A stretch of 64,000 bases of DNA from Lachnospiraceae bacterium (GTDB lineage: Bacteria; Bacillota; Clostridia; Lachnospirales; Lachnospiraceae), in the NCBI GenBank assembly GCA_017428265.1, contig JAFRRD010000037.1, positions 21,552-85,551 of the forward strand, written 5' to 3'. The translations under genes were made by a program, and so were the position numbers. Under the pieces are notes generated by a model that searched no databases, was not told the DNA's origin, and worked only from the letters and a program-made list of their open reading frames with translations. Below are positions 1-64,000 of this stretch, in pieces (position 1 is the first letter of the stretch; each line of letters begins with the position of its first letter).

Positions 1-375
1 GTTGTACTCCATGGAACGGATAAAATCGCCTTTTGAATTGATCTCAATATTGCCGAAAAGGTTCTTGCATTCGATAAACACATAGACTCCCGGCGTGATC
101 ACCAGATAGTCTATCTGGGCCGTATTGCCTGACGGCGCTTCCAGAAAAATATCATGCAGAACGACCAGATCCATGCCGCTGTTTTTCAATTCAAACATGA
201 TGGCATCTTCGCCGATGATCCCTGCTTTTGTTACGGCAATCTCCCTGGCCAGCCGCTTGCTTAATTCAGAGCCTTCCGGCACCTGCGTCTGCAGGTCTTC
301 CAATCGAGCCAGGTATGCCTTCGCATCGCTGGATTCTTTTAACACAATAACTTCGGGTTTTGAAAACAGGCTCAC
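1..375 (-). CDS. NERD domain protein, 3' part cut by window edge
   Basis: This is the first 125 residues of a minus-strand gene that runs off the left edge. The visible part has a short helical N-terminus, then the start of a nuclease-related (NERD) domain: a G-x-x-GE motif near residue 80 (AGIIGEDAIMFEL), then TAQIDYLVI and VFIECKN, which match the QID...ExK strand pattern of the restriction-endonuclease-like fold. I chose the GTG start at 373-375 because ACGGAG lies just upstream and no upstream in-frame ATG has a ribosome site. NERD proteins are predicted nucleases or nucleic-acid processing factors; many have further domains that would lie outside this window. The function here is inferred from the fold only. 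Confidence 0.8.
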   Translation of the reverse strand, partial: MSLFSKPEVIVLKESSDAKAYLARLEDLQTQVPEGSELSKRLAREIAVTKAGIIGEDAIMFELKNSGMDLVVLHDIFLEAPSGNTAQIDYLVITPGVYVFIECKNLFGNIEINSKGDFIRSMEYN

Positions 376-415
376 AATGACACTCCGTCTTTCACATTTT
401 TCGCTTTGATAGTTC

Positions 416-453
416 AAGAGGACCGGCCTCCTGAATAGAAAACCGGTCCTCTT
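416..453 (-). terminator. Inverted repeat downstream of ppdK
   Basis: An 11-bp perfect stem (AAGAGGACCGG, 416-426, with its complement at 443-453) separates the end of ppdK from the NERD gene. There is no long T tract, so it may terminate weakly or stabilise the 3' end of the mRNA. Confidence 0.5.
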
Positions 454-478
454 TGCTCAATGATTTCTCATTTCGCGA

Positions 479-3400
479 TTATTTCTTCTCTTCGCCGAAG
501 GTCTTCTTGGCTTCTTCCCAGCCGGCCTTGAGGCTCTTCCACGCCGCAGCGGCGACGTCCTTCAGATCCTCAGCCTTGTCGGCAGCGACGGCACGGTATT
601 TCTCGGCCGCTTCCTTCAGGGCAGCCTTCGCCGCTTCGACCTTCTCATTCAGTTCAGCCTCGGCAGCCGCATCTTTGATGGCAGCCTTCACGGCTTCGGC
701 TTTCTCCTTGAGGTCAGCCTTGACGGCCTCGGCCTTCGCATTCAGGTCGAGCTTCTCGGCCGCTTCCTGCTCGCACTTAATGGCAGCCTGCGCGGCAGCC
801 AGTCTGGCGATCGGGACACGGAACGGGCTGCAGGAGACGTAATCCAGTCCGGCCTTGTGGAAGAATTCCACGGACGAAGGATCGCCGCCGTGCTCGCCGC
901 ACACGCCGAGGTGCAGGTCCGGACGGGTCTCGCGGCCCAGCTTGCAGGCCATCTTCACGAGTTTGCCGACGCCGGTCTGGTCGACCTTGGCAAACGGATC
1001 GTTCTCGTAGATTTTCTTCTCGTAGTAGGAGCCGAGGAACTTGCCGGCATCGTCACGGGAGAAGCCGAAGGTCATCTGGGTCAGATCGTTGGTGCCGAAG
1101 GAGAAGAATTCCGCTTCCTTCGCGACCTCGTCAGCAGTGAGCGCCGCACGAGGGATCTCGATCATGGTACCGACCATGTACTTCATGTCCACGCCGGCAG
1201 CCGCGATCTCGGCGTCAGCAGTCTCGATGACGAATTTCTTGATGTACTTCAGCTCAGCCACATCGCCGACCAGCGGGATCATCATCTCGGGGCACATCGT
1301 CCACTCGGGGTGCTTCTTCTGCACGTTGATCGCCGCGCGGATGATCGCCTTGGTCTGCATGACCGCGATTTCCGGATAGGTGACAGCCAGACGGCAGCCG
1401 CGATGGCCCATCATCGGGTTGAACTCATGCAGGGAAGCAATGATCGCCTTGATCTGCTCCACGGTCTTGCCCTGCGCGTCAGCCAGTTTGCGGATATCTT
1501 CCTCTTCGGTCGGCAGGAATTCGTGCAGCGGCGGATCCAGGAAACGGATCGTCACGGGACGGCCTTCCATGGCCTCGTAAATGCCTTCGAAGTCGCTCTG
1601 CTGATAAGGCAGGATCTTCTCCAGCGCTACTTCTCTTTCTTCCAGCGTATCGGAGCAGATCATCTCGCGGAACGCGGCAATGCGGTTCGCTTCGAAGAAC
1701 ATGTGCTCCGTACGGCACAGGCCGATACCTTCGGCGCCGAGCTCGCGGGCCTTCTGCGCATCCTGCGGGGTATCCGCGTTGGTACGCACGCCCAGACGGC
1801 GATACTTGTCGGCCCAGGCCATGACGCGGCCGAATTCACCGGCGATCGTCGCATCCACGGTCGGGATCAGGCCGGCGTAGATGTTGCCGGTGGAGCCGTC
1901 GATGGAAATGCAGTCGCCTTCGTGGAATTCCTGTCCGGCGAGGGTGAAGCACTTGTTGTCTTCATCCATGTTGATCGCGGTGCAGCCGGAAACGCAGCAT
2001 TTGCCCATGCCGCGGGCAACGACGGCCGCGTGGCTGGTCATGCCGCCGCGCACGGTCAGGATGCCCTGCGCCGCCTTCATGCCGGTGATATCTTCAGGGG
2101 AGGTCTCCAGACGGACCAGAACGACCTTCTCGCCGCGTTTCTTCCAGGCCACGGCGTCATCGGCGTTGAACACGATCTTGCCGCAGGCAGCGCCGGGGGA
2201 GGCGCCCAGGCCCTTGCCGAGAGGCGTCGCCGCCTTCAGGGCAGCCGCATCAAACTGCGGATGCAGCAGGGTGTCCAGGTTGCGCGGATCGATCATCAGG
2301 ACCGCTTCCTGCTCGGTCTTCATACCTTCGTCCACCAGATCGCAGGCGATCTTCAGGGCGGCTGGAGCTGTACGCTTGCCGTTGCGGCACTGCAGCATGT
2401 AAAGCTTGCCGTTCTCAACGGTGAACTCCATATCCTGCATGTCGTGATAATGCTGTTCAAGCAGTTCGCAGACCTTGATGAATTCATCGTAGGCTTCCGG
2501 GAACTTCGCTTCCATTTCGCTGATGGGCATCGGGGTGCGGACGCCGGCCACGACGTCTTCGCCCTGCGCGTTGGTCAGGAACTCGCCCATGAGCTTCTTC
2601 TCGCCGGTCGCGGGGTCACGGGTGAAAGCGACGCCGGTACCGGAGTTTTCATTCAGGTTGCCGAAGACCATCGGCATGACGTTGACGGCAGTGCCCCAGG
2701 AATAAGGGATGTCGTTGTCGCGGCGGTAGACGTTCGCACGGGGGTTGTCCCAGCTGCGGAACACCGCACGGATGGCTTCCTTGAGCTGCACGACCGGATC
2801 GGACGGGAAGTCTTCACCGAGCTGATTTTTGTATTCGGCCTTGAACTGTTCGGCCAGTTCCTTCAGGTCGGCCGCGGTCAGTTCCACGTCGAACTTCACG
2901 CCGCGTTCTTCTTTCATCTTGTCGATGAGCTGTTCGAAATACTTCTTGCCGACTTCCATGACGACGTCTGAGAACATCTGGATGAAACGGCGGTAGGAGT
3001 CGTAAACGAAACGTTCGAACTTCGGATCGGGGTTCTTCGCGATCATCGCCGCGACGACCTCGTCATTCAGGCCGAGGTTCAGGATGGTATCCATCATGCC
3101 GGGCATGGAAGCGCGGGCACCGGAACGTACGGATACGAGCAGCGGGTTCTCAAGATCGCCGAACTTCTTGCCGTTGATCTCTTCCATCTTGCCCACATAT
3201 TCCATGACCTGGCCCATGATCTCGTCATTGATCTGGCGGCCGTCTTCATAGTACTGCGTGCAGGCTTCGGTGGTGATGGTAAAGCCCTGCGGCACGGGAA
3301 GGCCGATGTTGGACATTTCCGACAGGTTGGCGCCTTTGCCGCCCAGAAGGTTGCGCATCGAGGCGTTGCCTTCCGAGAACAGATACACCCATTTCTTCAT
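479..3400 (-). CDS. ppdK: Pyruvate, phosphate dikinase with C-terminal repeat extension
   Basis: Interconverts pyruvate, ATP and phosphate with PEP, AMP and pyrophosphate in the cytosol; in anaerobes it usually runs with glycolysis to save energy. The N-terminal nucleotide-binding domain (about 1-350) begins with the usual KKWVYLFSEG. The swivelling phospho-His domain carries RGGMTSHAAVVARGMG with the catalytic His at 457. The PEP/pyruvate barrel ends with LGVCGEHGG, holding the catalytic Cys. Family members end near residue 875. This one continues for about 99 Ala/Lys/Glu-rich residues (about 875-973) built from 11-residue repeats such as KAEAVKADLKE, which are not part of the enzyme. AGGAGG precedes the ATG. 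It is monocistronic, with its own upstream region and a hairpin downstream. Confidence 0.97.
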   Translation of the reverse strand: MKKWVYLFSEGNASMRNLLGGKGANLSEMSNIGLPVPQGFTITTEACTQYYEDGRQINDEIMGQVMEYVGKMEEINGKKFGDLENPLLVSVRSGARASMPGMMDTILNLGLNDEVVAAMIAKNPDPKFERFVYDSYRRFIQMFSDVVMEVGKKYFEQLIDKMKEERGVKFDVELTAADLKELAEQFKAEYKNQLGEDFPSDPVVQLKEAIRAVFRSWDNPRANVYRRDNDIPYSWGTAVNVMPMVFGNLNENSGTGVAFTRDPATGEKKLMGEFLTNAQGEDVVAGVRTPMPISEMEAKFPEAYDEFIKVCELLEQHYHDMQDMEFTVENGKLYMLQCRNGKRTAPAALKIACDLVDEGMKTEQEAVLMIDPRNLDTLLHPQFDAAALKAATPLGKGLGASPGAACGKIVFNADDAVAWKKRGEKVVLVRLETSPEDITGMKAAQGILTVRGGMTSHAAVVARGMGKCCVSGCTAINMDEDNKCFTLAGQEFHEGDCISIDGSTGNIYAGLIPTVDATIAGEFGRVMAWADKYRRLGVRTNADTPQDAQKARELGAEGIGLCRTEHMFFEANRIAAFREMICSDTLEEREVALEKILPYQQSDFEGIYEAMEGRPVTIRFLDPPLHEFLPTEEEDIRKLADAQGKTVEQIKAIIASLHEFNPMMGHRGCRLAVTYPEIAVMQTKAIIRAAINVQKKHPEWTMCPEMMIPLVGDVAELKYIKKFVIETADAEIAAAGVDMKYMVGTMIEIPRAALTADEVAKEAEFFSFGTNDLTQMTFGFSRDDAGKFLGSYYEKKIYENDPFAKVDQTGVGKLVKMACKLGRETRPDLHLGVCGEHGGDPSSVEFFHKAGLDYVSCSPFRVPIARLAAAQAAIKCEQEAAEKLDLNAKAEAVKADLKEKAEAVKAAIKDAAAEAELNEKVEAAKAALKEAAEKYRAVAADKAEDLKDVAAAAWKSLKAGWEEAKKTFGEEKK

Positions 3401-3455
3401 GTAAAAATCCTCCTAAATCTTAGTGAGTTAACTGTGTGATTTTTTTAACGCAAAT

Positions 3456-3464
3456 ATTTTAGCA
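3456..3464 (-). promoter_or_regulatory. Probable extended -10 promoter of ppdK
   Basis: The minus strand reads TGCTAAAAT, an extended -10 element, about 55 nt upstream of the ppdK ATG in an A+T-rich stretch. No good -35 hexamer is seen at 17 bp. The rest of the 3401-3605 gap holds only this region and the terminator of the next operon. Confidence 0.4.
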
Positions 3465-3554
3465 CAAAACTTCCCGGCAGGATACAAGAATTTGCTTAAT
3501 ATTCTTAAATCTGCCTTTTGTTTCAATTAAGATTATAAATTATATCAATGAGAA

Positions 3555-3575
3555 CGCCGCAGCCGAGCTGCGGCG
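3555..3575 (-). terminator. Hairpin after the sigma-like gene
   Basis: CGCCGCAG and CTGCGGCG form an 8-bp G+C-rich stem with a 5-nt loop, 30 nt after the stop codon of the sigma-like gene. A short T-containing run (TTCTCATT) follows on the minus strand. Confidence 0.5.
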
Positions 3576-3605
3576 CCGTGATGGCGGGACGTGAGGAGCC
3601 TGTTT

Positions 3606-4382
3606 TTATTTCTCCGCGTTCCGGATGGCTTTGGCGGATTCCTTCAGCACTTCTTCCACCCGGGCAACGGGCATGCCGAGGCGTTCGGCGAGTTCTTCGG
3701 CAGTCAGGGCACGGCCTTCCGCGGCCTCCTGCTCCTTCACCGTCTCTAGGATGCGGTTCGCGGCGCTCGTCATGTCCTCCTGCATGCGGGCAAAGCCCTC
3801 TTCTTCCTTCACGATCGCCCGCAGGGCTTTCCGCGCGCCTTTTTCCAGCCAGTCCTCAAGGTCGCCGTCGCCGGCACCGTAGGCATCCAGGCTCTCCATC
3901 AGGCCGAGATTGGCCTCCTGGATGAGGTCGACGAGCGGAACACCTTTCCCGGCGAAGTCGCGGGCAAGGATGACCGCATAATGAAGGTTGCCCTCGGTCA
4001 GGCGCAGGCGGGCGGCCTCGCGCGCATCTTCGTCACGCCCCACAAGCTGCGCGGCCAATGCTTCGATCTCGCCGCCGGTCAGCGGCAGGACCGCCTCCAG
4101 ATCCTCCAGATAGAAGTCCAGCATCTTCCGGTCTTCCTCCGAAAGCGCATCTTCCGCCTCCTCGCCTGTGAGGTCCAGCGTACGGGTATCGTGCGGGACG
4201 TAGTCCTTCAGCGTGATGCCTTCCCGCTCCAGATAATCATAGATTTGTTCGATCTGGGCTTCATCCAGTTCAATGTCGGGGAAGGCTTTCAGGATATCGG
4301 TCACCGAAACGGTGCTGCCCTGGCTGCCGGCTGTCCTGCGGATCGTTTCAAGACCGCGGTAAAATGCTTCCTCACTGTTCAT
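3606..4382 (-). CDS. Sigma-70-like protein lacking region 4
   Basis: 258 residues related to primary sigma factors. Residues about 20-65 resemble region 1.1 (TDILKAFPDIELDEAQIEQI, then a short acidic helix). Residues 125-167 are like regions 2.1-2.2, with LVDLIQEANLGLMESLDAY, the core-binding helix signature. Where the -10-recognising part of region 2 should be (FSTYATWWIRQA in RpoD) there is only GDLEDWLEKGARKALRAI. Residues 198-257 resemble region 3. The protein stops there, so the -35-binding helix-turn-helix of region 4 is absent. It is the last gene of a three-gene operon, 27 nt after a DUF6320 gene, with GGAGAG before its ATG. It may bind core polymerase without recognising a normal promoter; the role is unknown. 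Confidence 0.75.
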   Translation of the reverse strand: MNSEEAFYRGLETIRRTAGSQGSTVSVTDILKAFPDIELDEAQIEQIYDYLEREGITLKDYVPHDTRTLDLTGEEAEDALSEEDRKMLDFYLEDLEAVLPLTGGEIEALAAQLVGRDEDAREAARLRLTEGNLHYAVILARDFAGKGVPLVDLIQEANLGLMESLDAYGAGDGDLEDWLEKGARKALRAIVKEEEGFARMQEDMTSAANRILETVKEQEAAEGRALTAEELAERLGMPVARVEEVLKESAKAIRNAEK

Positions 4383-4409
4383 TTTCTCTCCTTCTCTGCC
4401 CGCCGCGGG

Positions 4410-5105
4410 TCAGATAAACAGTTTTCTGTACATGGCGCGCCGCAGCTTTCTGACGAACGACGCGGTTACGAGAAAGATCCCGACCGCGCTGAAAAAGCCC
4501 GCCGAATACAGCGACCAGTTGAACATCCTGAGCCGGAACGTAATGTGCAGGAAAAACTCCAGCAGCATCGTAAAACCGCCGATCAGGATAAATAAGAGCC
4601 CCAGCAGAAGGTGCTTGGTGCGCGGCCGGAAGGGCAGCACCGCGATCCCGACGCTCAGGAAGGTCACGATGAACGCCATGCCCGTGACCGGGAAGGCAAA
4701 GGGCAGGAACCACTGCCCGCCGACTGCCCCGTTGATGTATAGCAGGTATCCGCCCAGCGCCGCGAAGGCAAGCGGGAGGAAAACCGCGGGATAATATCTT
4801 CTGAACCAGAAGGGAAAGACCGCCGCCAGATAGACGAAGAGGCAGCCGAAAACGACATAGCCGGACCAGCCCATGCGGCCGTACGCCGCCAGGCAGGCGA
4901 TGAGGCAGCCCATGGCGATCCCGGCCATGACCAGTGTGGTCACCAGCAGGATCGTAAAGCGCCCGCCGTCATCCTGTACGGGATAGAGTTCGGGATTGTA
5001 ATGGGTGTTTCGCGCCTTCTTCTCCGGGTTCCATGCCGGAGTCCCGCAGAGCGGGCATTCGGACGCGCCCTCCTCCAGGGACACGCCGCAGTTTACGCAG
5101 TACAA
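4410..5105 (-). CDS. Zinc-ribbon membrane protein, DUF6320-like
   Basis: 231 residues. The N-terminus is a rubredoxin-like zinc ribbon (MYCVNCGVSLEEGASECPLC; two CxxC pairs). A short linker precedes about six hydrophobic segments between residues 50 and 215, and the protein ends in a basic tail (RKLRRAMYRKLF). This arrangement matches the DUF6320 family as I recall it. The ATG overlaps the end of the upstream acyltransferase-like gene by 13 bp, so the two are translationally coupled. It is probably an inner-membrane partner of that enzyme; no catalytic motif is visible. Confidence 0.75.
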   Translation of the reverse strand: MYCVNCGVSLEEGASECPLCGTPAWNPEKKARNTHYNPELYPVQDDGGRFTILLVTTLVMAGIAMGCLIACLAAYGRMGWSGYVVFGCLFVYLAAVFPFWFRRYYPAVFLPLAFAALGGYLLYINGAVGGQWFLPFAFPVTGMAFIVTFLSVGIAVLPFRPRTKHLLLGLLFILIGGFTMLLEFFLHITFRLRMFNWSLYSAGFFSAVGIFLVTASFVRKLRRAMYRKLFI

Positions 5106-6391
5106 GGCTCACTCTCCTTCTCCGTTGCCGGATCGTTGGATTCCACCGCGACCGGGAGGCCCAGCTTCACCAATGCGGTGAAGAAGCGGCGCTCCAGTTC
5201 CGTCTCGCGGATGCTGCGGATCATGTTGATCGTGGTAACGCCGCCGCAGCTGGCAACGGCGCAGTTGTTCGGATAGGTCAGCTGCACGCCGATCATGAAA
5301 TCGCAGCGTTTTACGTAAGGCTGCATGATCTCGGGCAGTTCGATGCGGCCGAGGTTTGAAATGTTCACGCACCCCTTCCGCTCGCCGTAGCGGCGGTAAA
5401 CGCCGCGCATGGCGATATTCTTGACAAAGAGCGGCGCAAGGCGCAGAAGGCGGTTCCTGGCCGGAAGAACGTTGGCTGCGATCCTTGCTGCCATCTTCTC
5501 CGGCGTGACCTCAAGCCCCGTCTGGAATCGGTATTCGCGGCAGAGCTCCTCCAGTGAATAGTCCGCGAGCCGCGGGTCCACGCCTACGTTCAGGACCAGG
5601 GAAAAGTTCCGCAGCGTATCCGCGCCGAATACCCTTCTGAGGTCCACCGGGACCGTCACCTTGACCGGGCGGCGTTTCTTTTTCCGTACGTGGCAGGCCT
5701 GCATTTCAATGATGGTCCGGATCATGACCGCTGTCAGAAAGCCCGTCACGGTCGTCCCGTACTCCTTTGCCTTCCGCACCAGGGCGTCGGTCGGAATGAG
5801 CCCGGTGATCACGTGCATGAAGCCGGTCGTATCCGGCGTCCCGGACAGATGGTAAGCGGTCTGCTCGCGGCGGCTCATCGGCGTATCGCCGGAATACTTC
5901 TGGAAGGCATCCTGCCGTTCCTCCGCAGTGGGTGCGTCCCTGCAGTTCCTGATCTCGGACGACGCCGGCACCGTGATCTCATGGCGCAGTTCCAGATAAC
6001 GCGCGGTCAGCGATTTCAGGTAGATCTCGCCGCCCCTGCCGTCGGTCAGGACGTGGAAGAATTCCGCGGCGATCCTGTTTCCGTGATACAGTACGCGGAA
6101 GCAACAGCGCTTCTGCTCACGGCGGCCCATGTGCGTCAGCGGATAGGCGTACTCGAGGATCGGCTCCGGCGCTTCGTCCACCGTCTGCAGATAATGCCAG
6201 AACAGGCCGGTCCCTAGTCTGACGTAGAGGGAGGGAAAGCGCGGCATCAGATCCTTTACGGCCTGTGCGAGCAATTCCGGATCCACCGTCTCCGACAGGT
6301 CGGCCGAGACGCGGAAGGTATTGACCCAGCGGCTGTTTCCGATCGCCGGAAAAATGAGTGCTGCATTGTCAAGACGCATCCAGGCCTTCAT
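5093..6391 (-). CDS. Condensation-fold / alcohol acetyltransferase-like protein
   Basis: 432 residues of the chloramphenicol-acetyltransferase/condensation-domain superfamily. An active-site motif of the HxxxDG type occurs as EFFHVLTDGRGG in the first third. A second-half segment, VPVDLRRVFGADTLRNFSLV, fits the conserved bridge strands of condensation-like acyltransferases such as PapA or alcohol O-acetyltransferase proteins. The start was moved to MKAWMRL at 6389-6391 because AAAGGAG lies 10 nt upstream. It is the first gene of the operon with the DUF6320 and sigma-like genes. It probably moves an acyl group onto an alcohol or amine; the substrate cannot be told. It is not in a non-ribosomal peptide synthetase. 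Confidence 0.75.
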   Translation of the reverse strand: MKAWMRLDNAALIFPAIGNSRWVNTFRVSADLSETVDPELLAQAVKDLMPRFPSLYVRLGTGLFWHYLQTVDEAPEPILEYAYPLTHMGRREQKRCCFRVLYHGNRIAAEFFHVLTDGRGGEIYLKSLTARYLELRHEITVPASSEIRNCRDAPTAEERQDAFQKYSGDTPMSRREQTAYHLSGTPDTTGFMHVITGLIPTDALVRKAKEYGTTVTGFLTAVMIRTIIEMQACHVRKKKRRPVKVTVPVDLRRVFGADTLRNFSLVLNVGVDPRLADYSLEELCREYRFQTGLEVTPEKMAARIAANVLPARNRLLRLAPLFVKNIAMRGVYRRYGERKGCVNISNLGRIELPEIMQPYVKRCDFMIGVQLTYPNNCAVASCGGVTTINMIRSIRETELERRFFTALVKLGLPVAVESNDPATEKESEPCTA

Positions 6392-6445
6392 GGTTTTTCT
6401 GCTCCTTTGTCCCGCGGCCCGCACTGCACCTGCCGGGTGTCATAC

Positions 6446-6474
6446 AGTATAGCATGGAAGCTTTCCGCCCGCAA
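6446..6474 (-). promoter_or_regulatory. Promoter of the acyltransferase-DUF6320-sigma-like operon
   Basis: On the minus strand: -35 TTGCGG (6469-6474), 17-bp spacer, -10 TATACT (6446-6451). It lies about 55 nt before the ATG and faces away from the next promoter. Confidence 0.6.
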
Positions 6475-6510
6475 GAAATACGGATTTTTTAAGATTATTT
6501 ACCGTAATTC

Positions 6511-6539
6511 TTTACATTTTTCGCTTGGCATATTATACT
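6511..6539 (+). promoter_or_regulatory. Promoter of the zinc-ribbon/DUF4870-like gene
   Basis: -35 TTTACA (6511-6516), 17-bp spacer, -10 TATACT (6534-6539), giving a leader of about 55 nt to the ATG at 6602. Confidence 0.65.
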
Positions 6540-6601
6540 GTTCACGATCTTTTTACGAGCCGGAAGGCTTAGTTTTATCAAGGAAAGGAAGGTCAAATAC
6601 C

Positions 6602-7039
6602 ATGGCTTTTTGTCCGAATTGCGGCGCTCAGATCCCTGATGACGCCAAAGTCTGCCCCAACTGCGGTACCGTACTTGGCAGCACCAACGCTTACGTTCCG
6701 GATCCCACCGATCACACCGACGAATTCACTGCGCAGGATATTTCCGATAACAAGGTTTTTGCGATGGCCAGCATCCTGATCTCCTCGATCGGCATCATCA
6801 TCACCCTGCTGGCTGCCCAGAAGTCCGAATATGCGATGTTCTATGCCCGCCAGGCCCTGAAGCTGATGATCTGCCAGGTCCTCTGCCTGCTGCTCTTCAT
6901 CATCCCGATCCTCGGCTGGATCGCCGGCGGCGTCTGCCTGCTCGTCATCTTCGTGCTGAAGGTCATCTGCTTCTACAACATCTGCAAGGGCAAAGCCAAG
7001 GAAGTCCCGATCGTCAACGGCTTCGGCTTCCTGAAGTAA
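6602..7039 (+). CDS. Zinc-ribbon membrane protein, DUF4870-like
   Basis: 145 residues. It opens with FCPNCGAQIPDDAKVCPNCG, a two-CxxC zinc ribbon, then a polar linker. Two or three hydrophobic helices follow (about 54-75, 88-112, 114-135) in a pattern similar to DUF4870/TM2-like proteins. It ends KGKAKEVPIVNGFGFLK, nearly the same kind of ending as the protein at 17143-17595 (NGKAQELPVIGKFKLLS), so the two are paralogues. The start was moved to the ATG at 6602, preceded by AAGGAAGG. It is monocistronic between its own promoter and a good terminator. It is probably a membrane protein with a cytosolic zinc finger; the function is unknown. Confidence 0.8.
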   Translation: MAFCPNCGAQIPDDAKVCPNCGTVLGSTNAYVPDPTDHTDEFTAQDISDNKVFAMASILISSIGIIITLLAAQKSEYAMFYARQALKLMICQVLCLLLFIIPILGWIAGGVCLLVIFVLKVICFYNICKGKAKEVPIVNGFGFLK

Positions 7040-7072
7040 TGAAGGCGTCCCGCTCCGGGAAATGCCGCACTG

Positions 7073-7099
7073 CGGCCGGGTGAAGACCCGGCCGTTTTT
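7073..7099 (+). terminator. Rho-independent terminator
   Basis: CGGCCGGG and CCCGGCCG form an 8-bp stem with a 6-nt loop, followed directly by TTTTT. Confidence 0.85.
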
Positions 7100-7146
7100 C
7101 ACGCTCTCCCGGCGCCGGAAAAATACGCCGCCGGGGTTGAAAGCGC

Positions 7147-7175
7147 TTGAAAAAAAAAGAAGGACGGAGTAGAAT
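7147..7175 (+). promoter_or_regulatory. Promoter of the malate/lactate dehydrogenase gene
   Basis: -35 TTGAAA (7147-7152), 17-bp A-rich spacer, -10 TAGAAT (7170-7175), about 45 nt before the ATG. A second TTGAAA at 7137 lies inside TTGAAAGCGCTTGAAA and could be part of an operator. Confidence 0.55.
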
Positions 7176-7220
7176 ATTTGCTGAATAAGCAGGGACTTTC
7201 CCTGCACAAGGAGGAATGTA

Positions 7221-8330
7221 ATGGAAACCAGACCCTATGTATCCTGGGAACTGATGAATAGCTTCATGATCGACGTGTTCAAGGCCTACGGCGTGCCGGA
7301 GGAAGATGCGAAGATCTGTGCGGATGTGCTGCTGGAATCGGACCGCCGCGGCATCGAGAGCCACGGCTGCAACCGTTTTAAACCGATCTATCTGGACCGT
7401 ATCGACAACGGAACCCTGCTGCCGGTCACGAAAATCGATATTTTGAAAGAGACCCCCACCACCGTCGTCATGGACGCGAACAACGGCATGGGCATGGTGG
7501 CGAGCTACCACATGATGGAAATGCTGATCGAGAAGGCAAAAACCTACGGCATGGCCGGCGGCGCCATCATGAATTCGACCCACTACGGCATCGCGGGCTA
7601 CTGGACCACGATGGCGGAAAAGGCCGGCATGATCGGTATCTCCGGCACCAATGCACGCCCTTCCGTGGCGCCGACCTTCGGCATCGAACCGATGATGGGA
7701 ACGAACCCCATGACCTTCACCATGCCGACCGACGAGGAATTCCCCTTCAATTTCGACTGCGCGACCTCAACCGTCCAGAACGGCAAGATCGAGTTCTATG
7801 AAAGAAGCGGCAAGGAAACTCCCGCGGGTCTCGTCGTGACCGAGGACGGCGGCACCATGACCGATTCCGGACAGATCCTGAAGAAAATGCGTGCCGGCAA
7901 ATGCGCGCTGCTGCCGCTGGGCGGCCTCGGCGAAGCGACCGGCGGCTACAAGGGCTACGGCTTCACCGCGATCGTGGAGATCCTCTCCGCGGCACTCTGC
8001 GGCGGCCCGTTTATGAAGGAGCTTTCCGGCAAGAATCCCGACGGCACGAACCGCATGTACCGCCTCGGCCATTTCTTCTTCGTCATCAACCCCGAATTCT
8101 TCATGGGGCTGGATACGTTCAAGAAGACGGCCGGCGACATCTGCCGCGAAATGCGCGCCAGCAAGAAGGCGCCGGGTGCGGAACGCATCTACACCGCCGG
8201 CGAGAAGGAACACGAAGCGTGGCTTGACAGAAAGGACAAGGGCGTGCCCGTGGGCGAGTCCATCCAGAAGGAACTGATCGGCCTCCGCGACCGCTTCAAC
8301 CTGCCGTATCATTTCCCGTTTGAAGATTAA
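7221..8330 (+). CDS. Malate/L-lactate dehydrogenase family oxidoreductase (LDH2 type)
   Basis: 369 residues of the LDH2/MDH2 fold, which is unrelated to classical lactate and malate dehydrogenases. These enzymes use NAD(P)H to interconvert 2-oxoacids (oxaloacetate, pyruvate, ureidoglycolate and others) with 2-hydroxyacids. Family signatures are RGIESHGCNRF (residues 43-53) and NSTHYGIAGYW with the probable catalytic His 121; MMGTNPMTF and the Gly-rich GYKGYGF follow. AAGGAGG stands 7 nt before the ATG. A malic enzyme gene begins 22 nt downstream, so malate is the most likely substrate, but this rests on context. Confidence 0.88.
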   Translation: METRPYVSWELMNSFMIDVFKAYGVPEEDAKICADVLLESDRRGIESHGCNRFKPIYLDRIDNGTLLPVTKIDILKETPTTVVMDANNGMGMVASYHMMEMLIEKAKTYGMAGGAIMNSTHYGIAGYWTTMAEKAGMIGISGTNARPSVAPTFGIEPMMGTNPMTFTMPTDEEFPFNFDCATSTVQNGKIEFYERSGKETPAGLVVTEDGGTMTDSGQILKKMRAGKCALLPLGGLGEATGGYKGYGFTAIVEILSAALCGGPFMKELSGKNPDGTNRMYRLGHFFFVINPEFFMGLDTFKKTAGDICREMRASKKAPGAERIYTAGEKEHEAWLDRKDKGVPVGESIQKELIGLRDRFNLPYHFPFED

Positions 8331-8352
8331 TCAATCAAAGGAGTTTATCATA

Positions 8353-9525
<1,173 letters not shown>

Positions 9526-9526
9526 G

Positions 9527-9607
9527 AAGATCCTTCGGCGGCATCAAGCCGCCTCAGGATGACATTGACATTCCTGTCATCCTGAGCGCAGCGAAGGATC
9601 TTCCTGC
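9527..9607. repeat. Family A dispersed palindromic repeat, copy 1
   Basis: Two inverted units: AGATCCTTCG...CTCAGGATGAC at the left and GTCATCCTGAG...AAGGATCTTCC at the right. The same units recur at 48080-48158 and 53150-53226. It starts right at the malic enzyme stop codon. Confidence 0.85.
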
Positions 9608-9610
9608 AAG

Positions 9611-9646
9611 AAAAAGACGGAAGGCTGAATGCCTTCCGTCTTTTTT
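9611..9646. terminator. Bidirectional terminator between malic enzyme and efp
   Basis: A 15-bp stem (AAAAAGACGGAAGGC with its complement) and a 5-nt loop, with T runs on both strands. It serves the malic enzyme operon and efp, which converge here. Confidence 0.9.
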
Positions 9647-9674
9647 GTGCGCCTGTAAGCGCTGTGCCGAAGCC

Positions 9675-10232
9675 TTACGCTCTGGACATGTACTCGCCGG
9701 TACGGGTGTCGATGCGGACACGGTCGCCCTGGTTCACGAAGAGCGGGACAGCGATCTGCGCACCGGTCTCCACGATCGCGGGCTTGGTCGCGCCGGTCGC
9801 GGTGTTGCCCTTGAAGCCGGGCTCGGTGTCGGTGATCTCCAGTTCCACGAAGAGCGGCGGTTCCACGGAGAACACATTGCCCTTGTAGGAGCAGAGCTTG
9901 CAGACTTCATTTTCCTTCACGAACTTCAGCGTATCGCCGATCTGTTCGTTGTTCAGCGCGACCTGTTCGAAGGTCTCGTTGTCCATGAAGTAGTAGAAAT
10001 CGCCGTCGTTGTACAGATACTGCATATCCTTGCGGTCGATGATGGCGTTCTCGAAACGGTCGGTCGGACGGAAAGAAGTCTCGACCACGCCGCCGCTGAT
10101 AATGTTTTTCAGTTTGGTACGGACAAAGGCCGCGCCCTTGCCGGGTTTGACGTGCTGGAATTCGATGATCTGCCAGACGCCGTCCTCGTACTCGATCGTA
10201 ATTCCGTTCTTAAAATCACCTGCTGAAACCAT
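9675..10232 (-). CDS. efp: Elongation factor P
   Basis: 185 residues, the full three-domain EF-P that enters the ribosomal E/P site and rescues ribosomes stalled at polyproline. The tip loop [14 protein letters not shown] carries Lys 32 at the position that is modified in many species. The closing segment with [12 protein letters not shown] is the family signature. AGGAGG precedes the ATG. No gene for a known modification enzyme (EpmA, YmfI or EarP) is in the window. It is monocistronic; the promoter overlaps the 3' end of yqeG. Confidence 0.97.
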
Positions 10233-10307
10233 TAATAGTCCTCCTGTCAGTTCTCAGTAAAGTTCAATGCGCCTTGCAGTGCCTGCATAAGCATATTAGC
10301 CGGAAAT

Positions 10308-10336
10308 ATTATATGCGATGTTTTTTCGTATTTCAA
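10308..10336 (-). promoter_or_regulatory. Promoter of efp
   Basis: Minus strand: -35 TTGAAA (10331-10336), 17-bp spacer, -10 TATAAT (10308-10313). The -35 box overlaps the last codons of yqeG. The leader is about 70 nt. Confidence 0.75.
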
Positions 10337-10848
10337 CTGTTTTTTTGCCGTCTTTTCCAGATGCGGAAAATGAGTTTTTCGAAGGGCCGCTTCAAGGATA
10401 CGCCGAAGGTGTCCTTTTTCGGCTCGACCGGGGAAACCAGCACGCTCCGGATGCGCGAGCGGTTCGCGCCCCAGATGTCCGTAAAGAGCTGGTCCCCCAC
10501 GACGACCACTTCGCGGCGTTTAAGATGCATGCCCCTGATGGCTGCCAGATATCCTTTCCGCGAGGGCTTCTGCGCCTTATGGCAGTACCCGCAGCCGACG
10601 GCCTCGGCAAAGGCCTTCACCCGCGGCTCGGCATTGTTCGAGACCACGAAAGTCTTTATTCCTGCCTCGTGCAGCCGCGCAAAGTAGCGCTTCGCCGCCT
10701 CATCCGCCGGCGCATCCTGGGGAACTACGGTATTGTCGATGTCGAAGACGACGCCCCGCGCCCCGCGCGCAAAAAGCCACTCCGGCGTGATTTCACTGAT
10801 GCCGGAGACATATTCGGTCGGATAAAAGAGGCGGAACAGTTCGCTCAT
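10333..10848 (-). CDS. yqeG: YqeG family HAD-type phosphatase
   Basis: 171 residues, HAD superfamily subfamily IIIA. Motif I is VVFDIDNTVVP with the nucleophile and acid-base aspartates; motif II is the Ser in FVVSNN; the motif III region has KPSRKG; motif IV is VVGDQLFTDIWGANR. The N-terminus PTEYVSGISEIT is typical of YqeG. Family members are predicted phosphatases, and some are linked to phosphatidylglycerophosphate dephosphorylation. The ATG overlaps the nrdR stop (ATGA), so it is the last gene of prfC-nrdR-yqeG. Confidence 0.92.
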   Translation of the reverse strand: MSELFRLFYPTEYVSGISEITPEWLFARGARGVVFDIDNTVVPQDAPADEAAKRYFARLHEAGIKTFVVSNNAEPRVKAFAEAVGCGYCHKAQKPSRKGYLAAIRGMHLKRREVVVVGDQLFTDIWGANRSRIRSVLVSPVEPKKDTFGVSLKRPFEKLIFRIWKRRQKNS

Positions 10849-11294
10849 TTTTTGTGCGCCAGCTTGTTGATCTCTTCGAGCAGGGTGTCAAGATCCTTGA
10901 ATTCGCGGTAGACCGAGGCAAAGCGGACATAGGCGACGCCGTCCAGGGCCGCCAGCTTGTCCATGACCATCTCGCCGATGACGTTCGACGGGATCTCCTT
11001 CTCGCCGCTCGCGATCAGCTCGTTCTCGATGTCGTCCACGAGGCCGGTGATCCGGTCGACAGGTACCGGGCGCTTGTGGCAGGCACGGAAGATGCCCTTC
11101 TCGATCTTCGAACGGTCGAATTCCTCGCGTACGCCGTCCTTCTTGATCACCATGAGCGGGATCACCTCCACGCGCTCGTAGGTGGTGAAGCGCTTACCGC
11201 ATTTTTCGCACTGGCGGCGCCGCCTGATCGTGTTGTCGGCCGGCCGCGAGTCGATGACCTTGGTGTCTTCAGCATTGCAGAAAGGGCATTTCAT
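10845..11294 (-). CDS. nrdR: Transcriptional repressor NrdR
   Basis: 149 residues. The N-terminal zinc ribbon has CPFC and CEKC pairs around RRRRQCEKCGKRFTTYERVE, followed by an ATP-cone domain (about 48-138) that senses ATP/dATP. NrdR represses ribonucleotide reductase genes through NrdR boxes. Those targets are not in this window. Its ATG abuts the prfC stop (TAAATG), and its own stop overlaps yqeG. Confidence 0.97.
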   Translation of the reverse strand: MKCPFCNAEDTKVIDSRPADNTIRRRRQCEKCGKRFTTYERVEVIPLMVIKKDGVREEFDRSKIEKGIFRACHKRPVPVDRITGLVDDIENELIASGEKEIPSNVIGEMVMDKLAALDGVAYVRFASVYREFKDLDTLLEEINKLAHKK

Positions 11295-12875
11295 TTATGT
11301 ATTCCTCCCAAATTCTTCCAGGATAAGTCCGGGGTTTCTGTCCAGCACCATGCCGGGACTCCAGCTGTTGGCAAAGAGGAGAAGCGGGCGGCCCTTCAGG
11401 TCGGTCACGCACTTCATGTCCGAGGTGCCGGAGATCGTTGCCGGATCGGTATCGCTCACGATCCAGCGGATGTATTCATAGGGCAGCATGTCCAGCCCGG
11501 CTTCCACGTTGTATTCGTTCTTCAGACGGAACATCAAAACGTCGAACTGCAGGACGCCGACCACGCCGACAATGATCTCTTCCATGCCGCCGCGCATTTC
11601 CTGGAAGATCTGGATCGCACCTTCCTGGGCGATCTGCATCACGCCCTTCAGGAACTGCTTGCGCTTCATGGTATCGACCTGGCGGAGCCTCGCGAAATGC
11701 TCCGGTGCGAAGGTCGGGATGCCTTCGTAGCGGAAAATGTCGTCGCTCAGGCACAGCGTGTCGCCGATGGAGAATATTCCGGGGTCGAAGACGCCGATGA
11801 TGTCGCCGGCCCAGGCTTCCTCCACGATCGTCCTCTCCTGCGCCATCATCTGCGTGGACTGCGCGAGGCGGATCTTCCGCCCGCCCTGCACATGGTTCAC
11901 TTCCATGCCGGCAGAGTACTTTCCGGACACGATGCGCAGGAAGGCGATGCGGTCGCGGTGTGCCTTGTTCATGTTGGCCTGGATCTTGAAGACGAAGGCC
12001 GAGAACGGCTCCTCCGGTTCCACGGTGTGCGTATCGGCCGCACGCGGTCCGGGGCAGGGCGCCATGGCGAGGAAACGCTCCAGGAAGTTCTGCACGCCGA
12101 AGTTCGTGAGGGCCGAGCCGAAGAATACCGGGCTCAGACGTCCGCCGAGGACTTCGTCCATATCCAGTTCGGCCACGGCATCCAGCAGTTCCAGGTCCTC
12201 GGCCAGCTGGTCCATTGCCGGCCCGCCGACCTTCTCACGGGTCGAAGGGGCGTCCGGATCCAGCGTCTCCGACGCGATCTCATGCTGTCCGGCGTCCGCC
12301 GCGGTGAAGGTCGTGATGACTTTCCGGTCGCGCTCGTAGATGCCCTTGAAAGACTTGCCGGAGCCGAGCGGCCAGTTCACCGGACAGGTCGCGATGCCCA
12401 GGACGTGTTCGATATCGTCCAGCAGTTCGAAGGGATCCTTTGCCTCGCGGTCCATCTTGTTGATGAAGGTGAAGATCGGGATGTGCCGCATCACGCAGAC
12501 CTTGAACAGCTTGATGGTCTGCGCCTCGACGCCCTTGCTGCCGTCGATAACCATGACCGCAGAGTCTGCCGCCATCAGCGTGCGGTAGGTGTCTTCGGAG
12601 AAGTCCTGGTGGCCCGGCGTATCCAGGATGTTGACGCATTTGCCGTCGTACTGGAACTGAAGCACGGAGGAGGTCACCGAAATGCCTCTCTCCTTCTCGA
12701 TCTCCATCCAGTCGGAGACCGCATGGCGCGCGGTCTTCCGGCCCTTGACGGAGCCGGCCAGGTTGATGGCGCCGCCGTAGAGCAGGAACTTTTCCGTCAG
12801 CGTCGTCTTGCCCGCGTCGGGGTGGGATATGATGGCGAAGGTCCGCCGTCTCTTGATTTCTTCTTTGATTGACAA
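11295..12875 (-). CDS. prfC: Peptide chain release factor 3
   Basis: 526 residues, translational GTPase RF3, which recycles RF1/RF2 after termination. G1 is SHPDAGKTTLTEK, the switch region is RGISVTSSVLQF, G3 is DTPGHQDFSEDTYR and G4 is NKMDREAKD. The length equals the E. coli protein. The start is the TTG at 12873-12875 with AGAGG seven nt upstream; no in-frame ATG fits. First gene of prfC-nrdR-yqeG. Confidence 0.96.
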   Translation of the reverse strand: MSIKEEIKRRRTFAIISHPDAGKTTLTEKFLLYGGAINLAGSVKGRKTARHAVSDWMEIEKERGISVTSSVLQFQYDGKCVNILDTPGHQDFSEDTYRTLMAADSAVMVIDGSKGVEAQTIKLFKVCVMRHIPIFTFINKMDREAKDPFELLDDIEHVLGIATCPVNWPLGSGKSFKGIYERDRKVITTFTAADAGQHEIASETLDPDAPSTREKVGGPAMDQLAEDLELLDAVAELDMDEVLGGRLSPVFFGSALTNFGVQNFLERFLAMAPCPGPRAADTHTVEPEEPFSAFVFKIQANMNKAHRDRIAFLRIVSGKYSAGMEVNHVQGGRKIRLAQSTQMMAQERTIVEEAWAGDIIGVFDPGIFSIGDTLCLSDDIFRYEGIPTFAPEHFARLRQVDTMKRKQFLKGVMQIAQEGAIQIFQEMRGGMEEIIVGVVGVLQFDVLMFRLKNEYNVEAGLDMLPYEYIRWIVSDTDPATISGTSDMKCVTDLKGRPLLLFANSWSPGMVLDRNPGLILEEFGRNT

Positions 12876-12967
12876 AGTCTTGCCTCTTTATGAAATGATT
12901 ATTCTTAATTCTTCAGGCCGGAAGCCGGTCCTGCCGGCGTGCGGCCGCTGTCTGCCAGGAAGCTGTT

Positions 12968-14596
12968 TCAACTTCTCTCCAGCGCTTCGGCGATGTTCAT
13001 GGCCTGGTCGCCGCAGCGTTCCAGATCCGTGCACATATCCGTAAAGATCACGCCGCCGAGCGGATCGCAGGCGTTCACCATCAGCCGGTCGATATGGTTC
13101 CGGATGAACTGCTCCTGCATGTCGTCAATCGCCTGTTCACCCGCCTTGACCATCTCCAGGAGCTCGAAATGCTCTTTCTCGAACACTTCCATCGCCCGGT
13201 CCAGGTTGTCCACGACCGCGTCCGCCAGCGTTCGCAGTTCCGCCATCGCAGTCTTCGAAATGACCGCCTTCGCAGATTTCATCTTTGCTGCGAATTCGAT
13301 GATATTTTCCGCATGGTCACTGATGCGCTCGAAGTTCGACACGACCAGAATCAGGCGGGACAGGCGGAACACGTCCTTATCCGAAAGCGGCATCGCCCGC
13401 AGTTCCACCAGTTTGTCTTCGATGGTCTTGTTCAGCCAGTCGACCGTCTCTTCCGTCTCTTCCACCTGCGCAAAGAGCTGCGTCTGCGACGGGTCGAAGA
13501 AGTAACGGACCGCATTCTTCAGGTTGGTCGCGGCGATCCCGCCCATGCGGACGATCTCCAGCTTAGCCTGGCCCATGGCCACGGCCGGGATGGTCTTATT
13601 GTTGATATTGGCAATGTAGACCAGCCTGCGGTCTTCGAGGACCTGCTGTTCGCTCGCCTTAAGCGGCACGGCGAGTTTCGTCAGCTTCACGATCTGCTCC
13701 GCAAACGGACTGATGACCAGTACGGCAAAGATGGCGAAAATGGTATGGGTATTCGCGACCTGGCGGGCGACGTCACCGGGTGAAAGCGATTTGATCCAGT
13801 CGGTGACTGCCGGAACCAGCACGACGATCAGGGTAAGGACCGCGCCGCGGATCAGGTTGAGGAACAGGTTCAGCAGGGCCGTCCGCTTGCCGTTGCGGCC
13901 CGTGGTCAGAGACGCGAGCAGGTTCGGTGTCACCGAGCCGATCGCCGCGCCGATGATCAGGAACACGCACTGCTCATAGCTGAGCATGCCCTCCACGGCG
14001 AAGGCCTGAAAGATGACGATCGACGAGGAGGAGCTCTGCAGCAGGGCCGTGAACAGGATGCCGAACAGGATGGCTGCCGCCGGATGTCCGATCAGGCCCA
14101 GCGCCTTCACGAAGCCGTCGCTTTCCGCGAGAAGGGCAATCGCACTTTTCAGAATACCGATACCGACGAACAGCATGCCGAAGCCCAGGATCACCTTGCC
14201 GATGTTCTGCACCAGTGAGCTTTTGGCAAACAGCGCCATGACGCAGCCGACAAAGAGCAGGAAAGGCGCGTAAGCCGTCAGATTGAAGGCGGTGATCTGC
14301 GCCGTGACCGTGGTGCCGATATTGGCGCCCATGATCACGCCGATCGCCTGCGAGAGGTTCATCAGAGCGGAATCCACGAAGCCGATCACCATCATGTCCG
14401 TGGCCGACGAGCTCTGGATCAGCATGGTCACGAGGATACCGATCAGGACTGCCGTGATCCGTTTCCCGGCCACCTTTTCAAGGATGGTCCGCAATTTGTC
14501 GCCGGCGGCGTTCTTGAGCCCCGTCGACATGATCGACATGCCGTAGAGAAAGAGGCCGATGCCGCCGAAGAAAGAAAGCAGTGAAGTCAGATTCAT
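12968..14596 (-). CDS. Na+/Pi cotransporter family protein with PhoU-like tail
   Basis: 542 residues. The first 310 form the NptA/PNaS membrane domain with the duplicated signature LIQSSSATDMMVIGF (about residue 60) and LLQSSSSSIVIF (about 190), and eight or so hydrophobic helices. Residues about 340-542 are helical and PhoU-like, with repeated E/D-rich helices for metal binding. Predicted role: sodium-driven phosphate import or export at the cell membrane, adjusted by the PhoU-like part. It is monocistronic. The ribosome site before the ATG is weak (AGGCAG). The 92 nt between it and prfC hold no clear terminator. Confidence 0.9.
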   Translation of the reverse strand: MNLTSLLSFFGGIGLFLYGMSIMSTGLKNAAGDKLRTILEKVAGKRITAVLIGILVTMLIQSSSATDMMVIGFVDSALMNLSQAIGVIMGANIGTTVTAQITAFNLTAYAPFLLFVGCVMALFAKSSLVQNIGKVILGFGMLFVGIGILKSAIALLAESDGFVKALGLIGHPAAAILFGILFTALLQSSSSSIVIFQAFAVEGMLSYEQCVFLIIGAAIGSVTPNLLASLTTGRNGKRTALLNLFLNLIRGAVLTLIVVLVPAVTDWIKSLSPGDVARQVANTHTIFAIFAVLVISPFAEQIVKLTKLAVPLKASEQQVLEDRRLVYIANINNKTIPAVAMGQAKLEIVRMGGIAATNLKNAVRYFFDPSQTQLFAQVEETEETVDWLNKTIEDKLVELRAMPLSDKDVFRLSRLILVVSNFERISDHAENIIEFAAKMKSAKAVISKTAMAELRTLADAVVDNLDRAMEVFEKEHFELLEMVKAGEQAIDDMQEQFIRNHIDRLMVNACDPLGGVIFTDMCTDLERCGDQAMNIAEALERS

Positions 14597-14680
14597 ATCG
14601 TTTTGCCGGACGTTCTGCCTTTCTGAGGATTTGGTCTTGCGGGTAAGAAAATGTGTTTAGTCTTCATAAAGACCCAATAT

Positions 14681-14710
14681 ATAGTAGCACAGAGGCGCCC
14701 GGAAAGTCAA
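14681..14710 (-). promoter_or_regulatory. Promoter of the Na/Pi cotransporter gene
   Basis: Minus strand: -35 TTGACT (14705-14710), 18-bp spacer, -10 TACTAT (14681-14686). It leaves an 85-nt leader. The remaining 14711-14870 is G+C-rich, with no recognised RNA motif, and then A+T-rich before the ABC-F gene. Confidence 0.5.
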
Positions 14711-14870
14711 TCTTGCGTCTTGTGCATTCCGCAGACGCATCTGCGGAATTCCGGAGGACGCCCGCGGAGCGGTCCGGGCGCTTCCGGCCGCATTTTCCCC
14801 TTGATTTTTCCGTGAATTATGAGAAAATAACAATGATATGTTCACATCAGAAAGGATCTGTGAGGATACC

Positions 14871-16496
14871 ATGATCACTGTCAGCAATGTTACCGTGCGG
14901 TTCGGCAAGGTTCCGCTTTTTGAAGACGTCAACGTCAAATTCGTCCCCGGCGAATGCTACGGCATCATCGGCGCGAACGGCGCCGGCAAGTCCACCTTCC
15001 TGAAGGTGCTGACCGGCGAGCTCGAGCCGTCCAAGGGGGACGTGTTCGTCACGCCCGGCGAACGCATCAGCATCCTGAAGCAGGACCACAACGCCTATGA
15101 TGCGCACCAGGTCCTGGAGACCGTCATGCTCGGCAATCCGCGCCTCTTCGAGGTCATGAAGGAGAAGGATGCCCTCTACATGAAGGAGGACTTCTCCGAG
15201 GAGGACGGCATCCGCGCGAGCGAGCTGGAAGGCGAATTTGCCGCCATGAACGGCTGGGAGGCCGAATCCGACGCCGCAACGCTCCTGAACGGCCTCGGCA
15301 TCGAGCCGGAGCTGCATGACAAGATGATGAGCGAGCTTTCCGGCGCCGAAAAGGTGAAGGTCCTGCTCGCGCAGGCCCTCTTCGGCAACCCCGACATCCT
15401 GCTGATGGACGAGCCGACCAACCACCTGGACCTCGCCGCCATCGCCTGGCTCGAGGAATTCCTGATCAATTTCGAGAACACCGTGGTGGTCGTCTCCCAC
15501 GACCGCTATTTCCTCAACAAGGTCTGCACCATGATCGCGGACATCGACTACAACAAGATCCAGCTCTACGCCGGCAACTACGATTTCTGGTACGAATCCA
15601 GCCAGCTGCGCGTGCGCCAGATGAAGGAAGCGAACAAGAAGAAAGAGGAGCAGATCAAGGAGCTGCAGGAATTCATCCAGCGCTTCTCTGCGAACGCCTC
15701 CAAGTCCAAGCAGGCGACGAGCCGCAAGCGCGCCCTGGAGAAGATCCAGCTGGACGACATCCGGCCCTCGAGCCGCAAGTATCCTTACATCGATTTCCGC
15801 CCGGACCGCACGATCGGCAACGAAGTGCTGGAGGTCAAGCACCTGTCCAAATCCATCCAGGGCGTGAAGATCCTCGACGACATCAGCTTCGTCCTGCGCC
15901 ATGACGACAAGGTCGCCTTCGTCGGCGCCGACGAGTTTGCCAAGACCGTCCTTTTCCAGATCCTCATGGGCGAAATGGAGCCCGACAGCGGCTCCTACAA
16001 ATGGGGCGTCACCACGAGCCGCGCCTATTTCCCGAAGGACAGCTCCGACGAGTTCAAGGCGGATCTCACCATCACCGAATGGCTGACCGGCTACTCTCCC
16101 GTCAAGGACATGACCTACGTCCGCGGCTTCCTGGGCCGCATGCTCTTCGCCGGCGACGACGGTGTAAAAAAGCTGGGCGTTCTTTCCGGCGGCGAGCGCG
16201 TGCGCTGCATGTTCTCGAAGATGATGATCAGCGGCGCAAACGTCCTGATCTTCGACGAACCGACCAACCATCTGGACATGGAATCGATCACCGCCCTCAA
16301 CAACGGCATGATCAAGTTCCCGGGCGTGATCTTATTTACCTCCCGCGACCATCAGATCGTCCAGACCACGGCAAACCGCATCATCGAGATCATCCAGGGG
16401 AAGATCATCGACAAGATCACGACCTACGACGAATACCTGGCCGACGACATCATGGCCATGAAGCGTATGGTCTACAATGCCGGGACCGAAGACTGA
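14871..16496 (+). CDS. ABC-F family ATPase with degenerate second nucleotide site
   Basis: 541 residues, two ABC domains joined by a charged linker (about 240-310) and no membrane part, so a ribosome-associated ABC-F protein of the YbiT-like group. Domain 1 is normal: GANGAGKST at 34-42, LSGAE signature, Walker B LLMDEPTNHLDL and SHDRYF. In domain 2 the Walker A is GADEFAKTV (352-360), without the GxGK loop, and the switch motif is TSRDHQ rather than SHDxx. LSGGE and IFDEPTNHLDM remain. The start was set at the ATG at 14871 with GAGGAT upstream. It may act as a translation factor or in antibiotic protection; the degenerate site suggests asymmetric ATP use. Confidence 0.9.
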   Translation: MITVSNVTVRFGKVPLFEDVNVKFVPGECYGIIGANGAGKSTFLKVLTGELEPSKGDVFVTPGERISILKQDHNAYDAHQVLETVMLGNPRLFEVMKEKDALYMKEDFSEEDGIRASELEGEFAAMNGWEAESDAATLLNGLGIEPELHDKMMSELSGAEKVKVLLAQALFGNPDILLMDEPTNHLDLAAIAWLEEFLINFENTVVVVSHDRYFLNKVCTMIADIDYNKIQLYAGNYDFWYESSQLRVRQMKEANKKKEEQIKELQEFIQRFSANASKSKQATSRKRALEKIQLDDIRPSSRKYPYIDFRPDRTIGNEVLEVKHLSKSIQGVKILDDISFVLRHDDKVAFVGADEFAKTVLFQILMGEMEPDSGSYKWGVTTSRAYFPKDSSDEFKADLTITEWLTGYSPVKDMTYVRGFLGRMLFAGDDGVKKLGVLSGGERVRCMFSKMMISGANVLIFDEPTNHLDMESITALNNGMIKFPGVILFTSRDHQIVQTTANRIIEIIQGKIIDKITTYDEYLADDIMAMKRMVYNAGTED

Positions 16497-16522
16497 GGCC
16501 CTTACCCTGCCTTCAGGCGTGA

Positions 16523-16550
16523 CCGCGAAAAAACTGTTGATTTTTCGCGG
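16523..16550. repeat. Palindrome overlapping a promoter: operator or terminator
   Basis: A perfect 10-bp inverted repeat, CCGCGAAAAA and TTTTTCGCGG, with an 8-nt loop. It lies 27 nt after the ABC-F stop and covers the -35 area of the next promoter. The stem is A/T-rich inside, so it could end ABC-F transcription or bind a regulator. Confidence 0.6.
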
Positions 16551-16563
16551 AAAATGATATAAT
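16535..16563 (+). promoter_or_regulatory. Promoter of the two zinc-ribbon genes
   Basis: -10 TATAAT at 16558-16563. The best 17-bp -35 is TGTTGA (16535-16540), and TTGATT at 16537 gives a 15-bp spacer. The -35 lies within the palindrome at 16523-16550. Confidence 0.5.
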
Positions 16564-16610
16564 TATTCTGTGTGATCATTCGCGCCAATCTTTCCGAAAG
16601 GAGAAGAAAG

Positions 16611-17117
16611 ATGTCCAAATTCTGCACGAACTGCGGCGAAACGCTTGAAGACGACGCCGTTTTCTGTCCGGAATGCGGCGCACGCTTTGACACGGTCCCG
16701 GCCGCGGAAGAAGTTGAGCCTGCCCCGGAAGTCCGTCCCGAACCTCAGCCCGAGCCGAGGCCGGAACAGGTGCAGTATACCGCACCTCCGACTCCCGCCC
16801 CCGCGCCGGCGCCGGCACCTGCCGATGCGCCCCCGCAGCGGTCGAAAGAGATCAGCACAGGCGGTTATTTCTGGCTTATGCTGCTCTTCGCAATTCCCGT
16901 TATCGGCTTCTTTGCCATGCTGATCTTCGCCTTTGCGGTGAAGAACAAGAACCTCAGGAACTTCGCCCGCGCGCACGTCGTGTGGATCGTCGTTGCCCTG
17001 ATCATTGCGATCCTGATGTGGATCGCCCTGAAGATCGCCCTGAAGGTCACCGGTACGGAGATCGACTGGGCAGGCCTGTTTGAGAACCTGAAAACCGCAT
17101 TTCCGTCCTGGAATTAA
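16611..17117 (+). CDS. Zinc-ribbon protein with Pro-rich linker and two membrane helices
   Basis: 168 residues. It starts with FCTNCGETLEDDAVFCPECG (two CxxC pairs), then an acidic, Pro-rich stretch of about 50 residues with Ala-Pro repeats, then two hydrophobic helices (about 84-106 and 121-145). The start was moved to the ATG at 16611, preceded by AAAGGAG. It is followed after 25 nt by another zinc-ribbon membrane protein, so they are one operon. The family and function are not recognised; the shape suggests a cytosolic zinc finger on a flexible stalk. Confidence 0.75.
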   Translation: MSKFCTNCGETLEDDAVFCPECGARFDTVPAAEEVEPAPEVRPEPQPEPRPEQVQYTAPPTPAPAPAPAPADAPPQRSKEISTGGYFWLMLLFAIPVIGFFAMLIFAFAVKNKNLRNFARAHVVWIVVALIIAILMWIALKIALKVTGTEIDWAGLFENLKTAFPSWN

Positions 17118-17142
17118 GGAATATTGAGAGGAGAATACGAAA

Positions 17143-17595
17143 ATGGCATTTTGTCCCAACTGCGGAAGCAAAGTAGAAGACGGCACCACCTTCTGCCCGA
17201 ACTGCGGCAGCAAGCTGGACGTCGAAAAGAAGACCCAGAAGACCGATTTTTCGGAAGATCTGAAGAGACTGGCTGACACCCCCGATACCACGGCGAACTA
17301 CGCCGCCGCTGACATTGCGGAAAACAAGGGCATGGCCATCCTGTGCTACCTGGGCATCCTGTGGCTGATCCCCTTCCTGGCCAAGAAGGATTCCCCGTTC
17401 GTGAAGTATCACCTGAATCAGGGCCTGCTGGTCCTGATCCTCGGCATCGCCGTGGCCATCATTTCCTGGATCCCCGTGATCGGCTGGCTCTGCGCCGTCG
17501 TGGTCTTCGCCCTCGCCGTCATCGGCATCGTCAATGTCGTGAACGGCAAGGCGCAGGAACTGCCGGTCATCGGCAAATTCAAACTGCTGAGCTGA
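17143..17595 (+). CDS. Zinc-ribbon membrane protein, DUF4870-like
   Basis: 150 residues. FCPNCGSKVEDGTTFCPNCG forms a two-CxxC zinc ribbon. Residues about 55-145 fit DUF4870: MAILCYLGILWLIPFL, FVKYHLNQGLLVLI and a third helix pair, with the YHxxQ motif usual for the family. The ending NGKAQELPVIGKFKLL resembles the protein at 6602-7039. GAGAGGAG precedes the ATG. Second gene of the operon with 16611-17117. Function unknown; membrane location is predicted. Confidence 0.82.
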   Translation: MAFCPNCGSKVEDGTTFCPNCGSKLDVEKKTQKTDFSEDLKRLADTPDTTANYAAADIAENKGMAILCYLGILWLIPFLAKKDSPFVKYHLNQGLLVLILGIAVAIISWIPVIGWLCAVVVFALAVIGIVNVVNGKAQELPVIGKFKLLS

Positions 17596-17619
17596 TCCCG
17601 AATCATCGCCAAAGCAGGC

Positions 17620-17648
17620 AAAACGCGTCCGGTCATCCGGGCGCGTTT
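17620..17648 (+). terminator. Terminator of the zinc-ribbon operon
   Basis: AAAACGCG...CGCGTTTT stem with an inner CCGG pairing, ending in a T run; about 25 nt after the stop codon. Confidence 0.75.
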
Positions 17649-17724
17649 TGGATTTTCTGCAGATGCTTGTATGGTACAGCGCGCCTGCGCGCATTTGCCG
17701 CGGCACGGAATGATCCTGCGACTA

Positions 17725-19317
17725 TCACAGATCAAAGTGTGCTGTATTGTCGCGCTGGTAGGAGCACCAGCTGACATTCTCGGTCAGTTCCTCGCGGGCG
17801 ATGAGGCAAAGCAGGCCGGGCGTCTCGCCGAAGCGGTCAATGCGGTCCCGGACCGTCCGGTAAAAGCGTTCCATTTTGACATGGTCGGACGTCACCCGGG
17901 AAAGCGACAGGCGGCCGTAATAATGCGAGATGAACAGGGCTGCCGCCGACACGCTGCCGAGAAGCAGTTTGGACAGGGTGCGGTATTTCTCCGCTTCCGC
18001 GATCTGCCGGGAGAACGGCAGAAGGCCGCCCCAGACGGCCTCAAACACCAGCACGGCGAAATACAGCCCGATGCTGATCCGCAGGGCGGCGCCGACGATC
18101 CGCTCGCTGCTCCTGAATGCACGCCCGGAGTGTCCGATCGCCTTCTCATGGTATCTGCGCTGCTGTTCCACCCATACGTCCCGTATGGCGTGAACGGCCT
18201 TCGGCGCACCGGCGGCGGCACAGGCGTTCAGGGCCGCGGCGACCCATCCGGCCTCGGTCTTTGCCGACCACGGAAGAATATCCGCGACGGTTCCGCCTCT
18301 TCCGGCATAGCGCAGAAACGCCTGTACCCGCATGCCTTCCGCGAGCATCCGGTATTCCAGATAGCGGCGGTGTGACGCGATGCGTTTTCCGCGGCGCTGC
18401 AGGATCCAGGCCAGCAGCAGCATGGCCCCGCAGACAAGGATCATCCAATGCAGTTCGGCCTCATCGTAAAGCAGAAAGGCGACGGTGATGACCGTGCTGA
18501 TGACCGCCAGTGCAGCAAGAAGCCGCCGATACCGTTCCGCAAAGCGGATGCTCAGGGCATCCGCTTTTTCGTACAGCGTTTCCAGCCGGTCCAGGCATTC
18601 GTCCGGCTCACGCTCCGCAGGCAGCAGTGCCCGCTGCGGCCGAGGTTCCTGTCCGGCCAGTTTATTGAACTCATCGGTACGCGCCAGAGTCAGCTCAAAG
18701 GCTGCCTCGTCACCGAGGAAACGGACCTTTCCCGCGCCTTCACCCTCAGCCCCGCTTCTCGGCGTCCGAACCTGCCACACAGGGCAGTTCCCGCCCAACG
18801 GGATCGCATTTTTCGGCTCATAGGCGCCTTCCAGGGCAAAACCTACGGTTTCAGCGGTCCCGCAGGACAGCGCCGCCGTTTGATCTCCGTCCCAGAGTGC
18901 AAGCAGCACATGCGCATGCGCCGCCACGAAGATGCCGGCCTGCCGGTAGGCAAAGTCCCTGTCCGGCGAAAGCGGCGCCTGCTCCGTTTCAGGCGCAATG
19001 AAGCACTCTTTTGCGGCGCCGCAGAGGGTCCGGAACCGAAGCAGTTCCTCCCCGGAAAAGTCCTTCTCATATTCTTCCTGCGCCATCGGCAGGACGACTG
19101 TCAGCGGGATCGAAAGTTTGAGCGCCGCCTCGGCACAGAGCTGATCCGCGCTCCGGGCAAGGCTGTTCAGCATGACGATCCCGGAGTGCGGACACTTTTC
19201 ACGGAGCGCCAGGAGTATCTTTTCCACGGCGTTGCAAAGCGCGTCACGGTCTTCGGGCCTGATGTCCCGATGTCCCGTCACGCCGACAACGATCGGAACC
19301 GTATCGCGCAGCACCAT
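17725..19317 (-). CDS. SLOG-like domain fused to four-helix (SLATT-like) membrane module
   Basis: 530 residues. Residues 8-165 look like a Rossmannoid nucleotide-binding SLOG domain (DprA/LOG superfamily): VVGVTGHRDIRPEDRDAL at the start, SLARSADQLCAEAAL, VLLALWDGD at about 137-145 and a Gly-Thr loop CGTAETVGFAL near 152-162. A helical linker follows (225-265). Then come two pairs of membrane helices, about 266-284 with 288-306 and 406-428 with 449-466, separated by cytosolic helices, as in SLATT-type putative pore proteins. The start was set at 19315-19317 because AAAGGAG is 5 nt upstream. It begins 13 nt after the HD-domain gene and shares its operon. Inference: ligand-controlled membrane effector. 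SLATT assignment is tentative. Confidence 0.7.
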   Translation of the reverse strand: MVLRDTVPIVVGVTGHRDIRPEDRDALCNAVEKILLALREKCPHSGIVMLNSLARSADQLCAEAALKLSIPLTVVLPMAQEEYEKDFSGEELLRFRTLCGAAKECFIAPETEQAPLSPDRDFAYRQAGIFVAAHAHVLLALWDGDQTAALSCGTAETVGFALEGAYEPKNAIPLGGNCPVWQVRTPRSGAEGEGAGKVRFLGDEAAFELTLARTDEFNKLAGQEPRPQRALLPAEREPDECLDRLETLYEKADALSIRFAERYRRLLAALAVISTVITVAFLLYDEAELHWMILVCGAMLLLAWILQRRGKRIASHRRYLEYRMLAEGMRVQAFLRYAGRGGTVADILPWSAKTEAGWVAAALNACAAAGAPKAVHAIRDVWVEQQRRYHEKAIGHSGRAFRSSERIVGAALRISIGLYFAVLVFEAVWGGLLPFSRQIAEAEKYRTLSKLLLGSVSAAALFISHYYGRLSLSRVTSDHVKMERFYRTVRDRIDRFGETPGLLCLIAREELTENVSWCSYQRDNTAHFDL

Positions 19318-19330
19318 ACCGTCTCCTTTT

Positions 19331-21361
19331 TCAGTCAAGTTTATAGATCCGCAGCCCGTCAAATTTACGGATCAGCTTCAGCATCGAGTTGAACGGTTTC
19401 CAGTCCTTGCCCTGGTCTGCTTCGGGCAGCTGCAGATAGTGCCGCGCGATCTCAAGATCGCCGAAATCGCCGTTGATGCACAGTTTGTGCTGCCGCATCT
19501 GTTCGCGCAGGGCGGCGCGGTCTGTATCCTCATCAAGGGCAGCGGTCTCATACAGGTTTCCCGCGGTCCAGCCCATCGCACGGTAGGCCCGGACCCAGCG
19601 GGCATGCTCCATCGGCGCGAACACGGCACACTGCTCTTCGGTAAACGAACGAAGCATTTCAAAGTCGACGGGGCGGTCCGTATAGAAGCAATCGATCGCG
19701 TTCAGATATTTCGCAAAGTTCTTGACCTGATTGATGTTGCTCAGCTGATATTCCAGGGACATCTCGTCGAAATCGCGTTCGAGCTGCTCCGCCGAGATCC
19801 CGTCTTCCTTTCCTTCGTAGCGGTAGCGTCCGTTGATCGCCACGGCAAAATCGTACATATGCAGGAAACTGCTGCCGGAAAGGTACGTGTGCTTGCTCTT
19901 TCTGTCCGCGGTGCGCATGAACGTCGCGACAAAGAGGGGATAATCGGACAGATCGACGATCTTTTCGATATCCGTGCGGAAACGCTGTTCTTTCTCAGCC
20001 ATGTCGCTGAAGGCCTTCAGGCGGGGCGGATCCCCAGCGGAACCGTTTTGTTCCCAGGCACGGTATTCTTCTTCGTATCGGCCGATTTTCTCGGATTCCT
20101 CGGCGTCAAAGCAATAGAGCGCGTGGATCATGCCCCGGCTGAGATCGAACTCCGCATCCATCGGATGCAGCTCGGTCCGCGAGTTTCTGCCGTAGGCGGT
20201 GCGGTCCCAGCACTGCAGCTCGTCGCACAGCATCAAAAGGAAGGCGAGCGGGTGCAGCTCCGCCTTCAGCGGCGCCCTGCGCTTCTTTTTGTCTTTATAG
20301 AAGGCGATCGCAAACTTGAACATGCTGTTGTGCAGCATGATCGCCGTCAGCGCATCGACGTGCGCTTCGGTGAGCGCTTCCGCCCCGAGCACCTCGGCCA
20401 GTTCCTGATACAGGCGCGTGGCACTGAAATAGGCGTGATCCATGAAATAGCCGAAGCGTTCCGGTTCGGTGGGCTTGCTGCGGATCGTATCGAGAAGGTA
20501 ATCCTCCAACACACCGTATGCTTCGCCGAGCCGCTTTTCGATCCCGTAAGCCAGCAATGCCTCAACGGAATCGAACGGCCGGCCCATCAGCTTCGAAAAA
20601 TGCTTTTTCGCCGCGCTGCTCATGCCGGTCAGGCAGTCCAGATCGCGATAGGCCAAATACAGGCTGCCCGGACCGCGATCCCTGCGGTCGACCTCAAAAT
20701 AGGCAAGCACCTGCTCGAACGGGATCTCAAAGGGATAGCCGATGTCGTGGAACAGCGACGTCAGCCCCCAGTACTCGAGGAAGAACGCCGCGGCCGCATG
20801 CTCATCCTGTTCCGGCTCGAAGCCGTAGAACGTCTGGAAGGTCCTGCGGAACTGCTCATTCGTTTCATAGATCGCCAGGCCGAGCGCGAACACATAGACC
20901 GAATGCGAATAATGATCGCGGTGCTTCATCAGAAGCGTGCTCGCGTTCGATTCAAACTCGGACAGCAGCTCGATCATCTTGCTCGACTGCGCGTAGGTCC
21001 CCAGAAACATCCTCAAAAAGCTGTAATAAACGGTATAGGCGTCCTCTGCGACGCCGGAGCCGATGAAGTTCTCCAGTTCGCGCTCCAGGCAGAGACGGTC
21101 GATGTCCATCTGCATGTCATACGGGATCTGATTCCGCGCAAGGCCCGTGCCCAGATACTGTCCGGTCCGCTCTTCCTTCCGGGTCTTTTCGGGCGAGAAG
21201 CGGAGCCCCTCGCAGCGCTCATGCAAAAAGCGCAGCGCCGCGGATCTCAGGTCATTTCCCTCGTTTCCCGCGCCGTACAGTTCCGGTTCAAACGGTCCGA
21301 CGTCCGTGCCGAAGCGCTCCCGGTTCACTTTTCTCATCTTCTCCAATGCGGTATATGCCAT
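19331..21361 (-). CDS. Large HD-domain protein with RyR-like C-terminus
   Basis: 676 residues, no membrane segment. A divergent HD metal-phosphohydrolase core spans about 140-390: HRDHYSH (147-153), the signature SLFHDIGYP with His 205-Asp 206, DHAYFSA (308-314), IMLHNSMF with His 344, and LLMLCDELQCWDR with Asp 380. HD enzymes of this kind often act on nucleotides. Near the C-terminus, MEHARWVRAYRAMGWTAG (584-601) followed by a His/Cys-containing segment resembles RyR domains, which are predicted ligand-binding modules. GAGGAG precedes the ATG. It is the first gene of a two-gene operon with the SLOG-like membrane protein. The exact substrate and family are unknown to me. Confidence 0.7.
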   Translation of the reverse strand: MAYTALEKMRKVNRERFGTDVGPFEPELYGAGNEGNDLRSAALRFLHERCEGLRFSPEKTRKEERTGQYLGTGLARNQIPYDMQMDIDRLCLERELENFIGSGVAEDAYTVYYSFLRMFLGTYAQSSKMIELLSEFESNASTLLMKHRDHYSHSVYVFALGLAIYETNEQFRRTFQTFYGFEPEQDEHAAAAFFLEYWGLTSLFHDIGYPFEIPFEQVLAYFEVDRRDRGPGSLYLAYRDLDCLTGMSSAAKKHFSKLMGRPFDSVEALLAYGIEKRLGEAYGVLEDYLLDTIRSKPTEPERFGYFMDHAYFSATRLYQELAEVLGAEALTEAHVDALTAIMLHNSMFKFAIAFYKDKKKRRAPLKAELHPLAFLLMLCDELQCWDRTAYGRNSRTELHPMDAEFDLSRGMIHALYCFDAEESEKIGRYEEEYRAWEQNGSAGDPPRLKAFSDMAEKEQRFRTDIEKIVDLSDYPLFVATFMRTADRKSKHTYLSGSSFLHMYDFAVAINGRYRYEGKEDGISAEQLERDFDEMSLEYQLSNINQVKNFAKYLNAIDCFYTDRPVDFEMLRSFTEEQCAVFAPMEHARWVRAYRAMGWTAGNLYETAALDEDTDRAALREQMRQHKLCINGDFGDLEIARHYLQLPEADQGKDWKPFNSMLKLIRKFDGLRIYKLD

Positions 21362-21393
21362 GATACTGTCTCCTCATCCGGTCCTGTGATCTC

Positions 21394-21422
21394 ATTTTAT
21401 TTCAGCCGCATGGTGCCGTCAA
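21394..21422 (-). promoter_or_regulatory. Promoter of the HD/SLOG-like operon
   Basis: Minus strand: -35 TTGACG (21417-21422), 17-bp spacer, -10 TAAAAT (21394-21399). It is near consensus, with a short leader of about 25 nt. Confidence 0.75.
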
Positions 21423-21478
21423 GGGATTCTTTTGCGCGCCGCCGGCGGGTTCCGAATGACAAACGGGAAAGAATCTGC

Positions 21479-21484
21479 TATGAT
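21479..21484 (+). promoter_or_regulatory. Possible -10 box for the HAD phosphatase gene
   Basis: TATGAT, 73 nt before the ATG at 21557. TGACAA 17 bp upstream could be a poor -35. The call is tentative. Confidence 0.35.
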
Positions 21485-21556
21485 GGCTATGTCCGGTCCC
21501 GTACGGGTATCCGCTCAAAAAGAAACAGGACCGCTGAGGCCAGCCGGGGAGGCACC

Positions 21557-22198
21557 ATGTACGATATCATTTTATTCGATCTTGACGGCACGCTTTCGGA
21601 CTCCGGTCCCGGGATCATGCATTCCGTGCGCTATGCGCTGGCCAAATACGGCATCACCGGGGAAAGCGACGCGGCCCTCCGGCGCTTCGTCGGCCCGCCC
21701 ATGATCGAGTCTTTCATGAAGTTTTACGGTTTTTCCCACGAGCAGGCGGTGCAGGCGCTTGCGTACTACCGTGAGGATTACCTGGCCGGCGCGATCTATA
21801 TGAACACACCCTACGAGGGCATGGAAGAAACGCTCCGTGCCCTGAAGGCGCGCGGGAAGATCCTTGCTGCGGCGACCGGCAAGCCCACGCCCATGGCTGA
21901 GGACGTGCTGCGGCACTTCGGCTGGGAAGGATATTTTGCTTTCATCGCCGGCGCGACCATGGATGAGAGCCGCTCGGAAAAGCACGACATCATCAACTAT
22001 GCCCTGGAAGCGCTCAGGGAGAGTGATAAGTCCCGCGTGCTGATGGTCGGCGACCGCGACAACGACGTCTTCGGTGCAGAGAAAGCCGGCGTTGCCTGCT
22101 GCGGCGTCCTCTGGGGCTACGGCAGCCGCGGGGAGCTCGAAGGCGCCGGAGCAAAGTACATCATTGAAAAGCCGGAAGACCTGCTCGGGCTCGTCTGA
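21557..22198 (+). CDS. HAD hydrolase, phosphoglycolate phosphatase-like
   Basis: 213 residues. Motif I FDLDGTLSDSG puts the catalytic Asp at 8 and the acid-base Asp at 10. A helical cap follows (about 15-80) with RRFVGPPM, then motif II AAATGKP, motif III Lys in SEKHDIINYAL and motif IV MVGDRDNDVFGAEKAG. This matches the Gph/PpaX subgroup, which acts on phosphoglycolate or pyrophosphate. The open frame extends far upstream antisense to the HD gene, but the protein family begins at MYDIILFDLDG, with GGGGAGG before the ATG. Monocistronic; substrate unproven. Confidence 0.9.
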   Translation: MYDIILFDLDGTLSDSGPGIMHSVRYALAKYGITGESDAALRRFVGPPMIESFMKFYGFSHEQAVQALAYYREDYLAGAIYMNTPYEGMEETLRALKARGKILAAATGKPTPMAEDVLRHFGWEGYFAFIAGATMDESRSEKHDIINYALEALRESDKSRVLMVGDRDNDVFGAEKAGVACCGVLWGYGSRGELEGAGAKYIIEKPEDLLGLV

Positions 22199-22209
22199 CG
22201 GCAGCATGC

Positions 22210-22245
22210 AAAAAAGAGTACCGGACAGTTCCGGTACTCTTTTTT
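22210..22245. terminator. Bidirectional terminator
   Basis: A 15-bp stem (AAAAAAGAGTACCGG and complement) with a 6-nt loop and T runs in both directions, between the converging HAD and M28 peptidase genes. Confidence 0.92.
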
Positions 22246-22275
22246 TGTTTTGTCGCAGGGACGATCCTGCTGCCG

Positions 22276-23520
22276 TCAGTCTTCTCTCCGCTTGCGGTTC
22301 ATGTATTCGTCGAGTTCCTTCTTCACCTTCTCGGGGATCTCGCGCTTCACCGGGCATTTGGCCGCGTCGGCCATTTCCTTCGTGAAGGCGTTGATGAAGG
22401 CGCAGTCGTCGAGGATCTGCTTATCCGAAAGCACGGCCGGAGTGTCGTAGCGGTTGTGGATCGGCGCCATGTTCGGGCCGGCGAGGCGCGCAAAGGACAG
22501 CGCCGGGACGCCCTTGTCGGCAAACGGCGTAGAGTCGCTTGAATAAACACCGCTCGAGGCCTTGATGCCGAAACCGCGGATCGAGGCGAAATAGCGGATG
22601 TACTGCACGAGGCCTTCTTCGGCGCTCACCCGCGCGATGAAGCGGCCCATGTAGGTACCGATCATATCCAGGTTGATGTTCAGGGCGATCTTTTCCAGTT
22701 CCTCTTCATGCGCCGCGACGTAGGCCTTGGAACCGAGCAGGCCCCGTTCCTCGCTCCCACAGAAGACAAAGCGCAGGCCGTAGCGGTGCTTCGTCCCGTG
22801 CAGGGCTTCGATCGCCGCGAGCAGCCCGATGCAGCCGCTCATGTTGTCGTAGGAACCGCGGGACAGGGGCGTTGTGTCATAGTGGGCCGTCATCACGATC
22901 CACTCGTCGCTTTCACCGGGCAGTTCCGCAACCACGTTGTGCGATTCACCCTCGAATTCGTCCTGCTCCACGCGGATCTTCACCGTCTTCGCGCCGCTTT
23001 TTACCAGTTCGAAGGCATCCTTTGCATTGATGCTGACCGCAAGCAGCTTTTCGGCCTCGCCGACGACGTGCGGCCGCAGTTCCTTGTGATCGATGTCGCG
23101 GTCGGCGAAGTTCACGTTCCCGTCGTAGGTGATGATGCCTTTCGCGCCGTTTTTGACCAGGTCCTGATAGGTGAAATGGCCGATCCCGGTGTCAAGCATC
23201 ACGATGCTGCCCGCCGCCTTCACAAGCGACGCCGGATCGGTATCCGGCAGGTACACGAGCGGTGCTTCGGTCTCGCCGCTGCCGCAGAGTTTATAGCCCT
23301 TGCAGGGGACACCGCGCATCCCGCCGCCCGGAAGGACCGCCGTCAGCGAGGCCGCCTTCACCGTGGCCATTTCCACCGGGAAAGCCTCCAGATGCGCCGG
23401 CGCACCGAGCTTTTCGCAGGCTGCCTTCAGGTATTCCGCGGCCTTCAGTTCCTCAGCCGTACCGCTTGTGTGAACGTAATCCGTGTCCTTTAAGATCTGT
23501 CTGACCTGTTTTCTGTTCAT
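22276..23520 (-). CDS. M28 family zinc aminopeptidase
   Basis: 414 residues. A protease-associated (PA) insert occupies about 110-190. The di-zinc catalytic core follows: TAHYDT, GSYDNMSG, FCGSEERGLLGS, LNINLDMIG, and a final His in APIHNRYDT, which supply the two metal-binding sets expected of M28. There is no signal peptide, so the enzyme is cytosolic. AAGGAGG precedes the ATG. It is the last gene of an operon with the NUDIX and histidine-phosphatase genes. It probably trims peptides; the exact specificity is unknown. Confidence 0.92.
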   Translation of the reverse strand: MNRKQVRQILKDTDYVHTSGTAEELKAAEYLKAACEKLGAPAHLEAFPVEMATVKAASLTAVLPGGGMRGVPCKGYKLCGSGETEAPLVYLPDTDPASLVKAAGSIVMLDTGIGHFTYQDLVKNGAKGIITYDGNVNFADRDIDHKELRPHVVGEAEKLLAVSINAKDAFELVKSGAKTVKIRVEQDEFEGESHNVVAELPGESDEWIVMTAHYDTTPLSRGSYDNMSGCIGLLAAIEALHGTKHRYGLRFVFCGSEERGLLGSKAYVAAHEEELEKIALNINLDMIGTYMGRFIARVSAEEGLVQYIRYFASIRGFGIKASSGVYSSDSTPFADKGVPALSFARLAGPNMAPIHNRYDTPAVLSDKQILDDCAFINAFTKEMADAAKCPVKREIPEKVKKELDEYMNRKRRED

Positions 23521-23576
23521 GGCAACCTCCTTTTCTGCTTCTTATGTACTGCTTGCTGTTTCCCGCGCCGCGCTGC

Positions 23577-24155
23577 TCAGGCGTGGTCCGGGACCGGGGT
23601 GTGCGCCGGGGCGTCGTCCGCGATCTCGAAACGGATCGGCTCCGCGTTCGGGGTGTAGATTGACTTCATCGGCCGTCCCTTCGGAAAGCCGTTGAAATAG
23701 CAGTGGACCGCCCGCGCCGCCCCGCCGTGCATTGCGAGCATCACGCATTTGCCCGGGTTGTCGCGGCGAATGTCGTCCAGGCATTCATAGACGCGGGCAA
23801 AGACCTCGTGCACCGTTTCCGCGCCTTCAAAACGCCTGTTCTTGTCATAGTCCCAAAACTCCACGCCGGGGTAGTCGCAGTAACGCACGGCCTCGAAGAT
23901 GCCGTACTCGCGCTCCCGAAGCCGCGGCTCGGAAATGATGGGCACGTTGTGGCATTCGTTGATGATCTCCGCGGTCCGGTAGGCCCGGACGAGCGGGGAG
24001 GAATAAATGATGTCCAGCGGGATGTCCTTCATCAGATCCCGCGCGCGGGCGGCCTGTTCCAGGCCCCTTTCGTTGAGCGGGATGTCCGTCGTTCCCTGCA
24101 CGATCTCGCGGGCGTTCCAGTCGGTCTCGCCGTGGCGTACCAGGTAAAAGATCAT
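23577..24155 (-). CDS. Histidine phosphatase family protein
   Basis: 192 residues of the phosphoglycerate mutase/acid phosphatase branch. RHGETDW holds the phosphorylated His at 8; SSPLVRAYRTAEII and a late MLAMHGGAARA supply the second Arg and His. The size and lack of mutase-specific inserts point to a small-molecule phosphatase (CobC/GpmB-like). The ATG overlaps the NUDIX stop (ATGA). Substrate not determinable. Confidence 0.9.
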   Translation of the reverse strand: MIFYLVRHGETDWNAREIVQGTTDIPLNERGLEQAARARDLMKDIPLDIIYSSPLVRAYRTAEIINECHNVPIISEPRLREREYGIFEAVRYCDYPGVEFWDYDKNRRFEGAETVHEVFARVYECLDDIRRDNPGKCVMLAMHGGAARAVHCYFNGFPKGRPMKSIYTPNAEPIRFEIADDAPAHTPVPDHA

Positions 24156-24622
24156 ATCGTCAGCTCCTTTCCGTCGAGAACGGCTTCGGCCAGCCGGTCG
24201 CCCTCATAGCGCAGCTTCAGCGAGAAAAACGGTGCGCCGTCCTCGAGAAGCCTCATGAAAATGCGGTCGCCCTCCCACTGCGGCAGGGCGGCAAAGTCCG
24301 CCTTTTTGATCCAGGCGATCTCGCCTTCGTCGCAGTCCCTGAGCGTGCCTTCGAACTCTTCCGCAGTGAAGAGGTGCATGTACTCACCCTGATAAAGGTC
24401 GCTCACGAAGGTCACGATCCCGCGGTAGCGAAGGTCGGTCAGCAGGAGCCCCGTCTCCTCTTTCACCTCGCGCAGGATCCCCTCCTCGGGGCTCTCGTTT
24501 TCCTCGAGCTTGCCGCCGAAACCGATCCATTTGTCGCGGTTCAGGTCATTTTCCTTCTTTACCCGATGGAGCATCAGATACTCGTCACCGCGGGAAATAT
24601 AGCAAAGCGTGGTATTGATCAT
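24152..24622 (-). CDS. NUDIX hydrolase, 8-oxo-dGTP diphosphatase-like
   Basis: 156 residues. The Nudix box runs from GGKLEENESPEEG to REVKEETGL (about 36-60) with all the metal-binding Glu residues. The start TTLCYISRGDEYLMLHR and a KWIGFGGK segment resemble the MutT-like 8-oxo-dGTP hydrolases of Firmicutes. It opens the operon with the histidine phosphatase and M28 peptidase. Role in nucleotide-pool cleaning is likely but not proven. Confidence 0.88.
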   Translation of the reverse strand: MINTTLCYISRGDEYLMLHRVKKENDLNRDKWIGFGGKLEENESPEEGILREVKEETGLLLTDLRYRGIVTFVSDLYQGEYMHLFTAEEFEGTLRDCDEGEIAWIKKADFAALPQWEGDRIFMRLLEDGAPFFSLKLRYEGDRLAEAVLDGKELTI

Positions 24623-24733
24623 CTTCTCTCCTTACGGCCTGTTATAACACGGAAAGCGCCGTCATCCCGGGGATGGCCGCGCTTTTCCGGCTCCGTATTA
24701 ATGAACTTGCAGCCGCGTCCGTCAAAGCAGTGT

Positions 24734-25720
24734 TTATTCCCCTTTGAATCCGTCATAGCGGAAATGCGCATAGATCGGCTTCGATACGGGGGAACTGAGC
24801 TGGCAGGTCGTCAGATAGTCCTCTTCGAAAAGGCTCTGTCCCGTCGACGCGAGCTGCAGCACGTAGGGCACGCCGTCTTCCGCGCGGCGCGTGGACACCA
24901 TGCAGATGTGCGCCGAAGATGCCGGATCACCGGTCACCACGATATCGCCAGGCTGCCATTCCTCGTATTCGTACGGGTTGGTCGTCAGGCTGACCGCGTG
25001 GCTCTTAAAGAAACAGTACTGGTTCCGCACGCGGCGGAAATTGATGTTTTTGTCAAAATTCTCCGTAACGCGGATATAGTTTTCGGGATGAGCCTCCATG
25101 TCGGCGTTGATCAGCGCCATCAAGTCATAGCCGGCTGCCTTGAAGGCGAAAGCGATCACGTCGGTGCAGACACCGTAGATCACGCCCCCGGCGTCGGCAA
25201 AAGGATAGCCGCCCTGGTAGTAGGCGCTGCTCTTGTACTGCGGGTTTTTCGCCAGAAATTCCCCTGCGCCCTGCACGAACTGGGTCTGGTCGTCGATGCC
25301 GTCACCGTTCGCATCGTACGGGCTCGTATAATCGGTCAGGCCGAAGTCCTTCCCCGTCAGGATATATTTCCCGGGTGCGCGGGTGTAGGGCACCTGCAGC
25401 TCGCCGGTATATTCGGTATCGGTCTCGCGGACGTCGACATAGCCGGTATCGGGCGCCGAGGTCTGCGGCTCGGTCTGCAAAGCGCTTTCCGTTTCCTTTT
25501 CCGTCTCTTTTGTCTTCTCCGTCGGGATCTTTACGGAGCCGGGCTCGATCACCGGCAGCGTGTGGTTCTGCGCTTCGGTGCTCGAGGTCCGGTCCGGATC
25601 CATGTATTTGTCCCAGATGATCGTGCTGATCTTGACGCCGACAAAAAGCAGGAGCAATACCCCTGCCACCGCCAGCAGCGGCTTAAGCCACCATATTTTC
25701 GTCTTTTTCCTATTGCTCAT
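24734..25720 (-). CDS. Membrane-anchored DUF1287 protein
   Basis: 328 residues. Basic N-terminus, one membrane helix (about 12-33), then a Thr/Glu/Lys-rich low-complexity stalk (about 44-95). The rest is DUF1287: DANGDGIDDQTQFV, YYQGGYPFADAGGVIYGVCTD, NINFRRVRNQ and EWQPGDIVV followed by SAHICMVS. The invariant Cys in GVCTD and the late His are arranged like the NlpC/P60 or CHAP amidase fold, so it may act on the cell wall outside the membrane. The start was set to the ATG at 25720 with GAGGT upstream. Its activity has not been deduced. Confidence 0.85.
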   Translation of the reverse strand: MSNRKKTKIWWLKPLLAVAGVLLLLFVGVKISTIIWDKYMDPDRTSSTEAQNHTLPVIEPGSVKIPTEKTKETEKETESALQTEPQTSAPDTGYVDVRETDTEYTGELQVPYTRAPGKYILTGKDFGLTDYTSPYDANGDGIDDQTQFVQGAGEFLAKNPQYKSSAYYQGGYPFADAGGVIYGVCTDVIAFAFKAAGYDLMALINADMEAHPENYIRVTENFDKNINFRRVRNQYCFFKSHAVSLTTNPYEYEEWQPGDIVVTGDPASSAHICMVSTRRAEDGVPYVLQLASTGQSLFEEDYLTTCQLSSPVSKPIYAHFRYDGFKGE

Positions 25721-25785
25721 AAACAACCTCTGTGTGCCTTGCGGCACGCTGCTCAGTTTAGCATAATTGCGTCCTTAATGCAAGC

Positions 25786-25814
25786 ATGAGCCCCTGCTGT
25801 ACGCAGAGGCTCAT
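25786..25814 (-). terminator. Hairpin after zapA
   Basis: ATGAGCCCCTGC and GCAGAGGCTCAT pair over 12 positions with one mismatch and a 5-nt loop, 21 nt after the zapA stop. No T run, so it may be weak. Confidence 0.5.
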
Positions 25815-25834
25815 CGCTTCCGTATTCAGGGCCT

Positions 25835-26155
25835 TTATGCCTGATCCTGCTCCGTGAGGCGCCGCGAGACCAGTTCGTGCTTCAATTCGTAAACGCTGCG
25901 TTCCAGCACTTCCTGCCGGGCCTTCAGTTCCTCGACCTTCTCCTGCGATTTGAAATAATCGTCCGCCAGATTCAGGGCCAGCATGACCTGCTGCATTTCC
26001 GGTTTCTGACGCAGGAATCCCGAGGTGCCGCGCAGCTCGGTCCATTTCCCGTTGACATAGGTCGCCACGCGCTGCAGATAAGCCTCGTCCTCGTAGCCGC
26101 CCAGGCGGTACATCTTCCCCATCAGGTTAACATCCGTAAATATCTTGTCTGCCAT
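25835..26155 (-). CDS. zapA: Cell division protein ZapA
   Basis: 106 residues. The N-terminal half (MADKIFTDVNLMGKMYRLGG, then a YLQRVATYVN segment) is the ZapA/DUF710 globular head that binds FtsZ; the C-terminal half is a long coiled coil (about 60-100). ZapA crosslinks FtsZ filaments at midcell. The frame is open further upstream, but GGAGG sits just before the ATG at 26153-26155. Its own promoter lies upstream. Confidence 0.9.
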   Translation of the reverse strand: MADKIFTDVNLMGKMYRLGGYEDEAYLQRVATYVNGKWTELRGTSGFLRQKPEMQQVMLALNLADDYFKSQEKVEELKARQEVLERSVYELKHELVSRRLTEQDQA

Positions 26156-26191
26156 AAAATGCCTCCGGCTGTCTGTCTCATTAACAGATAT

Positions 26192-26220
26192 ATTATACGG
26201 CGCCGTTTTCCAAATGGCAA
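26192..26220 (-). promoter_or_regulatory. Promoter of zapA
   Basis: Minus strand: -35 TTGCCA (26215-26220), 17-bp spacer, -10 TATAAT (26192-26197), about 35 nt before the ATG. Confidence 0.78.
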
Positions 26221-26238
26221 GAGAGAAAAACCCATAAA

Positions 26239-26275
26239 TTGGGGGCAGAATGGAAAAATATCCGTTCTGCCCCAA
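26239..26275 (-). terminator. Inverted repeat after ruvB
   Basis: TTGGGGGCAGAA and TTCTGCCCCAA pair over 11 bp around a 14-nt A-rich loop, 60 nt after the ruvB stop. There is no adjoining T tract. Confidence 0.5.
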
Positions 26276-26336
26276 GATATAGCGGTATGCGGGAGGCGGC
26301 ATTGCCTCCGCGATGCCCCGGCCGGCTGTTCCGTCC

Positions 26337-27374
26337 TCAGTCAAACAGGGAAAGCTGTTCCGGCACGGCAGCGCTGCCCGAAGGGATCGCGATGCCCAGA
26401 TGCCGGTAGGCCTTTTCGGTGACCATGCGGCCGCGCGGCGTACGCTTGATGAAGCCGTTCTGCAGCAGATAAGGCTCGCAGACGTCTTCCATGGTCCCGG
26501 AATCCTCACCCATGGCCGCGGAAAGTGTTTCCAGCCCCACGGGGCCGCCGCCGTAGTTTTCGATGATCAGGCGAAGGAACATCCGGTCCGTGCGGTCGAG
26601 CCCCAGTTCATCCACCTGCAGGAGCTTTAAGGTCTCGTCAGCCACTTCCTTCGTGATGCGGCCGTCGTATTTGACTTCGGCAAAGTCGCGGACCCGCTTC
26701 AGGAAACGGTTGGCGAGACGCGGCGTGCCTCTCGAGCGGCGCGCGATCTCCTCTGCACCGTCTTCTTCGATCTCCACGCCCAGGACCTGGGCTGAGCGCT
26801 GCACGATGGTCTTCAGTTCCTCGGGCCGGTAGAATTCCAGCCGGTGCACGACGCCGAAACGGTCCCGGAGCGGGGCCGTCAGCATGCCGGCTCTCGTCGT
26901 CGCCCCGATCAGGGTGAAGGGAGGGAGTTTCAGGCGCATGGAACGCGCGCCGCCTTCCTTGCCGATGACGATGTCGACCGTAAAATCCTCCATGGCCGGA
27001 TAGAGCACTTCCTCGACCTGGCGGTTCAGGCGGTGGATCTCGTCGATGAACAGCACGTCCCCGGGCTTCATCTGCGAAAGCACAGCGACAATGTCGCCGG
27101 GGCGCTCGATCGCGGGGCCGGAGGTCGATTTCATCTTCGCCCCCATCTCGTTGGCAATGATGCCGGCGAGGGTCGTCTTGCCGAGGCCGGGCGGGCCGTA
27201 GAACAGGATGTGGTCCAGCGGCTCGCCGCGGCGCTTTGCCGCTTCGATATAGACCTTCAGCGTCGCCTTCAGTTCTTCCTGTCCGATATAGTCTTCAAGC
27301 TTCTGCGGCCGCAGCGAGAGTTCGAGTTTTTCTTCCTCCGGCAGCCGTTTCGTCGTGATCGTCCTTCGTTCCAT
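26337..27374 (-). CDS. ruvB: Holliday junction branch migration helicase RuvB
   Basis: 345 residues, AAA+ motor that drives branch migration with RuvA. The sequence has [16 protein letters not shown], Walker [14 protein letters not shown], Walker [12 protein letters not shown], sensor 1 [11 protein letters not shown] and the C-terminal winged helix with [18 protein letters not shown]. Its ATG follows the ruvA stop by 9 nt. No ruvC is seen, as is usual in Firmicutes, which use RecU. Confidence 0.98.
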
Positions 27375-27383
27375 AGCCGCTCC

Positions 27384-27986
27384 TTAAAATGCCGCGAGAT
27401 GCCGGAAAGCTTCCTGCAGCACATCGTCGACCGTGATGGCGTCCCGGGCTTCCACCTGGCGGACCGCCTTCATCGCTTCCGAGGAGCTGTAGCCGAGCGC
27501 CATCAGCGCCTGCGCCGCCTCGGAGAACGCGTCGTCCATGACGAGCGGTGCGCTCTGCGGCGTGCTGCCCCCGGTGATCACTTCGGCGGCATTGAAGGCA
27601 TCCTTCAGTTCCAGGATCAGCTTCTCCGCCGTCTTCTTGCCGAGACCCGGCGCCCGGGAGAGCGCCTTGACGTCGTTCGTGACCACGGCGATCTTCAGCT
27701 CGTCGGTCGTCAGCGCGCTCATGATGCTCATGGCAAGGCGCGGGCCGATGCCGCTCACCTTCAGCAGCAGCGTGAAGACGCGTCTGTCCTCACGGCTCGC
27801 AAAGCCGTAGAGTTTCTGCATGTCCTCCGCGACCTGGTAGTAGGTATAGATCTTCACCTCGTCGCCGAGGGTCAGTTCACTCGCCAGAGACGGCGGGACC
27901 GCGATCCCGTAGCCGATGCCGCCGGCCTCGACCACGATCCCGTCTTCGGTGACTTCTTCAAAAATGCCCCTGATATAGGCGATCAT
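27384..27986 (-). CDS. ruvA: Holliday junction binding protein RuvA
   Basis: 200 residues. N-terminal OB fold (MIAYIRGIFEEVTEDGIVVE), two helix-hairpin-helix motifs (LLKVSGIGPRLAMSIM and LSRAPGLGKKTAEKLILELK), and a C-terminal three-helix domain that contacts RuvB (LMALGYSSSEAMKAVRQV). Linker of normal length. It lies between dtd and ruvB in the long cda operon. Confidence 0.98.
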   Translation of the reverse strand: MIAYIRGIFEEVTEDGIVVEAGGIGYGIAVPPSLASELTLGDEVKIYTYYQVAEDMQKLYGFASREDRRVFTLLLKVSGIGPRLAMSIMSALTTDELKIAVVTNDVKALSRAPGLGKKTAEKLILELKDAFNAAEVITGGSTPQSAPLVMDDAFSEAAQALMALGYSSSEAMKAVRQVEARDAITVDDVLQEAFRHLAAF

Positions 27987-28020
27987 ACATCATTCCTTCC
28001 GGCAGCCGCCTGCCTTCGTG

Positions 28021-28467
28021 TTATCCTGCTGTTTCTTCCAGCACAAGGGTGAACGGGCCGTCATTTTCCAGGTCGACCTTCATGTGCGCCCCGAAGATCC
28101 CGGTCTCCACCGTTTCGATCTCCTGCCGGCACAGCCCGGTAAAATACTCATACAGCCGGTTCGCTTCGCCCGGCTCTGCCGCCTGGACAAAGCTCGGGCG
28201 GTAGCCTTTATGGCAATCCGCGTAAAGCGTGAACTGCGAAATGACGAGAAGCTGGCCGCCGACATCCTTCAGGGAAAGATTGGTCTTTCCGTTCTCATCA
28301 GGGAAGATGCGCAGCCCGCAGATCTTCTTCGCAAGTCTGTCCGCCTGCGCCTCGGTATCGCCGTGCGTCACGCCCAGAAGGATCAGGAAACCCTTCCCGA
28401 TGCTGCCGGCGACCGTACCGTCAACACTGACGGCTGCATGTGATACGCGCTGGACTACTGCTTTCAT
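28021..28467 (-). CDS. dtd: D-aminoacyl-tRNA deacylase
   Basis: 148 residues. DTD frees tRNA from D-amino acids mischarged by tRNA synthetases. Signatures: [15 protein letters not shown] at the start, the catalytic [17 protein letters not shown] and the late NDGPFT with the Gly-Pro chirality filter. The ATG overlaps the cdaR stop (ATGA). Confidence 0.96.
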
Positions 28468-29735
28468 TCTTCATCTTCCTCAGTCGGTTCATTTACGTTC
28501 GGATGGGTGATCCTGAGACTGATGTGCGTGCTTCCGATCACCTCAAACACCGTGTCATCCACGTCGATCTGCACCGGCAGGCTGTACTCGCCGGGGCCGT
28601 AACCGTTCACATCCAGCGTTGCCGAAACACGCTCTTCCGTTATCCCCTTGAAATCCTCCTCAAGTGCACGCAGCTGGATGCGCAGCGGATTTAAGATGGT
28701 ATATTCCAGATTGGTCTTCTCCCCGGACAGCGTGATATTCACTTCATACGTTTTCACGATCAGCGGAGCGACCTGCAGAACAACGGTCAGTACCGGTTCC
28801 TCACCGTCTACAAGCGCAATGCCTTCCGGCAGATACTCCGACAGGGTGACCTCGACGGTAAGATCTTTGGACGCGCCTGCGACCGACAGATCCGTTTCAG
28901 GAACGGTCACCGACGTGAGCGCCGCCAGACGCGTGCGCAGACCTGAGACCTTGATCGCGGCGACGGATTGCTGCGCGCCGGTATAACGGTAGCCCGACGC
29001 CACTTCGTCCTGTCCGCCCACATTGATGACGACCGGAACTGTCTTCATGGTCAGGATCTCGACATCAACGTCCACCGTATCATGGCTGATCTCGGTCTCC
29101 CGGGCCGTGGAAAGATCCAGTACGGCGCCTACCGTGCTGTAATAGACCGGAATGCAGCTGATGGTCGCATTGTCGGTCAGGCCGTCCAGGTTGACCGAGA
29201 CCCGTACCTCGGCGATCCGTTCGATGACCGATTCCGGTGCCTTGACCGTGATATAAGCCGGATCGGCCTTGACCGAACCGATCAGATAGCCGTCGGCAAG
29301 GTCTCCCGTGGTATCCACCTGGACCTCAAAGCGTTTCGTGAGAACATCTTCGATCTTGATCTTCAGCGACGCCGTCACCAGGGAATAGGTGATGGACGAA
29401 GCGCCTCGCGCCGTGCAGGTCAGCGAAATCGGCACCTGTCCGGTGACGTCGTACATCTGCGCCAGATCGGCAGTCGCGGTAAAATCGCCTGCCGTCAGGT
29501 TGCGCACGATCGAGTTCGGGCCGGTCACCTTGACCGAGGTGTAAAGCCTGCCGTCGACGGTATAGGATTTGCCGGCCTCGGAAAAGATATCGTCGTTGGT
29601 GATCGTGACCGGGACATTCGGAATGGTCCGGGTCGAGGTCGGATCCAGGAATCCGAGGATGACCACCCAGGCAAGGAAGGCCAGAGCGACAGACAGCAGT
29701 TTCAGTTTCCAGTTGTTGAACAGTTTTTTAAACAT
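28464..29735 (-). CDS. cdaR: CdaA regulator CdaR, YbbR-domain protein
   Basis: 423 residues. A membrane helix near the N-terminus (about 11-29, [19 protein letters not shown]) anchors a series of extracytoplasmic YbbR repeats of about 80-90 residues (about 40-120, 125-210, 215-310, 315-400). The tail is acidic (PTEEDEE). CdaR binds and modulates the diadenylate cyclase. The start was set at 29733-29735 with AAAGGAGG upstream; it overlaps the end of cdaA by 8 bp. Confidence 0.92.
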
Positions 29736-30747
29736 TGTCGCCGTCTGCCTCCTTTCCGTTTTCATTTGCGGCATCCGGCTCTGCGGGCTCTTCCTTCCGG
29801 ACGGATCCGTTTGTCTTCCGGCTGTTTTTGCCGCGCTTGCGCCCCCGCTCCGGCGGCTGCTTTTCGGGCTGCGCGCTCTTGATGCTGTTTCTGCCTGCAG
29901 CAATCAGACGGCCGAGCAGGGAACTGCCTTCCGTCTCTTTCTCGTCCCTTTCTTCCATGATCTCCAGCTCGTGGCGGAGCTGTTCGGCAGTCAGGGCATG
30001 CTTCAGAGCGCCGCCGACGGCCAGGGACACGGCTCCGGTCTCTTCCGAGACCACGATCGTAAGGCTGTCCGTGACTTCACTGATGCCGATGGCCGCCCGG
30101 TGCCTCGTCCCGTAGGACTTGCTGATCTCCAGGTTCGTCGACAGAGGCAGGTAACAGGTAGCCGCCACCACGCGGCCGCCCCGCATGATCACGGCGCCGT
30201 CGTGCAGCGGTGTATTTTTCTCGAAAATATTGATGAGCAGGGCGCTGGAGACCACGCCGTCCACCGGGATGCCGGTCTTGACGTATTCATCCAGGCGGAT
30301 CTCGCGCTCGATGACGATCAGCGCGCCCGTACGGTTTTTGCTCATGGTGAATGCGGCCCGGACCAGTTCACCGGTCACTTCCTTGGTATGCAGGGCGTTG
30401 CTGCGCAGTCTTGCCGTCCCGAACAGGCGGGAGAAGAAATTGCTCTGGCCGATCTGTTCGAGCGCCTGCCTGAGTTCCGGCGCGAAAATGACCAGCAGCG
30501 CAATGAGGAGGACACTCAGCGTCTTCTCGGCGATAAAGGTGAGAACGTTCAGTTCGAAGATATTGACCAGCAGCACGAATAAAAGCAGCAGTCCGACACC
30601 TTTCAGAATGAACCAGGTCCTGGTATTCTTGACCCACCGCAGCAGATGGTAGATCAGAAACGCCAGCACCACGATCTCAATGATGTTCTTCGGCGCAAAC
30701 TGCATCGATTTCACATATTGAACAAGTTTTGCCAACAGCTCCTGCAT
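29728..30747 (-). CDS. cdaA: Diadenylate cyclase CdaA
   Basis: 339 residues; makes c-di-AMP from two ATP. Three N-terminal membrane helices (about 20-40, 46-66, 74-92) precede the DAC domain with the two active-site motifs DGA (183-185, in LHDGAVIMRGG) and GTRHR (213-217, in SYGTRHRAAIGIS). Residues 265-339 form a charged Lys/Arg/Glu-rich tail rarely needed for catalysis, longer than in B. subtilis CdaA (273 aa in total). Its ATG abuts the stop of the membrane protein upstream, and cdaR overlaps its end. Confidence 0.97.
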   Translation of the reverse strand: MQELLAKLVQYVKSMQFAPKNIIEIVVLAFLIYHLLRWVKNTRTWFILKGVGLLLLFVLLVNIFELNVLTFIAEKTLSVLLIALLVIFAPELRQALEQIGQSNFFSRLFGTARLRSNALHTKEVTGELVRAAFTMSKNRTGALIVIEREIRLDEYVKTGIPVDGVVSSALLINIFEKNTPLHDGAVIMRGGRVVAATCYLPLSTNLEISKSYGTRHRAAIGISEVTDSLTIVVSEETGAVSLAVGGALKHALTAEQLRHELEIMEERDEKETEGSSLLGRLIAAGRNSIKSAQPEKQPPERGRKRGKNSRKTNGSVRKEEPAEPDAANENGKEADGDNV

Positions 30748-31764
30748 TTATTCTTTTCCTTTCTCTGTCTGCGCAGACAGCATTTTCCGGCTGCGCTGCG
30801 CCGCCTGTGCCGCCTGCACTTCGGCTCTCGCCTTGTCCTCAGGGAGCCTGATCTTCGGCACGGCTTTCACAAAGTAGTAATACTCATTATCTTCAAACTG
30901 GACCTTTTCGGTCCGGGGATAGTCCAGCCCCACGGCGAGGAATTCCGCTGTCAGCGTCACCAGGAGGCCGACAAGGGCGCTGACGATCATCATGCCCGCG
31001 GAGGCGTCGATCTTTGCATAGCGGCAGGCTACGGCATGCAGCAGCGGGCAGAACACGGCGCCGGCCGCGATCGCGATCTCGCGCGCGTAGTCCACGTCGG
31101 TCCGGGCCAGCAGATGCACCAGCAGGGTCGTCAGGCAGAACACGAGGATGGCGATGAGCATCTCCTCATTCTTCAGAACGCCTTCGACTAAAAGCAGCAG
31201 GCGCTGGACCAGCGTGGTCTTTTCCGTACCGGCGGCCGTCACGATCTCCGCGCCGGAAAGGATCACGGCGTTGTCCTTGATCAGTTTCAGCACGAAATAG
31301 AACACCGTCCCGCTGCCGACCGAAACGAAGGCTGTCACGCCGCCGAACAGGCCCGCGAGCAGCACTGCCGCAATGGGGATCTTCCAGGAAAGAAAGACCG
31401 GAAGCAGAGCCCAGAGAATGCCGCAGCCCGGCAGGGTGATATAGGATAAAACGGCCAGGGCGACCGCAAGCACCAGAACGAAGACGCAGGCCTCAAGCGA
31501 CAGGGCGCTGAGCTGCCCGAGTACGAAGATCAGGCCGAAGACCGTGATGTAGGTCCAGGGCAGGATGCTGCAAAGCAGAGCGACCGCCGCGACGATCAGG
31601 CCCCGCGAGAGCACTGCGCGGTAGGGAAATGCCGAGTTCACGCTGAGCAGGACGACCAGCGCGGTCACGGCCTTTGCTGCCATGATGATATACGGATCGG
31701 CCTCGTAGAATATCTTCTGTACGATGCGGCGGACGATCAGCAGGCGTTTCATGAATTCTTTCAT
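30748..31764 (-). CDS. Polytopic membrane protein of unknown function
   Basis: 338 residues. About eight to ten hydrophobic helices run from residue 25 to 280, in pairs, with an amphipathic basic start (MKRLLIVRRIVQKIF). A cytosolic tail follows (about 285-338) that is Lys/Ala/Glu-rich, including a DNEYYYFVKAVPKI segment. No family is recognised. It overlaps the small membrane gene upstream by 4 bp and abuts cdaA downstream, so it is probably made in step with the cyclase. Confidence 0.8.
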   Translation of the reverse strand: MKEFMKRLLIVRRIVQKIFYEADPYIIMAAKAVTALVVLLSVNSAFPYRAVLSRGLIVAAVALLCSILPWTYITVFGLIFVLGQLSALSLEACVFVLVLAVALAVLSYITLPGCGILWALLPVFLSWKIPIAAVLLAGLFGGVTAFVSVGSGTVFYFVLKLIKDNAVILSGAEIVTAAGTEKTTLVQRLLLLVEGVLKNEEMLIAILVFCLTTLLVHLLARTDVDYAREIAIAAGAVFCPLLHAVACRYAKIDASAGMMIVSALVGLLVTLTAEFLAVGLDYPRTEKVQFEDNEYYYFVKAVPKIRLPEDKARAEVQAAQAAQRSRKMLSAQTEKGKE

Positions 31765-32186
31765 TCCCGCGCACCTTCTTCCCCGAGTGCTTCGGCTTCC
31801 TCATCCTCGTAGATCGCCAGAAGATGCCGCAGGTATTTCTCCACGCGCTGCCGCTTGCGGAACGCTTCGCGGTACAGCGAAACATGGACCAGCAGGCAGA
31901 TCAGTATGCCGAAGGCGAGAAGGATCAGCCAGATATCCAGCAGTTTTTTGCCGAGGGCAATGGCATCGGCAATGTGGTAGGTGACCGTCCAGCTGTCGCC
32001 GTAGGCGACGAGCCCCAGCAGCACGACCAGACCGTAGGCGAACGTGATGGCAAAAAAAGCCTCCCACAGTTCCTTGGCGGCATAATCGTCAAACCAGAAA
32101 CTGCCGGTAATGAAACGGTAGCGCGAATGGGTCTTTTCTTCCATCGCGAGCCGTGTCATCAGAATGACTTTTTCCTGCTGCAGCAT
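31761..32186 (-). CDS. Small membrane protein heading the cdaA operon
   Basis: 141 residues. A charged N-terminus (MLQQEKVILMTRLAMEEKTH, then FWFDDYAAKELWEAF) leads into two or three membrane helices (about 42-66, 79-102), then a basic and a Glu-rich C-terminal helix. Not recognised. The start was set at 32184-32186, where AAAGGAGG lies 5 nt upstream. It is the first gene of a seven-gene operon through cdaA, cdaR, dtd, ruvA and ruvB. Confidence 0.75.
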   Translation of the reverse strand: MLQQEKVILMTRLAMEEKTHSRYRFITGSFWFDDYAAKELWEAFFAITFAYGLVVLLGLVAYGDSWTVTYHIADAIALGKKLLDIWLILLAFGILICLLVHVSLYREAFRKRQRVEKYLRHLLAIYEDEEAEALGEEGARE

Positions 32187-32244
32187 GCCGCCTCCTTTCG
32201 TGGTCTTTCCTGTCCGGGAAAAGGACATAGTCATAGTTGTGATT

Positions 32245-32274
32245 ATTATACCATATGACCGCAAGATGCGCCAA
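32245..32274 (-). promoter_or_regulatory. Promoter of the cdaA-ruvB operon
   Basis: Minus strand: -35 TTGGCG (32269-32274), 18-bp spacer, -10 TATAAT (32245-32250), about 60 nt before the first ATG. Confidence 0.65.
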
Positions 32275-32327
32275 TATTTTTTTGAAATGTCTGTGAAAGA
32301 TCGCGCCTGCTCCGCTGCCCGGACAAA

Positions 32328-32365
32328 ACAAAAATGCCGCGTCCCCTCTCCGGGAACGCGGCATT
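32328..32365 (-). terminator. Terminator of greA
   Basis: A 10-bp stem (AATGCCGCGT and complement) with a 13-nt loop, followed on the minus strand by TTTGTTTTG. Confidence 0.85.
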
Positions 32366-32384
32366 CGTCCGCCTTCTGATCGAC

Positions 32385-32861
32385 TCAGGCTTTTTCGATC
32401 TTGACGATCTTGTAGGTGATCTCGCCCACGGGGGCCTGTACCACGACGGTCTCGCCCTTCTTGTGGCCCATCAGCGCGCCGCCGATCGGGGATTCGTTCG
32501 AGATCTTGCCGGCCATGGAATTGGCCTCCGTCGAACCGACCATATGGAAGGTCACGTTCTTCTTCGACTTCTTCTCCTGCACGGTGACCAGGCAGCCGAT
32601 GTTCACGCGGTCAAAGGAAAGTTCCTCTTCTTCCACGATCTCAACGTTCTTCAGGATCGTTTCCAGTTCGGCGATGCGGGCCTCGATGCCGCGCTGCTCT
32701 TCCTTCGCGGCGTCGTATTCGGCGTTTTCGGAAAGGTCGCCCTGCTCGCGCGCTTCCTTGATCTTCTGCGCGATCTCCTTGCGGCGGACCACCGTCAGTT
32801 CGTTCAGCTCGTTCTCTAATTTCTCATACCCGGAACGGGTCAGGATCTTCTTTTCTGCCAT
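32385..32861 (-). CDS. greA: Transcription elongation factor GreA
   Basis: 158 residues. The N-terminal coiled coil (about 1-75) ends in acidic residues that enter the polymerase secondary channel (LSENAEYDAAKEEQ), and the C-terminal FKBP-like domain ends SPIGGALMGHKKGETV. GreA stimulates cleavage of backtracked RNA. Own promoter and terminator. Confidence 0.97.
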   Translation of the reverse strand: MAEKKILTRSGYEKLENELNELTVVRRKEIAQKIKEAREQGDLSENAEYDAAKEEQRGIEARIAELETILKNVEIVEEEELSFDRVNIGCLVTVQEKKSKKNVTFHMVGSTEANSMAGKISNESPIGGALMGHKKGETVVVQAPVGEITYKIVKIEKA

Positions 32862-32926
32862 AGTTATTTCCCTTTCTCTCCCAGAAAATGCCCCGGGAAT
32901 GCGGAATATGCTCCGCGATCGGCAAG

Positions 32927-32955
32927 ATTATACTCTGCCGCAATACGTCTGTCAA
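32927..32955 (-). promoter_or_regulatory. Consensus promoter of greA
   Basis: Minus strand: TTGACA (32950-32955), 17-bp spacer, TATAAT (32927-32932). Both hexamers are perfect. The -35 overlaps the dusB stop codon region. Confidence 0.88.
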
Positions 32956-33908
32956 GCCTTGGCAAAGGCCTCCAGCCAATTTTCCAGACCGTCCTGCGAG
33001 GACAGGACGTTGGCTTCTTTCCGGAGCGCCGCAGCGCCCGGAAATCCCGCCGCGTACCAGGCAAGGTGCTTTCTCATCTCCTGCCAGCCGACATGTTCGC
33101 CCTTCTCCAGGACCTCGGCTTCGGCGTGCCGGCGGATAAGAAGCGCGATCTCTTCGCGGGAAGGTGCGGATGGGATCAGTTCCCCGCGGAGGGCCGCCCC
33201 CGCTTCGGCAAGGACCCATGGTCTTCCCCGGAGCGCCCGCCCGATCATTACGCCGTCGCAGCCGGTTTGCTCCCGGATCGCGCGCGCGCTTTCGGCGCCA
33301 TCCACGTCGCCGTTGCCGATGACGGGGATGCTCACCGCTTCCTTCACCTTCCGGATGACCTCCCAGTCGGCTTTTCCGCTGTAGTAATCCTCGCGGGTGC
33401 GGCCGTGAACGGTCAGCATCGCGCAGCCGGCGTCTTCAAGACGTTTCGCCAGTTCCGGCGCCGTCTCCTCGCCTGCCGCGAAGCCCTTGCGGAGCTTCAC
33501 GCTCACGGGCTTGTGCAGCTTTTTTGCCATAGCGCGGATGATCGCCGCGGCCAGTTCGGGCTCTCTCATGAGCGCCGAGCCTTCGCCGTTGTTCACGATC
33601 TTCGGCATCGGGCAGCCCATGTTGACGTCGATCCAGTCGAAGCGGTCCTCCAGGGCAAGGGCCATGTCCGCCATCAGCTCCGGCTCGCGGCCGAACAGCT
33701 GAACGGCCAGAAGCCGTTCGCCGGCGCCGCGCCGGAGAAGCGTTTCCGAGCCGCGGTTTTTGTAGTACAGCGCCTTCGCGCTGACCATTTCCGTGACCGC
33801 GGCGTCGCCGCCCTGTTCAAAGCAGATCTCCCGGAATGGCTTATCGGTCACTCCGGCCATCGGCGCGATGAAGACGGGCTGATCAAGTGTCAGTTCACCG
33901 AGGCGCAT
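32952..33908 (-). CDS. dusB: tRNA-dihydrouridine synthase
   Basis: 318 residues, FMN-dependent TIM barrel that reduces uridines in tRNA. Visible are PVFIAPMAGVTDKPFR, the catalytic-Cys motif VNMGCPMPKIVNNGEGSAL, KLRKGF, VHGRTREDYYSG and GNGDVDGAE, then the C-terminal helical domain. DusB is the usual Firmicutes form. The ATG abuts the stop of the DUF6145 gene (TAAATG). Confidence 0.93.
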   Translation of the reverse strand: MRLGELTLDQPVFIAPMAGVTDKPFREICFEQGGDAAVTEMVSAKALYYKNRGSETLLRRGAGERLLAVQLFGREPELMADMALALEDRFDWIDVNMGCPMPKIVNNGEGSALMREPELAAAIIRAMAKKLHKPVSVKLRKGFAAGEETAPELAKRLEDAGCAMLTVHGRTREDYYSGKADWEVIRKVKEAVSIPVIGNGDVDGAESARAIREQTGCDGVMIGRALRGRPWVLAEAGAALRGELIPSAPSREEIALLIRRHAEAEVLEKGEHVGWQEMRKHLAWYAAGFPGAAALRKEANVLSSQDGLENWLEAFAKA

Positions 33909-34232
33909 TTACTCTTCGCCTCCCATGAAAAAGGCCCTGTAAAATGCCTCCAGCTGCGTGAACAGTTCTTCTTTTTCGCGCTGCAGGGCGCGGATCTGGA
34001 GTTCGGCTTCGATCTCGTCGTAGCCGAAATCCGCCTCGTCCGGCACGATCTCAAGGCGCAGATCACCGTCCGCCGCGAAGACCATCAGGAAGGTCGCGCC
34101 GATGCGGTCGGCCATGACCACCGTAATGTCGTGGAGCTCCTGCTGCACCGCCTCCGGCAGGCGGGAGAATTCCGGATTGAAATAATATTTAAGCTGTTCG
34201 GCGCTCGCGCCGCAGAGAACTTTACCGTCCAT
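33909..34232 (-). CDS. DUF6145-like small protein
   Basis: 107 residues. The start LCGASAEQLKYYFNPEFSRL is the recognisable feature of this clostridial family. A mixed alpha/beta middle with MVFAADGDLRLEIVPDEADF and a C-terminal helix of about 35 residues follow. The start was set at 34230-34232, after GGGAGG; the longer frame includes repeat DNA. It is translationally coupled to dusB. Function unknown. Confidence 0.8.
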   Translation of the reverse strand: MDGKVLCGASAEQLKYYFNPEFSRLPEAVQQELHDITVVMADRIGATFLMVFAADGDLRLEIVPDEADFGYDEIEAELQIRALQREKEELFTQLEAFYRAFFMGGEE

Positions 34233-34243
34233 GATAACCTCCC

Positions 34244-34275
34244 ATACCCTCCCCCGGACGCGGGGGAGGGTAAGA
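34244..34275. repeat. Family B palindromic repeat, copy 1
   Basis: TACCCTCCCCC and GGGGGAGGGTA pair around GGACGC. Related elements lie at 42239-42292, 48167-48197 and 60083-60217. It sits just before the ribosome site of the DUF6145 gene. Confidence 0.7.
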
Positions 34276-34304
34276 AAAATCCGGGCCGGTGTCCCGGTCC
34301 GGAT
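34276..34304 (-). terminator. Terminator of the rpsF-ssb-rpsR operon
   Basis: On the minus strand ATCCGG-ACCGG pairs with CCGG-CCCGGAT around a short loop and TTTTC follows. Confidence 0.75.
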
Positions 34305-34314
34305 CATTTTCGCC

Positions 34315-34575
34315 TTAATCCATGGAATAAGGCAGAAGCGCAAGGTTGCGCGCACGCTTCACAGCCGTGGTCAGAGCCCGCTGATGCTTCGCGCAGGTCC
34401 CGGTCACCCGGCGGGGCAGGATCTTGCCGCGCTCGGAGATGTACTTTTTCAGCCTGGCGACGTCCTTGTAATCGACCTCGCCTTCCACACCGCAGAATGT
34501 GCAGACTTTTTTCTTTCTGCGGATGGGCATGTGCTTCTTGGGCGCATCGCTCTTATCGGTTCTATTGAAAGCCAT
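34315..34575 (-). CDS. rpsR: Ribosomal protein S18
   Basis: 86 residues of small-subunit protein bS18. KVCTFCG, a later TGTCAKHQR and the basic tail [12 protein letters not shown] are visible; the CxxC plus C..H set suggests the zinc-binding (C+) type. The start was set at 34573-34575 after AGGAGG. Third gene of rpsF-ssb-rpsR, the usual Gram-positive order. Confidence 0.97.
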
Positions 34576-34591
34576 CGTAATACCCTCCTGT

Positions 34592-35041
34592 TTAGAAATT
34601 AAACGGAAGCTCCTCGCTGTCAAGGCTGTCCGGGATGTTCATGAACCCGTCAGCAGCGGGGCGGCTTCCCTCCGCAGGCGCGTTGTAGCTCTGCGGGGCG
34701 CCGGAGCCGGAACTCGCGTTCTTGCTCTCGGCAAATTCGATCTCTTCGGCAATGATCTGCACGGCAGAGACCTTCTGACCGTCACGGTTGGTGTAGTTGT
34801 CGTTCTGGATACGGCCCGACAGAAGGATCTTGGTGCCCTTCTTCAGGTATTTCTCCACGAACTCACCCTGTTTACCGAAGGCGGTGCAGTTGAAGAAATC
34901 CGCGTCCTGTCCGTCATTTCCGCGTTTGAAGCGGCGGTCGACGGCAATGGAGAAGCGGGCGATGGCGGTGGCATTATCTCCGTTAGAGTAGCGAACTTCC
35001 GGATCTCTCGTCAGACGGCCCATCAAAATAACTTTGTTCAT
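34592..35041 (-). CDS. ssb: Single-stranded DNA-binding protein
   Basis: 149 residues. OB fold from [20 protein letters not shown] to about residue 108, then a Gly/Ser/Pro/Asn-rich disordered linker and the acidic tip [12 protein letters not shown] that recruits repair proteins. Between rpsF and rpsR, 15 to 16 nt from each. AGAGGT precedes the ATG. Confidence 0.98.
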
Positions 35042-35056
35042 AAATTACCTCTCTTA

Positions 35057-35347
35057 TCAGTCTTCGTCCTTCTTGATGCAAAGGAAACGAATGACCGACT
35101 CCATGAGACGAACGTTGGATTCGATCTCACCGGGTGCGTCGGTCTCAGCTTCGAACTGGATGAAGTAGTAGTAAGCTTCGCTCATCTTCTGGATCTCGTA
35201 AGCGAGCTTCTTCTTGCCCCAGTCGTCTACGTTCGTGATGTTGCCGCCGGCTTTCTCCACGTAATCCTTCACTCTGTCAAGAGTGGCGGATCTCGCTTCG
35301 TCATCGATGGCAGCACTGAGAACAACGGCTAATTCGTACTTACTCAT
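35057..35347 (-). CDS. rpsF: Ribosomal protein S6
   Basis: 96 residues of bS6. The sequence MSKYELAVVLSAAIDDEAR, the central WGKKKLAYEIQKMSEAYYYF and ESVIRFLCIK match the family. The start was set at 35345-35347, with AGGAGG upstream. It heads the operon with ssb and rpsR. A leader of about 65 nt could hold the S6:S18 autoregulatory structure, but I could not confirm the fold by eye. Confidence 0.97.
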   Translation of the reverse strand: MSKYELAVVLSAAIDDEARSATLDRVKDYVEKAGGNITNVDDWGKKKLAYEIQKMSEAYYYFIQFEAETDAPGEIESNVRLMESVIRFLCIKKDED

Positions 35348-35420
35348 GCTATTACCTCCTTTTGGACTTTGGCCTTCCCTCTTTGGGGAAAGCAAGGATC
35401 GTGATATGTCACAGCGATAT

Positions 35421-35449
35421 ATGTTAACACGCCCCGCAGGGAAATGCAA
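35421..35449 (-). promoter_or_regulatory. Promoter of rpsF-ssb-rpsR
   Basis: Minus strand: -35 TTGCAT (35444-35449), 17-bp spacer, -10 TAACAT (35421-35426). Confidence 0.65.
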
Positions 35450-35507
35450 GGGGTTTTTGAAACTTTTCCTTAAGGAAAGAAGAAGGCATCTGCAGGGAAA
35501 ACGGAAC

Positions 35508-36311
35508 TCATTCGTGCCGCAGGCTGACTTCGCCCGCGGTGACGAGCTGCTCGCCGTCTTTCGTGAGAAAGCGCAGGGCGCCGTCCGGGGAAATGCCCAG
35601 GGCTCTTCCTTCGGTAAAGCTGCCGTCGGCGCTGATCACACGGCAAATTTCACCTTTCCACTCCATGGAGTTGTCGTATTCGTTGACGATGAAGGAAATA
35701 TTTCCCATAGTCTCCCACTCCGCAACAAGTTCCATCATCTCCGCAGTGATCTGCACCATAAGTTCCTCGCGCACCGCCGCGACGCCGGCCTCTTCCAGAG
35801 AGACTGCAATTTCCGCGACCTCTTCCGAGTAGGCTGCCTTTGTCACATTGATCCCGATGCCGAGGATCGTATAGTCCGCGGTGCTGCCCGAAAGCTTCGT
35901 CTCCGCAAGGATCCCGCAGACCTTCCGGCCGGAAAGGCGGATATCATTCGGCCACTTGATGTGAGGTTCGGCCCCGAGCCGGACCAGGCAGCGCGCGACG
36001 GCGATCCCGGCAAGGACCGTCAGTTCCGACAGCGCAGAAAGCGGCACCTTCGGCCGCAGCACCAGGCTCATCGCGATGCTGCTCCCTTCCGGTGTCTCCC
36101 AGACGCGGCCTCGTCTGCCTTTCCCCGCCGTCTGCCGGTCGGCCGTCACCATCGTAAAGTCCGGCGCACCGTCCGCGGCAAGCTTGGCCGCGCGGTCATT
36201 GGTCGAAGGCAGTACGTCCCGGGCTTCAAAAAACGGAAGGCGCACGCCTTCCTCTTCTTCGCGGACGACAGCCGCCTTCCAGGCATTTTCCAAACGTTCC
36301 CGGTCGATCAT
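35508..36311 (-). CDS. birA: Biotin-[acetyl-CoA carboxylase] ligase
   Basis: 267 residues, a class I biotin protein ligase without the DNA-binding domain of E. coli BirA. The catalytic loop is GKGRRGRVWETPEG; KWPNDI and GKVCGILAE (here GRKVCGILAET) carry the Lys and the biotin-binding segment; the C-terminal SH3-like cap starts near residue 218. It attaches biotin to carboxylases. The ATG overlaps the end of the small membrane gene (ATGA). Confidence 0.95.
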   Translation of the reverse strand: MIDRERLENAWKAAVVREEEEGVRLPFFEARDVLPSTNDRAAKLAADGAPDFTMVTADRQTAGKGRRGRVWETPEGSSIAMSLVLRPKVPLSALSELTVLAGIAVARCLVRLGAEPHIKWPNDIRLSGRKVCGILAETKLSGSTADYTILGIGINVTKAAYSEEVAEIAVSLEEAGVAAVREELMVQITAEMMELVAEWETMGNISFIVNEYDNSMEWKGEICRVISADGSFTEGRALGISPDGALRFLTKDGEQLVTAGEVSLRHE

Positions 36312-36586
36312 CCCAGACTCCTGTATGTGATGAATGTCAGCGCGGCAAGGACGAGCGCGAGCAGGATCCGCAGGCAGCCCTTCAGCACGCGGTGCCGGTC
36401 CTCCTCCGCAAAAACCTTCACCGCCGCCGCCAGATAGTAGATCCCGCCGAGCGCGAAAATATACGGCGCATAGTGCAGCGTCGGCCCCTTGACAAGGCTG
36501 AGGACCGCCAGCACCGCGACGCCGCCCGCCGCAGCGACGAAGACCACGTTCAGCACCGTATTCAAATGGTGAAGGAAACGTCCCAT
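36308..36586 (-). CDS. Small three-helix membrane protein
   Basis: 92 residues with three hydrophobic helices (about 11-30, 38-56, 68-88) and a basic loop (EEDRHRVLKGCLR). Not recognised as a named family. AAAGGAG before its ATG begins right after the 3' end of RNase P RNA, and its stop overlaps birA. It is likely expressed as part of the rnpB read-through transcript. Confidence 0.7.
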   Translation of the reverse strand: MGRFLHHLNTVLNVVFVAAAGGVAVLAVLSLVKGPTLHYAPYIFALGGIYYLAAAVKVFAEEDRHRVLKGCLRILLALVLAALTFITYRSLG

Positions 36587-36601
36587 GTTTCTCCTTTACA
36601 A

Positions 36602-36945
36602 ACGGAGCAGGGCTGTAAGCCGGGTTCTGTCGCGGATGATCATCTGTCTAGTCCGCCCGTTGCCGGACGGCTCAAGCGACCTACCCGAAGGCAGACGGGC
36701 CGCCTTATGCCTTCTGTTTGGTCTTGCTTCGGATGGGGCTTGCCCTGCCTCCTGCATTGCTGCCGGAGCGGTAGTCTCTTACACTGCCGTTTCACCCTTA
36801 CCGCCTGCCGGTGCAGACGGCGGTCTGTTCTCTGTGGCGCTTTCCCGGGAGTCGCCTCCGCCGGACGTTATCCGGCATCCTGCCCTGTGAAGCCCGGACT
36901 TTCCTCACGGCCCGAAGGCCCCGCGATCATCCGCCCTGCTCCGCA
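36602..36945 (-). ncRNA. rnpB: RNase P RNA, class A
   Basis: About 344 nt, the ribozyme that removes 5' leaders from pre-tRNAs. The 5' and 3' ends pair (GCGGAGCAGGG with CCTGCTCCG, the P1 helix). Near the 5' end is the conserved GAGGAAAGTCCGGGC, and near the 3' end ACAGAACCCGGCTTACAG, which form P4 and the core. The inner GGTGAAACGG and GACTACCG stretches and the GGGTAGG-CCGC region fit bacterial type A RNAs. Ends are placed by P1 pairing and may be off by a few nt. Confidence 0.95.
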
Positions 36946-36951
36946 GACAAA

Positions 36952-36980
36952 TATATAGCATGAAATCCGGCCGATTTCAA
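36952..36980 (-). promoter_or_regulatory. Promoter of rnpB
   Basis: Minus strand: -35 TTGAAA (36975-36980), 17-bp spacer, -10 TATATA (36952-36957), placing the start near the predicted RNA 5' end. Confidence 0.8.
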
Positions 36981-37053
36981 GGACAGATTTATCCGGGACC
37001 GGAAAAACTGATTTTCTTAATAAAATTTTCACTCCGAAAAATACAAAAAACAC

Positions 37054-37082
37054 TTGCTAAGCTTTTTTTTTTCGTGTATACT
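37054..37082 (+). promoter_or_regulatory. Promoter of the LytTR regulator gene
   Basis: -35 TTGCTA (37054-37059), 17-bp spacer with a run of ten T, -10 TATACT (37077-37082). Leader of about 55 nt. Confidence 0.7.
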
Positions 37083-37141
37083 GCAAAAGCTACGCGAAAT
37101 CCGCGCTCTTCAGTTTATTTAGGAAGGGATGCTTAAGCACC

Positions 37142-37954
37142 ATGAAGCAGAAAGAGATCTCCGCACTTTCCCTCGAAATCGTCAGCCAGTTCTTTGACGG
37201 CGACCCCCGCCCTCTAATCGAACATCTGGGTGAAAATGTTCTCTGGCTCGGTCCGCGCGACGGCCAGTTTTACCGCGGCAAGGACAGGCTCACGGCCGTC
37301 CTTCTCAGCGCCCATGAAAAAGCCACTTACACGCTTGGCAATATGTCCACGCAGCTGTCTCCCGTCGGCAAGAAAGGGATGAATGTTGTCCTGTTCTACG
37401 ATATTCTCGCGCACCTGCCGGAGGGCACTTCCGTCGTGAACCGGCAGCGGACGCTTCTTTCCTGGGAGGAGCAGAAACTCCAGGGTCCCGATGATGACGA
37501 AAGCCTGCCGCGCCTTAGCATGATCATGGTCTCAAACACCTTCTCCGGTACGGATAACGTATTTCGCTTTGCGGAATCGCCGCCTGCCAAACTGAAAGCC
37601 TCTGCAGACCTGCCGAAACGGATCCTCGTCCGCGGCATGAAGGACGAGTCGCACTATCTGGACGCCGAAGGGATCTTCTACATCGAGAGCACGGACAGCA
37701 GTCACCACAGCCTGATCCACACCGAAGACGGGATCATCCCCTGCCTCGACAAGGTGACGAGCCTGGCGGAGAAATACGGCGACAGTTTCCTGCGCAGCCA
37801 TGCCTCCTACCTGGTGAACCCGTACTACGTGCGCAGCCTGAAGCGTTTCTCGCTGACCCTCGCGGACGGAACGGTGCTTCCGGTGCCGGAAAAGAAATAT
37901 ACCGCCTTCAAGAGGATGCTGAACCGCTGGGCCGAGAACCACAAAAAGGCCTGA
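37142..37954 (+). CDS. LytTR DNA-binding regulator with novel-looking N-terminal domain
   Basis: 270 residues. Residues 157-262 form a LytTR domain: KRILVRGMKDESHYLDAEGI, FYIESTDSSHHSLIHT, FLRSHASYLVNPYYVRSL and LPVPEKKYTAFKRML. This is the DNA-binding module of AgrA/LytR types. No response-regulator receiver is present. Residues 1-135 instead resemble an NTF2/SnoaL-like alpha+beta cone (FFDGDPRPLIEHLGENVLWLGPR, then a conserved-looking FYRGKDRL), possibly a ligand-binding sensor. AGGAAGGG precedes the ATG. Monocistronic with its own promoter and terminator. Target genes unknown. Confidence 0.82.
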   Translation: MKQKEISALSLEIVSQFFDGDPRPLIEHLGENVLWLGPRDGQFYRGKDRLTAVLLSAHEKATYTLGNMSTQLSPVGKKGMNVVLFYDILAHLPEGTSVVNRQRTLLSWEEQKLQGPDDDESLPRLSMIMVSNTFSGTDNVFRFAESPPAKLKASADLPKRILVRGMKDESHYLDAEGIFYIESTDSSHHSLIHTEDGIIPCLDKVTSLAEKYGDSFLRSHASYLVNPYYVRSLKRFSLTLADGTVLPVPEKKYTAFKRMLNRWAENHKKA

Positions 37955-37972
37955 AAACAGCGTCAGCAGCAA

Positions 37973-38002
37973 AAAACGGACCGCCCGCGGGCGGTCCGTT
38001 TT
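37973..38002. terminator. Bidirectional terminator
   Basis: A self-complementary AAAACGGACCGCCCGCGGGC-type stem with T runs on both sides, between the converging LytTR and kinase genes. Confidence 0.88.
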
Positions 38003-38014
38003 CATTTGGGTGAT

Positions 38015-39673
38015 TTACACATGGAAGATGCTTCCGCCGATGAATTCCTTGAGCAGGGAGTTCTGCGGGACCTGCGTGGAATCCGTCGCGAGGAAATAGT
38101 TGAAGAAGCGCAGCAGGCGGCGCGCCTCCGAAAAGGCCGGTGAATCCTCGGGAATACCGAAAAGCAGCTGTTCCGCATAGGATTTCAGCACCGAGAGCTC
38201 ATAGACCAACGAGGAATTGAAGACCACGTCCGCACTCTCCTGATAGGGGAAGATGTTCTTGTGTTCTCCCTGCCGCACGCTGGCCCAGCGGGCGATGGTT
38301 TCTTCAGCCGAGTAGCCTCTTGTCCGCGCATCGCGCACCATGCGGCGGATCAGCCGTCCGTCGGAGGTCGGGATGCGGTTGTGCTCGTCGATATTGATCG
38401 TCGTCAGCGCGGAAATGTAGATCTTGAACTTCTGTTCCGCCGGGATCCGGTAGCTCAGCGCCTCGTTCAGACAGTGGATGCCCTCGATCACGAGGATATC
38501 GTTCGGGCCGAGCTTCAGGCTGTTGCCCTTGTATTCCTGCATGCCTGTCTTGAAATTGAAGGTCGGCAGCTGCACTTCTTCACCGGCCATGAGATTCAGC
38601 ATGTCCCGGTTGAACTGCTCGGTGTCCACGGCCAGGATCGACTCGAAGTCATACTCGCCGTTCTCGTCGCGCGGCGTCCGGTCGCGGCTGACGAAATAGT
38701 TGTCCACCTCGATGGGATGAGGCCTGAGCCCCAGACCGCGCAGCTGCACGGAAAGCCGGTGCGAAAAGCTTGTCTTGCCCGAAGAAGACGGTCCCGCGAT
38801 CATCACGCATTTGACTGAAGGCCGCTCGGCGATCATCGTTGCGATCGAAGCGATCTTCATTTCCTGTCTGGCCTCGGCCATCAGGATCATGTCGGCGATC
38901 TCGTTGTTCGCGATCTTCCGGTTGATCGCGCCGACGGTATCCATCTCCATCTCCTCGCACCAGTCGGAGGTGTCCTGGAGGGTCCTGAACAGTTTCGGCT
39001 GCGGGCTGAGCGGCTCGACGGTCTCGGGCGCCCTCTGATGCGGCATGAGCAGCGCCATCCCGGTCTCGTAGGGCACGAGGTCAAAGTATTTGAGGTATCC
39101 CGTCGACGGCACAGTAAAGCCGTAGAAATAGTCGACATAGTCGTCGATATTGTACAGGTTCACCGTGGAACTGCGGCGGAAGCGGAGCAGGTCGTCCTTG
39201 TCCTTCATCCCGATCTCGCGGAAATACGGCCGCGCGACTTCGACGCGGACGCTCTTCTTCTCGATCGGCAGATCGGCCTCGACAAGTTCGTGCATCCGGC
39301 CCTTCAGCCGGGCGGCAAATTCCTCCGTCACCTTCCGCCTGTCGCGGAATTCGACATAGTAGCCGTTGATCACCGAGAATTTGACCAGATACTGCTCTTT
39401 TTCGCGGCTTTCGGACAGGTCGTGGATCGCCTTGCCGAGCAGCATCAGCATGCTGCGCTCATAGGTCAGCATACCGTCCCGCTCCGCCGCCGTAATGAAC
39501 TGTACGGCCTCGTCGTTGGAGGCGGTCTTGAAGAGTTCCTTCAGCTTGCCCTGTACCTTCGCCAGGACGATGCGGTGGGCAAATTCCGGCTGGACCTTTT
39601 CCGCCATCGCAAGGTAACTCGTTCCGACCGGTACTTCCAGCGCTTTGCCGTCATTGTATGTGATCCTGATCAT
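38015..39673 (-). CDS. TGS-domain nucleoside kinase-like protein
   Basis: 552 residues. The first 60 form a TGS-like domain (LEVPVGTSYLAMAEKV), followed by a threonyl-tRNA-synthetase second-domain-like part (about 65-270) that includes RSSTVNLYNIDDYVDYFYG. Residues 280-500 are a uridine kinase/phosphoribulokinase-like P-loop: IAGPSSSGKTSFSHRLS, PHPIEVDNYFVSRDRTPRD, LVIEGIHCLNE and RLIRRMVRDARTRGYSAEETI. The whole architecture is common in Clostridia and is annotated as nucleoside kinase, with substrate not established. Monocistronic. Confidence 0.88.
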   Translation of the reverse strand: MIRITYNDGKALEVPVGTSYLAMAEKVQPEFAHRIVLAKVQGKLKELFKTASNDEAVQFITAAERDGMLTYERSMLMLLGKAIHDLSESREKEQYLVKFSVINGYYVEFRDRRKVTEEFAARLKGRMHELVEADLPIEKKSVRVEVARPYFREIGMKDKDDLLRFRRSSTVNLYNIDDYVDYFYGFTVPSTGYLKYFDLVPYETGMALLMPHQRAPETVEPLSPQPKLFRTLQDTSDWCEEMEMDTVGAINRKIANNEIADMILMAEARQEMKIASIATMIAERPSVKCVMIAGPSSSGKTSFSHRLSVQLRGLGLRPHPIEVDNYFVSRDRTPRDENGEYDFESILAVDTEQFNRDMLNLMAGEEVQLPTFNFKTGMQEYKGNSLKLGPNDILVIEGIHCLNEALSYRIPAEQKFKIYISALTTINIDEHNRIPTSDGRLIRRMVRDARTRGYSAEETIARWASVRQGEHKNIFPYQESADVVFNSSLVYELSVLKSYAEQLLFGIPEDSPAFSEARRLLRFFNYFLATDSTQVPQNSLLKEFIGGSIFHV

Positions 39674-39715
39674 GAAATGCTCCTTGGGTCGTTTTTACGA
39701 TTGCTCTGCCCTGGC

Positions 39716-41140
39716 TCAGAACTTGCCGCCGCTGCCGCTGTGCGAGCTGCCGGAAGAGGAAATATGGCCGCCGTTGAAGGTGGAGACTCCGCCTCCGGGT
39801 GAACCGCCGCCCTGCTGTTTTTGCTGCTGCGGGCTGTACACCCTCGACGTCGTCACGTCGACGAACTTGTCGTAGCTGTTCAGCACCTTGAAGCTGCCGT
39901 CCACCAGATAATCGTTGGAATCGAATGCCGTCCGGACCGTCTTCATGGAAGCCGCTGCGCTGCCGCGGGAGACCGTGCCCGAAAGCAGGCCCGCGAGCGC
40001 GGCAAAGGCGCCGCTCATGATCCAGGCGCCCGTGCCTTTTGCCACCTTGTTGGACTTCAGGGCTTTGTCGAGCGTCTTCAGATACTCTTCCGCGCCCGCA
40101 TAGGCGCTGCCCGCGCTGTAGGCGGCACTTTCGCTGCGTTCAGTCAGGCGGTCCATCGCATCGTAATCGCTGAATACCGACGGGACGTCACCTTCGGTAT
40201 AGACCGTGTAGTACGCATCTTCATCGAACATCACGAGCAGGACACCGGAGTAATCATTGAAGAGGCCGTATCCGCCGTACTGGTAGAAGGCCTTCGCATA
40301 GTTATCGGTCCCCATGCCGCAGTCGCTGCGCGCCGTGTGGATCACCACGTCCACGCCGTAGCGCTCGGCGATCTCGGCGGCCGTCTTTTCCAGTTCCTTG
40401 GCTTCACTCTTCGAGAACATGGCGGCGCTGTCGGAAATGCGCGGCGCGTTGGGGTTCTTTTCCCGTACCCAGCTGCTCTGCTCTTCTACCGTCGGATACC
40501 ACATCGGCACGAAAGGTGTGCCGTAAACGAGCCAGGTCCCGACGTTGCCGACCCAGTCAAGCACGCCTTCGGCATAGCGGCCGGCCACCAGATATTCATA
40601 GAGGTTGTTGTCCAGAAGTTTGGAGACGGACTCCGTATAAAGTACGCGGTCATTGCTGACATTCGGATCCAGGCGGCCCGTCACGCTGGTCCACCAGCCG
40701 CGGTTGCCGGGTTCCATGCAGATGAAGAGCACGATGCCGTCGCGGCTGTCGCCGAAGCCGTAACCGTTGTAATCGTAGAAATCGTCGGCATATTCCATAT
40801 GGCTCATGCCGTAGGCGCTGTCGTCCGTGACGACCACGATATCCGCATTGCCGCGGGCCGACTGCTCACTGATCGCCTGCGCGATCGCGGCTTCCTCTTC
40901 ATCGGTGAAAAGGTCAGCCATATCCACCACGCGCGGCGCATCCGCGTCGTTGTAGAACTGGAAGCCCGCCGTGCTGTCGGGATACCAGGACGGCTTGTCC
41001 GAGGCCGGCGCCGGACTGATCACGGAGATGTCCGAGCCGGGAGCGGGACTGATAAGAAGGGGGGCATCGGCTTTTGCTTTCCCGCCGGGGATCAGCAGTG
41101 CAGCCGCAAGAAGTGCGATCATCCAGATTTTTTTACGCAT
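39716..41140 (-). CDS. Secreted/membrane protein with two TPM domains
   Basis: 474 residues. Signal peptide (MRKKIWMIALLAAALLIPGG). Two TPM (YgcG/MOLO1-type) domains follow, about 65-190 (RVVDMADLFTDEEEAAIAQA, RDGIVLFICM) and about 230-345 (RISDSAAMFSKSEAKELEKT, YSGVLLVMF). A membrane helix lies near 370-390. The end is a Gln- and Gly/Ser-rich disordered tail. The start was set to the ATG at 41140 with AGGAGG 8 nt upstream; a GTG three codons earlier is also open. It is 12 nt downstream of a zinc-ribbon gene, its likely partner. Function unknown. Confidence 0.85.
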   Translation of the reverse strand: MRKKIWMIALLAAALLIPGGKAKADAPLLISPAPGSDISVISPAPASDKPSWYPDSTAGFQFYNDADAPRVVDMADLFTDEEEAAIAQAISEQSARGNADIVVVTDDSAYGMSHMEYADDFYDYNGYGFGDSRDGIVLFICMEPGNRGWWTSVTGRLDPNVSNDRVLYTESVSKLLDNNLYEYLVAGRYAEGVLDWVGNVGTWLVYGTPFVPMWYPTVEEQSSWVREKNPNAPRISDSAAMFSKSEAKELEKTAAEIAERYGVDVVIHTARSDCGMGTDNYAKAFYQYGGYGLFNDYSGVLLVMFDEDAYYTVYTEGDVPSVFSDYDAMDRLTERSESAAYSAGSAYAGAEEYLKTLDKALKSNKVAKGTGAWIMSGAFAALAGLLSGTVSRGSAAASMKTVRTAFDSNDYLVDGSFKVLNSYDKFVDVTTSRVYSPQQQKQQGGGSPGGGVSTFNGGHISSSGSSHSGSGGKF

Positions 41141-41152
41141 GGTCTCCACCTC

Positions 41153-42226
41153 CTACCGCAGGAACAGCAGCCAGTTAACTGCCATGGCGCCGGCGGCGAC
41201 GATCCCCGCCCATTTCCAGAAGTATTTCCGCTTAAGTGCCGCGTCTTCGGGGAGCGTGCCGACGACCTTGCCGGTCTGGCCGTTCACCGCGAAGCTGTAC
41301 TTCTCACCGTTCCACTTGACATCGAAGACATAGACCGGCAGCAGCACGAAGCGCGCCGTCGAATTCGACATGTCGAGCCGCGACCTGTCACGCAGGCTGA
41401 CGTCGGAAAAGCCCGTCGTCGTTCGGCCCATGGCGATCGTCAGCGTACTGTTCAGGACGCGGCGGTCCGTACGGGCCTTCATTTCCTTCGCGTTCTTGTC
41501 CCAGCGGTCGGCCACATAGCCGGCCAGATAGTCCGTGTTGAAGGCCTTGAGTGCCTTGAAATCGAAGGGTTCGAGGGAATCCATCAGCGCATCTTCCATG
41601 CGCTCGCTGGCGTCGGTCGGGATGTCGCGGAAGCTCATCGCAATGGTCCGGTACAGCTCGTAATTCTGATGCTCCGTCACGATGAAGTCGCCGTCACGGT
41701 AGGTGCGGTCGAGGCTGCCGTTGAACACGACCTCGCCGCCCGGATTGGAGTCATAGAGCCAGAACGGGACGTAGACGCCCTGTACGGTACCGATGCTGCT
41801 GTCCGAGAAGAAGCTCTTCGGCAGGAGCTTTTTGTCCTTGTAGAACGAACGCACCGCCGCCGGCAGGTTCTTCGGCGTGATGGCGAAGGGGATGATGCCG
41901 TCCGGGGTCAGCTCGCCGCTGATCTTGTCGGACAGGACGATATTGCTGCCGCAGTAAGGGCATACGAGTGAGACCGTCTGAGGGTCGCACACGACCTCGG
42001 CACCGCAGGACTGGCAAACATAGGCTTTCAGGCTCTGAAGCGCCTCATTGCCCGCGGTGAAATTCATGCTGCCGACCTGCTGCGCGTCTTCACGGTCAGC
42101 CGCATCGACCTGCTCGATCGTGAATTCGGAATCGCAGAAATCGCAGTGCAGATTTCCGGTCTCCGGCGCGTAGCGCAGCGCCGAGCCGCAGTTCGGACAT
42201 TTCCGTCCGCTCACATTATTCTCCAT
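41153..42226 (-). CDS. Zinc-ribbon membrane-associated protein, partner of TPM protein
   Basis: 357 residues. Four CxxC pairs in two zinc ribbons: KCPNCG, CDFCD (residues 10-32) and CQSCG, CPYCG (70-92). A beta-rich domain of about 240 residues follows (including YVPFWLYDSNPGG and FVLLPVYVFDVKWNGEKYSF), and a single C-terminal membrane helix (about 335-355). A TFIIB-type zinc ribbon with this tail is common beside TPM genes in Clostridia. GAAAGGAG precedes the ATG. It is in an operon with the TPM gene. Confidence 0.8.
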   Translation of the reverse strand: MENNVSGRKCPNCGSALRYAPETGNLHCDFCDSEFTIEQVDAADREDAQQVGSMNFTAGNEALQSLKAYVCQSCGAEVVCDPQTVSLVCPYCGSNIVLSDKISGELTPDGIIPFAITPKNLPAAVRSFYKDKKLLPKSFFSDSSIGTVQGVYVPFWLYDSNPGGEVVFNGSLDRTYRDGDFIVTEHQNYELYRTIAMSFRDIPTDASERMEDALMDSLEPFDFKALKAFNTDYLAGYVADRWDKNAKEMKARTDRRVLNSTLTIAMGRTTTGFSDVSLRDRSRLDMSNSTARFVLLPVYVFDVKWNGEKYSFAVNGQTGKVVGTLPEDAALKRKYFWKWAGIVAAGAMAVNWLLFLR

Positions 42227-42238
42227 ATTTCTCCTTTC

Positions 42239-42300
42239 TCACCCTCCCCGTGACGAGGAGGAGGGACGTCAGCGAAGCTGACAGGGTGAGGACGGCCTGA
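42239..42300. repeat. Family B palindromic repeat, copy 2
   Basis: TCACCCTCCCCGTGACGAGG and a later GACAGGGTGAGGACGG unit in the gap between the dipeptidase and zinc-ribbon genes; an inner GTCAGCGAAGCTGAC palindrome is present. Confidence 0.65.
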
Positions 42301-42320
42301 GGAAGACCTTTTACAGTCTC

Positions 42321-43745
42321 TCAGTCAAGGTCAAGCTGCTCAAGGCCGAGCAGCGCCAGGATATATATTTTCAGACTTTCGAGAAGTTCAGACATGGATG
42401 CGGCTTCCTCCGCGCCGTGGATGGATCCGGCAAAGGCCGGGTGCGGGCGCTCGGGATGCTCAGGTCCGAAGGCAACGGCGTTCGGGAAATGCCGCGCGTA
42501 GGTGCCGCCGCCGATGGAGAAGGGCTTCGCCTCCTGCTCCCCGGTGACTGCCCGGTAGGCGTTCATGCAGGCTTCGATCTCGGGGGCATCCGGTTCCTTC
42601 CAGAAGGGCGGCGCCGCAAGGCCGGCTTTAATGACGGCAGCGCCGTCGGCCGTCTGTTCCAGGATCCTCGTGATCTCTTCGCCGGTGATATTCGTCGGAT
42701 AGCGGCAGTCGAGCGTCGTGACAAGGCAGCCGTTCTCCCGGAAGATCATGCCGCTGACCGCGGTGAGGGGTTTGAAGCGGCCGTCGTCGCGGGCAATACC
42801 GAGAAGGCTCCCGTCCGTCGCATCGTGCGCCTTCAGGGCAAATTCGATGAAGCGCGCCTCTTCGGCCGAAGCCAGAGCGCGGTCCGTGATGTAATGCAAC
42901 AGCAGTCCGATAGCATTGACCGTCCCTGCAGGGAGAGCGGCGTGGCCGCCCTTGCCGAAGGCCCGCAGGTGCCAGACGCTGCCGCCTTCTTCCTCAGCGG
43001 TCTTCACGGCTTCCACCTCAGGCGTTTTCACCATCAGTTCTTCCTTTTCGGCCGGGACGAAGACGTCCGCTTCGGCCTTCTCCGGGACCGCATTCGGGGC
43101 AAAGCCGCCCTTGATGAAGCGGATGTTGCCGCTTTCGATGGGCTGCGAACTCATCTTCGCGTGGTAGATGCCCTTCTCGCCGTTGATGAGCGGGAAATCC
43201 GCGTCCGGGGAGAAGCAGAACAGCGGCGCGGGATAATGCGCGAGGTAATAGTCCAGATCGCCCATCCCGGTCTCTTCGTTCGCGCCGAGCAGGGCGCGGA
43301 CCGGATAGCGCAGCGGGATGCCCGCTTCCTTCAGGTATTTCAGCGCGTAGAGGCAGATGACCGAGGGACCCTTGTCGTCCATGACGCCGCGGCCGAGGAT
43401 GTAGCCTTCCCGCTCGCGCATGACGAAGGGATCGGCCAGCCAGCCGTCTCCGGCGCCCACGATATCCAGGTGGGTGATCGTCGCGAGGTATTTGTCCCCC
43501 TCGCCGCCGATGTACGCGTAGCCGATGCGGTTTTCGCAGTTCCGTGTCCCGAGACCCAGTTCCTCCGCGATCGCAAGGCCCTCGTCCAGGGCTTTTTTCG
43601 GGCCGGGGCCGAAGGGCGCGTCCGCCGTTGCCGCAGCCATGTCTTCCACGCTGTTCACGGCCACGAGGCGTGCGATATCCCGCCGGATACCCGCCTCATT
43701 TTCTTTAATAAAAGCATCGATGCTCCGGTTCAGTCGTTCATCCAT
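42321..43745 (-). CDS. Sapep/PepV-type dipeptidase, M20 family
   Basis: 474 residues. Metal-site motifs of M20 peptidases: THLDIVGAGDGW, ILGRGVMDDKGPSV, GANEETGMGDLDYYL and SPDADFPL, then a lid domain, and GGGTYARHFPNAVAFGP near the end. The distinctive second-metal Asp and the length match the PepV/Sapep dipeptidases that use Mn2+ or Zn2+ and release amino acids from dipeptides. The start was set at 43743-43745 with AGGAAGG upstream. The upstream promoter overlaps the terminator of the ccsB operon. Confidence 0.9.
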   Translation of the reverse strand: MDERLNRSIDAFIKENEAGIRRDIARLVAVNSVEDMAAATADAPFGPGPKKALDEGLAIAEELGLGTRNCENRIGYAYIGGEGDKYLATITHLDIVGAGDGWLADPFVMREREGYILGRGVMDDKGPSVICLYALKYLKEAGIPLRYPVRALLGANEETGMGDLDYYLAHYPAPLFCFSPDADFPLINGEKGIYHAKMSSQPIESGNIRFIKGGFAPNAVPEKAEADVFVPAEKEELMVKTPEVEAVKTAEEEGGSVWHLRAFGKGGHAALPAGTVNAIGLLLHYITDRALASAEEARFIEFALKAHDATDGSLLGIARDDGRFKPLTAVSGMIFRENGCLVTTLDCRYPTNITGEEITRILEQTADGAAVIKAGLAAPPFWKEPDAPEIEACMNAYRAVTGEQEAKPFSIGGGTYARHFPNAVAFGPEHPERPHPAFAGSIHGAEEAASMSELLESLKIYILALLGLEQLDLD

Positions 43746-43778
43746 AGGCAAGCCTTCCTGTTGACCATAGTTATTTAT

Positions 43779-43807
43779 ATTATAGCAAAGCAAATAAAAA
43801 AAGACAA
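43779..43807 (-). promoter_or_regulatory. Promoter of the dipeptidase gene
   Basis: Minus strand: -35 TTGTCT (43802-43807), 17-bp spacer, -10 TATAAT (43779-43784). The -35 box falls in the stem of the preceding terminator. Confidence 0.65.
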
Positions 43808-43831
43808 CGGCGTTTCGCAGCCGCTGTCCTT
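43795..43831 (-). terminator. Terminator of nrfA-resB-ccsB
   Basis: GACAACGGC pairs with GCCGCTGTC (one wobble) around an 8-nt loop; the minus strand continues with TTTTTTT. Confidence 0.8.
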
Positions 43832-43841
43832 TGGGATCGGC

Positions 43842-44660
43842 TTATTTATAGCTGTGCAGGCCCGCGATCAGCGTGTTGACGCCGACGTAGGTGAAGATCA
43901 CGCAGAGAAAGCCCGCCACGGCAAAGATGGCCGCCTTCCGCCCCGTCATGCCTTTCCGAAGGCGCAGGTGCAGGAAGATTGCGTAGATGAGCCAGGTGAT
44001 GAGGCTCCAGGTCTCCTTCGGGTCCCAGTTCCAGTAGGTGCCCCAGGCCTTCTTCGCCCAGATGGCGCCGGTGACCATGCACAGTGTCAGGAAAAGAAAG
44101 CCGAGCGCGACCGCGCGGTAAATGATCCGGTCCAGGGTCTCATTGTTCGGGATCCCGGCAAGGCTGCCCGGGAAGGTGTCCCGAATCAGGAAGGCCAGGG
44201 CGACGCCGAAGGCCACGCCGAACGCGCCGTAGCCGATGATGGCCATGGACACGTGGAAGCCCAGCCAGCTGCTCTGCAGGGCCGGCATCAGTTCGTGGAT
44301 CTCGCGGCTCTGCATGGAGGCATAGCCGATGATCAGGAAAATGACCGGCGCGATGAAGGTCCCGAGCACGTCGAACTTATATTTCCGCACGAAGATCAGG
44401 AAGCACAGCGCAATGCCCCAGGCGAAGGCGTTCGCGAACTCGTACTGGTTGGTAAGAGGCAGCCGTCCGGCGTGGAAGCCGCGCACGACGATCGAGACGG
44501 TCTGCAGGCCGAAGGCGAGGCACATCAGGCCGTAGGCCGCCTTCCGCGCCCACTCCTTCTTTGCCACGGCGTAAAAGAAATACGCGGCTGCCGTGACTAG
44601 ATAGGCGACCAGCGCCGCCATGAAGCTTATGTTTTCAGTCTTTGTCAGCAGCTGATCCAT
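43842..44660 (-). CDS. ccsB: Cytochrome c biogenesis protein CcsB/ResC (system II)
   Basis: 272 residues with about eight membrane helices. The tryptophan-rich haem-handling motif WGTYWNWDPKETWSLITW is at about 195-212, with conserved His residues on flanking loops. With ResB it moves haem across the membrane and attaches it to CxxCH sites. Nomenclature varies: the family is called CcsA, CcsB or ResC. GGAG precedes the ATG. Its start overlaps resB by 26 bp, and it is the last gene of nrfA-resB-ccsB. Confidence 0.93.
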   Translation of the reverse strand: MDQLLTKTENISFMAALVAYLVTAAAYFFYAVAKKEWARKAAYGLMCLAFGLQTVSIVVRGFHAGRLPLTNQYEFANAFAWGIALCFLIFVRKYKFDVLGTFIAPVIFLIIGYASMQSREIHELMPALQSSWLGFHVSMAIIGYGAFGVAFGVALAFLIRDTFPGSLAGIPNNETLDRIIYRAVALGFLFLTLCMVTGAIWAKKAWGTYWNWDPKETWSLITWLIYAIFLHLRLRKGMTGRKAAIFAVAGFLCVIFTYVGVNTLIAGLHSYK

Positions 44661-45729
44661 TTTCTTTTCTCCTCTTTTCTTCCCACGGGCGGACGTAGAA
44701 GGCCAGTACCAAGCCCGCGATCAGGATCGCGGCGCTTGCCGCGGCAGCCGGGGCGGCCGGGTCGGTCCGCGCCACGATCAGGGTGTATTCGGTCGGGTCG
44801 CGCATTACGAAACTGTAGCCGTGCACGTCGATCGGCGCGCCGGGCTCGGTGATGTTCATCGAGATCAGGCTGCCTTCGTAATAGATCCCGTACAGGCAAT
44901 AGGGGTTGTTCGGAAGCGGCGTTTTGCTGGTGAAGTAGCCGTTCTCATCCAGGCCGAAGTCCGGGTAAAACTTGTTGAAAAAGAGCGCCAGCGCCGGCAG
45001 CTCATCCGGCCCGGTATACTCGCCCGCGCAGATCAGGTCGGTCTTCACAAGCTGCCCGTCCTTGAAAATGTCCACCCACGAGGCCCAGCCCATGCTGTCC
45101 TGGTAGAAGCTGTAGCCGAAGGCGTCCAACGGATGGTTGACCGAAGCCTCGCCGGAGACCGTCCGGCCCTCCTTGTCGGTCACGGTCAGCCCCGCGGTGT
45201 ACTGCTCCACCGTGTAGTCGTCGCGGAGCGACACATTGAAGCTGTCGATGGTCAGCATCAGGCCGGTCCGGCCGAGCGGCTGCGTGCTGCCCGCGATCCC
45301 GTAGACCACCTCTTCCTTCGCGAGGAACTGCCCGGCGGCAAAACTCACGATGAGAAGCAGGAGCCCGAGATGCGTGAGCCAGCTGCCCCAGAGCCCGAAG
45401 TGTTTCGTCTTCCGGAAGGCCGCAAGGACCTTTCCGAAGCGCGAAATGCTGCAGAGGATGAGATTCAGGCAGAGCAACCCCGCAAGCAGCAAAAACCAGG
45501 CGCTGTGGAAGACATCATTCAGTTTCAGACCAATCAGCAGACCGCCCTTCGTCGCCCCATAGGCATCAAAGTAGTAGCTGAGCGTTTTTCCCTGCGGAAT
45601 GATGCTGCCCGCAGCGCAGGCCGCAAGTATTATGACCAGTAAAGCAAAACTGAACGGCATACCGCTCAGAAAACGAAGGATCTTTCTGACGATACCCGTT
45701 CGGTCTTGCTGCATTTCCGTATCATGCAT
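44635..45729 (-). CDS. resB: Cytochrome c biogenesis protein ResB
   Basis: 364 residues. Three N-terminal membrane helices (about 27-45, 75-95, 115-135, the second with LLLAGLLCLNLILCSISRF), a large extracytoplasmic beta domain (about 140-320), and a last helix (about 325-345). These are the system II ResB/Ccs1 features; ASVNHPLDAFGYSFYQ and FGLWGSWLTHLGLLLLIVS are typical. It overlaps the nrfA stop by one nt (TAATG). Confidence 0.92.
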   Translation of the reverse strand: MHDTEMQQDRTGIVRKILRFLSGMPFSFALLVIILAACAAGSIIPQGKTLSYYFDAYGATKGGLLIGLKLNDVFHSAWFLLLAGLLCLNLILCSISRFGKVLAAFRKTKHFGLWGSWLTHLGLLLLIVSFAAGQFLAKEEVVYGIAGSTQPLGRTGLMLTIDSFNVSLRDDYTVEQYTAGLTVTDKEGRTVSGEASVNHPLDAFGYSFYQDSMGWASWVDIFKDGQLVKTDLICAGEYTGPDELPALALFFNKFYPDFGLDENGYFTSKTPLPNNPYCLYGIYYEGSLISMNITEPGAPIDVHGYSFVMRDPTEYTLIVARTDPAAPAAAASAAILIAGLVLAFYVRPWEEKRRKENGSAADKD

Positions 45730-47012
45730 TATTTCAGAAGCTCCAGGGCCTTTTGGGCCAGTTCTTCCGCCTTGTTAAGGCAGGCATTGGAAAGCTTGCT
45801 GTTGTGCGCGCCTTCCGCATTTTCCACATAGACGAAATCCCAGTAGAACTGCGCTTCGCGGTCCAGTTCCCGGATCTCGGCGAGCTTCTCTTCACTCAGG
45901 CTCCCGGCCTCCACGGCCTTCGCCAGCTTCTCGTTGACCTGCACCAGCAGGGCGCTGATCGTCTTCTCGCGGCCTGTCACCTTCTCCTGGATCTCTTTGA
46001 CCATGCCCTTCAGGTCGCTGTGGCAGACCGAGCAGGTATTGACGATCAGGTCGGTATTCTCCAGCGGGCTCACAAGATAGTGGTTCGCATAGGGATCGCC
46101 GGTCTTTTCGTTGTAGGCGACGCCCATGTGGCAGTCCGCGCAGGTATACATGCCGGCGTGCTGGCTGCCTTCGCCGTAATAGGTCTCGAATTCCGGATGC
46201 TGGACCTTGATCATGCCCACGCCGGTATTCTTGTTGGTGTAATCGGTGAAATTGTTCAGTTCCTTATAGTAGGCGTAAATGGCCTCCGGCGCGATCTCAT
46301 CCAGCGTGGAATACGGTACGAGCGTAGCCTTGGTATCGGGATCGAAATAGTATTCGATGTGGCACTGCGCGCACGAAACGGAGCTCGCCGGAAGCTTGCC
46401 CGCCTCGACCTCGTCGCCCATGGCGTTCGCCATGTAATCATGGGTGATCACGATGGTGCCGGGGGTGTCCGCATGGCAGTTGTAACAGCTGACGGGTTCG
46501 CTGACCTGGGAAAAGACTTCTTTGAAATCCGTGGCGTAGACCTGCGTGCCCATGGCGTTGACCATGGCCGTCATATCCGGCGTCTTGCAGGTCAGGCAGT
46601 TCGCCAGCTTGTGCGGACGGGTCGTTTCGGAAATATCCTGCAGCGTATAGTTGTGGCCGATCGCCTCCGTATAGTCGAAGGAAAAGCCCATGCCGTCGTA
46701 CAGGACCTTGATGTCCGGGTCGGTTTCGACGTAGAACACCCGGGTGCTGCCGTGGCCCTTGTTCTCGGCATTCTTCATGTAACTGGCATAGATATCGGAA
46801 TAGTACTCAGACCACTCCTCGGCGGAAACGACACCGTTCAGGCGGTTCGTCGTGACAGACGGAACGGCCGGCACCTCAATGTCGGCGATACTGTCCACTC
46901 TCTTTTCCGCAAGTTTCAGATCCTTTCCGTAGCCCACGATACTGACGACAAATACCGCCAGCAATGCAAGCCCCAGGATCGTCATAAAGAAATCCAGTTT
47001 CTTATTGCCCAT
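45729..47012 (-). CDS. nrfA: Ammonia-forming cytochrome c nitrite reductase
   Basis: 427 residues. Five haem sites: catalytic CLTCK (139-143), then CYNCH (176-180), CAQCH (214-218), CADCH (291-295) and CSVCH (327-331). The lysine-ligated first haem, Arg 132, SVSCAQCHIEYYF and MIKVQHPEFETY with His 272 agree with NrfA active-site residues. An N-terminal membrane helix (about 7-28) is kept, so it is probably membrane-anchored outside the cell. Reduces nitrite to ammonium with six electrons. The start was set at 47010-47012 with GGAGG upstream. First gene of nrfA-resB-ccsB; no nrfH is beside it. Confidence 0.96.
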   Translation of the reverse strand: MGNKKLDFFMTILGLALLAVFVVSIVGYGKDLKLAEKRVDSIADIEVPAVPSVTTNRLNGVVSAEEWSEYYSDIYASYMKNAENKGHGSTRVFYVETDPDIKVLYDGMGFSFDYTEAIGHNYTLQDISETTRPHKLANCLTCKTPDMTAMVNAMGTQVYATDFKEVFSQVSEPVSCYNCHADTPGTIVITHDYMANAMGDEVEAGKLPASSVSCAQCHIEYYFDPDTKATLVPYSTLDEIAPEAIYAYYKELNNFTDYTNKNTGVGMIKVQHPEFETYYGEGSQHAGMYTCADCHMGVAYNEKTGDPYANHYLVSPLENTDLIVNTCSVCHSDLKGMVKEIQEKVTGREKTISALLVQVNEKLAKAVEAGSLSEEKLAEIRELDREAQFYWDFVYVENAEGAHNSKLSNACLNKAEELAQKALELLK

Positions 47013-47054
47013 GTCATCCTCCGCAGCAGGAAAACCACTGCCTGTACTGTTCAT

Positions 47055-47083
47055 AGCGTACCATACGCTCCGGAAAAAAGCAA
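47055..47083 (-). promoter_or_regulatory. Promoter of nrfA-resB-ccsB
   Basis: Minus strand: -35 TTGCTT (47078-47083), 17-bp spacer, -10 TACGCT (47055-47060). An imperfect -10 suggests activator dependence. Confidence 0.5.
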
Positions 47084-47090
47084 GCCGCGA

Positions 47091-47119
47091 GTTGTCAGAA
47101 GAACGATTCTCCTGACAAC
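47091..47119 (-). promoter_or_regulatory. Inverted repeat upstream of the nrfA promoter
   Basis: GTTGTCAG and CTGACAAC, a perfect 8-bp inverted repeat with a 13-nt centre, lying directly upstream of the -35 box, centred near -57. It could be the site of an activator or simply a hairpin; the protein is unknown. Confidence 0.5.
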
Positions 47120-47162
47120 ATTAGTCCTTCTTCCCTTACGGCCGCGCAATCATCCGTTAATC

Positions 47163-47191
47163 TTGCAAAACTTCCGCGTTTTCCCTATAAT
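47163..47191 (+). promoter_or_regulatory. Promoter of dapF
   Basis: -35 TTGCAA (47163-47168), 17-bp spacer, -10 TATAAT (47186-47191), about 35 nt before the ATG. Confidence 0.82.
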
Positions 47192-47229
47192 TAATTATCA
47201 TCCCTTGAAGATCCATGTGAGGAAATATC

Positions 47230-48075
47230 ATGAAATTCTGGAAAATGAACGGAGCGGGCAACGACTTCATCATCATCGACAACAGAAGTGCTGGATTACC
47301 GGAAGAAAAACTGCCAGAAATCATTCGGACGGTCTGCGAAAGGCATCTTTCGGTCGGTGCGGACGGCCTGATGCTGGTCGAGGCGCCGGACAGCCCCGGC
47401 GCGGACGTGAAGATGCGCTATTTCAATTCCGACGGCTCCGCGGGCGAGATGTGCGGCAACGGCGCGCGCTGCATCTGCCGCTGGGCGTACGAGAACGGCC
47501 TGGCCGGCGAAACGCAGCGGATCGAAACGACCGCCGGCATCGTGACGGGCGAGCGCCTGGATGAGCGGAACTACCGGATCCGCCTGAACGACCCGTCGGT
47601 GCTGGACATCGACCGGGTGGTGGACGTGGACGGCCAGCCCTGCCAGGCGGCCTATGTGGAACTCGGCGTCCCCGGCCTGCCGCATGCCGTGGTCCCGGTC
47701 GCCGGCCTTGCCCGCGCCGACCGCGCGACGCTCCGCGAGCTGGGCGAAACGCTGCGTTACCATCCTTCGTTCCCGAAGGGTGTGAACGTGAACTTCTACG
47801 AGATCACCGGACCGGACGAGGTCCTGCTCGTCACCTACGAGCGCGGCGTCGAGGACTTCACTTACGCCTGCGGCACGGGCACCGGCTCGACCGCGGCTGT
47901 GCTGACCCTGAAGAGCCTCATTTCCGGCCGCGGTACGCGCTTTACGATGCGCGGCGGCGTACTGACCACGGACGTTCTTCGCGATGAAAAAGGCCGGATC
48001 ACCGATCTTTATCTGACCGGCCCGACCAATATCGTCGCCAAAGGCGAGATCACGGACGAGGACCTGTCATACTAA
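47230..48075 (+). CDS. dapF: Diaminopimelate epimerase
   Basis: 281 residues. Converts LL- to meso-diaminopimelate for lysine and peptidoglycan. The N-terminal start KMNGAGNDFIIIDNR, first catalytic Cys in NSDGSAGEMCGNGARC, and second in YACGTGTGSTAAVLT are all present; the two pseudo-repeats are complete. GAGGAAAT precedes the ATG. Single gene followed by a family A repeat. Confidence 0.97.
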   Translation: MKFWKMNGAGNDFIIIDNRSAGLPEEKLPEIIRTVCERHLSVGADGLMLVEAPDSPGADVKMRYFNSDGSAGEMCGNGARCICRWAYENGLAGETQRIETTAGIVTGERLDERNYRIRLNDPSVLDIDRVVDVDGQPCQAAYVELGVPGLPHAVVPVAGLARADRATLRELGETLRYHPSFPKGVNVNFYEITGPDEVLLVTYERGVEDFTYACGTGTGSTAAVLTLKSLISGRGTRFTMRGGVLTTDVLRDEKGRITDLYLTGPTNIVAKGEITDEDLSY

Positions 48076-48079
48076 CCCC

Positions 48080-48158
48080 CTGTCATCCTGAGCGCAGCGA
48101 AGGATCTTCCTGCTTTTGATTTGAAGATCCTTCGTCGCTTCGCTCCTCAGGATGACAA
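48080..48158. repeat. Family A dispersed palindromic repeat, copy 2
   Basis: CTGTCATCCTGAGCGCAGCG with AAGGATCTTCCTG, then the inverted GAAGATCCTTCGTCGCTTCG with CTCCTCAGGATGAC. It is the same unit pair as copies 1 and 3, and in the gap between the converging dapF and livF genes, so it could end both transcripts. Confidence 0.9.
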
Positions 48159-48166
48159 AAAAGCAC

Positions 48167-48197
48167 CCCTCTCCCGCCTGCCGGGAGAGGGGCTCCT
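48167..48197. repeat. Family B palindromic repeat, copy 3
   Basis: CCCCTCTCCCG and CGGGAGAGGGG pair around CCTGC, followed by CTCCTTTT. It lies 23 nt after the livF stop, right after the family A copy, and could be the livF terminator. Confidence 0.7.
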
Positions 48198-48219
48198 TTT
48201 GTTTTCCGCGAATCGGTTC

Positions 48220-48930
48220 TTATCCGCCCAGATAAGCTTTCTTCACCGCGGGCGAGGCGAGGAGTTCCTCCGCCGCGCCGCTCATGACGATGCGTCCGGT
48301 CTCCATGACGTAGGCACGGTCCGCGACCGACAGCGCCGCCTGCGCGTTCTGCTCGACGAGCAGGATCGTGGTCCCGCCGGCGTTCAGTTCGCGGATGATC
48401 CCGAAGATCTGTTCCACGAGGATCGGGGCAAGGCCCATGGACGGCTCGTCCATCATCAAAAGCTTCGGCTTCGACATCAGCGCCCGGCCCATCGCGAGCA
48501 TCTGCTGCTCGCCGCCGGAAAGCGTTCCCGCCGTCTGCTCCCGCCTTTCCTCAAGCCGCGGGAAGCGGCGGAACACGTCTTCCATCTGCTCTCTCACTTC
48601 CTGCCGGGACGCGATGTACGCGCCCATTTCCAGATTCTCCTCCACGCTCATCCGAAGGAAGATGCGCCGCCCTTCGGGCACCATCGCGAGACCTTTTTTG
48701 ACCACGGAATGCCCCGGCACATGCATCAGCGAGCTGCCGTGGAACAGGATCTCGCCGCTTGCGGGAAGGATCCGCGCGATCGCGTTCAGCGTGGTCGACT
48801 TGCCCGCGCCGTTCGCCCCGATCAGGGTCACGATCTCGCCCTCGCGTACCTCGAAGGACACGTCCTTCACGGCGTGGATCGCGCCGTAGGACACGTTCAG
48901 GCCGCGTACCGACAAAATGGCTTCGCTCAT
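48220..48930 (-). CDS. livF: Branched-chain amino acid ABC transporter ATPase LivF
   Basis: 236 residues, single ABC domain. Walker A GANGAGKST, the LivF-typical RIFLRMSVEENLEMGAY, signature LSGGEQQMLAMGRAL, Walker B LLMMDEPSMGLAP and the short EEL-ASPAVKKAYLGG end. Couples ATP hydrolysis to uptake with LivG. Last gene of livJHMGF; its ATG overlaps the livG stop. Confidence 0.96.
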   Translation of the reverse strand: MSEAILSVRGLNVSYGAIHAVKDVSFEVREGEIVTLIGANGAGKSTTLNAIARILPASGEILFHGSSLMHVPGHSVVKKGLAMVPEGRRIFLRMSVEENLEMGAYIASRQEVREQMEDVFRRFPRLEERREQTAGTLSGGEQQMLAMGRALMSKPKLLMMDEPSMGLAPILVEQIFGIIRELNAGGTTILLVEQNAQAALSVADRAYVMETGRIVMSGAAEELLASPAVKKAYLGG

Positions 48931-49781
48931 GCCTCTTTCCTCCCGAGATAAGCTTCGATGACGGCCGGATCCTGCTGGATGTCCTCCGGCGAACCCTTGG
49001 CGATGACCTCGCCGAAGTTCAGCACGCAGATGCCTTCGCAGAGGTTCATGACAAGGTTCATGTCATGCTCGATGAGCAGCACCGCGATCTCGAAACGGTC
49101 GCGGATCAGGCGGATGTTTTCCGTGAGCTCCGCCGTCTCCGACGGGTTCATCCCGGCCGCCGGCTCGTCCAGCAAAAGGAGCTTCGGCTTCGTCGACAGC
49201 GCCCGCAGGATCTCGAGCCGCCGCTGCGCCCCGTAGGGCAGGCTCCCGGCCCGTGCGCCGGCGTACTGCTCCATGTTGAAGATCGACAAAAAATCCATCG
49301 CCTTGTCGTGGGCTTCTTTTTCTTTGCGTTTCCAGCCCGGCCCGTGCACGATCCCGGAAAGCAGCGAATACTTGATCTCGCGGTCCATGGCCACGGTGAT
49401 GTTCTGCTCCACGGTCATGTTGGCAAAAAGGCGGATGTTCTGGAAGGTCCGCGCCATCCCGGCGTGGCTGATGCCCGCCGTGGTCATGTTGTGGGTGTCC
49501 TTCCCGTCGAAAAGGATGGTCCCGTGCGTCGGCTCGTAGACCTTGGTCAGCAGGTTGAACACGGTCGTCTTGCCCGCGCCGTTCGGGCCGATCAGGCCCG
49601 CGATCTCGGTCGGGCCGAGGGTCAGGTCAAAATCTTTCACGGCTGAGAGGCCGCCGAAATTGACGCCCAGGCCGATGCATTCCAGGATGGGCGGCTTATC
49701 CGCGTCCCGCTCCGGGACATACCAGGTCCGCTGCTGCGGGACCAGCTTTGCGGTCGCCCGCGAATTCTCAAGCGGTGCCAT
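48927..49781 (-). CDS. livG: Branched-chain amino acid ABC transporter ATPase LivG
   Basis: 284 residues. Walker A GPNGAGKTT, the LivG-type AGMARTFQNIRLFANMTV, a 25-residue helical insert, LPYGAQRRLEILRAL as the signature, Walker B LLLDEPAAGMNP and the typical end PAVIEAYLGRKE. About 25-30 residues at the N-terminus precede the usual domain start and may not be essential. Overlaps livM by 14 bp. Confidence 0.95.
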   Translation of the reverse strand: MAPLENSRATAKLVPQQRTWYVPERDADKPPILECIGLGVNFGGLSAVKDFDLTLGPTEIAGLIGPNGAGKTTVFNLLTKVYEPTHGTILFDGKDTHNMTTAGISHAGMARTFQNIRLFANMTVEQNITVAMDREIKYSLLSGIVHGPGWKRKEKEAHDKAMDFLSIFNMEQYAGARAGSLPYGAQRRLEILRALSTKPKLLLLDEPAAGMNPSETAELTENIRLIRDRFEIAVLLIEHDMNLVMNLCEGICVLNFGEVIAKGSPEDIQQDPAVIEAYLGRKEA

Positions 49782-50775
49782 GGTTCTCCCCTCCTGTCTC
49801 CTTTGCCTTTCCGAGCCGGACCGAGCTCAGCTTCTGCCGGAGCGGCGCGAGGCGCGGGCTGTTCGTCAGCAGCATCGCGAGGATCAGCACCACCGCGTAG
49901 ATCAGCATGCGGTAGTCGCCGAAATCGCGGAAGATCTCCGGCAGGGCCTGCAGCACGACGGCAGCGATGACCGAGCCGCGCACGCTTCCCATACCGCCGA
50001 GCACCACGATGACGAGGATCTCGATTGACATGTTGTAGTCGAAGGTGACCGCCTTGACGTTGGCAAAGTAGTGGCCGTAGAGCGCGCCGGCCGCGCCGGC
50101 AAAGAAGGCTGCGATGATGAACACCGTGAGCTTGTAGTAGGTCACATTCAGCCCGATGGATTCGGCCGCGATGCGGTTGTCGCGGATGGCCATGATGGCC
50201 CGGCCCTGCTTGGACTTCTTGATGTGCATCATCACGATGACGGTCAGAAAGACCAGCACGACTGCATACGGCAGGAGCGCCTTCGCGCCCGAATAAATGG
50301 GCTGCGTGTTCAGGCCGCGCGCGCCGCCCGTGACATTCAGATTGGTGATGATGTTCTTCACGATCTCGCCGCAGGCGAGCGTCACGATGGCGAGGTAGTC
50401 GCCCTTCAGCCGCAGCGCCGGCATGCCGACTGCAAAGCCGAAAAGGCCCGCGCAGATCCCGCCGACGAGCATGCACAGCGGCAGCCGTGCAATGAGCGGC
50501 AGTTTGTCCGCAAGCGAGATCGACAGAAGGCAGCCGGTGAACAGGCCCACGCTCATGAAGCCCGCGTGGCCCAGGTTCAGCTCGCCCAGAAAGCCCACGA
50601 CCAGGTTCAGCGAAACGGCCAGCACGATGTACATCGACATCGGGATGATCATGTTCGTGAACTGCCTGGTGATGTGGCCGGAGTACAGCATCCACGCCAC
50701 GACGGCATAAGCTGCCGCCAGAGCGATCAGCGTGACGGCATTTTTGTTCTTCAGCAATTCTTTTGCCCTGCCCAT
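49768..50775 (-). CDS. livM: Branched-chain amino acid ABC transporter permease LivM
   Basis: 335 residues with about nine or ten membrane helices. The LivM loop AIRDNRIAAESIGLNVTYYK (EAA-like coupling helix) is at about 210, and LNLVVGFLGELNLGHAGFMSVG is near residue 60. The start was set at 50773-50775, after GGAGAAGG; the longer frame starts inside livH. One nt separates it from the livH stop. Confidence 0.94.
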   Translation of the reverse strand: MGRAKELLKNKNAVTLIALAAAYAVVAWMLYSGHITRQFTNMIIPMSMYIVLAVSLNLVVGFLGELNLGHAGFMSVGLFTGCLLSISLADKLPLIARLPLCMLVGGICAGLFGFAVGMPALRLKGDYLAIVTLACGEIVKNIITNLNVTGGARGLNTQPIYSGAKALLPYAVVLVFLTVIVMMHIKKSKQGRAIMAIRDNRIAAESIGLNVTYYKLTVFIIAAFFAGAAGALYGHYFANVKAVTFDYNMSIEILVIVVLGGMGSVRGSVIAAVVLQALPEIFRDFGDYRMLIYAVVLILAMLLTNSPRLAPLRQKLSSVRLGKAKETGGENHGTA

Positions 50776-50776
50776 G

Positions 50777-51655
50777 TCACACCTTCTCCTGGATCTCCTT
50801 GCCCAGAAGGCCGGTGGGTCTGACCACGAGCACGAGGACAAGGACGGCGAACACGATGGCGTCGGCCCACAGCGGGGAAATGTAAGTCTTGGCCATCTGC
50901 TCGATCACGCCGAGGGCGATGCCGCCGAGCATGGCGCCGGGAAGGGATCCGATGCCGCCGAACACCGCGGCCGTAAAGGCCTTGATGCCGGGCATGGCGC
51001 CGGTCGTCGGCTTGATGTAAACGTAGGTGAGGCCGTAGCACATGCTCGCGACGGCGGCGAGCGCCGAGCCGATCGCGAAGGTCAGGGCGATCGTCCTGTC
51101 CACGCTGATGCCCATGAGTTCCGCCGCGCCGCGGTCCTCCGCGACGGCCCGCATGGCCTTGCCGAGCTTCGTCCTGTTGATGAACAGGCTCATGCCGACC
51201 ATGATGCAGGCGGTGACGCCGAGCGTCAGCAGCGTGATCCCGTCGACCGTGACTGCGCCAAGCGAGACCTGCCCCAGTTTGACGTACTGTGGGTAGGCCT
51301 TCTGCTGCGAACCGAAGATCATGAGCGCCAGATTCTGGAGCAGGTAGCTCATGCCGATGGCGGTGATGAGCACGCTCAGGGACGAGGCGCCGCGCAGCGG
51401 CTTGTAGGCAAAGTGCTCGATCGTAACGCCGAGCAGGGTACAGACCAGGACGGACAGAAAGACCGTGAAGACCGGCGGAAGCCCCGCCGAGGTAAAGGCC
51501 ACGATGCCGGCGTAGGCGCCGACCATGATCACGTCGCCGTGCGCGAAATTCAGCATCTTCGCGATGCCATAGACCATCGTGTAGCCCAGGGCGATAAGGG
51601 CGTAGATGCTCCCGAGCCCCAGGCCGCTGATGAGTGTCTTGATGAATTCGATCAT
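50777..51655 (-). CDS. livH: Branched-chain amino acid ABC transporter permease LivH
   Basis: 292 residues, about eight membrane helices. LivH signatures are SIYALIALGYTMVYGIAKMLNFAHGDVIM at the start (seen in two overlapping parts) and MRAVAEDRGAAELMGISVDR as the coupling loop near 140-160. Ends in AVLVLVLVVRPTGLLG. It follows livJ by 9 nt. Confidence 0.95.
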   Translation of the reverse strand: MIEFIKTLISGLGLGSIYALIALGYTMVYGIAKMLNFAHGDVIMVGAYAGIVAFTSAGLPPVFTVFLSVLVCTLLGVTIEHFAYKPLRGASSLSVLITAIGMSYLLQNLALMIFGSQQKAYPQYVKLGQVSLGAVTVDGITLLTLGVTACIMVGMSLFINRTKLGKAMRAVAEDRGAAELMGISVDRTIALTFAIGSALAAVASMCYGLTYVYIKPTTGAMPGIKAFTAAVFGGIGSLPGAMLGGIALGVIEQMAKTYISPLWADAIVFAVLVLVLVVRPTGLLGKEIQEKV

Positions 51656-51664
51656 AAATAAACC

Positions 51665-52828
51665 TTACTGTCCGAACAGGCTGCCGGTGCCGTCCTTGTA
51701 GATGATGGCCATGGCATTCTTCTGGGTATTGCCGTCCGCGGTCCATTTCATCGTGCCGGTCACGCCGGTGATCTCCAGCTCCAGCATGGCCTTCGCCATT
51801 GCCGCGCCGCTGGACGATCCGGCCTTTTCCATCGCCGCCTTCAGGATGTAAACGGCATCATAGCCGTCAGCCGCGAACTGGTCGGGCGTCGCGCCGTTAT
51901 AGGCTTCCTGATAGGCCTTGACGAAAGCCTGGACTTTCGCGTCGGAGTTGTCCGCCGCAAACGGCGTCATCATCAGCACGTTGTTCGCGATCGTCACATC
52001 CTGCGCCACTTTTTCCAGAATGCCGTCCAGACCGTCGGCGCCGAAGAAGTAGACGTCATCGCCGAATTTGCCCTTTGCCTGGGTCAGGAAGGTGGAAGCC
52101 GGTTCCGCGTAGATCGGGATGAAGATCAGCTTGACGTCAGCCGCCAGCAGCTTGTTGATCTGCGTGGTGAAGTCGGTCTTGGTGCTCTCGGTAAAGGTCT
52201 GGACCTCTACGATCTCGATACCGTTCTCCTCGCATCCCTTCTTGAAGGATTCGTACAGGCCGGTCGAATAGTCGTAGTCGCTCTGGTACAGGACCGCTAC
52301 CTTGTCCGTGATATTCTTCTCCTTGATGTAGTTGGCCGCCATGACGCCCTGATAGCCGTCGTTGAAGCAGACGCGGAACGCCTTGTCGTTCGAATCCAGG
52401 ATGTTGTCGGAGGAGCCGCTCGGCGTCAGCAGCATGATGTCGTCATCCTTCGCCGCCGCGCAGACCGTCGCCATCTCGCCGGAGAAGACGCAGCCCATGG
52501 AGATCTTCATTCCCCAGTCAAGGAGTTTGCCGTAGGCGTTGACCGCGCTTTCGGCATCGCCCTGGGAATCCTGGAAGGACAGTTCGATCTGCTGGCCGGC
52601 AATGCCGCCCGCCGCATTGATCTCCTTTACCGCGATCTCGGCGCCCTGCTTGACCGAAATGCCGTAGTTTGCATAGTCGCCGGTCAGCGGGCCGATGCCG
52701 CCGATCTTGATCGTCTCCTTTGTGCCGTCGGTGCCGTCCGCCGTGCTCGCAGGCTTGTCGCCGCCGCAGGCTGTCAGGGCAAATACCATCGCCGCAGCCA
52801 GGATCAGGCTCATCATTTTCTTCATCAT
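51665..52828 (-). CDS. livJ: Branched-chain amino acid ABC transporter binding lipoprotein LivJ
   Basis: 387 residues. Lipoprotein signal MMKKMMSLILAAAMVFALTACGG with the acylated Cys at about 21, then a Thr/Asp-rich linker and a two-lobed periplasmic-binding fold beginning IKIGGIGPLTGDYANYGISV, typical of the Leu/Ile/Val-binding (peripla_BP_6) family. The substrate is predicted to be a branched-chain amino acid from the full livJHMGF set. AAGGAGG lies before a double ATG; the first (52826-52828) is used here, and the second is equally possible. First structural gene after the leader ORF. Confidence 0.94.
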   Translation of the reverse strand: MMKKMMSLILAAAMVFALTACGGDKPASTADGTDGTKETIKIGGIGPLTGDYANYGISVKQGAEIAVKEINAAGGIAGQQIELSFQDSQGDAESAVNAYGKLLDWGMKISMGCVFSGEMATVCAAAKDDDIMLLTPSGSSDNILDSNDKAFRVCFNDGYQGVMAANYIKEKNITDKVAVLYQSDYDYSTGLYESFKKGCEENGIEIVEVQTFTESTKTDFTTQINKLLAADVKLIFIPIYAEPASTFLTQAKGKFGDDVYFFGADGLDGILEKVAQDVTIANNVLMMTPFAADNSDAKVQAFVKAYQEAYNGATPDQFAADGYDAVYILKAAMEKAGSSSGAAMAKAMLELEITGVTGTMKWTADGNTQKNAMAIIYKDGTGSLFGQ

Positions 52829-52873
52829 TTTCTCCTCCTTCTTCTTTGCCGGGAAAACATTCGCTGATGATAT

Positions 52874-52905
52874 ATAAAAACGGCCCTGCTGCTGCAAGGC
52901 CGTTT
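52874..52905 (-). terminator. Terminator hairpin in the liv leader (putative attenuator)
   Basis: On the minus strand AAACGGCC pairs with GGCCGTTT over 8 bp around a 12-nt loop and is followed by TTTTTAT. It stands between the leader ORF stop and livJ, about 50 nt before the livJ ATG. Confidence 0.75.
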
Positions 52906-52926
52906 CTATTCGAAAATTCCTTCCGC

Positions 52927-53031
52927 CTAACAGCTTTGCCTTATCCTTTTGTCCACGCCGAGAACAGCCTGCAGTACAAGGACTAGCAGGCTTACGGATA
53001 CCAGCAGAATGCTGCACTCAGCGGTAAACAT
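52927..53031 (-). CDS. 34-aa Leu/Val/Ile-rich leader peptide before livJ
   Basis: A short ORF too small for most callers. The protein reads MFTAECSILLVSVSLLVLVL, then QAVLGVDKRIRQSC, with 15 of 34 residues Leu, Val or Ile and runs such as LLVLVL. AAAGGAG lies 9 nt before the ATG. It comes about 40 nt after a consensus promoter and 22 nt before a terminator hairpin, which together suggest a branched-chain amino acid attenuation leader. It could also be a one-helix membrane peptide (a holin-like or toxin-like small protein). No homologue is recalled. Confidence 0.6.
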   Translation of the reverse strand: MFTAECSILLVSVSLLVLVLQAVLGVDKRIRQSC

Positions 53032-53074
53032 GGATAAAAGCTCCTTTCGGAAGGAATAAACTGAATATGCGGCG

Positions 53075-53103
53075 ATTATATGCCCTGATTCACCTCGTGT
53101 CAA
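53075..53103 (-). promoter_or_regulatory. Consensus promoter of the livJHMGF operon
   Basis: Minus strand: TTGACA (53098-53103), 17-bp spacer, TATAAT (53075-53080). Both hexamers perfect. Transcription would start near 53067, just before the leader ORF ribosome site. Confidence 0.85.
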
Positions 53104-53149
53104 GAGAAAATCAAGAAAAATATTCTATTTATACGAAACTTTTTGCTGT

Positions 53150-53226
53150 TGTCATCCTGAGGAGCGAAGCGACGAAGGATCTTCAAATCAAGACAGGAAG
53201 ATCCTTCGCTGCGCTCAGGATGACAG
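53150..53226. repeat. Family A dispersed palindromic repeat, copy 3
   Basis: GTCATCCTGAGGAGCGAAGC with GACGAAGGATCTTC, then an inverted unit GAAGATCCTTCGCTGCGCTC with AGGATGACAG. It lies between the liv promoter and the AraC-type gene, at that gene's 3' end. Confidence 0.88.
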
Positions 53227-53237
53227 GCGGGAGGTGA

Positions 53238-54125
53238 CTACTTTCTCCCCCGATACTTCAGCGGGGTGGTCTTGAGTTCCGCGCGGAAGGCTTCGATGAA
53301 GTACGACGAGCTGCAGAAGCCGGTCTCAAGAGCAATGCGGGACACGGGCCAGTCGGTCTCCTCCAGAAGCTCGGTCGCCCGCGCGAGGCGGTAAGCCTTC
53401 AGGTAGTGAAAGATCGTCTCACCGGTCGTCTTCCGGAACTGCCGGCAGCACTCACTGCCCGAATACATCACCTCTTTCGCAATGCCGTCGAGGCTCACAG
53501 GCTCGGCAAAATGCGCCCTGAGATACGCCATGATGCGGCGTACGAGCTCGCCCGTTTCCTCCTGCCCGCTCTCCTCGCCGGCGCTGCCCGCCGCCGTTCC
53601 CTGCAGAAGCGCCAGCCACAGCAGGCCGATCCGCGCCTGGATCGCCATCTCGTAGCCGAAAGCCTTCTCATCGTAGAGGGCGCCGATCGCCCGGATCTCC
53701 TCCAGCAGTTCGTTCTGCCAGCGGATCTCTTTTTTGAGGCTCCCGTGCTCCGGGCCGGCTGCGCCGATGTAGGGCGTCACGTATTTTTTCTCCGTGACCG
53801 AACCGGGAAAGGTCCCTAAAATGCGCGGGTGAAAGTCCAGGCAGAGGTAGGCGGAATCCGGGTCGCCGACGGGCCTCGCCGTGTGCAGGCGGCCGCTGTT
53901 GACGAAGAAGCCCTCGCCCTCCGAGAGCAGGTACTGCGCCCCGCTTGCCTGAAAGCACATCTGCCCTTTCGTCACCACGCAGAGCTGGATCTCGTCATGC
54001 CAGTGCCAGTTGATGTAGCCCAGAACGCACTCGCTCATGACGTAATGGTAGACCGCGACGGGGAATTCCCGCGTCCCGTGCTGCTTTATCTCTTTCCGAT
54101 CGTCCAGAACACTTATCGAAATCAT
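53238..54125 (-). CDS. AraC-family transcriptional regulator
   Basis: 295 residues. The first half is a cupin-like sensor (INWHWHDEIQLCVVTKGQM, LSEGEGFFVNSGRLH). The C-terminal 100 residues have the two helix-turn-helix motifs of AraC/XylS: SLDGIAKEVMYSGSECCRQF and SRIALETGFCSSSYFIEAFR, ending TTPLKYRGRK. The start was set to the ATG at 54125; a TTG four codons upstream is open but has a poorer site. Divergent from serC. The ligand and targets are unknown, and no link to the liv operon is proven. Confidence 0.88.
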   Translation of the reverse strand: MISISVLDDRKEIKQHGTREFPVAVYHYVMSECVLGYINWHWHDEIQLCVVTKGQMCFQASGAQYLLSEGEGFFVNSGRLHTARPVGDPDSAYLCLDFHPRILGTFPGSVTEKKYVTPYIGAAGPEHGSLKKEIRWQNELLEEIRAIGALYDEKAFGYEMAIQARIGLLWLALLQGTAAGSAGEESGQEETGELVRRIMAYLRAHFAEPVSLDGIAKEVMYSGSECCRQFRKTTGETIFHYLKAYRLARATELLEETDWPVSRIALETGFCSSSYFIEAFRAELKTTPLKYRGRK

Positions 54126-54256
54126 TTCTTTGCTCAATCCTGTTATATTTTCTTCCCTTATTATGATATTATTCTCTTAAAAATGCAAGTACAATATCAT
54201 TTACAAAGAATTACGCAAGAAATTGCCTACGGGCAGATATTCAAGGAGGAACTGTA

Positions 54257-55345
54257 ATGAATTACGGCCGTACCTTTAACTTCTCCGCCGGCCCCGCCAT
54301 GATGCCGGAACCCGTCCTGGAAGAGATCCGCGACGAGATGATGAACTACCGCGGCAGCGGCATGTGCGTCATGGAAATGAGCCACCGCTCCAAGGTTTTC
54401 CAGCAGATCATTGACGATGCAGAAGCCGATCTGCGCAAACTGATGGGCATCCCCGACAACTACAAAGTCCTCTTCATCCAGGGCGGCGGCACCCTGCAGT
54501 TCGCCATGGTCCCCATGAACCTGATGAAGAACGGCGTGGCCTGCTACATCGAGACCGGTTCCTGGTCCAAGAAGGCCATTTCCGAAGCGAAGAAATACGG
54601 TGACGTCCGCGTCGTCGCGTCCTCCAAGGACAAGAACTTCTCCTACGTTCCGGACTGCTCCGACCTGGACATCCCCGAGGAAGCGGATTATGTCTACATC
54701 TGCGAGAACGAGACCATCAACGGCACGACATTCTTCGAACTGCCGAATACCAAGGGCCACATCCTCGTCTCCGACCAGTCGAGCATGTTCCTGTCCCGTC
54801 CCTGCGACGTCTCCAAATACGGCCTGATCTGGGCAGGCGTCCAGAAGAACGTCGGTCCCGCGGGCATGGCCGTCGTCATCATCCGCGAGGATCTGATCCG
54901 CGAGGATCTTCCGGCTTACGTTCCGACCTACATGAATTACAAGACTCATGCCGATTTCGCTTCCCTCTACAACACCCCGAACTGCTGGGCGATCTACTGC
55001 TGCGGCAAGGTCTTCAAATACCTCCTGGAGACCATCGGCGGCCTGGAAGCCATGAATAAACTCAACGAAGAGAAGGCGGCCGTGCTCTATGACTTCCTGG
55101 ATAACAGCAAACTCTTCACCGGCGCCGTGGTGCCGAAGGACCGCTCCCTGATGAACGTCCCGTTCGTCACCCCGAGCAAGGAAATGGATGCGGACGTGGT
55201 CGCGGCTTCCGTCGCTGCCGGCTTCAGCAACCTGAAGGGCCACAAGAGCGTTGGCGGGCTCCGCGCATCCATCTACAACGCCATGCCGAAGGAAGGCGTC
55301 GAAGCGCTGGTTGCCTTCCTGAAGGACTATGAAGCAAAACACTAA
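54257..55345 (+). CDS. serC: Phosphoserine aminotransferase
   Basis: 362 residues, a PLP enzyme that makes phosphoserine from 3-phosphohydroxypyruvate. RTFNFSAGPAMMPEPVLEEI is typical; the PLP-Lys is in YGLIWAGVQKNVGPAGMAVV; the end has MSHRSKVF near residue 40 and GHKSVGGLRASIYNAMP, which binds the substrate phosphate. AAGGAGG lies 6 nt before the ATG. First gene of serC-serA-DUF1015. Confidence 0.96.
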   Translation: MNYGRTFNFSAGPAMMPEPVLEEIRDEMMNYRGSGMCVMEMSHRSKVFQQIIDDAEADLRKLMGIPDNYKVLFIQGGGTLQFAMVPMNLMKNGVACYIETGSWSKKAISEAKKYGDVRVVASSKDKNFSYVPDCSDLDIPEEADYVYICENETINGTTFFELPNTKGHILVSDQSSMFLSRPCDVSKYGLIWAGVQKNVGPAGMAVVIIREDLIREDLPAYVPTYMNYKTHADFASLYNTPNCWAIYCCGKVFKYLLETIGGLEAMNKLNEEKAAVLYDFLDNSKLFTGAVVPKDRSLMNVPFVTPSKEMDADVVAASVAAGFSNLKGHKSVGGLRASIYNAMPKEGVEALVAFLKDYEAKH

Positions 55346-55364
55346 AACAGGAAAGGGATATAAT

Positions 55365-56282
55365 ATGGCGATCCGTATTTTAGTGACTGACGGCATGGAT
55401 GCCGCCGCAATGGAAACCTTAAGAAACGACGGTTTTGAACTGGTTGAGCAGTTCTATGCTCCCGAAGAGCTCGGTGCGGCGCTGCGTGAATTCGACGCCG
55501 TCATCATCCGCTCCGCCACCAAGATCCGCAAGCCGCAGATCGATGCGGCGCTCGGCGGCAAACTGAAGCTCATCATCCGTGCCGGCGTCGGCGTGGACAA
55601 CATCGATGTGAAATATGCCGAAGAAAAAGGCATCACCGTGAAGAACACCCCCCGTGCCTCTTCCCAGTCCGTTGCGGAGCTGGCCATGGCGCACATGTTC
55701 TCCTGCGCACGCTTCATCTCCGCGGCCGGCCACAGCATGCGCGAAGGCAAGTGGGAAAAGAAGGTCTTCAGCAAGGGCATCGAGCTGCAGGGCAAGACCC
55801 TGGGCATCGTCGGCTACGGCCGCATCGGCCAGCACCTCGGCGTCATGGCCAAGGGCATCGGCATGAATGTCATTGCCTTTGATATTTACCACATTCCGGG
55901 CATCGAAGAGCAGCTGGGCATCCCGTATGTCGAGATGGACGAACTGCTCGCCCGCGCCGATTTCATTTCCGTCCACGCACCGGCCGTTGACGGCGGCGCG
56001 CTCATCAGTGCCGAGGCCATCGAGAAGATGAAGGACGGCGTCGTGATCATCAACACCTCCCGCGGCTCCAACGTGGACGAGGCGGCCCTGCTGGCCGCTC
56101 TGGAAAGCGGCAAGGTCCGCGCCGCCGGTCTGGACGTCTATGCCGACGAGCCCGCCAGCAATTCCGCACTGTACAGCCATCCGATGGTCAGCTGCACGCC
56201 GCACATCGGCGCCGGCACCAAGGAAGCCACCAAGCGCATCGGCGCCGAACTGGTCACCGTCGTCAAAGCGTTCTTTGCCTGA
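55365..56282 (+). CDS. serA: D-3-phosphoglycerate dehydrogenase, short form
   Basis: 305 residues. A 2-hydroxyacid dehydrogenase with NAD motif GIVGYGRIGQHLGVMAKG, Arg-Glu-His catalytic set (ASSQSVAELAMAHMF, later SCTPHIGAGT) and no ACT or allosteric tail, so a type 3 PGDH that is likely insensitive to serine. The ATG at 55365 was chosen after GAAAGGG; the longer frame starts in serC. It is 19 nt from serC, which supports the serine pathway assignment. Confidence 0.92.
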   Translation: MAIRILVTDGMDAAAMETLRNDGFELVEQFYAPEELGAALREFDAVIIRSATKIRKPQIDAALGGKLKLIIRAGVGVDNIDVKYAEEKGITVKNTPRASSQSVAELAMAHMFSCARFISAAGHSMREGKWEKKVFSKGIELQGKTLGIVGYGRIGQHLGVMAKGIGMNVIAFDIYHIPGIEEQLGIPYVEMDELLARADFISVHAPAVDGGALISAEAIEKMKDGVVIINTSRGSNVDEAALLAALESGKVRAAGLDVYADEPASNSALYSHPMVSCTPHIGAGTKEATKRIGAELVTVVKAFFA

Positions 56283-56349
56283 GCAATAACTATCCCCCGG
56301 AGGCGTCGTTTCGGCCTGCTTCCGGGGGACATTTCTGAGAGGAACAAGT

Positions 56350-57633
56350 ATGGAAAATCTGTTTGAAGGCCTGGGCTTTGCGCCGGCCGATATCCTCCTG
56401 CCGAAGGACGGCACCGACATGACAAAATGGGCGGTCATTGCCTGCGACCAGTTCACCTCGCAGCCCGAATACTGGCAGGCCGTGGCGGAAGAAGCGGGCG
56501 ATGCCCCCTCGGCCCTGCACCTGATCCTGCCGGAAGCGCACCTGAATGATGCGGATGTTGACGCGCAGATCGCCGCGATCAACGAGTCCATGAAGCAGTA
56601 CCTGGCCGACGGGATCTTCAAGACCTATGAAGACGCGCTCATCTACATCGAGCGCACCCAGACCGACGGCAGGATCCGCCACGGTCTGATTGGCAAGGTC
56701 GACCTCGACTGCTACGATTTCACGCCCGGCAGCGGCGCCCTCATCCGCGCGACCGAAGGCACGGTCCTGGACCGCATCCCGCCTCGGGTCAGAGTGCGCA
56801 AGGATGCCCCGATCGAACTGCCGCACATCATGGTGCTGATCGACGATCCGGAGCGGACCGTCATCGAACCGCTGACGGCGGGGACTGACGGCATGCAGCC
56901 TGTTTATGATTTCGAGCTGATGCAGGGCGGCGGCCACATCAGAGGCTGGCTCCTGAACGAGGCACAGAAGGCGGCTGTCGCAGCGGCTCTGAACGCTCTC
57001 AAGAGCCCCGAAGTGCAGGAAGCGAAATACGGCCTGAAAGACGCCGCGCCGCTTCTTTATGCCATGGGCGACGGCAACCACTCTCTTGCCACCGCGAAGC
57101 AGTGCTTTGAGGACCTGAAGGCCCGCGAGGGTGAGGCCGCGTACGCCTCTCCCGCCCGCTACGCGCTGGTCGAACTTGTCAACAACCACGACGATGCTCT
57201 GCAGTTCGAACCCATCCACCGGGTGGTCTTCGGCGTCGATCCCGAGGAGGTCATGACAGCCTTCTTCGCGGCGCATCCCGGTGCGCACGACGGCATCGGC
57301 GAGGGCCACGTGATCGAGTATCTCTTCGGCGGTCAGCACGGTTTCGTGACTGTTCCGAACCCCGAAAAGCAGCTGCCGGTCGGGACGCTCCAGGCCTTCC
57401 TGGATGTCTACGTGAAGGCGCACGAAGGCGCGAGCGTCGACTACATCCACGATGACGACGTGGTCGAGCGCCTGTCCATGCAGAAGAACGCCATCGGCTT
57501 CAAGCTGCCGGCCATGGGCAAGGACCAGCTCTTCAAGACCGTCATGGCGGACGGCGTCCTGCCGCGCAAGACCTTCTCCATGGGACACGCGAGGGACAAG
57601 AGGTACTATCTCGAGGCAAGAAAGATCAAATAA
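56350..57633 (+). CDS. DUF1015 family protein in the serine cluster
   Basis: 427 residues. DUF1015 marks are WAVIACDQFTSQPEYW, GRIRHGLIGKVDLDCYDF and the ParB-like MGDGNHSLATAKQCF at about 237-251. The family is uncharacterised in bacteria; its DGNHSLA loop resembles that in ParB-like serine kinases (SbnI, archaeal SerK), which suggests phosphoserine or serine phosphate chemistry. GAGAGGAA precedes the ATG. It follows serA by 67 nt in the same direction, and no serB is seen. The link to serine metabolism is inferred from neighbourhood and motif. Confidence 0.85.
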   Translation: MENLFEGLGFAPADILLPKDGTDMTKWAVIACDQFTSQPEYWQAVAEEAGDAPSALHLILPEAHLNDADVDAQIAAINESMKQYLADGIFKTYEDALIYIERTQTDGRIRHGLIGKVDLDCYDFTPGSGALIRATEGTVLDRIPPRVRVRKDAPIELPHIMVLIDDPERTVIEPLTAGTDGMQPVYDFELMQGGGHIRGWLLNEAQKAAVAAALNALKSPEVQEAKYGLKDAAPLLYAMGDGNHSLATAKQCFEDLKAREGEAAYASPARYALVELVNNHDDALQFEPIHRVVFGVDPEEVMTAFFAAHPGAHDGIGEGHVIEYLFGGQHGFVTVPNPEKQLPVGTLQAFLDVYVKAHEGASVDYIHDDDVVERLSMQKNAIGFKLPAMGKDQLFKTVMADGVLPRKTFSMGHARDKRYYLEARKIK

Positions 57634-57667
57634 ATATTTGCTTTCCTGCGCCGTTTTCGGTAAAATA

Positions 57668-57702
57668 TGGCTGCCTGCTCCTTTCGGACGGGCAGCCGTT
57701 TT
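57668..57702 (+). terminator. Terminator of the serC-serA-DUF1015 operon
   Basis: GGCTGCC pairs with GGCAGCC, extended by an inner CTCC/GGAC match, followed by GTTTT. Confidence 0.75.
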
Positions 57703-57756
57703 GCATTCGGGATATCCTGCCGATGCCCCGGAATGAACTTAAAGGAAATGCCGATC

Positions 57757-60078
57757 ATGAGTGCCGACAACACCTTTTCCGAGCCTTATCTGAGCACGGG
57801 TCTTAGCGAAGCCGAAGCGGCCGAGCGGAAGGCGCGGGGTCTGGTCAACACGCCCGTAAAACCCCCGTCGAAGTCGGTCCCGCAGATCGTTTTCAGCAAT
57901 GTTTTCACCTACTTCAACCTGGTCTATTCGATCTTTGCGGTCCTGCTTTTATCGATCGGTTCGTACCGCGACCTCGGTTTCATGGGCGTCATCGTCTGCA
58001 ACACCCTGATCGGGATCGTACAGGAACTGCGCTCCAAAAAGGTGCTGGACCGCCTGAACGTCCTGCACGCGCCGACGGCCCTGGTCCTCAGGGACGGGCA
58101 GGAAAAACGCATCCCCGCAGCGAAGCTCGTGCAGGATGACCTCGCGCTATTTAAGGCCGGTGACCAGATCCCGGCGGACGCGCTCGTTGTCTCCGGGAGC
58201 GCAGCGCTGAACGAATCGCTCCTGACCGGCGAGGCGGATGAGATCAAAAAGGAGCCCGGCAGCGAACTGATGTCGGGCAGCTTTGTGGTCTCCGGCTCGC
58301 TCAGGGCGCGCCTTACCCGCGTCGGCGCAGAGTCCTACATTTCCCAGCTGACCCTGAAGGCCAAAGCCATGAAGGGCGGCGAGCAGTCCGAGATCATCCG
58401 CTCCTTAAACCGTCTCGTCAGGATCATGGGCTTTGCGATCATCCCGATCGGCGCGGCCCTGTATCTGCGCCAGCAGCCCCTCTACGGCTTTACCGACAAC
58501 ATGCGCTCCACGATTGCCGCGGTCATGGGAATGATCCCCGAAGGGCTCTTCCTTCTTGCCAGCATCACGCTCGCGATCAGCGCCGTGCGCCTCGCGCAGA
58601 ATCAGGTCCTGATCCACAACATGAAATGCATCGAGACGCTGGCCCGCGTGGATGTTCTCTGCGTCGACAAGACCGGGACCATCACCGAGCCGGAAATGAC
58701 GGTCGCGGGGTACGAAGCAGTGGAAGGAACTTCCGAAGACCTCTTCTCTCTCCTCTCCGACTTCACCGCGGCGCAGGATGCCGACAACATTACGATGCGC
58801 GCGCTGAAAGCGTATTTCACCGCACCGGCAGGCCGGAAAGCCCTGTCGGTCTCCGGCTTTTCGTCGCAGTTCAAATACAGCGGCGTGCAGTTTGACGGGG
58901 CAAATCTCGTCCTCGGCGCGCCGGAATTTCTGCTGAAAGATACTTACGAAACCTACCGCGAGCAGATAGAGTCCCACAGCCGGGAGGGACTTCGCGTGCT
59001 AGCCTTCGGCGGGAGCGAATCCGTGCCTGACGGCAAGGAGCTCACCGCTCCCGTCCGGCTTCTCGGCCTCGTCTTTCTGGACAACGCCATCCGCGAAAGC
59101 GCCCCCGCGACCTTCCGTTTCTTTGCCGAGCAGGGCGTGGAGATCAAGGTCATTTCCGGCGACAATCCGGTCACGGTCAGCCGCGTCGCCGCCCGCGCCG
59201 GCATCCGGAACGCAGAGCGATACATTGATGCTTCGACGCTTGCGACCGAGGAAGCGGCCCGTGCCGCGATCCTCGAGTATACCGTTTTCGGCCGCGTTTC
59301 GCCCGAGCAGAAGAAGCTTTTCGTGAGCGCGCTGAAGGATGCCGGACACACCGTCGCCATGACCGGGGACGGCGTCAACGACATCCTCGCCATGAAGGAA
59401 TCCGACTGTTCGGTCGCCATGGCCGCCGGCAGCGACGCTGCCGTGCAGGCCTCGCAGCTGGTCCTTCTCGAATCCGTTTTTGCGAAGATGCCCGCCGTCG
59501 TGGATGAAGGCCGCCGGGTCGTGAACAACCTCGAGCGCTCCGGCAGCTTCTACCTGGTCAAGAACGTTTTCTCCTTCCTGATCGCGCTGTCCGCCATCTG
59601 CATCGGCTTTACCTATCCGCTGCTGCCGCTCCAGATCACCCTGATCGGGGCGTTCACGATCGGCATTCCGTCCTTCTTCCTCGCGCAGGCGCCGAACAAG
59701 GACCTGATTCGCGGCGACTTCCTGATGAACGTCTTCCGCAAGGCCCTGCCGGGCGGGATCGCGGACGCCGTGACGGTCATTCCCCTCGTCCTGATCGCCG
59801 GCGGGATGGGCCTCCCGCAGGCGGAGATCCGCACCGCCGCGACCGTCGCCGTGTGCGCCATCGGCATGCTGATCCACTACGGGATCGCACGGCCGCTCGA
59901 CCGCTACAAATGGATCGTTTTCGCGCTCTGCGGCGTTAGCCTTGTTGTGACCATGCTGGTCCTCCACGGCCTGTTGGAACTCGTCCCGCTGTCCGTCCCC
60001 GCCGCGCTTCTTGCCGCCGGCGCCTTCATCGTCGCCGTACCGGTATATTTCCTGCTGCGGAAGGTATTTGAGAAATAA
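57757..60078 (+). CDS. P-type cation-transporting ATPase, CtpE-like
   Basis: 773 residues. A-domain LTGEAD (156-161), phosphorylated Asp 304 in CVDKTGTIT, nucleotide-binding middle, and hinge MTGDGVNDILAMK. Membrane helix 4 has IPEGLFLL (260-267), and the protein lacks N-terminal metal-binding domains, as in the CtpE-type ATPases (calcium or other light cation). The ATG at 57757 was chosen (AAAGGA upstream); one at 57748 is also in frame. Single gene; transported ion not certain. Confidence 0.88.
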   Translation: MSADNTFSEPYLSTGLSEAEAAERKARGLVNTPVKPPSKSVPQIVFSNVFTYFNLVYSIFAVLLLSIGSYRDLGFMGVIVCNTLIGIVQELRSKKVLDRLNVLHAPTALVLRDGQEKRIPAAKLVQDDLALFKAGDQIPADALVVSGSAALNESLLTGEADEIKKEPGSELMSGSFVVSGSLRARLTRVGAESYISQLTLKAKAMKGGEQSEIIRSLNRLVRIMGFAIIPIGAALYLRQQPLYGFTDNMRSTIAAVMGMIPEGLFLLASITLAISAVRLAQNQVLIHNMKCIETLARVDVLCVDKTGTITEPEMTVAGYEAVEGTSEDLFSLLSDFTAAQDADNITMRALKAYFTAPAGRKALSVSGFSSQFKYSGVQFDGANLVLGAPEFLLKDTYETYREQIESHSREGLRVLAFGGSESVPDGKELTAPVRLLGLVFLDNAIRESAPATFRFFAEQGVEIKVISGDNPVTVSRVAARAGIRNAERYIDASTLATEEAARAAILEYTVFGRVSPEQKKLFVSALKDAGHTVAMTGDGVNDILAMKESDCSVAMAAGSDAAVQASQLVLLESVFAKMPAVVDEGRRVVNNLERSGSFYLVKNVFSFLIALSAICIGFTYPLLPLQITLIGAFTIGIPSFFLAQAPNKDLIRGDFLMNVFRKALPGGIADAVTVIPLVLIAGGMGLPQAEIRTAATVAVCAIGMLIHYGIARPLDRYKWIVFALCGVSLVVTMLVLHGLLELVPLSVPAALLAAGAFIVAVPVYFLLRKVFEK

Positions 60079-60082
60079 AAAA

Positions 60083-60217
60083 CCCTCTCCCGAACGCGGG
60101 AGAGGGTACCGAATGCAATGAGGCGGGTGAGGGCGGCTTAAAAGCATCTGTCATTTCGCCCTCACCCGTCACGGCCTTTGGCCGTGCCACCCTCCCCCTC
60201 GTTCAGGGGGAGGGTTT
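60083..60217. repeat. Family B palindromic repeat, composite copy 4
   Basis: Nested inverted repeats: CCCTCTCCCGAACGCGGGAG at the left, CGGGTGAGGGCG and CGCCCTCACCCG in the middle, and CCCTCCCCCTCGTTCAGGGG at the right. It lies between the converging P-type ATPase and lipoprotein-like genes and might end both. Confidence 0.8.
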
Positions 60218-60223
60218 TATTAT

Positions 60224-60760
60224 TCACTGTCTGTGATAACGGCTGCAGCCCTGCATCTGCTGCGGGATCTCTTTTACCCCGATTGCCTTGTAGACCATCA
60301 TGCTTTCATAGTCCGCCGCGGATGGCTCCGCCTTTCCGGTATCGCGCACGTCGATCAGCCATTCCTGCGGATCCAGACCTTTGATGGAGTAAACATAGCG
60401 GTAAAAATGGTCGTTGATCCACCAGCCCTTCAGCTCACCGAGGACGATATTTTCCGTCCCGATCTCCCCGTAGGATACATAAGGGATGCCGTCCACTACG
60501 ATCGACCAGGCTACGCCTCTGTTCGCATCCTCCGGGTCCATAGGGACCTGGTCCGTTTTGCCGTCCGTTCTCCGGACGACCACATATTTCTCCGCATTCT
60601 GCCCGTCCACCTCCGAAACGCCGCTGATGTCGACCGACGGGACCGGCAATTCATGGCCGCCGCAGGCAGAAGAACCGATCAGCAGGAGGATCAGCAGAAT
60701 GACTGCCGCAGGCAGGGATCTCTTCCCGGACCGCTTCATCGCAGCTTCGCCCTGTTTCAT
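60224..60760 (-). CDS. Putative secreted lipoprotein, unknown function
   Basis: 178 residues. Basic N-terminus, hydrophobic segment LPAAVILLILLLIGSSACGG with a loose lipobox (the Cys at about 33), then a small beta-rich domain with VDGQNAEKYVVVRRTDGKTD and WWINDHFYRYVYSI. AAGGAGG sits before the first ATG; a second at 60737-60739 lacks a site. It starts 22 nt after the GH13 gene ends. No family recognised; surface location is predicted. Confidence 0.65.
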   Translation of the reverse strand: MKQGEAAMKRSGKRSLPAAVILLILLLIGSSACGGHELPVPSVDISGVSEVDGQNAEKYVVVRRTDGKTDQVPMDPEDANRGVAWSIVVDGIPYVSYGEIGTENIVLGELKGWWINDHFYRYVYSIKGLDPQEWLIDVRDTGKAEPSAADYESMMVYKAIGVKEIPQQMQGCSRYHRQ

Positions 60761-60781
60761 TTCTCTGTCCTCCTTTTTCCT

Positions 60782-62767
60782 TTACCACACATAGATTTCG
60801 GCGGTCCGGGGCAGGAGCGAAAGTTCCACGGTACCCATGGGCGTCGGGATCTTTTTCCGTCCGAGGCTGCAGGCGAGTTCGCTCGAATGCAGCACGCGCG
60901 TGACGGCTGCCGGGGCGATCCCGGTCACGTCTGACAGGTCGAGGCGGATGTGCGCGCCTTCGGTGCCGGTGTAGATCACGATGAGCGCCGCGTCGTCTCC
61001 CTTGTACCTTCCGTAAATCGCCAGCTCGCTGTCCATGAGCACCGGGACGACGGAGCCGCCCTGCAGGGCCGGAAGCTTCTTGTGCAGGCGCACCGCATTC
61101 AGGTAGAAATCCTGCAGCACGGTGTCTTCCTTCCCCCAGGGGAAAGGCCGGCGGTTGTCCGGATCGGTGAAGCCGCAAAGGCCCGCTTCGTCGCCGTAAT
61201 AGATGCCGGGCGCGCCGGGCAGGGTCATCTGCATCACGACGCCGGCCCGGAGAAGTGCCTTCGAAGTGCCCTTCTCCGCATCGAAAGACGCCAGGTCGCC
61301 GAGGCGGCCTACGACGTGGTTCGTGCGGGACAAAAAACGCGAATGGTCGTGGTTGTCGAGTTCGTTCAGCGCCGTTTCCAGCGAGGCCCGCGGCAGCCTT
61401 GCCGAGGCTTTGCTGTAGCGTTCCCAGAAGAGCGCGCCGGCGCCTTCATCCTCAGGCCAGTACGTATCACTGTGCTTGTCCACGCCGGTCAGGAACGCAC
61501 TCACGGGATCCATGAACGCATCGTAGTTCATGACGCTGTCCCACTCGCCGCAGCCAAGCCAGCTTGCTGCGTCGCCGTAATGCTCCGCCAGGATGATCGC
61601 ATCGGGCCGGGCCGCGCGCACCCGGGCACGGAACTCTTTCCAGAAGGCGTGGTTCGCCTCCGGGCTGTGGCATGCATCCGCCGCGACGTCCAGGCGCCAG
61701 CCGTCCGCATTGAAGGGCGGGCTGACCCATTTTTCCGCGATGCGGAAGATCTCCTCCCGGAGTTTGTCCGAACCGTCGAGGTTCAGCTTCGGCAGGGTCT
61801 CGTTGTTCCACCAGCACTCATACTCGTGATAGCCGAGATAGCGGAAAAACTGAGAGGATTCGCACTCCGAGTCCCACCATGCCCCCACTTCGCCGGTAAA
61901 TTTCTTATAGATTCCGTAGCGGTCCATCCACTTGTGGAAATCGCCGCAGTGGTTGAACACGCCGTCCAGCACCACTCGCATCTTCCGCGCATGCGCCTTT
62001 TCGATCAGCTTCGCAAGCAGGGCGTCCGACGCTTCCAGATTCTCCTTCGACGTCGTCCGGATGCCGTAGCGGTCTTCGCCATCCGCATCCTTCACGATCA
62101 CGCCGAGGTGAGGATCCACATGCTCATAGTCCTGCGTATTGTATTTGTGGCTCGAAGGCGAAACGAAGATCGGATTGAGATAAATGACGTCCACGCCGAG
62201 CCCCTTCAGATAGTCCAGATGATCGATGACCCCCTGAAGGTCGCCGCCGTAGAAGCTGTTGAAATCGCCCTTCCCGACCGGCTCGTCCCAGGCCTTGAAG
62301 CGGCAGGGCTCGCCCGTTGCGTCCGTGTATTCGCCGTCGGTCGGATCGTTCGACGGGTCACCGTTCGCAAAGCGGTCCGGGAAGATCTGATACCAGACGG
62401 CGCCGCGCGCCCAGTCCGGCACGTCAAACTGCGGCAGCACCGTGAAGGGCTGCACTTCGGCTGCCAGCTGCGACAGGCCGTTCTTGCCGTAGTACCAGAC
62501 GGTCCCGTCATCGGACGCCGTGGTGAAATAGTACTCCGCGCGTTCCCGGACGCCTTCGGCCTGTGCCTCGTAGAAGACATAGATGCCCTTTGCGAAGGCC
62601 GGCCGCATCTCTTTGACCGACGCCTCACCGTCCCGTTTGATATGCAGAGAGACAGTGGTCTCCGTACCCTTCAGGACCCGGAAGCGTACCGTAAACGGCT
62701 CGCCCTCCCGGGGTTCCGCGGGCGTGCGGAAATTCACTGTCTCATCACTGAAAAACTGCAGGGTCAT
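60782..62767 (-). CDS. Glycoside hydrolase family 13 alpha-glucan hydrolase
   Basis: 661 residues. An N-terminal beta-sandwich (about 1-110, CBM34-like) precedes the catalytic barrel (AVWYQIFPDRFANGD at 123-137). Catalytic residues: nucleophile Asp 360 in GWRLDVA, acid Glu 395 in IILAEHYGDA, and Asp 474 in LDNHDHSRF; VVLDGVFNHCG is region I. This combination fits the neopullulanase/maltogenic amylase-like subfamily. There is no signal peptide, so it likely works on imported maltodextrins. AGAGG precedes the ATG. First gene before the lipoprotein-like ORF. Confidence 0.92.
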   Translation of the reverse strand: MTLQFFSDETVNFRTPAEPREGEPFTVRFRVLKGTETTVSLHIKRDGEASVKEMRPAFAKGIYVFYEAQAEGVRERAEYYFTTASDDGTVWYYGKNGLSQLAAEVQPFTVLPQFDVPDWARGAVWYQIFPDRFANGDPSNDPTDGEYTDATGEPCRFKAWDEPVGKGDFNSFYGGDLQGVIDHLDYLKGLGVDVIYLNPIFVSPSSHKYNTQDYEHVDPHLGVIVKDADGEDRYGIRTTSKENLEASDALLAKLIEKAHARKMRVVLDGVFNHCGDFHKWMDRYGIYKKFTGEVGAWWDSECESSQFFRYLGYHEYECWWNNETLPKLNLDGSDKLREEIFRIAEKWVSPPFNADGWRLDVAADACHSPEANHAFWKEFRARVRAARPDAIILAEHYGDAASWLGCGEWDSVMNYDAFMDPVSAFLTGVDKHSDTYWPEDEGAGALFWERYSKASARLPRASLETALNELDNHDHSRFLSRTNHVVGRLGDLASFDAEKGTSKALLRAGVVMQMTLPGAPGIYYGDEAGLCGFTDPDNRRPFPWGKEDTVLQDFYLNAVRLHKKLPALQGGSVVPVLMDSELAIYGRYKGDDAALIVIYTGTEGAHIRLDLSDVTGIAPAAVTRVLHSSELACSLGRKKIPTPMGTVELSLLPRTAEIYVW

Positions 62768-62835
62768 CCTACGAAGACCTCTTTCCGTGTATTAACGATT
62801 TGTCAATGCCTGTTGACTTTCGGTAAAAGCCGTAC

Positions 62836-64000
62836 TCAGGCTTCGGGCTGCTCTCCGGCAGCGTTATCCGCCGGCGCTTCAGCCGCATGCTGTGCCTCGG
62901 TTTCGGCTTCCTCCTGCGCTTCGATCGCAGGCTTCTCCTCTGCTTTCGGGGCGATCCCCATGGCTTCGTTAAATATCGCTTCAAAGTCGAACTGGTCGAG
63001 CTTTTCCTTTGCGATCAGCGCCTCGGCGACTGCCTTGAGGGCCGGACGGTGTTCTTCCAGGATCTTCTTCGCTTCCTGATAGCATTTCTCCACGATGCCG
63101 CGGATCTCGTTGTCGATCAGGGACGCCGTCTGCTCGCCGTACTCGCGGGTGTGACCGTAGTCGCGGCCGATGAAGACCTCTCCCTCTCCGCCGTAGTCGA
63201 TCATGCCGATGGAGTCGCTCATGCCGTACTTCATGACCATGGCCTTCGCGCGCGCCGTCGCATTCTTGATGTCCTGGCTGGCGCCGGTCGTGATGTCGCC
63301 GAAGGTCAGTTCCTCCGCGATGCGGCCGCCCAGATCGACCATGATCTGCTCAAGGATCTCGGTCTTCGTGTTGAACATCTCATCCTTTTCCGGCAGCGGC
63401 ATGGTATAGCCCGCGGCGCCGACGCCCGTCGGGATCACGGAAACGGTATGCACCGGGCCGACGTGCGGCAGGACCTGGAACAGGATCGCATGGCCCGCTT
63501 CGTGGTAGGCAGTGATGCGTTTTTCCTTCTCGGAAATGACGTGGCTCTTCTTTTCGCCGCCGATACCGACCTTGATGAAGGCGCGGTCCAGATCGGACTG
63601 GACGAGATACTGACGGTTTTCCTTCGCGGCGATGATGGCCGCTTCGTTCAGGAGGTTCTCGAGATCCGCGCCGGAAAAACCGGCCGTCGTCTGCGCGACG
63701 CGCTTAAGATCGACGTCGTCGCCGAGCGGCTTGTTGCGGGCATGCACCTTCAGGATGGCTTCACGGGCCTTCACGTCGGGCCGCGACACGCCGATCTTCC
63801 GGTCGAAGCGGCCGGGCCGCAGGATCGCCGGATCGAGGATGTCCACGCGGTTCGTCGCCGCCATCACGATGATGCCGGAGTTCACGCCGAAGCCGTCCAT
63901 TTCCACGAGCAGCTGGTTCAGGGTCTGCTCTCTTTCGTCGTGGCTGCCGCCGAGGCCTGCGCCGCGCTGGCGCGCCACGGCGTCGATCTCATCGATGAAG
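62836..64000 (-). CDS. ftsH: ATP-dependent zinc metalloprotease FtsH, 5' end beyond window
   Basis: The C-terminal 388 residues of FtsH. Visible: the end of the Walker B region and AAA sensors ([30 protein letters not shown] with the second region of homology), and the zinc protease HEAGH in [10 protein letters not shown] with the third ligand Asp in the DLGGR helix region. The tail (about 50 residues) is acidic and Ala/Glu-rich, longer than in E. coli. Degrades membrane and soluble proteins. The membrane part and Walker A lie outside the window. The 3' end has no strong terminator before the GH13 start. Confidence 0.97.

Follow-up and report, generated by a model that had tools for sequence, protein, structure and literature searches.

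The names SLOG and SLATT reportedly go back to Burroughs et al. 2015. In Thoeris, a TIR protein (ThsB) is paired with an effector, ThsA, of either the SIR2-SLOG or the TM-macro type. According to the accessible part of PMC11204291, SLOG and membrane parts are both known among ThsA effectors, the SLOG domain of ThsA binds 3'cADPR, and TM-macro ThsA perturbs membranes. Work of the Aravind group (accessible parts of PMC7159879 and PMC9503650) describes SLATT/DUF4231 effectors, in which a two-helix membrane domain is predicted to respond to nucleotides or ADPr and which occur near phage TIR genes. The accessible part of a preprint (PMC13232231) describes phage RyR-domain proteins that bind or cleave 2'/3'cADPR; in the phage protein RyDEP, H75 and W78 touch the ribose and adenine of cADPR, together with D117 and H100.

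We analyzed two adjacent genes in a stretch of 64,000 nucleotides (hereafter, the window) from an uncultured gut-type bacterium. Both are on the reverse strand: positions 19331..21361 encode a 676-aa protein, here called HD-RyR, and positions 17725..19317 encode a 530-aa SLOG-SLATT-like protein. A sequence-only reading had proposed that these genes form a system without a TIR gene, in which the HD protein sets the level of a signal and the SLOG domain gates a membrane effector. The two-gene observation is confirmed. The domains (those of HD and RyR as probable assignments), the adjacency of the genes and the idea of a nucleotide-gated membrane effector also stand, but a TIR-free system is improbable and the HD protein as signal maker was rejected.

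The pair resembles Thoeris in that relatives have a TIR gene beside the gene for the SLOG sensor, and in that the window's effector, judging by the fold of a structure model, has a SLOG sensor domain. Unlike in Thoeris, this SLOG domain is joined to DUF4231/SLATT-like helices, and the accessible part of PMC11204291 does not list such a protein; moreover, HD-RyR is an additional partner, the TIR proteins carry WD40, LRR or TPR regions, and in the window the TIR gene is unlinked. We predict that the system works like Thoeris, but we do not file it as such, because TIR adjacency fails in the window and both signal and protection are predictions. The paired helices and the TIR neighbors of relatives recall the SLATT/DUF4231 effectors, from which the window's protein differs in having two helix pairs in one polypeptide, in its fusion to SLOG and in being joined by HD-RyR; the accessible parts of PMC7159879 and PMC9503650 do not mention HD-RyR and contain neither "ryanodine" nor "RyR". 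HD-RyR has a putative RyR (PF02026) domain in which, as in RyDEP, a conserved Trp comes three residues after a conserved His (PMC13232231, accessible part), but it is bacterial, fused to an HD region and encoded beside TIR/SLOG genes rather than acting against them. Compared with the YpsA/DprA SLOG family and the SLOG-type (MHR) domains of TRPM2, the SLOG domain here is fused to a different membrane part. Neither window protein matches any PADLOC model at E 1, in agreement with the earlier label of a candidate undescribed system. A literature search with few subscription papers within its reach found no publication that describes HD-RyR with TIR or SLOG-SLATT with TIR-WD40 as a system, and the term "undescribed" is only as strong as such searches.

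Domains of the two proteins

The HD region of HD-RyR spans residues 146-381 (20219..20926, reverse strand). Its presumptive HD-type metal ligands, which we picked by eye (H153, H205-D206, H309, H344 and D380), are identical in all 49 members of an alignment of HD-RyR proteins, while the Pfam HD model matches 10 of these 49, weakly (best E 0.02). The RyR domain occupies about residues 583-673 (19343..19615, reverse strand). In the same alignment, H586, W589, W598 and D653 are invariant and H625 is present in 48 of 49 proteins; PF02026 matches 31 members with E values no higher than 1 (best 1.1e-5) and exceeds its cut-off in a distant relative, L005. A Pfam scan of the window's own protein detects neither domain; both are detected in relatives. 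A sequence comparison with solved structures gave only one, weak profile match (E 0.12), to a repeat of human RyR3, whose His and Trp align with H586 and W589, and searches of PADLOC and NCBIfam added nothing. We find it the better reading that the RyR domain binds a signal, and we infer that the HD center acts on a nucleotide.

In the SLOG-SLATT-like protein, residues 1-221 (18655..19317, reverse strand) form the SLOG domain, and on the same strand follow two helix pairs, residues 240-313 (DUF4231; 18379..18600) and residues 379-466 (17920..18183), the last helix being weakly hydrophobic. The structure model contains both the SLOG Rossmann fold and the paired membrane helices. The earlier SLOG and paired-helix (DUF4231/SLATT-like) assignments were right, and those of HD and RyR probably so. 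The modeled SLOG domain resembles those of TRPM2 and ThsA, which rank below YpsA and DprA. DUF4231 scores 25.8 bits against a cut-off of 24.7, and NCBIfam SLATT_3 scores 21.2 against a cut-off of 45. Among solved structures, the SLOG-SLATT profile matches KtrA, over 38 residues.

The GxTGHR motif of SLOG, in which the variable position is V or I, is complete in 17 of 20 rows; L050 has A in place of T, L097 has I in place of R, and L090 has lost the motif. We take the second SLOG motif to be of the PGGxGTxxE type, and the Glu in the third position after GT is found in 0 of the 20 rows. Because this Glu is missing, the sequence suggests that the domain would be a binder, not a hydrolase.

The consensus-like promoter that had been proposed for the pair (21394..21422, reverse strand; sigma-70-like) matches at 10 of 12 positions, but the number of such promoters found is near the shuffled mean. 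We therefore rejected it as evidence.

Gene neighborhoods of HD-RyR and SLOG-SLATT

In a profile-guided search of 84,980 species genomes, 451 stretches matched, of which 399 were confirmed as containing HD-RyR relatives. We studied the neighbors in 81 loci: the best 80 of the 399 (L019-L098, with 59-90% identity in the best segment) and the viral contig L099. These loci come largely from related rumen/gut Clostridia. Neighboring TIR, SLOG and SLATT genes were called with local profiles, and the TIR model, made from seven of these same neighbors, may miss others. In this set (best 80 of 399 plus L099), TIR is the commonest partner, found in 55 of the 81 loci and on the strand of HD-RyR in 49. 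A SLATT-type gene is present in 27 loci, 19 of which also have SLOG, and at least one of the two partners occurs in 63. The other 18 loci, five of them on contigs shorter than 10 kb, have neither TIR nor a SLATT-type gene, also under a laxer search. The adjacency proposed for the window is seen in relatives from this set: in 14 of 81 loci, a SLOG-SLATT gene on the strand of HD-RyR lies at most 200 nt away from it (downstream in 12, upstream in 2), and a SLATT-only gene does so in 4 more. With this adjacency and the modeled fold and helices, neither of the outcomes named beforehand as counting against the earlier reading was observed.

All tested TIR neighbors (L022, L057, L033, L061, L020, L014, L098 and L107) match Pfam TIR_2, and regions fused to neighbor TIRs are LRR, TPR and WD40. 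PADLOC's ThsB models match the TIR parts weakly. The alignment column that we take to be the catalytic one holds Glu in 77% of 60 TIR rows.

HD-RyR is statistically linked to TIR. In whole-genome searches of 48 of the best 80 of 399 relatives, chosen mainly for their long contigs, TIR_2 was found in 47 (184 matches in about 120 Mb), L073 being the only genome without a match; the corresponding figure for genomes of the class is 94 of 291, in groups that are not kinship-matched. Within these 48 genomes, TIR is found in the HD-RyR locus in 38, versus 1.2 expected by random placement. Exactly one TIR_2 match occurs in 12 of the 48, and in 11 of these (all but L097) it is the TIR of the HD-RyR locus.

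In the same 48 genomes, the SLOG-SLATT/SLATT profile matches 28, always as a single copy, which lies inside the fetched locus in 19 cases and outside it in 9. The other 20 have no SLATT match, and 16 of them have TIR in the HD-RyR locus. Among 390 genomes of the class (the window's excluded), two match the SLOG-SLATT profile; these groups, too, are not kinship-matched. A Fisher value of 7e-29 is not usable as a probability, given the kinship among the genomes and the separate origin of the set free of HD-RyR. In both matching genomes (G835 and G743), the gene immediately upstream is of the TIR-WD40 type, its WD40 part having been recognized by eye in the translation, and the surrounding 19 kb contain no HD-RyR match. 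A TIR gene adjoins the effector gene in L132 and L133. In L005, L006, L107 and L108, which are distant relatives from other families (about 30% identity), the gene directly after HD-RyR encodes a TIR or TIR-LRR protein; L109 and L110 have no TIR gene in the short stretches read, and that of L007 ends too soon. Because of G835 and G743, the 16 of 48 genomes with TIR and no SLATT match, and the distant HD-RyR/TIR pairs, we regard TIR as the shared element, with SLOG-SLATT or HD-RyR each able to be its sole visible partner.

The choice of partner is in part inherited, with frequent exchange. A tree of 87 rows, 85 of them labeled by partner, shows at least 31 switches of label; the long branches L003 and L014 meet in it. 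When partners are sorted into five groups, there are 33 changes versus 43.6 in shuffles, i.e., fewer than shuffled. Given this clustering of labels, the loci are not independent of one another.

In the window, 129 bases (17596..17724) separate SLOG-SLATT from a zinc-ribbon gene, and no TIR gene adjoins the effector. In the three nearest relatives (L019, L020 and L035), a TIR-WD40 gene encoding 914-942 aa on the opposite strand comes right after SLOG-SLATT; in L020, where Pfam confirms TIR_2, and in L035 it lies in the place of this gap, before the zinc-ribbon gene. The earlier statement that TIR is absent is thus true of the window's locus, but gives a skewed picture of the system. The upstream flank, whose gene names were assigned by eye (HAD, M28 peptidase, phosphoglycerate mutase-like, NUDIX and amidase-like), has the same order in all three relatives; the downstream flank (a zinc-ribbon pair and ABC-F) is common to L020 and L035 only, with different genes in L019. 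To this extent the pair does sit among core genes, as had been said. We infer either a loss of the TIR gene from the window locus or a gain in the relatives. The window's genome has four TIR genes, all away from the locus, the nearest with 36% identity across 576 residues (about 63% within the TIR part), and one of the four may serve the pair. The genome's one DUF4231 gene is that of the window.

Proposed function and alternatives

By a modest preference, we read the pair as the reader end of a TIR-dependent signaling system of the NAD/ADP-ribose type, most likely an abortive anti-phage defense. Such a system would be Thoeris-like, with a SLOG-gated membrane effector and HD-RyR as a second reader of the signal, and would probably act against viruses. 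Upon infection, a TIR protein whose sensor region consists of WD40, LRR or TPR would convert NAD+ into an ADP-ribose-type signal; for the window, where this link is drawn from relatives, the enzyme would be encoded away from the locus. Binding of the signal by SLOG would cause the four-helix membrane part to open or assemble, with loss of membrane integrity. HD-RyR would be a soluble reader of the same signal, which the RyR domain would bind while the HD metal center acted on a nucleotide. Because TIR genes are the commonest neighbors, stand beside the pair in the three nearest relatives and number four in the window's genome, HD-RyR need not make the signal, and a TIR enzyme is the likelier source. 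The proposal that the HD protein makes it was rejected on the grounds that HD enzymes hydrolyze and that TIR genes are the commoner neighbor.

The part played by HD-RyR is less certain. That it is an effector enzyme switched on by the signal is quite possible, at slightly under an even chance. A tentative alternative is that it serves as a host-encoded eraser that restrains the response or buffers the signal: the RyR domain would capture the TIR product and the HD (or RyR) center would destroy it. Ring nucleases of type III CRISPR follow a comparable logic. The operon shared with a membrane effector and the intact HD ligands in 49 of 49 proteins agree with this, as does RyDEP, an RyR-domain glycosidase that cleaves 2'/3'cADPR (PMC13232231, accessible part), yet the same source reports that most tested RyDEP relatives bind without cleaving. 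Furthermore, the 16 of 48 genomes that combine HD-RyR with TIR and lack a SLATT match, like the distant HD-RyR/TIR operons, have no visible effector to restrain. Some other role altogether is only slightly less likely than that of an eraser.

Two further explanations concern the system as a whole. If it were an ordinary chromosomal trait for signaling or stress, e.g., in NAD or nucleotide homeostasis or membrane permeability, one could understand the syntenic, housekeeping-type flanks in the nearest relatives, the lack of PADLOC matches to the pair and the small number of viral or plasmid records (none in a plasmid collection, one in a phage collection, and 2 of 25 candidate stretches on viral contigs, one of these a short 26% match). 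However, the patchy distribution, the partner swaps and the TIR-repeat partners appear typical of conflict systems, and we judge a non-defense role to be rather improbable. It is more doubtful still that the two genes act independently, with HD making or removing a signal that gates SLOG-SLATT and TIR being unnecessary. The window, L026, L087 and L097 do have SLOG-SLATT beside HD-RyR and no TIR in the stretch, and the L073 genome has HD-RyR, SLATT elsewhere and no TIR_2 match; but L026 is a contig of only 4.8 kb, and TIR matches lie elsewhere in the genomes of L087 (6), L097 (1) and the window.

If the TIR-dependent reading is true, bacterial TIR signaling has one more output than known, in the form of a membrane protein gated by SLOG, and the host possesses a second reader, the RyR-HD enzyme. 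The pair would also be a defense candidate outside the PADLOC models tried, with modular, exchangeable partners. We further entertain, as a speculative idea, that two host-encoded readers of ADP-ribose-type signals have animal counterparts. One would be a membrane protein gated by SLOG, as in TRPM2, and the other an RyR domain that switches an HD enzyme; TIR proteins carrying WD40, LRR or TPR sensors would drive both. Were a host RyR reader real, phage RyDEP proteins would be thieves of it. A host protein pairing RyR with TIR genes would open the origin of the RyR domain to direct tests in simple systems, where one could also address the long-standing question of an action of cADPR on the ryanodine receptors of animals.

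We also considered and rejected a phage counter-defense gene, given that the relatives are mainly on genome contigs (the 399 confirmed stretches above). On a human fecal scaffold labeled "Bacteriophage sp." (L014), a TIR gene comes after HD-RyR. The gene next to HD-RyR in L003 encodes a membrane protein that has no Pfam match and, by eye, resembles an RCK-type channel.

Neighbours of HD-RyR

At six of the loci fetched for HD-RyR relatives (L022, L021, L024, L030, L042 and L054), the HD-RyR gene is adjoined by a three-gene cluster, which at L022 spans positions 2060-7988. Its genes code for a short TIR-like protein, for which no Pfam match was found, for a TIR protein, and for a 1000-1290-aa protein rich in LRRs. 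A gene fusing a protein kinase to LRRs lies immediately 5' of HD-RyR at L043 (6146-7864), and a protein kinase-LRR gene, assigned by clustering, is likewise directly upstream at L050. On a faecal scaffold labelled 'Bacteriophage sp.' (L014, 543-6509 for HD-RyR and both flanking genes), HD-RyR has on one side the gene for a 511-aa protein without a match, which is hydrophobic over a C-terminal stretch, and on the other a TIR gene whose product contains a repeat of roughly 100 residues in three copies.

At L019, one of the three nearest relatives, the TIR-WD40 gene is followed by a 151-aa frame (14596-15051) that by eye looks like the end of a serine recombinase and is possibly the trace of a mobile element. 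A zinc-ribbon gene occupies this position in the other two, L020 and L035.

RyR-like stretches in other proteins

The profile search matched C-terminal RyR-like stretches in two proteins assigned by eye as AAA-type ATPase-like (L111, 1363-3450; L118, 736-2010). These architectures suggest that RyR-type readers may also be fused to outputs other than HD. A 637-aa membrane protein, RCK-type by eye (L112, 1498-3411), has a weak C-terminal RyR match that is under the cut-off (E 0.0048). A membrane protein resembling it follows HD-RyR on another stretch, L003.

SLOG-like proteins on plasmids

Small proteins resembling the SLOG domain of the window's SLOG-SLATT protein (30-34% identity) occur on an Agrobacterium Ti plasmid (L016, 3642-5483), a Methylorubrum plasmid (L017, 5163-7368) and B. 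subtilis pBS72 (L018, 3629-5483). TIR and caspase-family genes adjoin them on all three plasmids, which perhaps represent another SLOG-containing TIR/caspase arrangement.
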